Assembly: GCA_026874595.1 (NCBI GenBank)
Contig: CM049307.1
Span: 62,090,370-62,154,369, forward strand
Origin: Sipunculus nudus
Taxonomy: Eukaryota > Annelida > Sipuncula > Golfingiida > Sipunculidae
Reading direction: 5' to 3'
Length of the DNA stretch: 64,000 nucleotides
The notes under the pieces were generated by a model. That model did not search any database, was not told the origin of the DNA, and was given only the letters and a program-made list of their open reading frames with translations. Of this stretch, positions 1-64,000 are shown in pieces. How positions within the stretch are numbered: the stretch's first letter is position 1; each line of letters begins with the position of its first letter. The position numbers and the translations under genes are program-made.

Positions 1-343
1 CTTTACATAAAAATGTGTGCATTCAGTTATTGCAGTCACACTAACTATACATCATTCATTTTTCCTCTTTTCTACCAAACAGGTTTTTGTGTAAATAATC
101 ATTAGCACAGAACTTTAAAAAAAAATATTTCGCAAATAAAATCACACCAGCAAATAGCATTATGCAAAATCACACACACATGTATATACAAGTATATCCA
201 TCAGGCCATTCATAGGTGTTAATATATTAAAATTCATTTTTACATGTTAAATACATGTATATAGTGTAATTTAAGTTCAGGTAACTGTTGATGATTATAT
301 ACATAAATTCATTAAAATTTAACGCCGTGAGTTTTATACCCTT

Positions 344-353
344 GTCTCTCTCT

Positions 354-436
<83 letters not shown>
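344..436. repeat. (TC)n-(TA)n microsatellite
   Basis: (TC)n at about 344-388 runs directly into (TA)n at 389-436. It explains the tyrosine/isoleucine and arginine/glutamate open frames seen here, which are not genes. Confidence 0.95.
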
Positions 437-439
<3 letters not shown>

Positions 440-708
440 ATATATAACGTGCGTGGCCAAGGGCAACGACTTCCTGGAATACCAGTCAGGAGGCAGATGG
501 TCCGTGCATGCTGATATGGTTTGCAAGGATGACGCATGTAGCGGCGGTAACTTCAATGAGATTATTTCCATTTCCAGTTATTTTTCCTGTTTATCTTTGT
601 ATCATAAGTATACATTCAAGGCTATTGGAGATTTTCGTAAATACTGCCTGCGCCTTCGTGGGCAGATTAAACAATGAATGGCCATGCATATATGACTCCT
701 ATGGCTGG

Positions 709-710
<2 letters not shown>

Positions 711-742
<32 letters not shown>

Positions 743-806
743 AATCTTATATACCTGCATGATAGTTGCAAATAAATATATACATATAAATTAATGAATG
801 ACCGTG

Positions 807-860
<54 letters not shown>
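711..860. repeat. Two (TA)n microsatellites
   Basis: (TA)n at about 712-740 and about 816-860. The open frames across them are artefacts of simple sequence. Confidence 0.9.
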
Positions 861-863
<3 letters not shown>

Positions 864-1505
864 GGAATTCCGGGTAAAACATATACTTTAGCATGTGCAT
901 GGCGGTCATTGACTCTTATACTTTGCAGAATGATTATTGAGACCTTCTCACAAATACACCATTCTTAATTCTAAACATATTACATACTAAATCAGTTGAA
1001 TCAATATTACATGTAATAAAACATTTATATTATTTTTACTATTATTATTATCATTAGCAAAAATATTTCCATGCAGGTTTGTTGGGCCTCTGTGTTTTTC
1101 TGTTACGACATATAACACGAGTGAACCACAACCAAGAAAATAAACTACTGCATATCTCACATGGGAGACAATTAAATTATAACTGAGGTGTCATAAAAAG
1201 TGAAAATTAAAAAAAAAGAGCTTGCATGAAAACACACATGCAATTAAGTATATACAGCAACATGTTTGAACCCGACATGCATACAAGTATATAAATATAC
1301 ATGTCCCAATTAATTTTTGTTCAACCAGTTAAGGAAGAAGGAAAAAAGGCTTAGGCCTAAACAGCCCATCGGAGTGATAATCTCATATTTTCAGTAATAT
1401 AAAAGCATCCTTTTCGTCCTGCCGTGCATGTGCACATGTGCCAATATATACTTCGGGCAATAAACTGGATTATAAAACGTCCTGCATGCCCGTAGAAAAA
1501 AGTTT

Positions 1506-1862
1506 GTAAGGCCAAATAAAATAAGGTTTGGTTCTCAGGCACTTTTTTTCAGAAATCAATGCGGGCGCGCGGGCGTTTTTTTTTTTTAATTTTTTTTTAT
1601 TTTTGTAAGTTTCGGTAAAAATGTCAAATAATAAGGGAAAAGCAAGATGGATTTATTTGGCTAAACAAGTAAAAGCACTACATAACAAAGGAAATTTTTA
1701 TCAAAATTGTATGATTTTATCTTCTTGGGAGAAATGTCCGAGCTTCTGGAACTCAATATTGATAATATTTTGTTGAAAATCAAAATAAAAACTTTTCATG
1801 CGGAGGTTTAAAATTGACGCGGGCGGTGCCTGAGAACCATATCTTTATTTTTTTGCCTAATA
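1506..1862. mobile_element. MITE with GGTTCTCAGGCAC inverted ends, copy 1
   Basis: The core runs from ggttctcaggcac at 1530 to gtgcctgagaacc ending at 1838. Weaker inverted similarity extends outward to about 1506 and 1862 (aaggcca / gcctaa). It shares an internal sequence around ggagctcaa and gaaaatcaaaataaaaa with two copies inside CCNF. No coding capacity, so a non-autonomous DNA transposon. Target duplication unclear. Confidence 0.75.
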
Positions 1863-2508
1863 TTTTTAAAGCACTATGATCAAGAAGAACAAAAACTTTC
1901 AGACTACAGTTTAGTTCTCATTGCAATCCTTTACAGATCTTGTAAACTTTGAATTTGACGGGCCGTATACAGCCAAAATAATTCTACATGCATGCATGCA
2001 TATGCGTATATATGAATACATGCCTATATATATATAGGTCTAATTTCCAGGTATCTAAACATATATATAGATGTGTCCATAAAAGTTAATCGACGTTTGT
2101 ATTTTGTAAGCTTATACTATCATATAGGTGTATTGATGTTTACATCGTGATCGATATATATATATGGTTGGTTTCTTTTGTGAGGACTTAATGGGTTTTC
2201 ATATCTATATTATATTGAAGCAATGTTGATTTTTTTCAAAGAAACTACAGGGGACCTGCATGGTATATATATTGCGATGGTTTTAAACATCACCAAAAGC
2301 GTATTGAACCCTTGATTTTAAGTCACGCACACAAATACGTGCAAATATATTTGTCCTTGCCCGTATATAGGCCTATACCATCAAGTTCCAATCATCATCA
2401 CTTCATGATCACACCTAAATATATTTAGATCTGCATATAATTTGTGTATGTATAAATGCATAAATAGACATATCATAATTGTAGAACCCGTTATAAATAA
2501 TTTAACCC

Positions 2509-2511
<3 letters not shown>

Positions 2512-2555
<44 letters not shown>
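2512..2555. repeat. (TA)n microsatellite, MITE target
   Basis: Uninterrupted TA dinucleotides directly abutting the left end of the 240-bp MITE at 2556. Confidence 0.9.
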
Positions 2556-2559
<4 letters not shown>

Positions 2560-2795
2560 ACAGGACAAACTCCGATCCAGTAGAATCGTCGATCCTACTA
2601 GGACAAAGTCAGATCGGACTTTCTACTAGGAGAAACTCCGATCAGACTTTCTACAAGTAGGATCGGCGATTCTACTATAGGACAAACTCCGATCATAGCC
2701 TCTACTAGGATAACTCCGATCAACCAGAGACCACAACATAATTAGACTTTCTACTGGATCGACGATTCTACTGGATCGGAGTTTGTCCTGTGACA
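2556..2795. mobile_element. 240-bp MITE with perfect 40-bp inverted ends
   Basis: Positions 2556-2595 and 2756-2795 are perfect reverse complements over 40 bases, beginning TGTCACAGGACAAACTCCGA. The element sits in a (TA)n tract, consistent with TA target choice. The interior is built of imperfect repeats of a motif like aaactccgatca plus actttctacta. No open frame. Perfect ends imply recent activity or strong selection on ends. Superfamily not determined. Confidence 0.85.
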
Positions 2796-2986
2796 TATAT
2801 ATATACAAATGTACGTTCTCTAATTTGTAAGTTTCAGCCTTCTAAATATAACTCGCCAGCCAGCAGAAGATGTGGGAATTAAACCAACTCACATGAAAAT
2901 GTGACACATGCCTATAACAGGACAAGCCCAATTTGAATCCCCATCTAACTGACATATAACAAGTGACCGTTTATATGTACAGCCGT

Positions 2987-3299
2987 TTAGTCTGAACCGT
3001 ACCTGCCCATGCAACTAACCCCCTTATTGCCCCTGGGAGGGTAGAGGGCTCTCTGGGGCAAATTCATGGCCCGAGTCATTGCCGGCGGTAGCAACAGGCT
3101 CTCGCGATGTCCCCCGCTCTGCATGTGTTTTCTCGCATTGGGGCATGACCCCCTCATAGCGGATAACGATTTGAATCGTTTGAATGATGCGCGGGCGGGC
3201 CAGCGAGATAAAACTGTTTGGTTGCCCCGGTTAACGCTCATCCTGAGTTTCAGTAGTAACAGACCCATGAAAGGATGTACACGAGTTTACCGCCTGTAG
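2987..3299. other. GC-rich island with overlapping open frames, unidentified
   Basis: About 300 bp much richer in G+C than its surroundings, with open frames on both strands (3066-3299 +, 2987-3268 -). The minus-frame product is basic and Ser/Arg-rich and matches no family I know. It has no obvious splice context. It could be a decayed repeat or a horizontally acquired fragment; I assign no function. Confidence 0.3.
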
Positions 3300-4239
3300 A
3301 TGATGGAATATGTAAACACTTAGGCAATTAGCTTATTTAAAGGTTACACGTTTTATTTAGCCCGCGGGGTGTAAAGTCTATCAAAACAACTAGTGGAATA
3401 TGATTGTTAACAGAGACTGCTCTGTATATATTTAAACATATGAAAGATTATTAACTGGTGCACAGCATTATTTTAAAAAATTAAAGTTTAATTAATATGA
3501 ATCGGTTGAATTTATTGGCCACTCTTCAGCATATATTCATTTTCACATATCTTCAGGGGCCTTTCACATGGAAAGTATGCCTTTAATGTGAAGATGTACC
3601 CATGGAAAAAAAGGATTAATTTTACACTGGTACATAACATGCATAGCCTAATATGGCCGATAAGACCTAGATTATACATGCATGTACATAGGGAACTGAA
3701 ATGTATGTATGCTTAAAAATATACATGTATATGAATTATATTTATTGTTTAACATTACTTATGTATTTCTTTGGAAACTTGAGTAAATAAAAGTATTTGA
3801 AAAATATAGGCTTATTATAACTAAAACGGTAGATCTACCATAAATATTGAATAAAAAATTAATCAACCTACCAGTTAAAACATATATACATAATATGCAG
3901 GCTTTATATTTAAAATATATTAAATATATGGGCTCATCTTTTAACGTCTTAAAATATTAATATGATAAATATGATTAATATTGTAAATATTTATATATAA
4001 TTATATTAATTATACACATTGCATAATTTTTTTTTAAACTTTTAAATGATTTTATTTTATTATTGTACACACACTTAGAAACAATCAAAATCTATGAACC
4101 GCAATAAACAAACGGTAAAAATTCCTAGCTGACATTTATAGGAAGTCCTATTCATCTTGACAATGAGCGATAATCAACTGATTATTTTTTTGGCAGGTAT
4201 GTTAACGCTTTGGACAATGTTGATACAACAGCAAGCCAT
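3300..4239. other. Intergenic, nothing recognised
   Basis: Very AT-rich with short (TA)/(ATT) tracts. No gene, repeat end or RNA was recognised before the CCNF promoter. Confidence 0.6.
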
Positions 4240-4471
4240 GCATGACTAGCCAATCACAGAAGTCGCACATGTTCGAAAGTTTGAAGCGAACAGGCCCTAT
4301 GGGAAGGCGTGTCATGGTGAACATCTCGCGAGACGCCGAGACATCAGCTCAGCCAATCAGAAGCGAGCAGGGGATAAGGACGGATTTACTGGAGTAGTGG
4401 AGGCCGTTGTAGTTGGGGGAAAAATTCGGGGATCTCAGAGTTTCATTTCAGGAAAAACCGTTTTCTCCAAC
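4240..4471 (+). promoter_or_regulatory. CCNF: CCNF promoter and 5' UTR
   Basis: Two CCAAT boxes in the same orientation (4250-4254, 4353-4357) match NF-Y sites. The palindrome TCTCGCGAGA lies at 4324-4333; it is the element bound by BANP (earlier ascribed to Kaiso) in CpG-type vertebrate promoters. TTTGAA at 4280-4285 fits the cell-cycle homology region bound by DREAM/MMB at G2/M genes. The stretch is richer in G+C than its flanks and ends at the start codon. The sites are seen directly; the factors are inferred from other animals. There is no TATA box at an obvious distance. Confidence 0.65.
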
Positions 4472-4478
4472 ATGAAAG
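4472..4478 (+). CDS. CCNF: CCNF coding exon 1 (start codon)
   Basis: ATG AAA G followed by the donor gtaagt. It codes Met-Lys plus the first base of Glu. A tiny first coding exon fits because exon 2 has no ATG ahead of the F-box and the phases join cleanly. The 5' UTR lies directly upstream; the transcription start is not determinable here. Confidence 0.75.
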
Positions 4479-7400
4479 GTAAGTTAAGAAGCTGATTTGA
4501 AAGTGTAATGGCTTAAAATGTTGTTTTGGTGGATTATTATAACTTTCTTTCCTAGGTTGACGGCTGTTTACACCATCGGTCATTCAGTACTTGGCGGCGG
4601 ATTTGAGTTTGAAACCAAACATGGTGTGTACAAGTCAAAATATGTACGACTTGAGTAATTCTTGTAAACTCTGCAAAATGTTGCAAGATGTTGTATACAG
4701 CCTACTCCCAGCATTCTAACATTCATCTGTTTAGATTGTTTTGAATGAATATTTTTTTTCAGTGAAGAATTCACAATCATAAACATGAGTCATGACGGTT
4801 TGATTTTTGCATTGCAGCAAATGAAGGTTCACAATTTTATTTAAGCTGTATACGATGTAAAGCCACAATAAAGCTCTTAATTTTAATATCTTAGGATTCT
4901 AAAATGTATGATTTCAATGTTTTATTTGTATGGAAGACGAGTAGGGCAGTGGGATATGTCAGTGGGTCCTGAATGGGGTAAAATACATGAATTTAATTTT
5001 AAAATGTGAAATTTGTTAAGTTTTCCTTTTTACTAATTTGAGTTCCTTTTATATATATTTCATTAAAAAATTTGTATTTTTTATGTGATGAATTTGAACA
5101 TGTTATTGAAATATGTTCATATATTATACAGGTAAATGTAAATATCATGGGGTGCAATTTCCGTTGACGTGATGTGCGCCTTGTTGCGGAATCCACAACT
5201 GATACAACCATAGTTGTGGAAATGACATGTACAATTAGGCTTTGTAATGGTGAAATGGTAGAAGGCACCAAAAACTCTGAAAGTGCTAAATATACACATC
5301 AAAATACATCTGTTCTTGTCTTTGGTAGTAAATGGGTCTTTCTGGCAACAATACCTTGATATTTTAATTAAATATTATTCCCAAAAGATCCTGGTAAACC
5401 TACCATGATTTAAACATAACAAACTTAATTAACTTGTTGTGAGAGGAAAATCATCAACTGGTACCCTGATCAGACCCTTATTAACACCAGCTTTTTCAGT
5501 TCCAAAAACATTAGACTCTGAGCGGCGTTGCAGTCTAGATGCCATTGCAAAGAACTGTGGGACACTTCACTTGATCATGGCAACATAGATTTTTCTCTAT
5601 GTAAACATAAGGGCTCTTATTAAAATTTTGGATATGTAGGGCATCTTAGGATTACATTGATGCTAAAACCTATTGGAAGTTTCATAAAACATTAATAGAC
5701 AACAAAAAGGTAATTCTTTTATGTGGACACCAGATATAAAAAGTCACTTAAATACAATTCCAAAAGGGTCTCCTATTCGAAAACCTTACAAGCTGTTTTC
5801 ATATGGGTCATTCTCAAGACATTGTTTAAGAGCAGCAGAGCAAATAGGGATAAAGCATCTTTGGACAAGACAAATATGTGCCCATCTATGAAGTTGCAAT
5901 TTTGCCCATACCAAGTTCATTTCCACCTATGAAAAAATTATATATTTCAAATTTTTACCTAAAACTACTTGTGTAAATCAAGTTGTGAATGTGCTGCATG
6001 CTGTTTTATTGTATTTTTAAGGGATAGTACTTTACTACTCTCATACTGTCCTACATTAAGAGATGTTGCAGATATGCATAGGGCATTTTAATAACTTTGG
6101 ACTTTCATACCTCTTGTTTGAAGTCTTCAGAAGATGCCCATCAATTCCTCTTTGCTGTAATGAATAAGGATTTGTAGACTGTATAAGGCAAAAGATAGGC
6201 CTGCCAAGTAACAAGTATATCAGAGAATATTGCCTTGGCATAAACCCTCAATGGCGCATGAAGCTTTCGTCCATATAGACTGATCTGGAGAAGTCCCAAG
6301 TCAGGAAAGTCTGTTGATATACAAAATAGGCGGCTAATGGGGCTTTCCCTTTTTCTGTGAAATGTTGAGTGAGAATTCCGGTCTGATTGGTTTAGTGACA
6401 GGATTCCACCCATCATGAAAAAAATACCCAAGGTAATCTTGCAAATTATTTGCATCGACTGAAATTAAAACAAGGACTAACGTTACATGTGTATCAGTAT
6501 TAGACACATTTGGACAACTGAAAAATGTAGAGCAAGACTGCTGCAGTGTACAAATAAAAACATACATGTGTATTGCAAATGTGATAAAAAAATAAGTCTG
6601 TTATGTCAATAGACCATTTCCATATACACAAAGGTGAATGCAAATGCTGTTTTCGGAATCACTTGGTGCTCAACTGTCTCATTGGAATTCCTTACTATAC
6701 CACAAAGAACATCCCTGTGTTAACAGCACATACCAACAGCAAAAAGTGATGCCAAAGGCAAACATACTCTTCAGTGACAGTGATGTGGACAGATCGATTG
6801 AATTAATAAAGAGGAAAAAATAATTACTGTGCTTGCCTTTTTATTTGTGAGGGTATTAATTTCGCAATATTCACAAATGTGAAATGATCACAAAAATGAA
6901 ATGCCCCAGCAACTGAGATGACCTCTGAAATAACCCACAGCAACCTAATTTGTGGTTTCAAAACTGGCTCATGCAATACCCCTACAAATAGACTGTGATA
7001 CATATGGACTGTGATACAAGTCTTATTTAATGACTGAACTAGAAATCAGTTAGGTATTGTAGGATATTTCTTCTAAAATATAGATTCTGCTAAACTTAGA
7101 TTTCACAGGTTCTGGTGTAATTGCAAAAATGAAAAAAAAAATCATGAAATTTCAGCCTCTCGAAAATAAAGCCAACCACAGTATATGATGCCATATCATA
7201 AGGACATTAAAACAATTACTTATGTATGGCATCTTCTTCTTATGCATTTGTGTGCCATCAAGATTTGAGGCCTCTTAGGCTAAATATAAAGGCACCGCCT
7301 GCATCAATTTTCAACCCCGCATCAAATTTTTTTTATTTTGGTTTTCAATAAAAAATTACAAATTTTGAGCTCCAGCCTTTTGTGCATTTCTCCCAAAAAA

Positions 7401-10400
7401 AAAAAAATAATACACTTTTGATAAGTTTTTCATTGTTATGTAGTGCTTTCACCAGTTTAGCAAAACAGTTGTTATTATAATGCTTTTCCCTGACCATATT
7501 ACATTTTTATTAAAACATACAAAAAAAAGTAAAAAAAATCTCGCCTGCATTGATATCTGAAAAAAGTGCCTGAGAACCAAACCAAATTTTTTTTGGCCTT
7601 ACATATGCAAAGAACCCACTGTTTCTAACCAATTCATGTCTTGATACCTCATAAACTTCTCCTTGATGTTGATAAACACAATTCACTAATGTATTATAGA
7701 TAATGAGTTTATTACAAATGAGGAATGACTTTCCATCCATTGTGTATTGATGTTCCTTACTGTTCTCTTTTTTTCCAGAAAACCTTTTGAAAGCTAAGTC
7801 CTGCAGAAAACTTCGCAGTCATGCCACTTTGTGCCAAAGTTTATCATCATGGTGTATATGGAGTCTGCCTGAGGAAATTCTAATAATACTCTTCAGAGGG
7901 TTACATATACGAGACCTGCTTAGTTTACGATCTGTAAGTTAAACATATGGTTCAAACTAATATATAAAAAAATTAAATTTTATGATTTATATCTGTCCAG
8001 AGAGAACTTTTGTTATGGTCAGTTCTTTTTCCAGTTTTTGCTGTAAAAAAATTAGTTGCATAGCTAAATCAGGTTAGATAATACAATTATTAAATACATA
8101 AAATCTTTCTTTTAACTGATTTGGATTGTCGAGTTACCAATACTGTATACAGCGCAATAAGTGCCCAGAGCACACTCAAAATTGATTTTTAACAGAAATA
8201 AATTATATCCCCAAAAAGCCATATTTTAGAGTATTTGTGCTCATATTTCTTGCATAGTTATTGAACTCTTTAAGAGTGATTATTCTTTTAAGCCCTAATT
8301 TGGTTTGTTTTTGTTTTTCCAGACTTGTACTTACTTCCGTGATCTCATTGATAACAACAGTTGTATTTTGAGCTCTGCAGCATTTGATGATTCATGGCCT
8401 TCAGAACCAAATATAAGGCATTTTGAAAGGTAACAAAACAAAGGCTCTTAATTTATCAATACATCCCTGTTAAAAGATACTCATAGATCTAACCTGTAAT
8501 GTCCAGTTTCTTAAACTTACACTTTTTTTTAAATTTTTTTTTTGTGGAGGTAACCGCCTCAAGTTTTTTAATGCTGACTTAACTAATTCTTAATTAAGTA
8601 TGTACATCTGCAGAGTTTCCATTTTGGTTTGGGACTACTTGACAGGGCGGTAGCACTCGCTTCCTATCATTTTTATAGCCTGGTGTCACCCAGGCCCGGT
8701 GTCTACTGCACCTGCGGGTCCTGGGTGTTTAATCATCCCCATTGCTGGGTCATAACCCTGAGGAACCCCCCAAAGACTCTAATGTGAGTGATGCACAGCG
8801 TTCTCATTAAGCCTGTAGAGCGCTCACCCTGGGTAGGGGCCGACTGAAAAACCTCACCGCCTCGGCTCAGATTCGAACCCACAATCTCCCGGCTTTGAGT
8901 CCTGCGCTCTACCCCTGAGCCATAGAAGCCGGTCTTAAACTTACGCTTGTTCTTTGTGGATGAGATTCATGCCAGTTATGTTTATCCTATGTTATGTGAA
9001 TAAATGGGAAATTTCCAGAAGAATCAATCTGTCACAATTCCAAAATACTTGTTTAGTTTCTTTAGACTTCAGTAAAAGGAAAAAAATTATGTTGGGTAGT
9101 CAAGTTTTGAATTGTTTTGTATTCATTGCAATTATAAACATTTAATATTATCTCATTTTTTTCAGGGCAGCAAAACATAGGAACCTTGAGTCTATGATTA
9201 AACTTGGAGTGGCTTATCTTTACAATGAAGGATGTGAGTAGTATTAACTTTCACTACAGTGCTTGCAGGCAGTTATGCCCTTGTGTGTCTTGCTCCTGTT
9301 GTTGGACTACCATAATTTCTTGTGCAAGAACCAATAAGTTTTTTTTTATGATTTTCCATGGAGTGTGTACAGACTGTCATGTGAGTTTGGGAGAAAGCAA
9401 ACTTTTTGGTTTTATGCAAATTATCCTTTTGTGGGATGTCTTCAGGTACACAACAACAGGAAGAAGCATCTTTTTTAGAAGTAAAAATTCCAAAGAAAAA
9501 AACATTTGAATTAACTTATTAATGTAAATGTGTAATACATCACGTCACCAATTAACTTTTTGTCTGCCACATAACTTTTAGTACCTGGCAGCCTATACAA
9601 GGATTACAAACACACACATACATATATAATTTCAAAGTTGTTAAGTTGTACAAGACTCATTAAATAGACTTCAGTTGATATATGCATGTCTAACAATTCC
9701 TGCATTGACTGAAAAGATTTGGATAGGTTATACCCTTATATTGAATTGTTCGAGTTAACACATTTTAGTAGATATAATGATATCTATCTGTTTGATTTCT
9801 GTTTCAGTCACTGGTGATTTTGCTGGACAGCGTATCAACACTAATGGTGACATGGCAGCCAAAATGTTTTGCCAAGTGGAGACACTGACACCGCATACAC
9901 TCCCCTTCACATGGGTGTTTATCCGTCCGCCCTGGGTCTCCTCCGGGGCCTGCTGCAAGGAATGTGTATTCAACAATATGAAATCTCACGTAGAAAAGGT
10001 AGGGTTTTTATAGATCTATCATACTGTAAGATTGTAATGTGACATAATCACAATTTGATATGTATCATGAAGATTTCATAATAGGATACATGATATGATA
10101 CAGATAAGTCATTTATAATGTTGAAGTGTTCCGAGTCATTGCTTCTCTAGAGATGGGCTGCATCAGGTTTCAAGTTAGCCATGCTGCAGCATCCATGCTT
10201 CTTGTCGCTTCATGAATAATCAATGATATAAACTGCAGTAAACAATCAGTTGTTGATTAACTGATTCTGGTCCATGGTGTTTCGGCTTAAATGAGCCTGA
10301 CATTAAATATATGGGGGGGGGGGGAAGTCAAATGACTAACTATATATTATGAAATTTGTGGATGCTATTGATGTATTTGAAATGGTTTTAAAATCAATGA

Positions 10401-13400
10401 CTAGTGAAAGTATTTGGTTAGTTCATGTCGAACTAAATACAGTTAAGGTAGCATATTTAGCAAAAATAAAACTTGTAGAAAAATATCAGGCTGAAAGTTG
10501 TATTAAATTAATATAAGACCCCAAAAAGTGTACATTAATTTAAACCCGGTTCTTTCCGTCAGGTTGAAAATGATGAAATTTTAAATTTTTTATTGACTCA
10601 TAATTTTAAATTTCAGTTATGATTGGTACAATCATGAGGAAAGAAAATTGTTTTTGAGGTATTGTCGTGTAGTTTGATAGGAGTCTACTAAAAAGTGTGT
10701 TACTATTATTGGATTCTAAAAATAGTCTACATTTTAAAAATATATATATAAATTATTTTTGAGATTGTTTAAATATGCGATAATGAATAAAAAGTTAAAT
10801 AAGTATGTATGTCATCAGAAAGAACAGTGCACCAGGTTTAAAATTATGTATACTTGACAGGGTCTGTTATGAAAAAAACAATTTATGGATTTAATTTTGA
10901 TATAGAGTTTTGCCAATTATGCTAATGTAAGCACTATTTAATTTGATATTATAAATCTGTAATACAAACTCAGGTGTGCTGGCTTTTTCAGGTACCTGAC
11001 CCTTCTGTCTGTATCTGTATCGCACAAACTCTCATGCTACTGGAGGATGAAGTGTCACCTTCTGAAACCACAAAGTACCTCCAGAGGGCAGCACAGCAGG
11101 GCTCAGCTGAGGCTGCGCTCTTGTTGTGGAAACAACAGTATTTACCAAAGGTAACTTTCACCTTGTCATCATGATAACACTTGGTGTAATGGTGGCCTGT
11201 AATTTTCTTGGTATTTACTTTCATTGTTGTAAGATAAAAAGAATGCAACATTATGTAAAGGGGGGTAACAAATTTGAAATATTTTATTTAAAGTGTAATC
11301 TTATATTGCAAATGGACTCAGTTGAATTGAAATTTCTCAATTGATAATAGAAACCTGGAATTATGTACAAATCACAGTTGTATTATTGTATGAATGGTGT
11401 AATAGTAGAGCTCCACAGTTACATTTTGAATGGGAAGAGTTACAGGTGGGCGTGTTCTTTTTTTCATTGGCAAAGTTTAGGCTCAGGAGTAATTTTGGAT
11501 TAATTTATATCGATGAAAACCTAATTTGAAGAAGACTGAACAGTTTCTGTATAATATAAATGTTTTCTGGCCCCAGGTTGGTGATAGAGCTCAAGAGCTT
11601 CTGAGTCTGCGTAAGCTCCGTGATATTGCTGCGAGCGGACACAATGAAGCTCAGTACACATTGTGCCAAATGTATGCTGCCAAGAGGTATGGAGGTATCT
11701 CAGCAACCCAGGCAGCTTCATTCGTAAGAGACTTCATCAAGGGGTCAAAGGCCACCAAGGTAGACAGTATCTACAGGAACCTGCAGTTGACAGCCTCCAT
11801 GAGGTAATAGGATTATCATTTGATTAGCAGCTATTATGTAAGGCCACTTGATGTCATGAGGCAATGTATCAGGGTTCACCACGGTGGCCCTTCTATCTCT
11901 GGTGTACCTTTGTTCAGACAATAGAATCACAAGCTGAATTCAGTGAAATCTTGGGTTTAGGGACTGCCTAAACGGAATTTCAGATTTTGACAAGACCCCA
12001 AAGATAAAGTGTGATGCCTGTGTCAATGAATTAATATATAACTTACCATTCTTTGGTTAACTGGTATAATTCATCCTCATTAACCTGCCATACAATAACA
12101 TGTTAACCAGTAGGCTTTTACATTAAGCATTCTTCAATGTCAGCAAATTTAAATGTCTGGTTATCCAGGTGGTTTAGATTTTTCATTGACTGCTGCATTT
12201 AAACTCAGGAACCTTTTTGGAAATACTCACTTGATTCATTCTTATGTGTTGATATATATGAACTATATTTTATAAAATCAAATTAAATAGAAGTTTATGT
12301 TGTTGACATAAGTGGGAAGGCACATAAGCTTATGTTAAGAATTATTTTTTTAAATGAACAATTTTTTTTAACAGGTATATCCTAATGGACTGGTTAGTAG
12401 AAGTAGCAAGTATGAAAGAGTTCAGCAGTCTTACATTACACGTAGCTATCAGCGTTGTAGATCGTTATCTGTGTACACGCATGACCTCCCGATCTCGTCT
12501 ACAACTTGTCGGTGTAGCCGCTATGGTGATTTGCTCAAGGTTAGTAATTTGATTAACATACTTTACTCACCATTTTCATCTTAATTGCTGATGTCACTTG
12601 TGATGGCCATATCGAAGAGTAAGGTTGTTCATTTGGGCCAGAATGTTTTCTAATGTCAAAATAAGAATTCAAATATTCTTACACTCCTTTCACAGCAGTT
12701 ATACATTGCAGTTGTTCCAGATCTCTTTTGTTTAACCGCTGCTTTATATAGCAAAATTCAGTGGGTCACACCACCAAGGCTTGACACAGAGAAAACAATT
12801 GCGGCTGTCAGACAAATGAGTTTGGTATTGCATTGTTCTTCCAACTGCAAGTTTAATATCTGCGTCACCTCGCTCTTGTTGGTCTGATTCTTGGCCCCGT
12901 GCCAACCCTGGTGTTGAAACCTGGAAAATCTTGCTAAACAAAGCTGCATTTTAAAACAAAGCAGATCTGGGAACAGCTTCAGTGTACAACTGCTGTCTGA
13001 GGATTGTAAAATATTCTAAGAATAGCTTTTGCTTGAAATGCCTGTTCAGTTTGTAATCTTTAATGATTTGTTATTTCAGAGCTTAATTTTCATTATTAAA
13101 TTTGTGAGGAATATCCTGTTTATGATTTAGCAGAGTGTGCACTAGCTATACATTGAGCATTTTTAATTCATTTTTAAAAGTGAAACCAAATATTGACTAG
13201 AACTCAGTTTAAAGTAACAGAATACAATATAGCTAGTCAATGTAAAGGTCATGAGCAGATACCTTTTGCATATAAACGGAGATTTATTTGGCACATAACC
13301 TTTGTGTCCATCAGGTTGCTGGGGCGAGACATCATTACTATCAGGGAGGCTGCATGGCTGACAGATAACACGTACAGGTATGAAGATGTGGTGCGAATGA

Positions 13401-16400
13401 TGGGGGAGATTACAGCAGCCCTCAGAGGAAAGTTCAGGGTGAGTGGTCTGAGTATTCTAGTCCTGTAGGGCCCAAAAAAAGTTGGTTCTCAGGTACTTTT
13501 TTTTCAGGAATTTGGCGCGAGGGCAATTTTATGTTTACTTTTTTTGTATGGTCCAATAAAAATGTTATATGATCAGGGAAAAGCATGATAATAACAGCAT
13601 TGTTTTGCTAAACGGGTCAAAGCACTACTTAACAAAGAAAATTTTATCAGAATTGTATTATTTTATCTTTTTGAAAGATATGTCCAAGCGGCTGGAGCTC
13701 AAAATTGGTTAGTTTCTATTGAAAATCAAAATAAAAATTGTTGATGCAGGGGGTGAAAATTTATCCACGCAGTGCCTGAGAACCATACCTTTTTATCTTT
13801 TTTTTGTGGCTAGTATCAATAAGTTTTGACAGGGTTTTAACCACTTACCACCTAAAAACAGTGCATAATTTATTTCCTGCTGGGATCACAGGCAGTCAGC
13901 ATTGCAGCCCATTGCAGCTTTTGTTAAGGGCTGCCAGCTTGTCAACCCTTTATTTCCTTTTCTATCTCCATTAGTTGTTTAATACCTACCAGTCAGGAGC
14001 CATATCTATTTGATGCTTGGTCATTAAATTTTACTTGGACCTTGGACAGTTCCCTATCCATAAATTCTTCTTTAGTAATGTATTGTTCTGAGAAATTTTT
14101 TTGTATAATGTGTAACTGTTTTATAGTTGTTTTTTTTTCTTCACACAAAAAATTTAAATTACCCTGCGATTTAATATTTGATAGATGTTAAGGAGCATTT
14201 GGGATCCTTGGACCAATGGGGGGAAATTATATATTTTGTATTATAAATTTAATAAATGGTATATTAAGAGTAATATTAATATACAGTCAAAGAATTTAGT
14301 AACCCAGAAAGCGTATCCCACAGTATGTGTTTTCTTGTGTGCATTTTTTTATGATATGTCTTTAAATGACAGCAAAAAAAAAAATTCTACTGTGAATGTA
14401 CCTGAGTAATTGATAGATAAGTATATGTCTGATTTTAGAGATTCTTATCATCAGATGTTTTTATCATTATACAGACTCCTATCTGCCTGGACTACCTGAA
14501 CATTATCACTGCACTTGCCAAAGATGACAGCACAACCAGACTGGTGGCCGAGTATGTGTGTGAACTGTCCCTACTGCAGAGTGATTTTGGAGACTTCCCC
14601 CAGGGGGAGGTAGCAGCAGGATGCGTGGTATTGGCTAGGATAATCACACGACAAGACACACTATGGTCACAGAATCTGGTAGAATGGACCGGCTTTACTT
14701 TACAAGGTCTCACACCTAGGGTACTCACGCTTTATGAAAAATGGTGAGTTTCTCTCCAAATTATGTTTTATGTAAAAGTATATGATAGTGCATGTCTGCC
14801 ACATACTATTGACAAAATGTATGACAGTGATTGACATATGGTTCCACGTATTGTATTTAAAGATTTTTATATTAAATTTTCACACATTAAGTCTCCATGG
14901 AATCTAGCATTTTCTGATAGAATTTCACATGAAAATGATAGAAGTGAAACATAGTGCACTGAACAGATGAACAAATAACAGGGATCAATACACTATTTAT
15001 ATGCTTAAAAACAGTGTAATTGCTGTTAAAAAATGGATATAGTGACAGTTGGTTTCCAGTGGAAGAAACTAAGGAAAATTAGATCCAGCTGATTTTCTCC
15101 ATATTGCATACTTACAGGTTTGTTCATGGTGGTAACTCTGGTATATATAATCCTTTGAAAAGTTATCTGATCATCAAGTCATATAATCATTTACATGATA
15201 ACATGTACATTCCTTTATAGTTTGTTTTACATAAAAATTGATGCTTTTTCTTTCTACAGCTTTAATGAAACAGCGATGGTGGACCACAGAGATGTCACCC
15301 TTCAGGCTGTCAAACAGAGATACTCTGAAGAACACTTAAATCATGCTAGTGAAATTCCAGTAAGTCCACCCCTGTTCATACATTTTATATAAAGGATAAG
15401 TTATTCGAAAAAAGTTATTAATTTAGTTATCCAGTTCTTTGGTTCAGCTGAATATCAAATTATTCAATTATAATTGTATATTTTAATTTTTTACAATTAT
15501 CATGTACAGATGTATGGTTAAATCTATAATTGGATATTTATCAGTAACTAGAAATCTGCATTCTAAGGAATGCAAGCCTCCACCCAATTGTTGGATGCTC
15601 CCCAACTTGTGTTTGCATTCTTTTATTCAGCAAGTATTCCCAGGTCCCAGGTTTAATCATGCATTAGTGACTACATTTGTGAATATACCTCCAAGTTCCT
15701 GTATCCAGATATTTTTCCGGATCCACACTAAACTCTAATCAATTTTTCATTGACCCATTGCTAAAATGTCCTGAACTGCATTCATAATTGCATGAGTTAT
15801 CACTTATGATGTGAACAAATGCACACATGAACAGGGATGAATACATACCCTCCTGGCCAAGGCACAGATATAAATAATATAATATTATCATGATATATCT
15901 TATATTGATTTGAACATGGAATCCAAGGATAACCAGGTCATTTAAATTTAATTTTTAGGTGCCAAAACGAGATGAAGTCTGCTCCGTCCTTGGTGTCACC
16001 AGCCGTTGTTCACTGCCCACGGAGGTCAAGGCCAGCATAAAGACTGAAGAACTGATCATGTCACCTAGTCGAGGGTCACGTCGTAACCTGCATGATAGGT
16101 AAAGTTCTCTACATTAATCCTAAAGTTACAGTCCTTTAACTAAACAACTCAGTAGATATATGGGATTTATTATACAGTTATGTTGAGATCTATTATTCAG
16201 CTGAATAAGGCAATGTTATATATGCTGTGAAACACCATTGCTGAGAAAAGTTCCTTGGAATTTATCCATGTTTACCTATAATTCATTGCATAATCCTTTC
16301 ATATAGACAGTCGTATTTGGTAATGGTTAAGTTGATATGTTTTTAAAGGTTATACATTAGATATGTTTATCTTGACTTGCAGCATTTGATTTGTTAATAA

Positions 16401-17663
16401 GTAAGGCTGACACTTTCTTCAGTCAGTCAGATTATATGATTACAAGACCTATACCTTGTCAGATCAAGTCTGATTTTATAATTTCACCTTTATTTGTTAT
16501 TTAGATCATGTAAGTACATTTCTTGATAATTGTGTATATATTTTTAATATGATATTTATTCTTGTCCATGCAGGTTTTGCCCTATGGAGTCTGAAAGGGA
16601 GAAAGCTGCCACTCCTTCAATAGAGAACATGAGCCAGTCCTTTGATGAGAAATGTTACATGAATGAGTCCATTTTGTCTGGTTATGAGGGAGATCAGGAA
16701 GATGAAGGCGATTCTTTTTGGGAAAGTGAAGGTAAGCTCATATTGATAAAGTTCAAGAAAGAGCAAACTTGTCAGAGAATGTGTTGACTACACCCAAATT
16801 ATATACACATACATGTACACAGAAACAAAGGAGTTGCTGAAAGCACTTTCAGACTATGTATCAGACCAAATGTCTTTTCACATTTTCTAAATTTTCTGAA
16901 TGCAGCATACTAGGGCTGTAGCAAGGTATCACATAATTAATGCATTGAATCTTAGCCAATCATTAATTGATAATCAAATTTGAAATACAATAGTTTAATT
17001 CTGCATTAACAATTATTTCCATACCTTTTTTTTTTAAATCTATTGCATACCTTAGGTCCGATGAACTATATATCAAGCAGTAAGTATTGTTGTTTAACAA
17101 TGCGGCACCTAATGATTATTAATAATAATTGTGAATCTTATTTATTATTATAAAATGAAAATATTTATTGTGTTTATTATATTTTAGGAGAATTCAGTGA
17201 AGACCTTGCTAGTCTTTGGTGTACAGACATGGTGCCAAACAGTGACCAGGAATCTGACGCTGCAAGGAGTGGAGGCTACGCGCTAGGTGTCCCAGGATTC
17301 CACCTCAACACTCGCACCCTCAGACAAGTCAGCTCATTACAGGTTCACCCCCTGGACACTCCTCAGCCTCATTTTGGCCTGGCTCCACTCATCAGTGCAA
17401 TTAATCTCCAATCCCTGTCCTCAGCATCATTTAATGCGGGACTGTCCATTCCAGGCAACCAACCAGCATTCAGCTTCTATCAGGACCCAGAGCCATCCAA
17501 TCAGGTGCAAGCTTTTAGCAACAGGAATTTACTGCCACTGAGTGACTTGAGAAATAGAGCTCAAAGTAGCACATCTACCTCTAGGAAAAGGAAAAGTTCT
17601 GCTCAAGTAGGAAATGAAAACACAGTCATCATATCACACAAGGCAGCAAAAGTGAAAAAGTGA
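4472..17663 (+). CDS. CCNF: Cyclin F (F-box protein), 14 coding exons, complete
   Basis: Cyclin F is the substrate receptor of an SCF (SKP1-CUL1-F-box) ubiquitin ligase. In vertebrates it acts in S/G2 to target proteins such as CP110 and RRM2 through a cyclin-box docking site. I joined exons 4472-4478, 7779-7933, 8323-8429, 9166-9233, 9808-9998, 10992-11150, 11577-11803, 12375-12539, 13315-13438, 14475-14743, 15260-15359, 15959-16098, 16574-16731 and 17188-17663. All junctions are GT-AG and in phase, giving 2346 nt and 781 residues, close to the human protein (786). Order: short basic N-terminus, F-box (about 31-72, starting SLPEEIL), helical/Sel1-like region (about 75-300), cyclin box with MRYIL at 304-308 and VRMMGEI, second cyclin fold (about 402-525), acidic region with SGYEGDQE at 606-613, and a Ser/Pro-rich tail ending in basic clusters RKRK (about 756) and KAAKVKK. 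No internal stop was found. The start is the first ATG, with A at -3. Orthology is near certain; exact UTRs are unknown. Confidence 0.95.
4479..7778 (+). other. CCNF: CCNF intron 1
   Basis: A 3.3-kb GT-AG intron. No conserved exon was recognised inside it. It contains one GGTTCTCAGGCAC-type MITE near its 3' end (about 7268-7610) and otherwise AT-rich unique-looking sequence. Confidence 0.75.
7268..7610. mobile_element. GGTTCTCAGGCAC MITE, copy 2 (CCNF intron 1, inverted)
   Basis: Same family as 1506-1862 but in the opposite orientation. The right end gtgcctgagaacc is at 7566-7578, followed by aaaccaaatttttttggcc. The left end is decayed to ggcaccgcctgc at about 7291. Internal gagctccagcc and agcaaaacagttgttattataatgc match the other copies in reverse complement. 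Confidence 0.7.
7779..7933 (+). CDS. CCNF: CCNF coding exon 2 (F-box, first part)
   Basis: Bounded by tttttccag and gtaagt. It encodes residues 3-54: a short Lys/Arg/Cys-containing leader, then SLPEEILIILFRGLHIRDLL, the N-terminal half of the F-box that binds SKP1. Ends in phase 0. Confidence 0.92.
8323..8429 (+). CDS. CCNF: CCNF coding exon 3 (F-box, second part)
   Basis: Acceptor tttttccag, donor gtaac. It continues the F-box (TCTYFRDLIDNNS) and then the conserved stretch ending in HFER, which matches the LFER region of vertebrate cyclin F. Ends in phase 2. Confidence 0.92.
8521..8934 (-). mobile_element. tRNA-derived SINE in CCNF intron 3
   Basis: Read on the minus strand, a tRNA-like head starts at about 8934. 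It has an A-box (TGGCTCAGGGGTAGAGCGC) and a B-box (GGGTTCGAATC), followed by a body of about 300 bp and an A-rich 3' tail (T-rich on +, 8523-8541). The 11-bp sequence cttaaacttac flanks both sides (8510-8520 and 8934-8944), a target-site duplication. A full-length insertion in antisense to the gene. The SINE family was not identified. Confidence 0.85.
9166..9233 (+). CDS. CCNF: CCNF coding exon 4
   Basis: Acceptor tttttcag, donor gtgagt. Encodes AAKHRNLESMIKLGVAYLYN and the following EG, the strongly conserved Sel1-like helix pair of cyclin F. Ends in phase 1. Confidence 0.92.
9808..9998 (+). CDS. CCNF: CCNF coding exon 5
   Basis: Acceptor ctgtttcag, donor gtaggg. Encodes about 64 residues including PFTWVFIRPPWVSSGACCK, very close to the PFIWLFIRPPW segment of vertebrate cyclin F. 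Ends in phase 0. Confidence 0.93.
10992..11150 (+). CDS. CCNF: CCNF coding exon 6
   Basis: Acceptor ctttttcag, donor gtaact; 53 codons, phase 0 at both ends. Encodes helices with LLEDE and the A-Q-G repeat-like segment that ends in ALLLWKQ, between the F-box and cyclin boxes. Confidence 0.9.
11577..11803 (+). CDS. CCNF: CCNF coding exon 7
   Basis: Acceptor ggccccag, donor gtaata. Encodes SLRKLRDIAASGHNEAQYTL and on to the Met-Arg that opens the MRYIL motif (residue 304). Ends in phase 2, inside the cyclin box. Confidence 0.92.
12375..12539 (+). CDS. CCNF: CCNF coding exon 8 (cyclin box, MRYIL)
   Basis: Acceptor tttttaacag, donor gttagt. Completes Arg305 and encodes YILMDWLVEVASMKEFSSL, VVDRYL and the helix ending MVICSR. 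MRYIL is the hydrophobic-patch motif that binds RxL substrates. Confidence 0.94.
13315..13438 (+). CDS. CCNF: CCNF coding exon 9 (cyclin box end)
   Basis: Acceptor tgtccatcag, donor gtgagt. Encodes ITIREAAWLTDNTYRYEDVV and RMMGEI, almost the same as vertebrate cyclin F. Ends in phase 0 at residue 401. Confidence 0.94.
13468..13815. mobile_element. GGTTCTCAGGCAC MITE, copy 3 (CCNF intron 9)
   Basis: The core from ggttctcaggtac at 13486 to gtgcctgagaacc at 13784 has the same orientation as copy 1 and very similar internal sequence (tggagctcaaaattgg, gaaaatcaaaataaaaa). It begins about 30 bp after the exon 9 donor, so it was tolerated close to a splice site. Confidence 0.75.
14475..14743 (+). 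CDS. CCNF: CCNF coding exon 10 (C-terminal cyclin fold)
   Basis: Acceptor ttatacag, donor gtgagt. Encodes about 90 residues: TPICLDYLN, VCELSLLQSDF, AAGCVVLARI and WTGFTLQGL, the second five-helix cyclin fold. Ends in phase 2. Confidence 0.93.
15260..15359 (+). CDS. CCNF: CCNF coding exon 11
   Basis: Acceptor tttctacag; the donor gtaagt starts inside ccagtaagt. Encodes CFNETAMVDHRDVTLQAVKQ and RYSEEHL, the last cyclin-fold helix (vertebrate LTAVKQRF). Ends in phase 0. Confidence 0.9.
15540..15610. repeat. Dispersed repeat with palindrome TGCATTCTAAGGAATGCA
   Basis: The near-palindrome with flanks aatctgcattctaaggaatgcaagcct recurs in reverse complement at about 41504-41545, with ctaga/tctag beside it in both. 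A decayed dispersed element inside CCNF intron 11; family unknown. Confidence 0.5.
15959..16098 (+). CDS. CCNF: CCNF coding exon 12
   Basis: Acceptor atttttag, donor gtaaag. Encodes VCSVLGVTSRCS and then MSPSRGSRR, which align with the CAALGVT and SSPSGRR segments of vertebrate cyclin F. Ends in phase 2. Confidence 0.88.
16574..16731 (+). CDS. CCNF: CCNF coding exon 13 (PEST-like, SGYEGDQE)
   Basis: Acceptor catgcag, donor gtaagc. An acidic Ser/Glu-rich stretch typical of the cyclin F PEST region, with SGYEGDQEDEGD at residues 606-617. This short motif is conserved to vertebrates inside otherwise variable sequence. Ends in phase 1. Confidence 0.9.
17188..17663 (+). CDS. CCNF: CCNF coding exon 14 (C-terminus, stop TGA)
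   Basis: Acceptor attttag after an AT-rich tract. Phase 1 entry gives G-E-F-S-E-D-L and runs 158 residues to TGA 17661-17663. The tail is Ser/Pro/Gln/Asn-rich and low in conservation. It ends with RKRK and KAAKVKK, plausible nuclear localisation signals. Confidence 0.9.
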
Positions 17664-17941
17664 TAGGAAATAGGTATTAATTTTCCTTTTCTCAGAGTGG
17701 CAGTGCAATGAATATATATCAACAAAATCACAACCGGCCAGTATTAAGTTTATGTGTTTTTTCATGGCAATTCTGTAATTCCATAGTTTTTATTGTTTAT
17801 ATATGTATATACAGTGGATCCTCCCTATTATGACTGCTCACTAACTGGAACCCAGTGTTTGTTCCTTAATAGAAAGGTTCACGCATTCGAGAGGTGCCAA
17901 AAAGGAGAGGATTTCTGTCTATACACTGATTAATTCAAATT

Positions 17942-17998
<57 letters not shown>

Positions 17999-20030
17999 GT
18001 TATAGATGATCTTAAAATGGAACAAAAATAAACAAAAATATGTCCTGAAATTGTGGTATGAGCCATTGTTCTTTCATGCATAACATTGATAGGCCATGTG
18101 CAAGTTTCTATGTACTTGTTGGGTTAGTGGTGTAAAATGTGGATGTAATGAGAGCCATATGACCAAAAATGCAATTACACTTTACATTATTTATACATTT
18201 TATACCAAGATAAAATCCAAGATCTTGATAGGTGTGGTTATTATTTTCATTTAATCTTGTCAGATTCATTTATGGTGCATGTTTTCATACATATTATTAG
18301 GAACATTAATTATATATTGAATGAAAAAATATATGTCTGATGTCAAAGGCAGCAGTGTTATAATTAGTCAGGTTGTCTTTGAGATATTTGATGAAAAAAT
18401 GACGTCTTTGAGTGAATTTAACTAATTATGTATGCAAAGTAAATGCATTTTTATTTGTAAGTTAATGTTGCATGTCACTATGTGAAGTTATTATGTCAGA
18501 CCTAATCAAATACAGACCCAGGTAATCAGACATTGTATGAGTCCTACAGTATTAGCCAACAGAACTAGCATTATTTTATATATGTTAAATATACCCCCCA
18601 ATACTGATAATCTTTAAGTGTACGGTACATTTATATTTTACTGGTATTATTTTGTAGTTGTTGCACCGCAAACTTTTATGAAATTGAAAACTAAAACCAA
18701 TGAAGCGAGTAGCAAAGGCAGTCCTATTGTATGTTATTAAGTGACAATATCCAAATTTATTTTATAAAATTACTATGCTTCTAATTTTCTAAATTTCTAT
18801 AAATATATGAAATGTGAAGAACAAGAAATCTAAAGAGAACCAATTAATTTACTGATGTAGAAACAAGAGTTTCAGATTACAGTTGTTTAGAATCTATTGT
18901 GGTTGTTTTGATACAGTTCTTTCTGAAATGATGTCACAAATGGCAGCTGTTTAGAAACAGAATCTGATGAATCTTTATTCAATTTAATAAGTAGTTAGAG
19001 AAATGCAAATCAGAATATAGAACGAATGAAATTAGGCATACAAAGACCAGTTAGGACATCAAGTAAATTTGGGTATCCATATATATTAATTTCTTCGTGG
19101 AAGAGTGATACTGATTCTACTATTGAATCCCCATGTGGTCAAAGTTCAGAAGGTAATCAAGGGGTAGATAATGTTTGGAATCTGTTGTTTAATCATGTAC
19201 ATTGATTGTAAGTTAAAAGCAACCGTTGATCTAGTATTGATCAGTTATATCAGGCTCCTATTCTAGTTATTACTTTTTCAGTCTTTAAAGGACCCCTCAC
19301 CATTGTGGCTGTAGTGACACTTGTATTCTGCAGTCCCTTATATCCTGCTGCAACACATCACAGTAACAGCCATGATTAATCATGTAAACACTAAATCATG
19401 CTGTTTTAGGAACTGAGATCATACTCATTAAGAGTCGTCATTATACCTCCTATATGTTCCTAAAAGCGCAAGATTTTTCCCAAAATATATGACATATTTA
19501 TGCTTAATGATTAATTACATAAAAAAAGGCAACCAGTTGATTACCTGTATGAAAAAAAATGACCAATCATCGATGTATTCCATAGATTAGCACAACACTA
19601 ATAGATATAGAATGTACAAGTGAGATGTTATGAGGTTTACAACATTCCAACTGCCTATAAGCATTTCGTTATAGATCCAAACATACACTGACATTTGAGT
19701 TATTCAATGAAAATTGTGTCAGGGACTAGATTATATTGTATCAGTGAAACATTTCAGTGCCTTGGTATTAAAATGTAGTGTTATGGTCACTTTACTTGGT
19801 CAGTCTGACCGACAGGAATATTATTTAATCATATGTAATGACATTTGTGCAAAAGTAGAATTATAGCTTATCTAGTTTTTTATACCTTTGTATATATACC
19901 TGGTAGATGTATAAGCCTGTTAGTGAATTTGTAAATAGCCTTACTGTTTTGAATTGAAAGCATTCAAAATGCACTACCAATTGTGATCACTGAAATACTG
20001 AATAAAGTTTGTTATGCAAGTTATCTGTAA
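17664..20030 (+). other. CCNF: CCNF 3' UTR with AATAAA
   Basis: AT-rich sequence without credible open frames follows the stop. A (TA)n microsatellite occupies 17944-17995. AATAAA occurs early at 18027-18032 and, in a better context with GT-rich sequence after it, at 20001-20006. I infer a UTR of about 2.35 kb ending near 20025; a short form ending near 18050 is possible. The end needs transcript data. Confidence 0.5.
17944..17995. repeat. (TA)n microsatellite in CCNF 3' UTR
   Basis: Pure AT dinucleotide run within the inferred 3' UTR. Confidence 0.95.
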
Positions 20031-20619
20031 TTGCAGCATTGTCATATCTCTTTTTTTATAGTATTGTAGTACTGTGTTCTTCATCATTCTTCAAGTGAGC
20101 TGTAAAGAAAAAAAGTATGTTCCAAGGTTGGGTGCCCATTGACATTTGGCAATATTTTCATAAACTGGCAGAATACTACCAAATGGTATGCCTCAATGAA
20201 GGAATGGGAAATAGGCCTATGTTACCTCAATTAAATTAAAACCATACCATGCAATATATCAAGAAATGCAATCATATCAAGTCTCTGAGAGAATAATTTT
20301 TCACAACATCTCATCCCCCGTTCATGAAGGTCACTGATCACTTGCTCTAACAACTACACTGCCTGGTTGGTTGTTTAGTGTCATAAATATACTAAACAAG
20401 GCCTACAGGCCTCCTGCAAACCTGTGCAATTAGATATACATCAGGTATAATGCTTCCATGATAACATGCTCGACCATTATTTTATACTATGTTTTTGACC
20501 GGGTTCCTCCGCCACCGTATTTGTTGAGGACTCCTCTGAGACTACTGGAAAGATTTTCCGAAACTTAACCCACTTATCAGGTTTAATGTGTACTGGTGCC
20601 TAACCATTTGGCATGGACC
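20031..20619. other. Intergenic downstream of CCNF
   Basis: No gene recognised. Sequence becomes repeat-like towards 20600, where the tandem array begins. Confidence 0.5.
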
Positions 20620-21780
20620 TTTCCCTACAGTGCGTCCATCTGTGAGTCTGTTTTGACACATTAACCCACATATCTTCGGAATCGTTTGACCAATCAGGAA
20701 AATTTTTTTTTAGCACAAATGTAGCCCTTGGATAGCTTTATAACATACACAAAAAATGGTGGCTACCTGCAACCTTTTTGCACGGCGTCCATCCATCTTA
20801 TTATCTGCCTCGTATCTCTGCAGTGGTTTGACTAATTCACCTTAAATTCGGCATAAATATACATTCTGGATAGCTTTCTTGATTTTATGACAGGTGGCGC
20901 CACCTACATTCCCATTCACGCTGCAGGCATCCATGCTAATATCTCTGGCCTGGTTTAACATACCTTTCTGAAATTTTGCATGTGTTTAGATCTCGCATAG
21001 TTCTTTATCATACATGAAAATGGTTGCACCACCTGCAACCATTTTTGCACGGCATCCTTCAGTTAGTCTGCCTTGGGTTAATCAATCGTATCTCTGCAGT
21101 GGTTTGGCATGCGTATACATCATGGATTGATTTCTTGATTTTATGACAGGTGGCTCCACCTTCATTCACATTGACGGTGCAGACATCCATGCTAATATCT
21201 CCGGACAAGTCTGACGTATCTTCCTGAAATTTTGCATGTGTTTAGATCTCACATAGCTATTTATAACAAACTGGTGACGCCACATGCATCCTTTCTTGCA
21301 CAGTGTCCATTTGTTTGTTTGCCTTGGGTTAAAATCACGCGTATTTTGACAGTGGTTTGACTTGTTCACCTGAAATTTTGCATGCTTATACATCCTGGAT
21401 AGTTTTCTTGATTTTATGACAGGTAGCGCCACCTTCATGTTCATGCTGCAGATATCCATGCTAATATCTCCAGACTCGTTTGACGTATTTTCCTGAAGTT
21501 GTGCATGTGTTTATATCTCACATAGCTCTTTATCATACAATAAACTTGTAGCGCAACCTGCAACCATTTTTGCGAAGTGTCTATCCCTTTGTCTGCTATG
21601 GGATAAAATCCCTCATATCTCGACAGTGGTTTGACTTGTCCACCTGAAAGTTCGCATGTGTCTACATCTTGGATAGTTTCTCGTTCAAATAACAGATTGC
21701 GCCACCTACAATCATGTTTATGTGGCAGACATCCATGCTTATATGTTACACATCTAACTCTATTTCCCCTTGCCACTCAA
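20620..21780. repeat. Tandem array, ~130-bp monomers in ~260-bp dimers, GGTGGCGCCACC core
   Basis: Landmarks recur in order: tggtttgac, gaaattttgcatgtgtttagatct, atagctttcttgattttatgacag, ggtggcgccacc and gcaaccatttttgcac. Palindromic cores lie near 20889, 21145, 21419 and 21689; gaaattttgca/gaagttgtgca lies at 20970, 21226 and 21495, giving spacings of about 256-274 bp. Each dimer has two related halves of about 130 bp. Unit length varies and is not a multiple of three, so the minus-strand open frames here are probably incidental. Confidence 0.8.
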
Positions 21781-22004
21781 TCCATGCCTCACTTCACCCA
21801 TTATACTCTGATTTTGGCAGATACACGTAGTCGCTTGTTGACTACCAGTATTCTAGTTTGAAAAGTACTACATAAATTTTCAATAACATCTGTGACATTT
21901 ACAATGCAAGTGCTACACACTCAAGAACAAGCGCCAATTACACAAAAATCACTCCTTGAAGTACTTGTATGTACGGAGCCCGGGAGACGACATGGTGAAA
22001 ATAT

Positions 22005-22215
22005 TTATTAATTCGTGCGCACGAATTACCATTCCGTGCGCACGAATTACTAATTTGTGGCCACGAATTACTAATTCATGCGCACGAGTTACTGATTCGT
22101 TCGCACGAATTACTCGGTGTAAAAAAATAAATTTCCAAGGTGGAAAAAATATTTATTAATTCGTGCGCACGAATAACTAGGTGTGAAAAATATATTTCCA
22201 AGGTGGAAAAATATT
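22005..22215. repeat. Left palindrome array of the 21972-24062 element
   Basis: Six copies of a 20-bp palindrome, centres varying between GCGC, GGCC and TCGC. Followed by a duplicated segment tttccaaggtggaaaaa plus atatttatt that links to a sixth palindrome at about 22157. Confidence 0.8.
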
Positions 22216-22364
22216 TATTTCAAAATGATTACAAAGAAGCCGATAAGGCTAATGCAACTGCTCTCCTGCATATAAATTAAAAGAAAGTGAAACATTAACA
22301 TGAATGTATATATTTATATATGAATGATCAGATTAGAAAAGTGCACATATATTCACACATGATA

Positions 22365-22366
<2 letters not shown>

Positions 22367-22402
<36 letters not shown>
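22367..22402. repeat. (TA)n microsatellite
   Basis: Pure AT run at the 3' end of the minus-strand retrotransposon fragment; it may have grown from its tail. Confidence 0.9.
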
Positions 22403-22407
<5 letters not shown>

Positions 22408-22409
22408 AT

Positions 22410-23080
22410 ATACTTTATTACAGATTGACATTCCACATTTATATATGGTAGGCGTAATACAATAAAAATAAACGTCTCAGTCCATATCGAGCATATCAAT
22501 TAGATTATAACCATCAGTCTTTCCAATTGAAAATAGGTATTGATTTAAGTAACAGGCACCTTGTCGTAACCGAGTATGGATAATTTCATGTTGACGATGA
22601 TTGTCGCAATAATAACTGTATATTTCTCGAGAGGCAGGGTTTAAATAGTCACGAACCTTTTCCTTAAAGGAATCGATTGATGCAGACTGAATTATGAGAA
22701 ACTGTTCAAAAGTTTGCAGGCTATTGAAAGGAAAGAAAAGAAACTGGAAGTAAAGGAAAGCGATAGTCTATCCGTGTGAACCTCGGTATCTTTAGCAAAT
22801 GCGATTTGCGCGGATTGTATGGGGATAGGCATGAGACAGCGTTTGAGTTAATATATTAGCAGATAATCTGGAGCTATTCCGTTAATCATTTTATAAAATG
22901 TGGATTGTATATCCAGCTCTCTTCTTAGTTTTATACTTGACCATTATAGTTCTTTTACCGTAGCTTCAGTGCTGGAAGTCGAGAGCGCTCCAGTACATGT
23001 TAAACATGCTTTCCGTTGTATACTCTCCAGCTGGTATAATGCTGACAGAACAATTGTTAAATATTAAAACACTACACACC
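22410..23080 (-). pseudogene. Decayed non-LTR reverse transcriptase 3' fragment
   Basis: Translating the minus strand in pieces gives QLESIQRKACLTCTGALS, RRELDIQSTFYKMINGIAPD and, further on, IHTRLRQGACYLNQYLF. These match in order the segments LESVQRKGMLLCTGATRW, VRRKVKIVTTFYKIIKN and LHTRLRTDCSTLNSTLF of the intact element at 36497-38311. Stops and frameshifts interrupt it. Its 3' end (AATAAA then (TA)n at 22367-22402) abuts the left arm of the palindrome element. A nested, dead retrotransposon tail. Confidence 0.7.
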
Positions 23081-23662
23081 AGTACTAAACGTATAATGAT
23101 TTGTACATACGATCTAAAACTTTCATAGAGAAATGGAATTTATAATTTTTTTCAAAATTTCCAAATGCTTATTTGCTTCAAACATATCATGTCATGTGTT
23201 CCTGTCAGGAAAGCGAATCCCAAATATGACATGAGAAGTTCTGTGAAGTTCATTTCACCTTGTTTATGTGTAATTTGCAATTTAGCATCATCGTCAATGG
23301 CGATTAAGAACTGTAACTGTAGTTACTTTGTGAAGCAAAATAACTGTTAAAAATTTCAGCCTAATCGGCTTTGTCTATAATAATGTTCCGATTACCAACG
23401 ATTATAAGGTTGGTTGTTGTTGTTATTATTTTTTTTTTTACCAGAGAAAAGCCTTAGAAATTTTCCACAATGCACGGCAACTAGTTCTGTGAGTTTTATA
23501 TTTATATTCTTTAAGTATCGCTTAAATCCCTTTCTATTTTCAATATACAGAGTTCCGAATTTGCCAAAGTAGGAAGTCACGGAACTGTCGGAAGGCGCTG
23601 GGCTCCATTTTGACAGCCTGTGTCTAGACTGAGCCGATGTGTGCTTGCTTCTCATTGGCTAG

Positions 23663-24035
23663 TAATTCGTGCGCACGAATTAACAACTCGTGCGCACGAA
23701 TAAGTAGCCAATAAGCTGAGCCAGCAACATAAGAGAGCTGTTCTCATTGGTCACTAATTCGTGCGCACGGATTCGTAATTCGTGCGCACGAATTAGTAAT
23801 TCGTGGCCACGGATTAATAATTCATACGCACGGATTAGTAATTTTGGCCACGAATTAGTAATTCGTGCGCACGGATTAGTTATTCGTGCGCAAGAATTAA
23901 TAAATATTTTTCCTCCCTAGAATTATATTTTTCACACCCAGTAATTCGTGCGCGCGGATTAGTAATTCGTTGCCATTAATTGGTTATTCGTCCGCACGGA
24001 TTAGTAATTCGTGCGCACGAATTAATAAATATTTT
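23663..24035. repeat. Right palindrome array of the 21972-24062 element
   Basis: About 13 copies of TAATTCGTGCGCACGAATTA-like palindromes in two blocks (23663-23905, 23941-24035). They are separated by an ataaatatttttcctcc linker that mirrors the left arm. Confidence 0.8.
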
Positions 24036-24062
24036 TCACCATGTCGTCTCCCACGCTCCGTA

Positions 24063-24480
24063 GGGGCATGGATGTACACAACAGAAAAAAAGATTATAGG
24101 TGCCACTACCATCTTATGTATGAGAAAAGCATCGAAGATGTATGGGCATGTAAAATTTTGGGCAGATATTTCAAATCACCCTTGACCTATGTTCACAGAT
24201 GTATGAAACCTTAAACAATTGCAGGTGGTGTCACAAGTCTTGTATATTACAAAGCTATCTGAGATATATAAATATGCCCATTTTCTAGCTGATATGTAAA
24301 ATCTCTCCGAAGAAGTAAGCAGGAATATACACTGCAAAAATTACTGTAGGTGGTGCCACCAGTCTTGTATAAGAAAGCTATCCAAGATCTAGAGATATGC
24401 ACAATTTCAGCATGATATATCAAGTACCTCCTATGAAATAAGCAGGGAAATATAGTATGCAAAAATCTTTGTACGTGGCA
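24063..24480. repeat. Diverged copies related to the GGTGGCGCCACC repeat
   Basis: Repeated segments gcaggtggtg(t/c)cac, agtcttgtata, aaagctatc and tatgggcatg/tatgcac occur twice with about 130-bp spacing. This is the same kind of landmark order as in the 20620-21780 array. They lie on the other side of the palindrome element, so that element may have inserted within or beside this repeat. Confidence 0.5.
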
Positions 24481-25019
24481 ACATATTTTTTTTAAGCTGA
24501 CATAGAAGATCTTTTAAATCAACATGTTTAGAATTATAACAGATGCCTATTTAAAGCAAAACCAGAATACATATATATTTTATTCATGGGTTTATCTTAC
24601 ACATAAGCTTGATATGGAACCAATTATTAATGTTGCCTGTACAACTCTGCTTATATACCCAAAGAACTCAGTCTGCTAATACAATAAATCTACCAGTTTG
24701 GTTCACCAAAGTATCTCACAGTCCTTTCATTAATGAAGGGCCAATAATTAATAAAAGAAATCTTTAAGTAAACTTGAACAAAGGTTACCTAAGATTAGTT
24801 TTTGTGCAATATTACAGAAATTGAAACACCAATTTTGTAGAAGAAGACTATTGCAGCCCTGAGTTTGAAATAGGCCTACTGATGAGACCAACTTCGGTAT
24901 TTTATGACTCTACCAAAAATCAATGAACCAATTTTATTCTTATCCAATTGAAAGAACCCTAGCCTAGAATAATTACTGTGAAAAATTAAACCATTCAGCT
25001 TGAAAATTTCATCCTAAAA

Positions 25020-25980
25020 CATTTTAAGCTGAAAGAGGCTAAATTTATGAGGTTTTCCCCTAAAAAAACAGGTCGATGTAGATGGCTCCACAAAAACTTC
25101 GATTTCAAATATGAGTCACTTGACCAATATTTGCACAATACTTGGTGACGCTAGCTCCTGTCGTTTCTGATATTAATATCTTAGTATGCTTACTTGGCCC
25201 AATGATTAATTCAAATTCCTGTAGCTTAGCCAAAAATCAAACCCAAACCATCTGAATACCTTGAGAAAGCTCGACTCTGGGATCATTCCTGTGAAATATT
25301 GAACAATTTGGCTGACTAATTCCAGAGAAGAAGATTTTCAAAGGTTTTCTAGCTTTCCCCCATTAAAAAGTAGGTTAATGCAGGTGGCCCAACAAAAAGC
25401 CCAGTCCCATAACATTTTGATATGCGACAGTTTTTGCATAAAATGTTGGTATTCTAGCTCCTGCTATTCCTGAGAAATTATGGGTTAATGTACTGATTAC
25501 CGATGACGATGGTACAAAAACGTCAATGCAGGTGGCGCCACCAATACCTTAATTTCTAATATGACTCATGTGATCAACATTTGCATAAACTTTGGTGATG
25601 ATAGCTCCAGCTGTTTCTGGTATTGTAATTTTAGTATCCTTCTTAGGCCATATAACTAAGCTCAGCTTCTTGTAACTCGACAAAAATTCACCGAACTGGA
25701 ACCATTCGAAAAAACTTGAGAGAGATTGTTTCAGGGATTATCTCTGTGAAATATTGAACAAAATGGTTGGACGGTTTAGAAGAAGAAGATCTTTAAAGTT
25801 TTTTTAGCCTTTTCTTTATAAAATCTTAGTAAATGCAGATAGCAAAGAAAAAAAAAGCAAAATCAGATAGTTGTTTAGATGACTGAATCTTGGATGAAGT
25901 TTGGTGATGCTAGCGCCTGCCGTTTCTGAGATAGTATGGGTTAACGTACGGACGACGCCACACCATCGCATAAGCTCACA
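25020..25980. repeat. Second tandem repeat family, ~450-bp period
   Basis: gatggctccacaaaaacttcgatttc (about 25084), caggtggcccaacaaaaagcc (25382) and caggtggcgccaccaataccttaatttc (25530) mark recurring units. Each is followed by atatgactca, ttgca and tagctcctg(t/c). Units share tgaaatattgaacaa and agaagaaga. The end near 25950 (acggacgacgccac then atcgcataagctcac) resembles widespread invertebrate dispersed repeats. Non-coding. Confidence 0.5.
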
Positions 25981-27980
25981 GGTTCGCTAAAAATGCAAAT
26001 GTCTAAGTGAGGCTGCCAGCCCATGACAGACGCAATATTACTTGGCAACACGATTCAGAATAATCAGAAATTAAAAAATGTAAACGGTGATATTATCTCA
26101 TTTTGAGAGATTAAATGCCTAATTTGAATGGGTACCAACTGATGGACACATATCTGATACATATCTGATATCTCCACTATAATAAAAAAATCCAATTGGA
26201 TCTGTTCTTTACCCTTCATCATAGTAAAGGGAGCCTTTCCTGGCCCATGTCTCACCCATCTCTTCTAAAAGTCTAACCCTCCACAAAGATTTTATGAAAA
26301 TCGGTTATCAAATTTTAGTGTAATCCTGCTAACAGCTCCATAGGCCAACAGACGAGTTAACATTACTTTGAATGAGGAATTTCTAGCGAAGTAATTCTTG
26401 AAACTTCTGGTCATTTGCGTTTTCTGGAAATTACAGAAGCATCTATTCATACATATTTGCTCTGGTTCTTTATGATCTTGGTAACTCCAATAATACAGTT
26501 AAGTTTGCAAATACCCATAACCCTTACCTAGTTTTATTTAATCAGCTTTCCGTCTTGGCCTGACCCCTCGTGGCAACTTTTGGTACTACAGTTCAATGAT
26601 GTCAACGATGATTGACTGACGTTAGAAGAGACGAAGACCAGCGATATTTAGCCGTTTGACAGTTCTGTTTTTTTTTTTTTTTTCGTATGTGCACATTAGT
26701 AATATATTAACCAGTGTGACCCTGGATAAAAAAAATAGGTGGCACCACCAGCCTTACTAACTGAAAAAAGGTTATCCAAGGTCAATTCAGGGTTCCTTCG
26801 CCCTTAAAAATCATGTTTTTCTGGAATCTTAAAAAAAGTCATGAAATTTTATTTACAAGCTGTCTGCAAATGTCTCTCATCCCTGCTCTTTTTCTTCTGG
26901 CAAACTAATGTTCGTGTTCAAGAACAAAAAAAGGTCATGAATATTTGTTTCCGGTCGTGAAAAAGCAATGGAAATCTGATCTGCTGGAAGTGTAGGAACC
27001 CTTAATTACATTGATTTATATATTAAAGAAAGTTTAATTAGTAGCATTGGGGAGCATTGCCACGCGTGACCCGAGCGAGGAAGAGCAAACTTACGTTAAA
27101 TCATTATCCTCCAAATGTCCACAACCATAATCAATTTTAAACTAACGACGCGTGGGAGAAGATAACAACCATGTAACAGTGCTGACATTCTGTACTTTTT
27201 TAAAGTAACACATTTTTTTTTCAGGCAAGACTTCTTATACTTTTTTCATACTTTTTCAGGAGTTAATACTTTTTGTTATATTTTTTTTCTTAAATCACCC
27301 TCTTCAGGTGGTGATTATAAGCTGTTAACCTGAGATTATAAAGTGCAGTAGACATGCTCTGTCAATATTTCATAATTGTGGTATTTTATTACCGATGATT
27401 ATTTTCTGCGATCTTGTCAATGTTTTACAAAATGGATATGTTGAATGCTTGAATAATTATAGGCTATATGCTATTTCTTATATCTGAAGCTTATTAAGAA
27501 AAATCATATGCTGTAAAACTACATTAATTGCGCTATTTGGCATTGATTTCGACTTTTTTCATACTTTTTCATACAATTTTATACTTTTTCTCCATTAAAT
27601 CCCTAATGGCAGCACTGCTTATTCAGTTTCTGTGATTATTTCATAATGTGGCATCTTAACAGCCATGATGTTTTCCTGCGGTCTTGCCAATGTTTTACAA
27701 AATTGATGAATGGAATACTGGATTATGACTGACTGACTTAAGATGTAAGAGTTCCAGTTGGTAGGATGTGGGATCCTTGCCCTGGGCGCTCCCTAGACGT
27801 GAATTATGATTGAGTCATTTTTGAGGAAAGATTCTACCAAGCCAATCAGAGAGTCGATCTCAATATATAGCCGCTAGCGTGCCCCGGAGATTTTGAGGAT
27901 TCGTTGGTGGAGTCCAGATTACCACAGTCCCATACCCACATCGTAGTATCATCAGCACTGGATTATATATATACTAGTAT
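25981..27980. other. Intergenic, nothing firmly recognised
   Basis: AT-rich with poly(T) (26670-26684). No exon with splice sites and no RNA gene recognised. Confidence 0.5.
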
Positions 27981-28126
27981 GTTACAGTCAATCTGTGTAA
28001 TCAGTCATTTTATGAAATGCCTGAAAATTTCAGTCATTTCGCGTAATGCCTATGACCACCAGTCATTACGTGAAATGACGTAAATGTTCAGTCATTTCAT
28101 GAATCGACTGAAAATGAAGGGGTATA

Positions 28127-28169
28127 ATTACACATATTGCCTGAATGCAAATCAGGCAATCTGTGTAAT
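28127..28169. repeat. Hairpin inside the 27984-29981 element
   Basis: attacacatattgcctga and tcaggcaatctgtgtaat form an 18-bp stem with one mismatch and a 7-base loop. The stem sequence echoes the element end (aatctgtgtaat), as if an inverted internal copy of the terminus. Confidence 0.7.
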
Positions 28170-28249
28170 TGGTGTAACATTGAATTATGAACAGACATTT
28201 TGTCATGAATTTATTTAATCAACTGGCCAATTGTTTCACAACAGAGTTT

Positions 28250-29270
28250 GGGGTTATAAGGATATCTCTTACAGACAGTGCCCTCGGACAGCTTTTAGAA
28301 GTTAGAAGCAGCGGGGAAGGTCTCCATGTTTGTGTTTGTTTAGCAAGGGACTAGAGTATAGCACACATCATTGGTCCCCTTGGATAGCAATTACCAGTAA
28401 GTAGCTACTAGCTACAAGGAAAAGCTACAGCAAAGCTTACCTGAGCAGGGCACTTGATACCATCTATGCTAGGTGACCTTATAAAGTGATCACCAGTGAG
28501 TAGCTACAAAGATACCCCCCACACAAAAGTATGGCAGGGGCTAGGATACCATACATCTTAGATCCCCTCACGGAATAAATATCTTTATTGGGTTTCGGAA
28601 GCCCTTGCTTTCATGTTAAAATTAATGTCATTGCCATTTCACAGGGCACAGGTTAAAAATAATAACTATATCAATGAATGCGAAGTAAAGAGGGAAGGAA
28701 AATTATTATCATCAATGTAAAAAAAAAATTATTGCATAATGTATAAAGCAAGTGATAGGTGAATAAACAAGGTAAATCTTATAATTTCAATGATGAATTA
28801 ATATAATTATGAAGACTGTTGACAAATTTTCAAATTTTTATTTATGCTGAGCTAAAGCTATATAGGTTTTTTTAATCATCTTTTCATGCCAGCTGTATTT
28901 TTTTTTCATAGAATTTAATTTTCTGCTGATCAGAATATTTCAACCTGTTTTGAGAAACATTATTCACTTTTCTTATTCAAAATAAAATATATTTATATTC
29001 TGGTCTGAAATTCTGATAGGAAAATTGTCTTTTAATTTAGTTTATAAAGAATACCCGTATAATCATCTATGGTTCATCTTTACTTTCTTCCTGATTTTAT
29101 GATTTTCAGGATTTCATGCATCCCTATCGGGTATTTTTCATGCATGTTACATTAACAAAATTGAAATATTGATATTTTTACAAATATGTGATCATGAAAG
29201 TCAGCCTGGAATATATAAATTTATTTATTTTATATGTATTGTACAAACAGCTATTATAACTAATCAAGGC
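28250..29270. other. Interior of the 27984-29981 element, no gene recognised
   Basis: No reading frame of note. Contains a short direct repeat, caccagtgagtagctac versus taccagtaagtagctac. No transposase motif seen. Confidence 0.5.
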
Positions 29271-29276
29271 ACTTGG

Positions 29277-29478
29277 CTCTGGTGGCTCCATGGCTCTGAT
29301 GATAGCGTTCGGTAGACAGTATGGTTGCAGGAAACCGGAGAACCTGGAGAAAACCACCGGCCTTGGACGGGCAACTACAACCCACTCTCATAGCCATACC
29401 TGGGATCGAAACCGGGTCGTCAGTGGAGACAATCGAGCGATTTACCCCTCGGCTGTCCAGGCCCCAAGTGCTCGGGTA
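29277..29478 (-). mobile_element. tRNA-like SINE-type repeat
   Basis: On the minus strand it starts with a tRNA-like segment: GCCGAGGGGTAAATCGCTCG as A-box and GGTTTCGATCC as B-box. The GGTTTTCTCCAGGTTCTCCG block, common in aquatic-animal repeats, follows. No target duplication was identified. The + strand open frame over it (29290-29661) is therefore probably not a gene. Confidence 0.55.
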
Positions 29479-29984
29479 ATGATATTATATGATGCAATTA
29501 TTCTGGGAAACGAAGATATGAATATTATAGATACAGTGTTTAAAAAATCAAAATCGAATGGTCTGGCCGCTGCCACAGTAGTCTCTCATGCAAGAACAAA
29601 TAAAATTATCATAGGCCTACAGAGTAATGATTGTGATGCAACTGAATCCAGGCCAGTCTGATAGTTGCAAATGCAAACAGAGGTATAAGTGTAAAACATT
29701 AGTCAAACAAATAAATAGAGTATCACTGAGCAGTTGCATAAACTAAAATAAGCTGTCTGGTGAACCTTTCTTGATAAGGAATGGTTTGTATCAACTTATG
29801 TTGTGTTCATTTTTTTTAATCCAGTCAATACGTGTAATGATTGTTTATAAATTTCAGTCATTTCATGAAAAGACAAAAAAAATTTGTAATTTCGTGTAAT
29901 GACTTGTAGTCACAGGCATTACGTGAAATGTCTGAAATATTAGGCATGTCATGAAATGACCGATTAACACAGATTGACTGTAAA

Positions 29985-32900
29985 ATATATATACATTCAT
30001 ATTAGTATATGCATAGTCGGCCGATCCTATGAATCGGCCGATAAAATCGGTAAGTAAGCTTAAGTTCATAACCATTGTCTGATATGTATGGGGAATATTG
30101 TGACCGTAAGAGCCAGACTAAAATGTAACAACATGATGTGTTAAGCAAAATCTGACCATGCATTGTGTTTCCATTCGAAAATATTGTCTAATGAACACAA
30201 AATTTACACCCTGCTGTCGGGAGGAGAGACATAATTTGTTTTCGTGTGTAAAATACCCACATCTTTCTTGTTTCAATATCAGCTTGGCCTCATCGCCAAT
30301 AGGCCACATGTTCTACCAATTTTGTTTATTGTTAAACATTTTCAATGTCCTGCGGTTCATCGGTAGACATTAAAAATGTTTGATAATTTCAAGTTAGGTT
30401 AATTAACAAGTTTGCCTATATATATCGGAGGTAAAATACATATAAAATTTTTTTTTTCAAAACAGTACTTTTTTCCCGATGTCTGAGGAATTCATTTTCT
30501 TTATTCTTTTTTACCATTGACATCGGAGAAAAAAATGTTATATCAATATTTTTAACACAGAACATATGTATGACAGAATGTTAACAATACCTATAATTAC
30601 TTTAGAACATTATTGATCAATCTAGTTTGGATAACACAATGTTGCATACAGTACACCCAATAAACCTTCCGTATATTCTTTGATGCCTTGGATATTCATG
30701 ATATTCGTCGTATTGTTTGAGAGACCATTGTCTGCCACATTGTGATTTAAAAACCAATATCTTCGCTGTTCTTGTGAATCATGGGTACCTATAAGCTTAC
30801 ATGACTATCTTTTTAAAACATTATACTATTGTTAACTATCAGAATAATGCAGTGATATTTGAAAATTGTTTGATGATTTCAGGCCAGGTTAGTTACCAAC
30901 AGGTTTCGGAGGTTAAATACATATTAGAAGGTTTTTTTCCCCAAAGAGGAACTAATGTTAATATTTCTTTAGCAGAATAATGCAGTGATATTTGATATTT
31001 AAAAAATAATTCCTTAGACAATTAGTCAAGAACACTAAGCCATTCAAAATAATTTATTGAGTGATAGCCCTATATAATCGGTTTGACAAAAATCTGGGTT
31101 TGCATAGCTAGCCTCCAAAACGTTTTTGTAATTTAATTTTACCTAGTAAAATCTTACTTAGTCTCGATATATATTCCTAGATAAAAATATCTAGAAAGCA
31201 TATGATGGTGTAAATAAGTAAGACTAGTTTAAGCCTCATGACACCTACAGTGAATTTACTGAAATATTTTATCATATTAATGAGACAGGTTTAAAAGGAT
31301 ATTTTGGCACATGATATAGCTACAGAGATGAAAGAAGTCTGAAAAAATTGTCGCTCTTTCTCCCTACCATTTACATGCCATCCATTCATTATACTGCAAT
31401 AGTGCAGTAACATTTGAAGTCATGCAATCCTATATTTGTACGTTAGTGCAAGGATTTTAAGGATAGTGATTTCTATATGAAGTAATAAATGATGAAATCG
31501 TATATGGTTTACTTATTAACTTACAACCAAAAAAATGTCCATCAGTCTTTAGTATATGACAATTAAACACAATATATATATATTCTTTTAAATGAGCATA
31601 TATATGCTCCTTTTTTACTCTTTAATTGCTTCTATTTAGTATGTAAAAGTTAAAAACAAACTAATTAGAGAGTTAGCATCACATCAGATAAATTGAACAA
31701 CTTTGTCGTAAAGTTCTAAATGCCAAAATAAATAATGACCGCTATAACATGTTTGGTTGATATTTTAAATCATATTCTATCACTTTATACTGATTTCCGT
31801 GGGGTTATTTACTGAAAAAGTTAAAGCTGTTTCTAGTAAAATATTCTGTTAGCTGCCAATAAAATTGTATGTTACTTCCTTAAAAGTGAAAATTGCTCTA
31901 CCAAATGACTCCAACAAAGTAATGTTGTAATGGGGGGGGGGGGGGGGGGACAGGCGCCAGTGGCCAAATCACAGAGCTTTCACATCCCAGCCCCTGCGAA
32001 TCCAGTAATTACCATGAATGTCGCTTAGCATATTAATCGAAGCTAAACTACTTTAGAAGAAAAATGTCATTATTGCCGATTTGTGTGTATAGGAGCACGG
32101 GGTACTGAAACTGCATCGATCAAACGACAAATACTGAGTGGTGAACACGTGTCTTCAGGCACGTGAGCCTCACTTGACATGTAAGTCGCTAATAGACACC
32201 GTTCTTTAGCAGCTCAGACAGTATTTGATCATGTTCCCATTAGCGACAAACTGCATGGTAATTCAAATAACAGAACCTACAGAAATCGGATACTTTTATA
32301 ATTATCACCTCCCCGATATGACTCAAGTGATTAAAATATTCCCGGCATATTTGTATTCATATAACACCCGCGCTTTTTGCTGTTGTTGTTGACTGTGAAG
32401 TGCGTCATACTTAATTTGACACGGTTTTTTTTTTCTTGACCGTGACAGCAGTGTCTGACGTATATTTCAAGGTGTATGCAATTAAACGCCCTGCTTCCAT
32501 GAAAATTCTCAATTCTTTCTGGTGCATGCATCGATTTCTATACAAACTGGTGTGGGACAACAGCGGGCAGGACTGCAGCCTGTATTTTGGTTTAATGTGA
32601 TGCATTTCACATCAGTTAGCTTTTATAAAAGAGGAAAGACGTGAAAAAAATAAGTATACTTTTCGAAAATGTTTTTAAACCTGTCTCAAATCATTTCATT
32701 TATTATTTAGTATTTTTTTTATCCTGCCTACCACCACCGCTGACGTGCCTGACCTGCTACAGTGTGGCGGAACACACAGCGCCACCTGTCACCGGGGAGA
32801 TGTAATTGCTGCGCCTCGTCTTTCTCTCATGACGATATTCCATTTAATTTACCGTGTATCATAACAAATATGTACCAACGTCTTCTCTTTCGTTTAGGTT

Positions 32901-33110
32901 TTAAAAGGTCGATTCGACTGCATCAACACTGGAGACTGAATGAATCTGGAATCACATTGTTATTCACGTGTGGAACAGTAATCGAATTTCAGGTGATGAC
33001 AGCTATCCCATTCTATCGTCCATTTTACAGGTTAGAGCTCAGTTAGGCGTGTCTCATGTCGCATACCGCATACCGCGGGCCCGGTAAACGCTATATGATA
33101 AATTAACAGT
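29985..33110. other. Intergenic, nothing firmly recognised
   Basis: AT-rich; a poly(G) run lies at 31932-31949. Pieces repeat (about 30840-30970 holds two copies of cagaataatgcagtgatatttga). The open frame at 32762-33046 has no family resemblance and no splice context. Confidence 0.5.
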
Positions 33111-33114
33111 TACA

Positions 33115-33117
<3 letters not shown>

Positions 33118-33168
<51 letters not shown>
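33118..33168. repeat. (GA)n microsatellite with duplicated flanks
   Basis: Pure GA run. Both flanks carry gcatacc followed by gcccggtaaacgc (33061-33090 and 33172-33203). The simple repeat therefore sits between direct repeats of about 35 bp. Confidence 0.85.
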
Positions 33169-33169
<1 letters not shown>

Positions 33170-33170
<1 letters not shown>

Positions 33171-35780
33171 TCGCATACCACATTAGGCGCGCCCGGTAAA
33201 CGCAGATAAAGACGGTTATATATAGGCGTTCTTTAGCGTCATTTTCATAAAATGTCCAACCACCCCTTTATCCTTTAGGTGAAAAAAGTATATCAAAAAT
33301 GTTCAACCTAGCTCCAGTTAATGGTATCTCATATTTTTTATATAGTTGTAGGTCACTATGACTCAATAATCTGGATCGTGAAGACAATTTTTCATGTAAA
33401 TGCGTTTTATTATAACTCTATGACATGTCTGAAAATACAAATGTAGGATTAAACACCCATTCATTTGAGTGAATATATACAAATGCGTCGAGGGTCGTGA
33501 AATTAACAAATCACAACTTGTAAATTTCTTGTCACAGCTGGTCTGGGTCAGTCATTTAGTGTAGCAGCACATAGTTGTCAATTTCACTTTGACCATTTTT
33601 GGCGTGGATTCAGACTTGTCATTTGCCTTGGTGCAAGGCTGAGAATTACACACCAGGTGACCCGGGCTCCATACTCAGCCTTGAACATGTTCTTACGAAA
33701 TATCGTAGCGGTCCTTCTGATTTATCAGAAGGAAAGAATAAAAGAGTAATTAAGAATAAGATGCAGCTTAAACTATGTTCACTCTACCTATATATCCTTT
33801 ATATATCAGTTTCCATACATGTGGAGTCTCCTGTTTATGTTATATATGATATAACAGCATTTTATCATGAAGAGAAGAGCAGAAGACCATCACTGACACA
33901 GCCATGTTGCTGAGGCATGAACTCTGGTCACCCGGTCACCCATGACCTGACCTGTGACCTGACCTCTGGTGTACCAGAGTAATTTATTGCTAATAAATCT
34001 ATTTTAAAAAATCTTATTTCATGAATAATACTTATTAGTAAATGATAATATATGGCTGCAATAAGTCCTTTATAAGTTTATGGCTATATCTTTTAAGGTT
34101 TTAACAAATTTGCCTATGGAAGTTATGGAAACAATATTTACTATAATTTATTTGGGACAATAATCAGAGGACAACTTTTCTGATATCAATAAGGTCAAGG
34201 ACAGGGTCATGTGACAAAAGATAAACATGACCGCATGGCAGGCTAAAAAAACCAACAGGAGTTGAAATCTCAACAATTTCCTTATGTGGGCACTTCTACA
34301 TAATTTATTTTTACTCCAGAACAGTTTGTTAGCCATTATTGGTAAGAAATTTGCTAAATTGCCTCCATTTTCTCTGTTTATTTACAAATATCCCAATATA
34401 CCCCTGCTACGCTTTTCCATAAGAGGATCCCCATAACTGAAATCTCATTTCAGTTATGAACCCATAACAAACTTGTCATGTGTCATATTTTTTGAAGCAC
34501 GGTAATATTTCTCAGTCGAATAGTACATACAACATTTTAATGAGGCGATAAATTTGACAAACTAAGCTCTTGTTTGATTAAGTTTTAACAATATGCTCTC
34601 TGTCAAAGTATGTATATACAGCATCAATTTATATATGACATTTACTTAAAATCACTCCATATTTGATAGCAAAACCTTGTTTTCATTGAAACTTTTTATC
34701 GCATTTGTATACCCTGATATAACTGATATATATAAATATTAATTTTTTTGGTTATTAAGTCACTATGTCAATCAAGTATCATCTTATATGGTCTGCATGC
34801 CGTGTGATAAAACATTAAATAAGACAACACCAAAGAGAAATTTATATTGTTTCATGGAATCGCCGCTACTTTTTTTTACGGATATTTTTTTTCTTAGAAT
34901 TACTTACCGGTCTTCGGTATGGCTGATTGAATACTAAAGACCGTTCCACAGGGAGACGCCCATTGTAATTTGGGAATATTGTCAGTGGTTAACAGATGAG
35001 TTCCAAAAAGAAAGCTTTAATGAAGGAATAAAGCGTAGACTTAATTAACTAAATGGAACCAAAACCACACCTTTGCAAAATATTTAGAAATTAGATATAT
35101 TAATATACGGGAAAACACGGAAAAAGGTCTATATATTTTTAAAACATATTAACACTTAACATGTCCTGTTGACATTACATATTTAAAAATTGTCTTAATA
35201 TGGTAGGGGGAAACCCCCTCCTATACGCTCCCCCGTGTACTTCTTCTTAACTTTCATGAAAAAAAAATATATATATATAATTTTCAGAGCCTATAAAAAG
35301 TATATTAATAACTTGGGAACTTAGTTTCATAATGTACGTCAACCACAAATACTCAGTATCGGCCCATCCCCCCCCCCCCCCTCCCCCGTACGGGAATTCT
35401 TGATCCGCCACTGTACATTTTAAGTTTATAAATAAGTGTAGTGTAATCATCCAATTTTAATGGGTATAAGCGATCATAATTAACAAGGAAAGTTGATCTG
35501 CGGATCAGATCTGGTTTGTCTTTAATTTTTTATATATATGGAAGTAGCTGCTGGAAACGTTTGGGGTACCAGTGGGAAATTCTCGAGAAACTTAAAAAGG
35601 ACGTGTGTAACATCAGTGAAGAGCTGTGACCTTGAAAAAATCTACATGGTCATCCATGTTCGGACTTGACCTTCCCGTTCATGAGGAGCATAAATGATGT
35701 GTATGTCAATATAATTTAAAGTTATTGCGCTAGTACCTTTTTCGGACTGACGGAGGGACGCCCACTATTCTGCGCTTTCG
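33170..35780. other. Intergenic, repeats only
   Basis: No gene recognised. Contains a tgacctgacctgtgacctgacc stutter near 33945 and a C-run at 35368-35381. The sequence gatccgccactg at 35402-35413 is the reverse of a CAGTGGCGGATC hAT-like end. Confidence 0.5.
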
Positions 35781-35799
35781 GTGACGGCGGGAGACAATC

Positions 35800-36060
35800 A
35801 TAATTTAATCAAACGTTAATTTTAAAAAATCATGGATATTGTAACCACGATAAATGTGACGGAGATACCTGTGATATTCACCGGAAATAGCCGCACAGAT
35901 GGTTTTCTCTTCTCGGTCGTGCCACAAGCGCCTGTACCAGAAAGCTATCTAAAAATCTATGGGCATGCATGCAGATTTTCAGGCCGATCGGTCAAACCAC
36001 TCCTGAGATACGGGTAATTTTCACTGAAAATTGGCGCAAAGGCAAAGGTTATAGAGGTCA
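35800..36060 (+). repeat. Isolated copy of a protein-like dispersed repeat
   Basis: The text gaaagctatctaaaaatctatgggcatgca..ttcaggccgatcggtcaaaccactcctgagata resembles the landmarks at 24100-24180 (agcatcgaagatgtatgggcatgtaaaa) and, inverted, those of the 20620-21780 array. No complete frame. A dispersed member of that repeat group. Confidence 0.45.
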
Positions 36061-36487
36061 TACCAAATGGGTTAGACAACAGTTCAAATGTGGCCGTGTA
36101 ATGAGTATATTCAGAGAAGCATATATAAATATGTTATATATAATATGTATATATTTTAAGATTATATATATATAAGTAATGTATAAAGTAACACAACACA
36201 TACACTATATCCATGCATATCTACATTTACACAAATTTTAATTACTGTGAATTCGCTGCTCTAACTCATGCATCGGATTTTTTTAGAGGCGGGCATTTTC
36301 CTTCTGTTCAAACATTTCATGTGCGGTATATGCAATTTCAGAAAAAGTCTTAGGGCAGTGTATGTTTTTTTCGCCTTAACTTGTTTAATTATATTCATGA
36401 AAAAAGTGGAATTTACGCAAAACTGGACTCGGAGATTAATTTGTAACAAACACGTGTAAACTCGTCTGTGGAATATGTAATCTCATT

Positions 36488-38615
36488 TTAAAAAAGATGT
36501 CTTGCATACTTGCCACTCCGCTTTGCAAATTATTTAATAAGTCATTGTTAACCGGAAAATATCCTTCTACATGGAAAACAGCTAATGTTATTCCCGTATT
36601 TAAAAAAGGAGACCGTTCCAGAATCCAAAATTATAGACCCATTTCGCTGTTGAATAATGTATCTAAAATATTCGAGAGGTTAGTCTATAATAAATGTTAT
36701 GAATACTTCACTCGGCACAAAGTACTTATACCAATAAATTCTGCATACAAGAAAAATGATAGTCCATTGTACCAGCTGATTGAACTTGTTAATATTATAT
36801 ATAGGGGATTTGATGAAGGTATGGACACAAGATTAATCTGCCTCGATGTATCCAAGGCCTTTGACAAGGTGTGGCACAGGGGCCTCCTCTTTAAATTGCA
36901 GCAAATGGGCATTTCAGGACAAATTCTGAAATGGTTCGGGTCCTATCTACACGATCGATCACAGAGAGTTCTACTCCAGGGCCACAGATCAAACACTGTT
37001 CATATACAAGCAGGAGTTCCACAGGGCTCTATTCTCGGGCCGCTATTGTATTTAGTTTATGTTAATGATATATCTTATGGTATCACAAACACTATACGTA
37101 TGTACGCTGACGATACTTGCTTGTACACCCAGATTAAATCACCTGTGGCCTCGGCCCAATCTCTAAATAGTGACCTATTAAAATTAGAGGAATGGTCTTC
37201 ACAATGGCACATTACATTCAATAGTACTAAGTCAAAAGTCATAACATTTTCAAGGAAATATCAAGAACAATCTCATCCCGCCCTTATATTAAATCAAACT
37301 GTTATATCTGAGGTAGAACAGTTATCTCATCTAGGAATACTGCTTTCTCAAGACTTGAGCTGGGGTGACCATATTCGGCATCTTTGTACTAAAGCATCAA
37401 GACGAATAGGAATGCTTCAAAAATTCAAGTTCATTTTATCTAAAAAAGTCCTAGATAGACTGTATAAATCAATGGTGATTTCTGTCCTCGAATATGGGGA
37501 TATACTATTTAACAATTGTTCTGTAGTACAGGCGAACAATCTAGAAAGTGTTCAGCGCAAAGGCATGCTACTGTGCACTGGCGCAACAAGATGGTGCAGC
37601 AGCACACAACTGTTAAACGAGCTTGGTTGGCCTACATTGTCTGTACGTAGGAAAGTAAAAATTGTCACGACTTTCTATAAAATAATAAAGAACCTGGGTC
37701 CTCCTTATCTGATAAAGACATTATCCGGTTATAAATGCAAACAAGGCTCGTATAACCTAAGAAATGCCAGCGAGTACAGAGTACCAGTATTCAGACTCCA
37801 TGCCGGACAACATTCATTTATTCCTACGGCAGTTAAAATTTGGAATTTCTTACCAGAAAAGGTGAGAGCAATTACTTCTACCACTGCATTTAAAAACGCA
37901 CTGTGCGATATGTTTTATCCAAAAAAGCCCCCAAATTATTTCTTCAGTGGTATACGACGTGATAATATCCTACACACGCGGTTACGCACTGACTGCAGCA
38001 CCCTAAACAGTACTCTGTTTAAGGTCAACTTAACTGAAAAGCCAACTTGTGAATGTGATCTCGCCGACGAAACTGTTGTTCATTATTTCTTGGACTGCCC
38101 ACTTTATATTGAACAGAGACACACACTTCTTGCTAGTTTGCAGGAATTTTGCTGTTTTGCATTGCCACATATAAATGAAAATTATTCTAGGAAAACTAAG
38201 TTAGAAATAGTTAGAATTTTACTTTGTGGCAGTAGCTCCCTGACTACTACAGATAATTTTAAACTCTTTAGTCACGTATACAGATACATAAGGAACACAA
38301 AACGATTTTGATTTTGATAGTAATTTCATTTAAACTGTCTGATACTTTAATGGATCTGATGTAACTATGTAATAGGCACTTTTGTATATGGAGTATGTGT
38401 GTGTGTGTTTTTTTTTTATTTTTGTTTTATTTTTTTTAACGTATATGTTTGTTTACACTATGTTAGTGTTACTATGTTAACTTGTCATCACCATGTATTT
38501 GTACTGAATCTTTGTTTGTATATATGTTTCCCAGGAAAACATTTGCATTAGCCTAACGGCTATTTTTGTAATCCTGGTTAAATAAATATGTTTAAACAAA
38601 AAAAAAAAAAAAAAA
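36488..38615 (+). mobile_element. 5'-truncated non-LTR retrotransposon with poly(A)
   Basis: Contains one long reverse-transcriptase frame (36497-38311), a 3' UTR with AATAAA-like sequence (38579-38586) and an A18 tail at 38598-38615. The endonuclease part that precedes RT in such elements is absent, so the copy was truncated during insertion. I could not identify target-site duplications. Motifs fit the Jockey/CR1/L2 branch; the exact clade was not determined. Confidence 0.88.
36497..38311 (+). CDS. Reverse transcriptase ORF, non-LTR retrotransposon (N-terminally truncated)
   Basis: The 604-residue frame is uninterrupted. RT motifs in order: NYRPISLLNNVSKIFE (about 45-60), LICLDVSKAFDKVWH (113-127, catalytic Asp117), GVPQGSILGPLLYLVY (173-188) and YADD (203-206). 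The thumb follows (HLGILLSQDLSWGDHI). Near the C-terminus a Cys/His cluster C518-x-C520-x8-H529-x4-C534 is typical of Jockey/CR1-type ORF2 tails. It normally copies its own RNA at a nicked target. It lacks the apurinic-like endonuclease domain, so this copy is not autonomous. The start ATG is only the first Met after the truncation point. The open frame suggests a young insertion. Confidence 0.93.
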   Translation: MSCILATPLCKLFNKSLLTGKYPSTWKTANVIPVFKKGDRSRIQNYRPISLLNNVSKIFERLVYNKCYEYFTRHKVLIPINSAYKKNDSPLYQLIELVNIIYRGFDEGMDTRLICLDVSKAFDKVWHRGLLFKLQQMGISGQILKWFGSYLHDRSQRVLLQGHRSNTVHIQAGVPQGSILGPLLYLVYVNDISYGITNTIRMYADDTCLYTQIKSPVASAQSLNSDLLKLEEWSSQWHITFNSTKSKVITFSRKYQEQSHPALILNQTVISEVEQLSHLGILLSQDLSWGDHIRHLCTKASRRIGMLQKFKFILSKKVLDRLYKSMVISVLEYGDILFNNCSVVQANNLESVQRKGMLLCTGATRWCSSTQLLNELGWPTLSVRRKVKIVTTFYKIIKNLGPPYLIKTLSGYKCKQGSYNLRNASEYRVPVFRLHAGQHSFIPTAVKIWNFLPEKVRAITSTTAFKNALCDMFYPKKPPNYFFSGIRRDNILHTRLRTDCSTLNSTLFKVNLTEKPTCECDLADETVVHYFLDCPLYIEQRHTLLASLQEFCCFALPHINENYSRKTKLEIVRILLCGSSSLTTTDNFKLFSHVYRYIRNTKRF

Positions 38616-41600
38616 TTCTCTGTAAAGAGAAAGGAATAGAAATATGAAAATGCACGCAATAACCCTGAAGGTACGTATACCAGAGCAGCTCCCGTTGATT
38701 ATCTGGCCTGTTTTGGCTACAAGGTTGTCTGTATACGATTAGCCGTGCAGTGCACGTGGCCGGAGATCTCGTGTCTTGTGGCCTTGTCTGTAAGCAAGGT
38801 ACATAAATGCGTTGCCCACGTGCCAACTAATTTTACATACCGGGCCACGGTTCATTTGAAAAGAACAGTGATTGCAAGACCATCAACAATCATGTTCGTT
38901 TCAAACCTATTATACACAGAATTTACATAAATATGACGATTGTAAATTATATGTATAATATATATATATATATTGTAACTTTAAAATTGTCATTTTGTTC
39001 TTATGTATGATCTTGAAATGACGTAGAGGATATTGAATGGCAGCAAGTGAAACGTGTATCAATAGGAGAAATACAGGAAGCAAATCAATAAGAGGTTTGG
39101 GAAAACATAAGCCTATTTATCATCATCCGTATATTTAATGTTCAACATTGTTAAGTTAAGTATAGTTTACGAGAATTGTTAAGGTCACGTGAGATGTTGG
39201 GAGATACACCCCCATTTCCAGATAAGTCAACAGAATTAATTTTAGAGGAAGTATTTATTTATACCAGCAATTTGTTCTCCTGACGTTTATATAACTAATC
39301 CTCATTTCTCTTTATTTCCTTAACACATTCCTGGTTGCGCCCTGCGCCGTTCCTTGGTTCAGATGTTAATATAAAAGGTGTCGGCGTTTCAATCCAAGTC
39401 TGACCTGACTTATTTTTACCGTCTGCCCATTTTTGTCTCTGCCAGGAGGGTATATGCGTTTATCATCGTTCGTGTGTGTTTGCTTTTGTGTGCGAGTTTA
39501 TGCGTTTGTTCACATCATAACGCACGCAGTCATAAACGGAAGCTTCATGAAATTTTCAGTTCATTTCGGGAGTGAGCCAATGAAGAATCGATAAGATTTT
39601 GGTTTGGATCCGGCGCATGATCCGGATCCAGGATCGTCATTAAACAATATTCCGAAATGCACAGGCACTTATGCACGAATGTTTTGGAGCATCGCATAAT
39701 ATGCCCCCCCCCCCCCCCCAACACACACATTTGGCGGAGGCTTTTATTCCATAGAAAGCATATTTCTAGTTTTTTATGTTTTTTTATATTAAGAGGGATC
39801 TGGATGATGCTTTCTTTGATCCTTAAGGGTTTGAAATATTCAAGATGGCCACTATAAAAATGTCACAAAATATAAAATAATATAATGAAAATGCGATCAT
39901 CGTGTCTTTACAAGAAACTGATTTACTGAACTTTTTCAACATGTATAGGAAAAGTATCCTGTTATCGTGGCCATTTTGGACATTTTGGCATATTATCAAA
40001 GATTTGTCATTCCTTGTGAATGGACACTTTACACATTCAATCGATATGAGTTAATTACAGCATGTTTAAACCATTTACTGGAGACCTCTGAAGGATGCAA
40101 GAATTGCATCATCCTTTTTGGATTTGGAACCCTCAAAATTGTAAAAAGCTTAAAAGAAATGTTGGTCAGACAGTAAAATAAGGTTTTGTATACAAAAGAT
40201 AACTTAAGCCTTGCAATTTGTCCTGAATAATTCATATGTTAAATGAATTTGCGTACAAAACATAGCATATATAAATAAGCTTTTCCCGATTAAAAATACG
40301 CTCAGGGGAGAAAGAGCCAAAGATATATATTCATTGTATACATGCCCCCCCCCACGTATATAGGAAAGATGCATATAGAATTCCTTAAGTAAAAGACTTT
40401 CAACCATGCATGGGCCTTGTTTCAGTGGGATATTGAGGAACATGTCCGCCTAATTTTGTTTAGGTGTGTGGGGGGGGGGGGGGGACAATCCTTTTCCCCC
40501 TTTCATGTTTAAGGGGAATAAAACATAATTTTCTTTAAAAAATTCAAGATAATCGTGTTATCTTCTTTGTAATCGTTCAGTTAGTCGTCTCATATTGAGA
40601 AATTCAGGATTTGTTATGCCCCAATCACCTCACTGAATCGTCACAAATGTTACATTAGTATGTTGCTTATTGTTTGTAAATGAGGGTGATTTGATTAAAT
40701 GAACATATCTATTGTTCCGTATAACTGGAAAACATGTTCTATTTTATTTGTTATGGGAGTGAACAAAATATGTCATTCGGGGAGGGGGGGGGGGGGTGTC
40801 TAGCGGAGTTTAGAGCGGCGATCCTTACTGTGATGTAGGACTCTAGTCCGGACTTTGACTCGAGTCCACTTAATTTTGGGCATGGACTTGGACTCGAATG
40901 GCCTGGACTATAAGACTTGCACTCGGACTCGGGAAGTGTGGACTTGAATACATCAATGGATCTTTATTTCAGGGACTTCTCTGGTTAGCCTTCTCACATT
41001 TCCTCAGCAAACATAGCCTAAGCTTACAAAAATAAAACAAAGTAACAGAATGGTCGAAGAAATTCAGGTTATTACCTGACCATTTCAAATAAACGTGGTT
41101 ATTTAGTCTGTGATGGGAACAAAACTGTAAATGTTAGAACTGCGCTTATCTAGAATTACAACTGCACATTTCCACTTATACAACTGCACCTAATTTTTTC
41201 TGACATACTATGACCCATTTCATTACTAATTCATTAATTTATTACCAGAGCGCCGATTTGTATAGATAAAAAGTAGAATGTCCGGCCTCCAGGACAAGTG
41301 GAATTTATTTTTTGTAAGAGCCAATATATTTTAGCTTGATCCAGGCACGGGAGTCTGGATCCCTATAAAAGCTCTGTTAACCAGCTGTCTATTAAGTTAA
41401 TACCGATAACAAATATAAAAATTTAACCTTAATCGTTGTTGTTGTTAACCTTTCTTCTCTTCGTCAAAGCGAATAGCGACCACAATAGCGACCCCCACAT
41501 GGCTGAGGCTTGCATTCCTTAGAATGCAGATGTCTAGTTTGATAAATGGTATAATTTGCTTGAAGTATGTGTGATCGGAATTGCTTCAGCACGATTAAAT

Positions 41601-41846
41601 TATACTGAACACACACTAGCTGATACCTGCGCCATGAGGTTATGTTTTCATCCGAATTTGGATGTTTGTCTGTCTGTGTGTCAGCAATGTCACCCAAAAT
41701 CTTCTCAAACAATTTATTTTCAGGGGGGGGGGGGCTCTCAAAGGGGGGGGGGGGTGACAGCCATGGGGGGGTGGGGTAATCAAAGTTTGGACAAAACAAA
41801 CGTGTTTATACACCTTTGGTTGTCTTTGAGACACATTTCAAATATA
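38616..41846. other. Intergenic, repeats and poly(G/C) tracts
   Basis: No gene recognised. C or G runs at 39704-39719, 40346-40353, 40468-40484, 40784-40796, 41724-41733 and 41744-41753. The 40837-40950 stretch is a GACTCGAGTCC-type repeat (listed apart). Confidence 0.5.
40837..40950. repeat. Degenerate GACTCGAGTCC repeat
   Basis: Alternating ggact, ctcgag and tccg words (ggactctagtccggacttt, gactcgagtcc, ggacttggactcgaatgg, cactcggactcggg) form imperfect palindromes on a 6-12 base rhythm. It lies 40 bases after a poly(G) run at 40784-40796. Non-coding. Confidence 0.6.
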
Positions 41847-42904
41847 CAGTGAAACCTCGTTGTGTCGAACTCGGTTTTGTCGAATCCCCGCATGTGTCGA
41901 AGTCGAATGAAGGGTCCCTGCAAAAAACAGTTAAAACATTACTAATTTAACTCCGCTAGTGTCGAAGTCGGATGTGTCGAAAACCCTGATGTGTCGAGGT
42001 GTTTTGCTGGTCCCCAGCCAATATTTCTATCGCTTAACTCGAAGTCAGGTTTGGATAACAGTTGTGCACCGCCCGTTAATCATGATTGGGCCATGATGAC
42101 CAGTCATAATTAATTAATACCGACAAGGCTCTCAATTATCAAGCACGAAGGGTCTGTCGGTCGACTCAAGGTCATGCCGCTTTTTAATATTTTGACAACA
42201 GTTGTGCACGGTCCAACAACCATACCTACGGCCGCGATGACCAGTTACATAATTAATACCTGCAAGGATCTTACTCAACAAGCGCGACGGCTTACATACC
42301 TAGTCCGTTGTTTACCTATTTGGCAAAAAGTCCCTCAAGATCATGCATTTCTTCTCTCTCCGACAAAGCATTAATGAGAAGTTTTGATCACCAAACATAA
42401 TCCAATCCTTCCCTTTGATGTGTCTAGGATAAACATACAGGACTCTATATAAAGGGAGGAAGATGAAATCAGAATGACTCTTATTTACCATACAGTACGA
42501 TATACTGTATTACTGCATCACATTTATATTGTTCGTGTCCTGGTTGCTATGGCGTCGCGGCCTGCTTAGCGAAAGCTTGATGTAAAGACTATAAAAACCT
42601 CGTTAAATCTCTCTCTCTCTCTCTCCACACACACTATTTTTCTGTTTCAAATTAAAAAATTATGACGCTAAAAGATATCGTCTCAACAAAATATTATCAA
42701 AAGATATAACAATAAGAAATCTAAAGGATTCATGCAATAATTTATGACAACTATACAATATAGGCCCTATACATGAGCAGTATTTATCGATAATAATCAC
42801 GGCTCAAGAAGGTTAAACATAATGAACATCGATTGTCTCGAACTCCAGTTGTGTCGAAGTAAATTCACCAGTCCCTTCGACTTCGACACAAGGAGGTTTA
42901 ACTG
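41847..42904. mobile_element. Pogo/Tigger-like non-autonomous element, 1.06 kb
   Basis: The left end CAGTGAAACCTCGTTGTGTC and right end ending cacaaggaggtttaactg are imperfect inverted repeats flanked by TA on both sides (41845-41846, 42905-42906), as in pogo/Tigger elements. Sub-terminal tgtcgaa words repeat at both ends. The interior has two tandem copies (about 42055 and 42195) starting caacagttgtgcac. No intact transposase seen. Confidence 0.8.
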
Positions 42905-45262
42905 TATACCATTTAGTATAAGGTTTGAAAAAGTATATGTTAATTCTAATCCATAATAGATATAACATATTTCATAGTAAACTCATAAAGGTAACAACAG
43001 TCTATTATACTTTTTATCAATATATTTCATTTTTCATATATAATATATTCACTGAAAAGTGGGGAAGGAGGGTGATTACTTTGTCAACCTCGCCCCCCCC
43101 CCCCTCCTCCCCTTGCCAAAAAGTAGGAGTGATATATACCCCCCAATCCCCCCTACCGGTATATATACGCTCCTAGGTGGGACATTTGTAATAGTGACCT
43201 ATAGATTACCTACAAAATGGATTTACTGTTCTGTGGCTTTTGTACTAACCTTCCACAAAATTTCACCCGTATCTGTTCCGAACGTTTTGCGTTAAAATGC
43301 TAGCAGATAAACGGCCGGGAAAATATGTGTTCGTATCTGTGAAAAAATCCAGGCGATTTAAACCCCTGCTCCTCAAATATAAATCCCAACACGTTAAGGC
43401 AAAAAAAAGTTTAGTTTGTTGACCCGATCCTCCAAGCTTTACAAAAACTGTTAATGAATTTATTGAATACATTTTTTAACACAGCCCAGGCTCATGACGT
43501 CATACTTACAGGATTAATTCGCCTTAAAGCCACCTTCACGAGGGTCTGATTCTATATATATATACAAAACCAAAACAATATTGGCACGTGTCCAAATAAT
43601 TAGGGTTTTATATATCTTGACTCGTATCGGCCCCGTAGTGTTATATTCAGTTTTCTACAGTCATGGAATCCAGCTATGTTATATTTGGTAAAACCCGTTA
43701 GTATTCTGTTTATAGAAAAAGGCCAGAGATGTCAGGTCGATAACCCTTTAATTGGAAGAAGGATATCCGGCCCCGGATGTTAGGAAAGATAATTAGAAAG
43801 ATATATATATCATATTCATATCTCTGTTTTGCTTCTAAATAAAATGATGTGTAAGTTAGGTCTTTTAGCATGCAGTCTAACTAAAATTAATTTGTTACAA
43901 TTACAAACTGAAAAGCTATCGGATCGTTGCGGAGTACATATATATATGTGGATTATTTCTGTTCATATCATATTTTATAGAGTTTTCCCTAACAGTTATT
44001 ACAGTTTAGAAATCAGCAGAGTATAAACATAACGGTACATAACTGGCGGAGAGGCCATAGTTACATACTGAATTTTGATGGTATAGATTAAAACATGGAG
44101 TATACGCGATGTTACTTTGTCTTATAATGATGAAAACATATATACCATTTTCTACAACGAATATCCACCCACATCTATATAAATGTAATCTTATTTATTA
44201 ATTTCAGCTCAAAGTGTTTGACCAATTAATCGAAAAATTCGATAATCATACACAAAAGAAAAGAAGACAGACTGCAGACCCTCTTACTGCTGCCATCAAT
44301 TGTGAATGAAATGTTAAAAACATGTTAACATTTTTACCCTTATGCTCCCGAGGCAGCGAAAATCTTGCGCTTCTTAAGAAGCTACTGACTTTCCCGTTGT
44401 CTGGTTTGACCTTTCATGATACAATAAGACACCAGGGGGTGGGTCGTTGGCTGCTGAAAAATATTGTGCGTATGATAAGACTGCCCATAGCTTCAAGCGC
44501 CGCTTGATGAAGTTTTATAGTTACTCTTAGTAAAAAATAGTCGAATTTTAACTTCTCCCTCTGGGTTCTCGTATCATCGACCGATTCGATTATGACATTA
44601 CGACTATGTTAGCGTAGCCAGTTAGCCATGTATCCATCGCCAGCAAAACGGAAACCAGCCAGCGAGGTAATGTTGTTACATTTCGTTTGAATTGCAGCTC
44701 ACCGGCCGGGCATCCTATGTGCACAAGGACCTGTAAAAACCACGTGCCGGGCCATTCTCTCTGAGCTTATAGTGCCTATTCAAACGGTTGTCGGGGTGAT
44801 GAGCTGTCACTCAAAAAGATATGTAACAACTTTGGCTTCGTGTATTCCTTGGTTTGGCTGGTAAACCTTTTTGCTGACAACACGTTCTGATTTTTTGTAG
44901 ATTCCTTGTCGCATCAGTTGTGTGCCGCATATCGGGCATAGTTTAAACGCAGTCAAGAGGACCACAAATATTTATGGAATCAGTTTCTGGTCTGGCTCAT
45001 ATAACTCTTCAACCCCTAAAAAGATGTTGCCAACAGCATTTATATTTGTTTTTTTTTTTATTATTATTAATCATGTGACCATTTCAGCCACTCGTAGAGG
45101 TCGTGAATTCTAGCACCAGGTCTCATCTGATTGAGCCAAAATACAGTGCTCCTCTCTGATGTAGGGACTCAGGATACGAGGTCAAAACAAACAGCGCTTA
45201 CGATATAGGTAGTAGGCCTAGAGGTAAAGCGCTGTGTAAAGAGCGTATTTCAACCTGTGTAT

Positions 45263-45301
45263 CAGTGGCGTACTTAATGGGGGGGGGGGGGGGGGGGGGG
45301 G
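45263..45301. repeat. hAT-like end CAGTGGCGTACTTAA plus poly(G)
   Basis: CAGTGGCGTA at 45263 is the typical start of many hAT-family elements. It is directly followed by a G run of about 23 bases. The other end was not located. Confidence 0.5.
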
Positions 45302-46069
45302 CACATGGGGCGGCATTTCGGTGAATTTTTATAAAGAAGTGACATGAAGAGTTCTTAAAAAAATAAACATTTATAGACACAAATTTGACCTTTTTTAAAT
45401 GATGGGGCCAATTTAAATGTTTGGTGCGGTTTCTTTATTTGTTTTTGCTGTGTTACCCAATTTCAGTTATTTCAATAAATATAAACTGGACAATAGGATG
45501 AATTAAATGACCGGCGAAGTCTCTATAGGCAAGCTACGCAAGAAGAAATAAAGCAGTCTTATAATATCAAAAAACCATCAAGAATCTGATCAGTCATGGA
45601 AATGCGTGCATTTCAGGGTCTAACCAGGGAGAAACCCCGCCAGAAGACCAATGCCCCCTGCTAGGGAGGGTCGTCTCTCTTATGGAAAATGTTATGACGA
45701 TTTCTGTTGCTTTTTCCTTGGAATGTATAAAGAATTTCCATCCTTGAATTCACCAAAATATTATGATATTTAAAAAGCCCGAAACAACCTCAATGGCCTT
45801 TTTCAATGATTCTCCATATTCTTACAACAGTCTCGTTAAAATACAAACTTAAAATACACTAACCTGAACATATGGAATATAATATTCTACCTTAATTCCT
45901 GTTTTCATTTGATTTAACACTGGCTGTAGATTTTGATGTTAATATGACCTGATCTGCCACAACTGGGTCTAAACAGACACTGGAGAGTTAATATCCTATT
46001 TTTCTAATGAAAAAAAAAATGATCAATCTTATGTGATATATGTTTTTCCTTATCGAGCCCCTGTTCCAA

Positions 46070-46110
46070 CAGTGGCGGATCCAGAAATAAGTAAACATAG
46101 GGGGCGCCTA
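46070..46110. repeat. hAT-like end CAGTGGCGGATCCAG
   Basis: CAGTGGCGGATCCAG at 46070 with agggggcgcc downstream matches the usual start of short hAT-type elements. Partner end not located. Confidence 0.5.
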
Positions 46111-46201
46111 TAAACTGGGTAAGCGGTTAATGGGTATTAAGTAAAATATTCTTAATTTGTGCATGTATTTTTTCTTTGTCTTGTGTGTGTATATATTAAT
46201 A

Positions 46202-46252
<51 letters not shown>
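46202..46252. repeat. (ATT)n microsatellite
   Basis: Trinucleotide run of about 17 units. Confidence 0.95.
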
Positions 46253-47079
46253 CATAACCTGTTGTTATGACGAAAAGCCTCTCTCAGTACAGTAAAATTT
46301 GGATGCTATCACAATTAATGGAGCAAATCCCAGAGCTGTTCATTTATATCCTCAATTTATGAATAAGAAAATAATAAATGTGAATCTTATGTTATAATCT
46401 TATTTGCTAGTGAACAAAATTTTTTTATGAAAAAAAATTCTAAGAACGAATAACTGGGAAAATAAATTGATGAAATGAGAGATGTTACAGCTTAACGGCG
46501 GGGGGGGGGGGGGGGGTTGTGAATGCTGCAAGGATGTTTGTATTAAAATCTTTGACCCAGACCTATATATACTTGTAGGAGTTATTTTGTCTCTAGGATT
46601 GCAGATGTAATTGCATTTCATATATAAATCTATTATAATTATGTCCGGGGGAATAAATCCTCTCTGGCCGCTATGCCACACGTTCAATAAACGTATCAAG
46701 TATCAGTGTTACTTTTTAGAGTTCAAAACTGAAATACCACGGGCAGTTGTTGTATGTTGTATCACATCATTTCAAATAAATTATCTAATATAAAATATAT
46801 AATATATATTTCAGGAATATAATTATTTGAAATTTAATTAAATATTTTATTGAATATCAAATAATCATGAGTTCATAATTAACATTGCGCATGTTGAGTA
46901 CAGAAAAAGAATCACTTATTCTTAAATAAAATAGATTAATATATATAGCCTTGAATTAAAGCATTTTCCGGCTTCAAGGATATTGTAATGAAACAAAAAA
47001 AAAAATCACAGTTAATCCAAACATTGGATTTTTTATCTGAAAACATTAAACATGCCCTTGCACACCTAGAGCTGATAAA

Positions 47080-48110
47080 ATACCCTCACTCGTTTTGAAT
47101 AAAGACTTAAGTATAGGAGCCTTGCTTGCTGTAGCACCACGCATATCTAAGAGCTTCATTTGGTGTAGCTGCTGTCATATGTGATAACAAGAGGCGGAAT
47201 TATTGAAGTAAAAATGTATTTAGATCCGTTGAGAACTGAATAACATGCAGTCACCAAATGAAATTTTACCATGTTGAGTTTAAATAAATCATAAATCTTA
47301 CGTGTACAAGAAAATTAAGTTACAACATTATATGTGTACATCACGCAGTATGTTTATTTCTATAGTTATAATTTATTGTCATCTGTGTACTTCATAACGA
47401 AATATACTTGTTTGAAGTCAGAGCGATCTTTTGATTTGCAGGAGCAAAGAGGTGATTTCAATTAATGTGTCGCGAAAAATTCCCTGTTATAGAATTCATC
47501 CATATAATAGCGTTTTTGTCAAATAAAGCCTATGTTATTTAAACTTGTAAGTTTGACGTGATATGTTTTAATGCATTTCAAAGCTAGTATTGTGGTGCAT
47601 TGTTATAGAGGAGTGGCTATTTCCGCGAATTCCTCGGGCGGCATAAAGGATATAGGAACGCCGCAGGAAAGGACCGCGTATAGCCATGGTTATAGGCCTA
47701 TATAGGCTGTTTACTGGAATCACAGGCCAAGGGAACACGTGTTCCATAGATGCGTGCCAGGATCATTCATTCCTGCACAACGACTGAAGACTTTGTATGT
47801 GATTAGTGATAATTTAATAGGTTAAGTCATCCTAATTGACATTTACATAAGATATATTCTTATCTTTCACGTGCTCCATGGATGCGTGCCAGAATCATGC
47901 ATTCCTGTACAGCGACTTAGATCTTGTATGTGATTATAGTGATGATTTAATACTTAAAGTTCTTATCTTTCAAAGTTAAGTGAAGTTGTTGAGACGGGAA
48001 ACAACCCTTCCGGATTACTGTCACTAATCACGCGGAAGCCATAGTTGGTATATATATCTATCTCTTCCTGTCAACGGCGGTTAAAGTAACTTAAAAAAGT
48101 AATAACATAA
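47080..48110. repeat. R block, copy 0 of the segmental duplication
   Basis: From about 47330 to 48090 it matches 53290-53770 and 62455-63045 in order: gagcgat, gaattcatc, gggcggcata, actggaatcac, ggccaaggga and gatgcgtgccag. It also holds an internal partial duplicate (catggatgcgtgccagaatcatgcattcctg at about 47877). The upstream part, 47085-47290, matches the other copies only in reverse complement. Directly after, ctcttcctgtcaacggcggtt leads into spacer S without the reverse-transcriptase block. Confidence 0.75.
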
Positions 48111-48238
48111 ATAAGAATTGAATCCATAGGAAGTTCGTCTGAGATAAAATTGAGAGATATTTCAACCAAATATTGCGTGCACCTTTGTTCCTTCCCATGT
48201 TACGTATATAGTCGTATGTAACGTATAAAGTCTCTATA

Positions 48239-48241
<3 letters not shown>

Positions 48242-48300
<59 letters not shown>
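48242..48300. repeat. (TA)n microsatellite
   Basis: Pure TA run left of the pogo MITE; its partner run at 48477-48529 lies on the right, so the MITE probably split one tract. Confidence 0.9.
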
Positions 48301-48303
<3 letters not shown>

Positions 48304-48475
48304 TGAAACCTCGTTGTGTCGAACTCACTTAAGTCGATAACCCCGCTCATATGGAAGTTACGGACTCGATATTCCGGTCAACTCTAGTTAAATTATAACA
48401 AAAAAAAACCCGCTTGTGTCGAACCTCGGATGTGTCGAAGTTTTCTGAGGATCCCTTCGACACAACGAGGTTTCA

Positions 48476-48478
<3 letters not shown>
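48301..48478. mobile_element. 178-bp pogo-type MITE between (TA)n tracts
   Basis: CAGTGAAACCTCGTTGTGTC at the left and its reverse complement with one terminal difference at the right (gacacaacgaggtttcactc), flanked by TA runs on both sides (48242-48300, 48477-48529). Same ends as the 1.06-kb element at 41847. It is absent from spacer copy 2. Confidence 0.85.
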
Positions 48479-48531
<53 letters not shown>

Positions 48532-49281
48532 CCAACCTACAATGACCATTAAACTTGCACAAAACCTGTTCACCCTGTGCCCCAATTTGATCAAACACTA
48601 TAGTAATTTGGCACACACAATGAAGTTCTAATCATTCATTTAGGTATTTTAGTCGTTTCTGGCGGACTGCATTTCATTGATATTTTAGTGACAATACATC
48701 ACTCTGACGAATTTGTTGTTTATAACGCACATTAAACGGTCGTGAATCAAGCAGATTATACATTGTTTGTTCAACACACAGATGACCTGTATAAATAGCG
48801 CCTCATCTCCTTGTATGATTTATTATTTTGATGGCCATGCCAAATTGATCCGTTACTCTGATTAAATCTGTTAAAAAAATTAAACCTTTCCAATAGCAGT
48901 TCTCTGTTGAAAATACAGGCACACACATACAAGACTTACAACACCTTCGAATATAAAGCTCAGCTACTACTCCATGCATCCTTCCGCCAGAGATCATTTC
49001 TACTCAAAACGAATATCCTCCTTTTGGACACTGTGAAATGACCGGAAATACTTGTCTCAACTGTCAAACTGTCAAACTTTGAATTAAAATTTGTTACAGT
49101 TCAAGAAGAAAACCTTTTGCATACATTTAACATGCAGATGCTTACAAATGTTACTTATCCCGTGAAGTCCTTGCCACAAAAACACCAATTAACACAATGT
49201 TATTTGCCTTGAATTGAAACAATTCGTAATCATTGTACTTGAACGGACTACGGTACCCTCTTCAATACATATATTGAATTT

Positions 49282-49308
49282 TATACACACACACACACAC
49301 ACACACAC

Positions 49309-49361
<53 letters not shown>
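49282..49361. repeat. (CA)n-(TA)n compound microsatellite
   Basis: (CA)n at 49284-49309 runs into (AT)n to 49361. Confidence 0.95.
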
Positions 49362-49363
<2 letters not shown>

Positions 49364-50464
49364 ACGATTCATTGGTTTTTGGGTCTATTTCCTTTAGTAT
49401 AACCGGCCTTCAGACCTCTCCTTCCAGTACAAGGTACTCCACAGGTGCCAGAGGTTCTAAGGAATCACAGGAAATCTGGGAATCCCCTCAGGTTTGTTTA
49501 TAGAGACGTTTCGGCAAATCGGGTTGATTGAACTTAAGGGAGAATAGAGCCGAGATCCGAGACAGAGAACTAGTTTGACGTAACTGGACATTGCAAGTCT
49601 GACGTCATGTAATGTACTTACAGATGACCAGAATCTATATATAATACAATAGAGTGGAATTTGTCCGGGTAATGTGTCGGGGACGATCAGTTCAACATCT
49701 TTGAGACTGCCACCTGTGTGGAATGTTAAAAAGATAGACTTCATATGTGTGGAATTTTGAACAGTTATGTAAACCTGATTTTGTTAAGTATTTTATGTGA
49801 TTATCGTATCATTGCACGATTAGAAATCCTGTTGTTTTATGATTATTTGACTTTAGTGACATGTAAAGGTTAGTTGTAGTGCAAGCGCAGACTTTATACG
49901 ACTTAATTGTTTGTTTTGGGCAACCATGCAGGGATGGTCAGTGACAAAAAAGGCAAATTTTCATCTTTTCGAGCCTACAGCCAGATATTACCCCAAGAAC
50001 CAAGCGTCCAGGAGATTTATAACATTACATACTGAAAGCTCTGTTATTCTCTCCTGAAAGTTTGTTGCTAAAACAGTGGAATAAATATTATGCATGCTTT
50101 TGTGGAGATTTCTTATTTTCTAATATTTTATCAAATGAGGTTTCCGTGTGGATGCATTACCACAGAATCCACGGAAGGTTTTTAGGAAAATAAAATAGAA
50201 AGCATGTTTTCTGTCATTAAATGAGCTCTGTTTATGTAAAATCATTGGTAGGTATATAAATACATTTGGGCAAATACATGTGGTACATGATTCAATGTAT
50301 AGAATGGTATATATGTTTCTCTGTTCCCAGGTTTCAGGTTTCATTTTATGATCTTTAATCCTGTTTTACATTCGATTACGACCTGCCTGACATGTGTTAT
50401 TTAATATTCTACTTGATAAATAATATGTATATTGATTATTAGTGTTTTATATATAGTTAGGTAT

Positions 50465-50640
50465 TTAGGTAAAGTGGTGGCGGTTGACTTGTGACTGCAA
50501 GGTTGTGGGTCCGCCTCCCGTTCTGACCAACTGACACCTAGCCAACGTCTTTACCGCTAGGGTGCGCTTTCTCGACCCAGCAGTAAATACGTATTGGTCA
50601 TAGGTGGCAGGCAAATGTAGAACTAATAACCGCGAAACCA
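50465..50640 (+). mobile_element. SINE-like sequence, degenerate
   Basis: GGTGGCGGTTGACTTGTGAC then GCAAGGTTGTGGGTCCGCCT looks like a tRNA-type A/B box head with a decayed B-box. A diverged counterpart lies at 60020-60180 in the other unit, sharing agtctttacc, gggtgcgct and tctcgacccagcagt. Weak evidence. Confidence 0.4.
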
Positions 50641-51069
50641 AGAATAAACAGGCCCGAAAGACAAGCAAGGGAAAGTGTAAAGTGATATTAGACTAAAAAC
50701 TCCCACCTTTATTGATAAAATTGTCTCAAGATTAGATACAACTGCTTCTTTAAAGCTCAAGGGAAACCAGTAAATGTTTATACAAGAAGATAATATATAC
50801 GCAAATACTTTTAATATGACTGCCAAATTATTTGCAGATTAAAAGTACTTTAATTTGAAAGGCACGCTTAATCCGCATTTAGAATGACTGAATAAAAATG
50901 ATAATGGTCAAAAGGCATGCGTATATATATGATTCATCTCTGTGTCATAAATTCTCACATTGACATATACTCCGTTCCACAGGAAAGAAAAATCCAGGGC
51001 TCGCACAGCAAACGATTTTTCTTCAAACATTTTCGAACAGATAAGGTATACATCTGATTGGATCATCGT

Positions 51070-51234
51070 GTAAACAAAGATGGCTGCACCCATGCGGAGC
51101 TCATTGTGCGTCACTGCAAGAGAGGAAATTTGCAAATACTGGGGTATAACTGACCTCAGGCCACACCGGCAAGTTAGTTTAGACACTGTCCTGACAGATG
51201 ATTGCGTTGTGCGTATTCAAACGGGGGAGTGAAA
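51070..51234 (+). pseudogene. Broken copy of the 60507-60782 open frame
   Basis: Starts ATGGCTGCACCCATGCGGAG and translates to a product beginning MAAPMRSSLCVTAREEI that matches the other copy for about 45 residues, then meets TGA. The later part of the longer copy is partly deleted here. Function unknown. Confidence 0.4.
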
Positions 51235-51978
51235 AAATAGTCTTTCGACCGCAGTGCGAAACCGCCGATTTTAGTTACCTACAGAACAGCACCGCCTGGT
51301 GGCCAAAACCTGACGGATAATTCCGGTTACGTGCAGCGGTTATAGCGGAGCGAATAGATGACAATAGCGCAACCGTTGCTTATGGAGCGTATATTTGGTT
51401 AAACTGCATGTAGCCTGTTCTACCAGTTTAGGTAAACATGGAAATTTGTTATATATCGTTATATATAAAAAAATTCTAAATCATTGCTTCGGACTTTCTC
51501 AATAATTATTATCACTTTTTTGACTGGATACATTGTGATTTCAGTCTCACTGACCGTGCCGGCATCATGACGCCAAACAATGATGGATGCCTTGGGAGAT
51601 TCAGTGATTAATTGCAGCAATCATGTTTATATAATTAAACAAATGAAAAAGCCCATACACAAATATAGATTGCTGGTTTATTAAGCAGGTGTTTTCCATG
51701 TTTCTTTAACCTGTCTTTTCCTATTTTTTCTTAATATTTCCTCATCTAATTGGTCCTACAGCTTATTCCCGTGGGAGCCCGGGACAACCCATGAAATAAT
51801 TTTTTTTTCAAAAACAAACATCAAGCTTCCCTCTCCAACACAGTGTGATATTTTCTAGAACCAGATCCCATTTTCGCGGGATTTTCCCGTAGACTGCATG
51901 GCCGGACCACAAGCGGTTGCCCATATCTCATATGAGCCATATAATGTGGATACAAAATTCTTGATGAGGGAACACTTT

Positions 51979-52050
51979 AGGTCCTACCGAGATTTGAACT
52001 CGGATCGCTGGATTCAAAGTCCAGAGTGCTAACCATTACACCATAGGACC
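51979..52050 (-). tRNA. tRNA-Gln (anticodon TTG), copy 1
   Basis: 72 nt on the minus strand with all four stems. The acceptor GGTCCTA pairs with TAGGACC, the discriminator is T, the D arm is intact and the anticodon stem CTGGA/TCCAG encloses C-T-TTG-A-A. The T arm is CCGAG/CTCGG with loop TTCAAAT (B-box GTTCAAATC). No intron. A TTTT tract on the minus strand lies about 23 nt downstream (51953-51956), a plausible Pol III terminator. It sits in spacer S of the duplication. Confidence 0.95.
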
Positions 52051-52722
52051 CCTATACATTCCAACGTCTGTAGGGCTATGTATAAACTTAAAAACTAACA
52101 TGCTTTTTCACAGCTTGCCATATATCACAGATATATTTAGGTCTATATAAAGTTCTATACAGACTCGGATAATATTTGGCTAGATATTTGCAATCATTTG
52201 AAAATGTGAATATTATGTTATCTTCGAATTTATATGTGTCTATATCAATGGGCACAGCTGTACATGGCTCAAACACGGAGGTGTTGAGATTTGCAGACCG
52301 TGCCATTTCATTGTTGTTATTTACTTAAGGGAATCGATCAACAACGCTACAGCGGGAATCATTCTCCATCAGATGTCGCCACAATCAGACCGGCAGAACC
52401 TTCTGTTGATAAGATTAACTACAGGGAACTTCTAATCCTGTAAATCCTAATCTGCCAATCATCAAACTGAAACTTTGTGCAATTAAAAATGGCGCATCTG
52501 ACTGAAGACAACTGGACAACACATGTGAACTTGTCTTTTTTATATCACCATTAATTTGTGAATTTATATTTATAGATGTCTGCAATGTCCTAATAATATA
52601 TCGAGAACTTTATATACTTTTTTCTATATCTTAAAGCCTAAGTGAGATGCATACATCGCACAACACATATACGACAGGTATACGACAAAAATTGGGGGAA
52701 TTACTAAGATATTCATGTGTGT

Positions 52723-52760
52723 GGGGGGGGGGGGGCAGCGGCGTACCTAGCTTTTCTGCC
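52723..52760. repeat. Poly(G) plus hAT-like end CAGCGGCGTACCTAGC
   Basis: A G run of 13 (52723-52735) followed by CAGCGGCGTACCTAGCTTTT, a variant of the hAT-type end. It lies inside the insertion that only spacer copy 1 has. Confidence 0.5.
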
Positions 52761-53289
52761 ACCCGGGGCGTTCGTTGAAATTGCCGCCCCGCTAGCAAAA
52801 CATCACAAAACTCGACAGCTTAAAAAAACATATCATGTTAACTTTTTGGGTTATAAGCTTTCAGGTGACAACAACGCACATATACCGATGCATTCATTTA
52901 TAAGGAATCTTTCGCCACACACTAAAGGGAAGTCACCTATATGCTAATGAAAATCCAAAGTGTACAGAAAGGAACAAATTTTAACCAGAAGAAATATTAT
53001 ACAATGCAGGATACACATAATAATGTGGTAACTGAATTTTTCATGTACAAATGAGTTAAGATTAACTCGACCTCAACATGGTAAAACTTCATTTGGTGAG
53101 TGTTATTCAATTCTCAACGCAGATAAATACTGTGTCACTTCAATAATTCCAGCTCTTGTAATCGCATAGGACAATAACTATATACCTGAAATATATAGAG
53201 AGCTCTATGATAGCATGCATGGTGCTGCAGCAAGTTAGCCATTTATACATTAGTCTCTCCTTGAAACGCTGGTACATCATGCAGTGTAA

Positions 53290-53775
53290 GTTTTTATTTC
53301 TAGTTACAATTTATTCTTTTTCGTGTATGTCATAATTAAATATACTTGTCTGAGGTTAGAGCGATTTTTGATTTGCATAAGCAAAGAGGTAACCTCACTT
53401 TAATGTGTCCCAAAAATCTCCCTGTTATAGAATTCATCGATATAATTGCGTATTTTTCAACTTAAAGCCTATGTTAACATAATAATTTGACGTGATATGT
53501 TTCAACGCATTTTTGTAATGTATTGTTAAAGAGGGATGGCAATTCCACGATCGCCCCGGGCGGCATACAGGCCAAGAAGAGGACTGTGTAGACATGCAAG
53601 GCAGAGGTTTACTGGAATCACGGGCCAAGAGAACACGAGCTCCATGGATGCGTGCCAGGACCATGCATTCCTGGACAGCGACTTTGACTTTGTATGTGAT
53701 TAGGGATAATTTAATATGTTAGGTCATCAACCATTCCGGATTACCGTCACTATATGATCACATGGAAGCAATATT
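53290..53775. repeat. R block, copy 1
   Basis: Matches 47330-48090 and 62455-63045. It includes actggaatcacgggccaaga, gatgcgtgccaggaccatgcattcctgg and atcacatggaagc. A minus-strand frame beginning MVLARIHGARV starts in it, but this may be only shared by descent. Confidence 0.8.
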
Positions 53776-53785
53776 GTATATATAT

Positions 53786-56331
53786 ATATTACGAGATTAT
53801 GCTTTGTGCGATTCGGGGCGGGGGGGGGGGTATGTGAAAGACTGACACTGATCCTATTGTCCTCGGGTGCACAATAGGATTGTTCGGGGTACACGTGCGC
53901 TACTGGAACATAACAGGGCAGGGCAAGGAGGTTATTTAGTGTTTTAAATTTTATATATAATACAAAGATATGTTCCAGGATGCTCAATTAGCATATTGAA
54001 CTGATTTGTAATAGGGTCTTGGAAGCAGTGAACATATCAGTAGTATACATATGATAAAAATACACATATACTATGGAAATACACAATATACAAGGCAAAT
54101 ATACAATATAAAAGGCAAATATACTATACTATACTCATACCAAGTGGAATCCACTCGGTAAACTCACCGTGATGTAGTGGTAACGCCATGTCCCTCATCA
54201 CTGCAAAGCAGTGAGAGAACAACTACCTGAACAGGTAAGTCTGCCCAGCGGATCCTCGGGGGGGGGGGGGGGGGGGGGGTTGAGAGGGGCACGCTGAATG
54301 CTAGGTTTTAAAATATTTCAGGGTGAATTTGTTTTGATGGCGGTACTTGGAGAGAATTTCAGCTCTTGAGTTCAACAATGATCCAGGGGGGCCGTTGCTA
54401 TAAGGAGCTTTTCAGACAAGCAGAGATTACTCTTCCTAGTCCCTCAGAAGTAAGATGCTGCCTTGGCAGATATTTTCCAGGAGAGCTTGTAATTGATATT
54501 GTTGTCTTTTAGTGACCAAATGTGTTTAGACAGTTCAGTATTTTTAGCTTGGGATCTATTCCGAAAGGACTGCTTGTGGTTATTGTATCTTGTCTTGAAA
54601 TCACCTTCAGTACACCCTATGTATGTTTCACGTCATTGTCTGTTCTAACTGTTGCCTTATAGACAATGCATATCAGCTGACACTGACCATTCATAGGACA
54701 TTCGTCTTTTTTACGGCAGTTACATTGTCTTTGAGGTATATTCACAGCATTGTCAGTATTTAAAACCTTCATATTATGTTTGCTGATCAGGTTAGACATG
54801 TTGGGTAGACAGCTAGAGCTAATTTTCAAATTGTTCCTGTTGAATAACCTGTGGTACCTGTGATGTTTAGGGAAATGTTTTTCAACTAGTTTCATGAATT
54901 GTCTGCCAATGTTTGTTTTTACATGACGACTGTAGGGGGGATTGAACCATATTATTTTCCTTTTCCTGTTTCTTTTGCTTTTCACTGTGGGTTCAACATA
55001 TTTTAAGCTTTCTGAGAACCCGCTTTTCGCTAAAGCTTTGTCATACATGGTTTTGGCTTTCATAAATAGTTCTTTATTGCAGGAGTTGTCAGATACACGT
55101 TTGCTGATCATCATAGGTATCTGCCTAAATATAGCTGGGGGTTGATTGGATTGTGCGTGGATATAGAGCGGGTCATTGTTCGGTTTTATGTAAGGGTAGA
55201 AGATGTCATTTGGAGGTCAAATGTTACGTCTAAGAAATCTGTGCAGGTCAGGTTAGTTTCAATGGTTATTTTTAACCCAACATTGAAAAAGAGTTTGATC
55301 ATTTTCTTACGGGAGCTGTCTGCTTTGGGTCCAGACATGTTGGGGAAACAACCCAAACCGTCATCACGATACAGGCCTAGTGCATTTTCACCAAATTCCT
55401 TTTTCAACATATCTAGGATGTATAAACTAACAATTTCGCATACTTCAGCGCCATCAAAACTGCCCATAGTGACGTCAAAACTAGTATGATCTTTTATCAC
55501 CTAGGTGTTACCGTTGCTAAACAGTAAGCTTTTCCTGCTGTGCAGGGTGGTTTTGATAACATCCTCTGGAATGGAGACCATGGTTTTGGCAAATTTGAGG
55601 GCTTTCATGAGAAGATCTTCTGTGATCGAGGGGTAAAAGTCAACAATATCAAACTTCATGAACTTAGATTTTTGTTTCAGCTTCAATTTCTTGAACCAAG
55701 ATATTACCTGTGCGGTATTTTGCCACTGGTTGAGTTTGGTTTTCAGTCTCAGTTGGCTATTAAATTTTTCCAAGTGCTTTTTGCTAATGATACCTATTTC
55801 AGATTTTGCTGGATTTATCAATCTGCACTTGGGGTTTTGTTCAAAATTATCCTTGTGGTCTTTCAAAGTAATGTAAGCATTGCGCTCAGCCATGACTTCG
55901 ATGCGGTCTGCTAGGTTAAGGGAACCGGCTATTTCTTTGGCTTCTGTATTGATATTTTTACAGATATTTTTGTCTGCTTTTTTGTATGTCTTAGTGATGT
56001 TTTCTGTAAGAAGTTTATTGTTGTATTCTTTCGGCATACTGTACAGGTTGGTGGTCTTATCTGCCTGCACTAGGAGATTGTCAGATTGTCTGATTGTCTT
56101 GATGTCATTGGCCATTTGTCTCTGGAATGCATTGTGTGAGTGCTGGAATTCAATGTTCCGGACCATTTCATAGATATCACTTTCAAATGCCCTGAGGTGT
56201 TCGCTATGAGGGGGTGAATATGTGGTTTTGAATCCATAGTTTTGTTTAGCTGAAGTTTGACCAGGGTTTTCGAAATGGAATGCCTTCCATCGCATTCTCC
56301 GAAGTAGGCTTTCAACTTATATATATATTAT
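53786..56331 (-). mobile_element. Penelope-like retroelement (PLE), inserted in (TA)n
   Basis: The reverse-transcriptase/GIY-YIG region (see the pseudogene entry) lies on the minus strand, with a 3' region to about 53786. The copy is bounded by tatatatata at both sides (53778-53788, 56317-56331). The same locus in unit 2 (about 63035) lacks it, so this is an insertion. The 5' part appears truncated, since an in-frame stop and TA repeat precede the RT start. The 3' region has hairpins at 54139-54159 and 54198-54214 and a 22-base G run at 54258-54279. Confidence 0.85.
54301..56316 (-). pseudogene. PLE reverse transcriptase plus GIY-YIG endonuclease, broken
   Basis: Reading down the minus strand: SLLRRMRWKAFHFENP (start of the RT region), KDHKDNFEQNPKCRLINPAK, FMKFDIVDFYPSI (motif A), VTMGSFDGAEVCEIVSLYIL (motif B), LYRDDGLG (motif C; YRDD is typical of Penelope), FNVGLKITIETN, a linker with a Cys-rich segment (CNCRKKDECPMNGQC) and GIY-YIG pieces (YIGC, TEGDFKTRYNNHKQSF, KAEILSKYRH-like end). 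Lesions: TAG at 55501-55503 in place of an expected Trp, frameshifts near 55205, near 54640 (inside the YIGC start) and near 54385, and TGA at 54444-54446. PLEs copy RNA using this enzyme and cut targets with GIY-YIG; this copy cannot. Confidence 0.88.
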
Positions 56332-56563
56332 ATCTCTTCCTGTCACCGGCGGTTAATTAACTTTAAGAACTGATAACTGATCTAATTGATTGCGTGAATA
56401 CTGAACTGAGGAATCTTGTTCAATGGCTGAATGCAACTTAAACTGAATTATAAGAAAACTCATTTAATATTTTTCAGCCTTAACAAACGAAGAATTAATG
56501 TTAATTAGAGATTTAGGATTAATGGTGACAGTATCTCCAGAGTAGAATTTACAAAGTTACAAA
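56332..56563 (+). pseudogene. Non-LTR RT piece X, first copy, cut by the tandem duplication
   Basis: The sequence from cggcggttaattaac to gaatttacaaagtt matches 57608-57836 almost exactly and 63060-63272 with scattered changes. It encodes decayed RT thumb sequence (LVQWLNA, INGDSISRVEFTK). Here it stops at a junction (caaagttac/aaaggggtacac) with the repeated PLE sequence. Confidence 0.75.
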
Positions 56564-57600
56564 GGGGTACACGTGCGCTACTGGAACATAACAGGGCAGG
56601 GCAAGGAGGTTATTTAGTGTTTTAAATTTTATATATAATACAAAGATATGTTCCAGGATGCTCAATTAGCATATTGAACTGATTTGTAATAGGGTCTTGG
56701 AAGCAGTGAACATATCAGTAGTATACATATGATAAAAATACACATATACTATGGAAATACACAATGTACAAGGCAAATATACAATATAAAAGGCAAATAT
56801 ACTATACTATACTCATACCAAGTGGAATCCACTCGGTAAACTCACCGTGATGTAGTGGTAACGCCATGTCCCTCATCACTGCAAAGCAGTGAGAGAACAA
56901 CTACCTGAACAGGTAAGTCTGCCCAGCGGATCCTCGGGGGGGGGGGGGGGTTGAGAGGGGCACGCTGAATGCTAGGTTTTAAAATATTTCAGGGTGAATT
57001 TGTTTTGATGGCGGCACTTGGAGAGAATTTCAGCTCTTGAGTTCAACAATGATCCAGGGGGGCCGTTGCTATAAGGAGCTTTTCAGACAAGCAGAGATTA
57101 CTCTTCCTAGTCCCTCAGAAGTAAGATGCTGCCTTGGCAGATATTTTCCAGGAGAGCTTGTAATTGATATTGTTGTCTTTTAGTGACCAAATGTGTTTAG
57201 ACAGTTCAGTATTTTTAGCTTGGGATCTATTCCGAAAGGACTGCTTGTGGTTATTGTATCTTGTCTTGAAATCACCTTCAGTACACCCTATGTATGTTTC
57301 ACGTCATTGTCTGTTCTAACTGTTGCCTTATAGACAATGCATATCAGCTGACACTGACCATTCATAGGACATTCGTCTTTTTTACGGCAGTTACATTGTC
57401 TTTGAGGTATATTCACAGCATTGTCAGTATTTAAAAACCTTCATATTATGTTTGCTGATCAGGTTAGGATCAGGTGTTCGCTATGAGGGGGTGAATATGT
57501 GGTTTTGAATCCATAGTTTTGTTTAGCTGAAGTTTGACCAGGGTTTTCGAAATGGAATGCCTTCCATCGCATTCTCCGAAGTAGGCTTTCAACTTATATA
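56564..57600 (-). mobile_element. Second, internally deleted copy of the PLE
   Basis: ggggtacacgtgcgctactgg at 56564 repeats 53886 onward almost base for base, including the broken GIY-YIG frame, down to ctgatcaggttag (about 57466). It then jumps to aggtgttcgctatgaggggg, which in the first copy lies at 56195. Thus about 1.4 kb (about 54797-56194) is missing, with four extra bases (gatc) at the joint. The G run is shorter (56936-56951). Confidence 0.88.
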
Positions 57601-58457
57601 TATATTATATCTCTTCCTGTCACCGGCGGTTAATTAACTTTAAGAACTGATAACTGATCTAATTGATTGCGTGAATACTGAACTGAGGAATCTTGTTCAA
57701 TGGCTGAATGCAACTTAAACTGAATTATAAGAAAACTCATTTAATATTTTTCAGCCTTAACAAACGAAGAATTAATGTTAATTAGAGATTTAGGATTAAT
57801 GGTGACAGTATCTCCAGAGTAGAATTTACAAAGTTTTTAGGAGTAATAATAGATTCACAATTGAAGTGGACCAACCACATGAAGAGTGAAAGTTTTAAAG
57901 GTATCTGCATTATAGGAAAGCAATAAAGATGTTGCAAGAGTCTACTTTTATTACACTTTATTTTTCTTTTATCTATCCATATTTAACTTATTGTATTGAG
58001 GTATGGGGTTCTGCAGCGGTGCCTGCACTACTGCCAGTGCACGGTTTAGACTACAGAAGAGAGCTATTCGAAATGTCATCTCATCTCCATATAATTCACA
58101 TACACATGATCTGTTTGTGTGTTATGTGATATGTTTATCAGCAAAAACTTAGATGTTCATCATTACAGAACAAGAAGAATGCATTTTTCCCCATGTGCCA
58201 GTATGTAAACTGGAGCCTACAATAAAACTTAACAGTTCAAAGTGGTCGGAACTTGGAACAATGTTATTACAGATATTGATCTTTGTGCTGCAATATCAAA
58301 ATTTAAACGTCGTCTGAAAGAATACCTTTTCTCAACTTAAAAATCATATTAATTATTTAACTTCATTTTCATAACCAGATGTTTATTGGTTTGTTTTCTC
58401 TGTATTGCAAAAAGGTTAATTTTAGTTTTTTTATTGCACGGTACCTGCACCATATGA
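57601..58457 (+). pseudogene. Non-LTR reverse transcriptase 3' fragment, unit 1
   Basis: Decayed pieces in order: INGDSISRVEFTK, GVIIDSQLKWTNHMK, KMLQESTFITLY, SFIYPYLTYCIEVWGSAA, VHHYRTRRMHFSPCAS-like and ISKFKRRLKEYLFST. These are the thumb and C-terminal part of a Jockey/CR1-type RT. The 3' end runs into (TA)n at 58460. It is the same fragment as 63060-63990 but with independent stops and a short deletion. Confidence 0.75.

Positions 58458-58459
<2 letters not shown>

Positions 58460-58520
<61 letters not shown>
58460..58520. repeat. (TA)n microsatellite
   Basis: Long TA run directly after the retrotransposon 3' sequence. Confidence 0.95.
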
Positions 58521-58523
<3 letters not shown>

Positions 58524-58900
58524 ATGTAAATACTGAGAGGACATATCCTCTTTGAGTCAGTCCTCTTTGTCACAGGAATAACTATATATAAATGAAATGT
58601 ATCGTGTATAATTTATAAATTCTTGTGGCAAAAAATGAGTTTTATTAACTGAATGAATGAATAGAAGTGAGCATTGAATCCATAGGAAGTGTGTTTGAGA
58701 TACAGTTGAGATATAACAAACATATATTCCTTGCACCTTTGTTCCTTTTCAATGTTACATAATATAGTCTCTACATTCATTTTATTAAAATAAGCAGTAG
58801 AAGAATAATTTGTATACACGATGTTTACTAGAACTCTGAACGACAGCTGGCCTTTTATGTCATTTTATATATATATCTGAAAAAAGTAAAATCATGTAAT

Positions 58901-58952
<52 letters not shown>

Positions 58953-59837
58953 CAAGGGATGTATACGGTTAGGACGCCCAATTCAAAATTGTGTGTCACA
59001 CTTCTCAAGAACTTGTTTGAATTCGTTACATAAGTATTATTATATATATTTACTGCCAACCTACAATGACCATTAAACATGCACAAAACCTATACACCCT
59101 GTGCGCCCAGTGAATCAAATACTAGTATTTTGGCAGTATATTTGTCTAGAATCTAGCAATACATGTGTCAAATTTGAACGGTTATGTAAAGCTGATTTTG
59201 TTTTGAATATTATATGTCATAATCGTATCATTACACGAAAGGAAATTATGTTGTTATATGATTATTTGATTTTAAAGAAATGTAAGTGGCGCAAACACAG
59301 ACTTTACATAACTCAATTGTTTGTTTGAGGCAACCGGCGATGGTCAGTGACTAAAACAAAGGGGCGAATTTTTCATCCTTTATAGCAAGATCTTAGAGCG
59401 TCCAATCCGACGCTTAGGCCCAAAGAACCAACGGTCCAAAAGAGATTTCGAACTTTACATACGCTAACCCCTACATTCCTGAAAGCTCTGTTATTCTTTC
59501 CTTAAAGTTAGTTCCTGTAACAGTGAAGTAAATATTCTGCATGCTTTTGTTGAGATTTCTTTTTTTTCTAATATTTTTTCAAATGAGGTTTTCGTGTGGA
59601 TGCATGATCACATAATCCAAGAAAGGTTTTAGGAAACTGAAGTAGAAAACATGTTTCTGTCATTAAATGGGCTTGGTTTAGGTTAAATCATCGGTAGTAA
59701 AGTATATAAATACACGTGGACAAATACATGTGGTGCATGATTATATACTTGAAATGGGATATGTAATATGTTTATTTGTTCCCAGGTTCCACTTTATATC
59801 TTTATTTTCAGGAAATCCATTTGCACATACGAATATA

Positions 59838-59887
<50 letters not shown>

Positions 59888-60506
59888 CAACACAAGCCTG
59901 ACGTGTGGAATTTAATATTCGACTTAATAAAATATGTTCATTGGTTTTTCGTGTTCTATTTATTGTTTGATAGTTAGGTAAAGTGTGTATAAAGAAAATA
60001 GGATGGATACTTCATTTGTTGAGCGTAGTTGCGTACTGGTTGTTGATTCCTGTCCTGGCCGCCGTCTGCGCCAACGCACCCAGCCAAAGTCTTTACCATA
60101 AGGGTGCGCTCTCTCGACCCAGCAGTGAATGGGTATTGGTCATTAGTGGCAAGCAAATGTAGAACAAATAACCTTCTAGCGCGCCTGTTAATGATGATTG
60201 GATGGTATGCTCCTCAGGGAGCCAAGGAAGCAACAAAAATAAACAGGCCCCAAAGTTCAGGAAGGCAAATTGTAAAGTGAGTTCCGACTAGAAACCCCAA
60301 ACTTTATTGAAAACAAACAGACTCAAGATTAGTTACAAATGTTTCTTAGCAGCCGTATCTGAGCTTTAGTGTTTACGTTTGCTTCTGAAATTCCTAAAAT
60401 AAAACGTGATTCCATGCTCTGAAATACTCGACCAGAAAGCCGTAATTGAGTGATTTAATTTGCCGCGAGTAACCTGTTCTAAGCTTTGTGACACAACAAG
60501 AGTAAG

Positions 60507-60782
60507 ATGCCTGCGCCAATGCGGAGCTCGATGTGCGTCACTGCAAGAGAAGAAATTCGCAAACAGTGGGGTATAACTGACCTCTGGGTACAACAGCAAG
60601 TTAGTATAGACACTATCCTGAACGATGACGATTGCTTCCCGTGTATTCCAAAAATTCGGTGCGACCAAGCACATCGACCACAGTTCAAAACCGCCGATTT
60701 TAGATACCTGCAACGTGATTGGTTAAATATTACTCAGGAGGGTATTCCACAGAGAAAGCAACGCCTGGTGGCCAAAACCTGA
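60507..60782 (+). CDS. Unidentified 91-residue open frame, conserved between duplicate units
   Basis: The product begins MPAPMRSSMCVTAREEIRKQ and is mixed hydrophilic with no domain, signal or membrane segment that I recognise. Its counterpart at 51070 shares the first 45 residues but is broken. A single uninterrupted frame here may be chance. It could be an exon relic or the 5' part of a repeat. No splice or promoter evidence. Confidence 0.25.
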   Translation: MPAPMRSSMCVTAREEIRKQWGITDLWVQQQVSIDTILNDDDCFPCIPKIRCDQAHRPQFKTADFRYLQRDWLNITQEGIPQRKQRLVAKT

Positions 60783-61675
60783 TGGACACGCCGGTTTCGT
60801 GCAGCGGTTACAGCGGAGCGAATAGATTAGCATAGCGTTACCGCTACCAATGGAGCGTACATTTAGTGAAATTGCATGTAGCCTGTTCTACCAGTAAATG
60901 AACACTGAAATTTGGCAATTATTCTCTTTAAGATAAGATCACATAGTTTGACACTATAGCTGATGAGGAACTAAACACTTTATGAAAAACTTCATGTCTG
61001 AAACCATCATTTTCATTGTAATGTTACCAGTATATGGTGTTCATAATTTTACCCGAGGTGTTTGCAATACCAGGAGAACGGATTAAGAAAAAGTATAAAA
61101 GTATAAAAGCTAAATCTTCTGTGCCGTGAAAATATGTGCTGCAAAATGTTATCTTTTATAATATCTCAATGTGTGCTTTATATCGTTATATATCGTAAAA
61201 TTCTTAATAATTGCTCCGGACTATCTCGCTTTTTTTGAGTAGATACATTGCGATTTCCGTGACACTGGCCGGCATCATTACGCCAAACAATGGTGTATGC
61301 CTTGGGGGATTCAGTGATTACAGGCAGCAATCATGTTTATATAATTAAACAAATGAAAAAGCCCATATACACATATATAATTGGCTGGTTTATTAAGCGG
61401 ATGTTTTCCATGTTTTTCAACCCGTCATATCGTATTTTTTCTTTATAATACCTCATTTATTTTGGTCCTTCAGCTTTGTCCCGTGAGAGCCTGGGACAAC
61501 CCATGAATTCAAATTTAAAAAAAAATCAAGCTTCCCTCAGCAACACAGTCTGATATTTTCTAGAATCAAATCCCATTTTCGCGGGATCATTTCCGCGACT
61601 GCATAGCCGGACCACAAGCGGATGCCAAGATCTCCTTTACATGTGGATTAAAAATTCATTGGTGAAAGAACCCGA

Positions 61676-61747
61676 AGGTCCTACCGAGATTTGAACTCGG
61701 ATCGCTGGATTCAAAGTCCAGAGTGCTTACCATTACACCATAGGACC
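61676..61747 (-). tRNA. tRNA-Gln (anticodon TTG), copy 2
   Basis: 72 nt, the same as copy 1 except for one base in the D-loop (position 20 T to A). All stems pair and the anticodon is TTG. A minus-strand T5 tract about 22-27 nt downstream is conserved in position. Being a duplicate in spacer copy 2, it may be functional. Confidence 0.94.
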
Positions 61748-62454
61748 CCTACATTTGTGCGTCTTTACGGCTATCTACTATCTACTAATTTAAAAATGCA
61801 CATGCTTCTGTGTAATTATATTTTTTGCAGGCGGCCGTATATAACATACATATACAGGTCTGTGTAAAGTTCTAAACTCAGTCGGGGATTATTTGGCTAG
61901 ATATAGGCTATCATTTGAAAATTTAAATACTATGGTGTCTTCGAATCTATATGTGCCTATATAAAGGTGCACAGCTGAACATGGCTCAAACACGGAGCTG
62001 TTGAGATTTGCAGACCGTGCCATTTCATTGTTGTTACTTACTGGAGGGAATCATTCTTCACCAGATGTCACCATCTGTTCCTATCATTAACTGCGCGTAA
62101 CTTCAGATCCTATTTATCCTAATCCGTCAATCATCATGCTGAAACTTTGAACAACTGAAAATGGCGCATCTGACTAAAGACAATTGGACAGCACATGTGA
62201 ACGTGTCTTTTTTATATCACCATTAATTTGTGAATTTATATTTATAGATGTCTGCAATCTCCTAATAATATCTCGGGAACTCCGATTGGTGACTGTTATT
62301 CAATTCTCAAAGCAGATAAGTACCTTGTCACTTCTATAATTCCACCTTTTGTTATCGCATATGACAGTAACTATATATATACCTCTAACTGAGAGCTCAT
62401 GGTGCTGCAGCAAGCAAGCCACTTATACTTTAGTCTTTACTCGAAACGCGGATA

Positions 62455-63050
62455 CATTATGCAGTGTAATGTTTTTATTTCGAGTTACAATTTTTTCTTC
62501 CCCGTGTACTTCATGATAAAATATACTTGGTTGAGGTCAGAGCGACCCTTTGATTTCCATTAGCAAAAAGGTGACTTCTCGTGAATGTGTCTCGAAAACT
62601 TATCTTAAATTCATCGATATAATTGCGTATTTATCAAATAAAAGCTTATGTAAACATGTTAGTTTGATGTGATGTTTCACCGCATATGTTGGCCGGTTAT
62701 GTAATGGATTATAATAGAGGGTTGGCAAATTTCCACGGTCGCCCTGGGCAGCATAAAAGCTAGGTACGCCGCAGAAGAGAACAGCGTAGACATGGTTAGG
62801 CAGAGGTTTACTGGAATCACGGGCCAAGGGAACACGTGCTCCATGGATGCGTGCCAGGACCATGCATTCCTGGACAGCGACTTTGACTTTGTATATGTGA
62901 TTAGTAATAATGTAATAATTTAATACGTAAAGTCATATCAGATGAAATATATTCTTAAATTCAGGGTTAAATCAGATTGTTGCTTAGAAACGGAAACCTA
63001 CCTACCGGATCACATAGAAGCCATATTTGGATAATATATATTTCATCTCT
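62455..63050. repeat. R block, copy 2
   Basis: Matches 53290-53775 and 47330-48090 (gcagcaagcaagcc, tgcagtgtaa, gagcgaccc, actggaatcacgggccaaggg, gatgcgtgccaggaccatgcattcctgg). It runs straight into the RT fragment with no PLE, giving the pre-insertion state of the locus. Confidence 0.8.
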
Positions 63051-63059
63051 TCTTGCACC

Positions 63060-64000
63060 GGCGGTTAATGAACTTTAAGAACTGATAACTGATATAACTG
63101 ATTGCATGAATACTGAACTGAGTAATCTTGTTCAATGGCTGAATGCAAATAAATAAACACTGAATTCTAAGAAAACTCATTAAATATTTTTCAGCCTTAT
63201 TAAACGAAGAATTAATGTTAATAAGAGTAGTATGATTAATGGTGACAGTATTTCCAGAGTAGAATTTACAAAGGTTTTAAGAGTAATAATTGATTCACAA
63301 TTCAAATGGACGAAGCACATACAGCACATGAAGACTAAAATTTCTAAAGGTATAAGAATTATAAGAAAAGCAATGAAGATGTTGCAAGAGTCTCCTTTTA
63401 TTACACTTTATTATTCTTTTATCTTACCATATTCAACGTATTGTATTGAGGTGTGGGGTTCTGCAGCGGTGTCTGCACTACTGCAAGTGCACTGTTTAGA
63501 CTGCAGACTAGAGCTGTACGAATGATCACCTCATCTCCATATAATTAAAATACACAAAATCTGTTTATTACCCTAAGGTTACTAACCCTAGAAAATATCT
63601 ACAGTTATAGGGTTGGTTTATTATTTAATGTATAAGATGAATTATGAAATGTCACCTTTTATTGTTTCTAAATTATTTTGCAAAATCTTAGATGTTCATC
63701 ATCACAGAACAAGAAGAAGGCTTTTTTCCCCTTATGCCAGTATGTAAAACGACAGTTTACAGTAAAACTTTTCAATTCAAAGGGGTTGGAAGTTTGATTA
63801 TTATAATTAAAGATATTGATCCTTGTTTTGCAATAGCAAAATTAAAACGTCGTCTGATAGGAAATTTTTTTCCTCCACTTAAGAACCAAATTAATTATAT
63901 TTTACTTCATTTTCATAATCAAATGTTTCTTAGTTTGTTTTTCTCTGTACTGCAAAAGTGTAATTTTAGTTGTCTTATTGCACTATGCCTGAACTATATG
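63060..64000 (+). pseudogene. Non-LTR reverse transcriptase 3' fragment, unit 2 (runs off the window)
   Basis: The best-kept piece is 63232-63525, coding MINGDSISRVEFTKVLRVII, TKHIQHMKTKISKGIRIIRK and then YYSFILPYSTYCIEVWGSAA. Later pieces (HHHRTRRRLFSP, AKLKRRLIG) complete the RT C-terminus. It is truncated at its 5' end, so never functional here. The 3' UTR continues to the window end. Confidence 0.78.

Follow-up and report, generated by a model that had tools for sequence, protein, structure and literature searches.

A short palindrome repeated in tandem within both inverted ends of an element raises the question of what kind of mobile DNA this is, which enzyme moves it, and what the palindromes do. 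We addressed these questions for a 2,091-bp element (positions 21972-24062) in a window of 64 kb, meaning the whole stretch of DNA analyzed (C2:62090370-62154369 of the host genome, which comprises 1.43 Gb in 153 contigs). The window resembles animal DNA: GC content was 33-39% per 4 kb, with a LINE reverse transcriptase, presumably Penelope-like frames, and TA microsatellites present. The 20-mer TAATTCGTGCGCACGAATTA was found in 17 window copies at ≤3 mismatches, every one inside 22009-24024. Dinucleotide shuffles (n = 100) yielded 0 copies at the same threshold, so these matches lie far beyond chance. The ends of the element are inverted copies of one another, with 2 mismatches and a 1-base gap between the terminal 37 and 38 bases. 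They take the form TACGGAGC(CC/GT)GGGAGACGACATGG: each starts with TACGGAGC (then CC on the left, GT on the right) and GGGAGACGACATGGTGAAAA, and continues into arrays of TAATTCGTGCGCACGAATTA in mostly 21-bp steps, the spacer between monomers being mostly one C in the inward reading.

The initial annotation had estimated about 6 and 13 tandem copies in the two arms, which agrees with our count of 6 monomers in the left arm and 13 in the right, one of the latter being shortened by a deletion to 19 nt (one more divergent monomer included). Its statement that each copy is self-complementary was too strong: perfect palindromes make up only 4 of the 18 full monomers, and no more than one pair is broken in 8 of 18. 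From the terminus inward, both arms present array, linker, and palindrome in identical order (Table 1). Beyond the outer array, the linker contains GGTGT(A/G)AAAAA and AAAAATATTTATT, and further palindromes then come. Monomer order was more alike between the window arrays than in shuffled order (P = 0.03), a weak signal that would fit duplication of a whole arm. AATAAA occurs in the window arms five times outward and once inward; as a guess, the outward signals would terminate converging transcripts or shield the element.

Table 1. Features of the palindrome-array element, in window coordinates
Feature	Position	Strand	Remark
Left terminus TACGGAGCCCGGGAGACGACATGGTGAAAATATTTAT	21972..22008	+	leading TA belongs to the element
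Left outer array, 5 palindromic monomers, 21-bp steps	22009..22112	+	
Left linker CTCGGTGTAAAAAAATAAATTTCCAAGGTGGAAAAAATATTTAT	22113..22156	+	counterpart present in right arm
Left monomer no. 6	22157..22176	+	
Second left linker, inner limit of left arm	22177..22220	+	outward AATAAA inside
Interior filler, largely decayed LINE-like	22221..23584	-	common to other ~2-kb copies
Exon-1 relic of the large element's second gene (MEPSAFRQ.., hand-read)	23585..23608	-	ATG 23608-23606
CCAAT boxes, promoter-like stretch among palindromes	23654..23750	.	boxes at 23654-23658, 23708-23712, 23746-23750
Inner right palindrome pair, flanked by inverted CCAAT motifs	23663..23703	-	
Right second array, 7 monomers	23755..23899	-	one monomer of 19 nt (23839-23857)
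Right linker	23900..23941	-	
Right outer array, 4 monomers	23942..24024	-	
Right terminus, inward reading TACGGAGCGTGGGAGACGACATGGTGAAAAATATTTAT	24025..24062	-	

Across the host genome, the exact 20-mer was present 741 times (reversed control, 0), and termini with ≤2 mismatches numbered 252 + 220, 472 in all (reversed controls, 0). For close reading we took 19 loci around 20-mers on contig C1. Both ends were recovered by relaxed matching in 13 of the 19, with lengths of 180-2058 bp, which upholds the earlier proposal of a transposon with palindrome arrays in its inverted ends and satisfies the suggested check for genomic copies sharing both ends. Two loci were single-ended (L026 and L035), two others (L028 and L029) are opposite ends of one 22.9-kb copy, and L030 has an extra terminus 2 kb off. 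The window copy and 10 of the 13 double-ended copies have the termini TACGG..CCGTA; L020, L027, and L033 deviate. Among the 100 of 472 termini listed (all exact, C1 into C6), 26 convergent neighbors lay <40 kb apart and 2 close neighbors were otherwise oriented; the convergent pairs comprised 20 of 138-2298 bp and 6 large ones, at 22.9, 22.9, 23.5, 25.7, 29.3, and 34.3 kb. The palindrome-array element is a dispersed transposon family. Could the array instead be a satellite that invaded, or spread apart from, the transposon termini? Two of the 19 fetched loci (L023 and L034) are indeed a lone monomer without a terminus. However, at least one family terminus lies beside the array in 17 of 19, at odds with a plain satellite lacking transposon boundaries, and in complete short copies 23 of 27 arms have their first monomer at offset 38 (as do 4 of 4 large-copy arms). 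We regard the satellite reading as very improbable.

Target duplications were scored in 12 of the 13 double-ended copies, L033 being left out for its broken end. In 8 of these 12 short copies, an exact 6-bp duplication lies directly outside the terminal TA (GCCATG, CTTTGA, GAAACA, TATTTC, GTTAAG, TTGGTA, GTAAAC, and GGCAGG), where random 6-mers would agree at such distance with a chance of 0.00107 per copy. The remaining four match at 5, 4, 4, and 0 of 6 bases; in the last of these, L022, the duplication is 8 bp, CGTTACCA. The window copy is flanked by TGTATG and GGGGCA and has no target duplication, and a search for an empty site with the joined flanks, within the window, found none. With shifted borders, a 9-bp near-match of its flanks was considered as a Mutator-type duplication and rejected as near chance; genome copies then gave 6 bp. 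A TA target duplication had been expected at the outset, but the terminal TA forms the element's first two bases, so a TA duplication is not what is seen. We give almost no credence to membership in Tc1/mariner, in a relative of PHIS, or in any other family that duplicates TA: the termini start with TA as such a family would require, yet six more bases are duplicated outside it in those 8 of 12 copies rather than the 2-bp TA of Tc1/mariner, and the partner transposase described below is of integrase type. The 8- to 10-bp duplication of Mutator-type foldback elements is likewise not the rule here, with 6 bp in 8 of 12 copies and 8 bp in 1 of 12.

The large convergent pairs pointed to coding relatives. 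The copy on C5 is 22,908 bp long, has the exact target duplication TAATTC, and carries 15 and 18 palindromes in its arms. About 600 bp inside its left end, an open reading frame constitutes a transposase exon, which matches the Pfam integrase core PF24764 (E = 2.6e-16); the next open stretch matches the same model at E = 1.5e-5, just under the cut-off. Matches of the transposase to rve (4e-4) and to the NCBIfam models IS481 (6e-5) and IS3 (1.6e-3) are also under the cut-offs, and at the N-terminus a Clr5 match is sub-threshold only (E = 0.012). The exon gave 102 matches in the host genome, 42 of which were entered in distance counts; second pieces, opposite-oriented fragments ~10-13 kb inside large copies, and the weakest matches were left out. 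All six transposase copies of 96-100% identity on C1-C5 start 553-722 bp inside an exact terminus, including an exon at C4:74.5 Mb that has a TAG and one at C4:96.2 Mb that is split in two matches. The exon lies inside 5 of the 6 large pairs among the 100 of 472 termini listed. It was sought and not found in the 34.3-kb pair (C5:85.9 Mb), and for 9 divergent transposase loci taken from the stronger matches on C1-C5, no exact family terminus lay within 3 kb among the exact termini listed. The large copies on C1 and C5 agree at 96-98% in most of the stretches compared and at 91-93% within some portions of the arms, which gives the large family a young appearance. In the C1 large copy (22.9 kb), the duplication TAAAAC matches only with one extra base (C).

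The large copies also contain smaller relatives. A 900-bp family member (L039:2494-3393) is nested in the C5 large copy; it contains part of the transposase end in reversed orientation (93% over 647 bp), and its CTTATCA duplication includes an extra C. Similar fragments, with TAG stops, occur ~10-13 kb inside all five exon-holding large pairs. Separately, at C7:8326839-8361918, two transposase matches stand head to head 445 bp apart, and further fragments are present; this region is possibly an inverted duplication of large copies.

At its right end, the C5 large copy contains a second gene that reads inward, with the start MEPNALRQLQFNDFLRERGLSEETISSIENEK before GTCAGT and a 559-residue open frame further in; we infer that the two are spliced together. 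The product had no Pfam match at E up to 10, and comparison with PDB sequences, NCBIfam, and PHROGs returned nothing useful. A resemblance to HECT-type ligases was considered but gained no support from the same Pfam search, and we assign the product no function. Using the first 182 residues of the 559-residue frame as a query, we obtained 41 matches in the host genome, which grouped into 37 loci once second pieces were left out. A transposase match lay ≤60 kb away at 33 of the 37 loci (4 were without), and in 33 of 33 such cases one nearby transposase match converges with the second gene. This convergent pairing also holds in families that are merely 35-51% alike. In the C1 copy, the second-gene frame has a TAG inside. 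The repeated occurrence of this converging partner hints at a possible second component of transposition in IS3EU, the superfamily to which the evidence below points. In the C5 large copy, arrays with CCAAT boxes lie directly upstream of the starts of both genes; the arm is both a transposon end and, in this copy, a gene-upstream region.

We compared these features with known systems, drawing on the accessible parts of the cited papers. IS3EU elements have TA..TA termini and usually 6-bp duplications, and GingerRoot elements are mostly alike and form one lineage with IS3EU (PMC10045372). In fungi, IS3EU elements bearing TET genes have 6-bp duplications, terminal inverted repeats of >30 bp, and ends of the form TAYGG..CCRTA, and their opposite-oriented gene encodes an alpha-kinase (PMC12730594). 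The family described here has TA..TA termini, the 6-bp duplication in 8 of 12 short copies and in the C5 large copy (the window copy is without one), and, in the large partner, an integrase-core DDE transposase related to IS3/IS481, which is absent from the window copy. It resembles the accessible descriptions of IS3EU/GingerRoot in its TACGG start (fungal TAYGG), inverted ends of >30 bp, integrase-core transposase, and opposite-facing second gene. It differs from them in its phased 20-bp palindrome arrays, a partner gene without a Pfam match, and parents of ~23 kb. ISL2EU elements, in contrast, have an AT duplication and a THAP transposase with a YqaJ partner (accessible text of PMC4482050); here the duplication is 6 bp and the transposase matches the integrase core. 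The copies share termini, 6-bp duplications, and arrays in the same register, with a transposase exon inside the end of the large members and a second gene converging on it. We consider it highly likely that the window element belongs to the IS3EU/GingerRoot type of cut-and-paste transposons and, being non-autonomous, is mobilized in trans by a transposase that its ~23-kb relative supplies, with the palindromes as candidate dimer sites. A family left nameless in the initial annotation can in this way be named.

The superfamily and the existence of repeated sites in transposon ends are known; new is the combination of phased palindromes, their apparent dual use as a gene-upstream region, and the large two-gene parent. 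The accessible parts of the IS3EU accounts (PMC10045372, PMC8268682, and PMC12730594) hold no mention of palindrome arrays that we found, and literature searches covering open papers found no published report of these arrays. In viral contigs, the 20-mer, the tandem pair, the terminus, and two further patterns were not found. A scan of bacterial and archaeal genomes returned two bacterial contigs with short operator-like pairs, judged unrelated. These are tandem TTCGTGNNCACGAA pairs at L001:2235-2270 and L002:1210-1241, and a relationship to the family is improbable.

How the 2-kb copies arose is suggested by what they keep of the large element. The window right arm, CCAAT boxes, and exon-1 start align with the right end of the C5 large copy at 82% over 461 bp, and 23585-23660 is 86.8-88.2% identical to both large copies. 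The second gene's CCAAT stretch and exon-1 start are kept in the window copy. We had initially taken the MEPSAFRQ.. reading in the window for a chance frame, a view dropped once the large copy gave the same stretch and start. When the interior (22220-23660) was compared by blastn (E = 1e-4, simple sequence masked) with large-copy sequence covering the C5 copy plus the two ends of the C1 copy, only 23585-23660 matched. In tblastn against the LINE open reading frame of the window, the interior matched at 39.6% (23150-22857) and 31.6% (22683-22513). Other ~2-kb copies are 74.8-86.4% identical to the window copy in long matches. With the right end of the large copy kept and the rest largely LINE-like, the 2-kb family appears to be an internally deleted, LINE-filled derivative. 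A large copy would have lost its middle and gained LINE sequence, presumably in that order.

The arrays are regular in spacing. In 177 monomers (≤5 mismatches) from 14 short copies, the window copy included, 105 of 108 steps of 20-22 bp are exactly 21 bp; longer steps include 22 of 62-64 bp and 12 of 71-73 bp, with 8 steps outside these three classes. In the two transposase-bearing large copies, every one of the 39 short steps measures 21 bp, and the longer ones fall at 62-64 bp (14), 73 bp (2), and 85 bp (2). At 10.5 bp per turn, 21 and 63 bp are whole turns and 73 bp is near seven, so that nearly all sites face one way. Regular monomer spacing could also reflect recent growth of the arrays, not selection.

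Monomer variation has a different basis from that first proposed, namely that changes concentrate at the center as if the outer half-sites were under selection. The center is indeed variable in short copies: a linked central CG-to-GC swap occurs in 20-23% of the 177 monomers, and the GGCC form in 26 of 177. However, position 5, in the outer half, is changed in 38% of the short-copy monomers, and the center of large-copy monomers is constant, GCGC in 61 of 61. These 61 monomers are not independent, since the two copies are so alike. Their main variable base is position 5, T in 29 and C in 32; T prevails where a monomer opens an array (19 of 22) and C in the monomers after it (29 of 39). The remaining positions account for 12 changes in total, half of which (6) affect position 4. 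Within the window copy, the 4 central positions of the 20 received 10 of the 36 changes (binomial P = 0.17). The position 5 and central-swap variants look like inherited monomer subtypes, and the argument for half-site selection therefore fails.

A different role for the arrays would be as DNA structure, with cruciforms or snap-back arms that recombine, as proposed for foldback elements; the long inverted ends made of tandem repeats have the foldback form. Single-strand folding of the arms is far below that of shuffles (z = -8.3 and -13.2), and the window arms are 88% complementary over 97 nt. However, any palindrome array automatically folds strongly. Outside the central pair, a changed pair in the short copies was broken in 196 cases and still complementary in 2; this near lack of compensatory change argues against selection for pairing. 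The cruciform suggestion of the initial annotation gains no support from these counts, and we judge a structural role improbable.

Under the favored reading of the palindromes as candidate protein sites in the ends of a transposon moved in trans, each would bind a dimeric helix-turn-helix protein, for which the N-terminus of the transposase is the most likely candidate. The 21-bp steps, together with linker steps of 62-64 bp (~3 × 21) and steps of ~73 bp (~7 turns) in the CCAAT stretch, would put nearly all sites on one helix face. This phasing could allow numerous dimers to occupy an arm, thereby labeling the ends and assisting their pairing. Partial precedents exist in other superfamilies, again as far as the accessible texts describe them. 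Galileo and Foldback of Drosophila share long inverted ends with internal tandem repeats, and extra sites within the Galileo end repeats were shown to bind the THAP domain of its transposase (PMC3688188). Galileo differs in belonging to the P superfamily, and the word "palindrome" does not occur in PMC3688188. Tetris is similarly a non-autonomous foldback element with tandem repeats in its ends and a variable middle, but it has 220-bp repeats and 8- to 10-bp duplications and is assigned to Mutator by its authors (PMC4079207). In Hermes, paired BED domains of the transposase cooperatively bind a quasi-palindrome of subterminal repeats, and exact phasing matters; unlike the present family, this hAT element of another superfamily has two palindromic pairs per left end and no perfect-palindrome arrays (PMC10368747).

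The arrays could alternatively serve a transcription factor of the host, as operators or promoter elements that are retained because they drive both genes of the large element. Their placement before the two gene starts of the C5 copy, along with CCAAT boxes, fits such a role, and CpG observed/expected in the window arms (2.25 and 1.90, compared with 0.65 for the whole window) is like that of an unmethylated promoter island. Against it, the arrays persist in transposase-less short copies down to 180 bp, and the first monomer's mostly constant offset from the tip is a better fit to end recognition. We consider a host-factor operator unlikely. Binding of the palindromes by an element-encoded protein may itself also regulate both large-element genes, given where the arrays stand relative to the two starts in the C5 copy. 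A more specific version, which we put forward tentatively and hold to be possible rather than probable, is a two-in-one device: the transposase, or an obligatory second-gene product, would use the phased palindromes as binding sites in two ways, assembling an end complex of many dimers and switching the element's own two promoters. If so, array length would set the mobilization strength of a copy and the tightness of autoregulation in its parent, and the second gene would be a core component of animal IS3EU elements. IS3EU, a little-studied group, gains a family that looks young and combines large copies holding two genes, numerous short passengers, and an unusually clean repeated candidate binding site. 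The general question about foldback ends, whether their tandem repeats serve end recognition, gene control, or both, becomes testable.

Several other repeats were observed in the window. Direct repeats of ~265 bp and ~123 bp (20732-21744 and 24220-24478) flank the element and are distantly related to each other in opposite orientation. Open frames at 54617-56316 (minus strand) and 57291-57593 have partial copies nearby and no Pfam match above the cut-off; they are presumably Penelope-like. A MITE-like element at 2538-2813 lies within a TA microsatellite; its inverted repeat spans 58 nt (95%), and tandem repeats of ~28 bp lie inside it. A second MITE-like element, at 48250-48529 in an AT microsatellite, has a 74-nt inverted repeat that includes AT runs and is 99% complementary.
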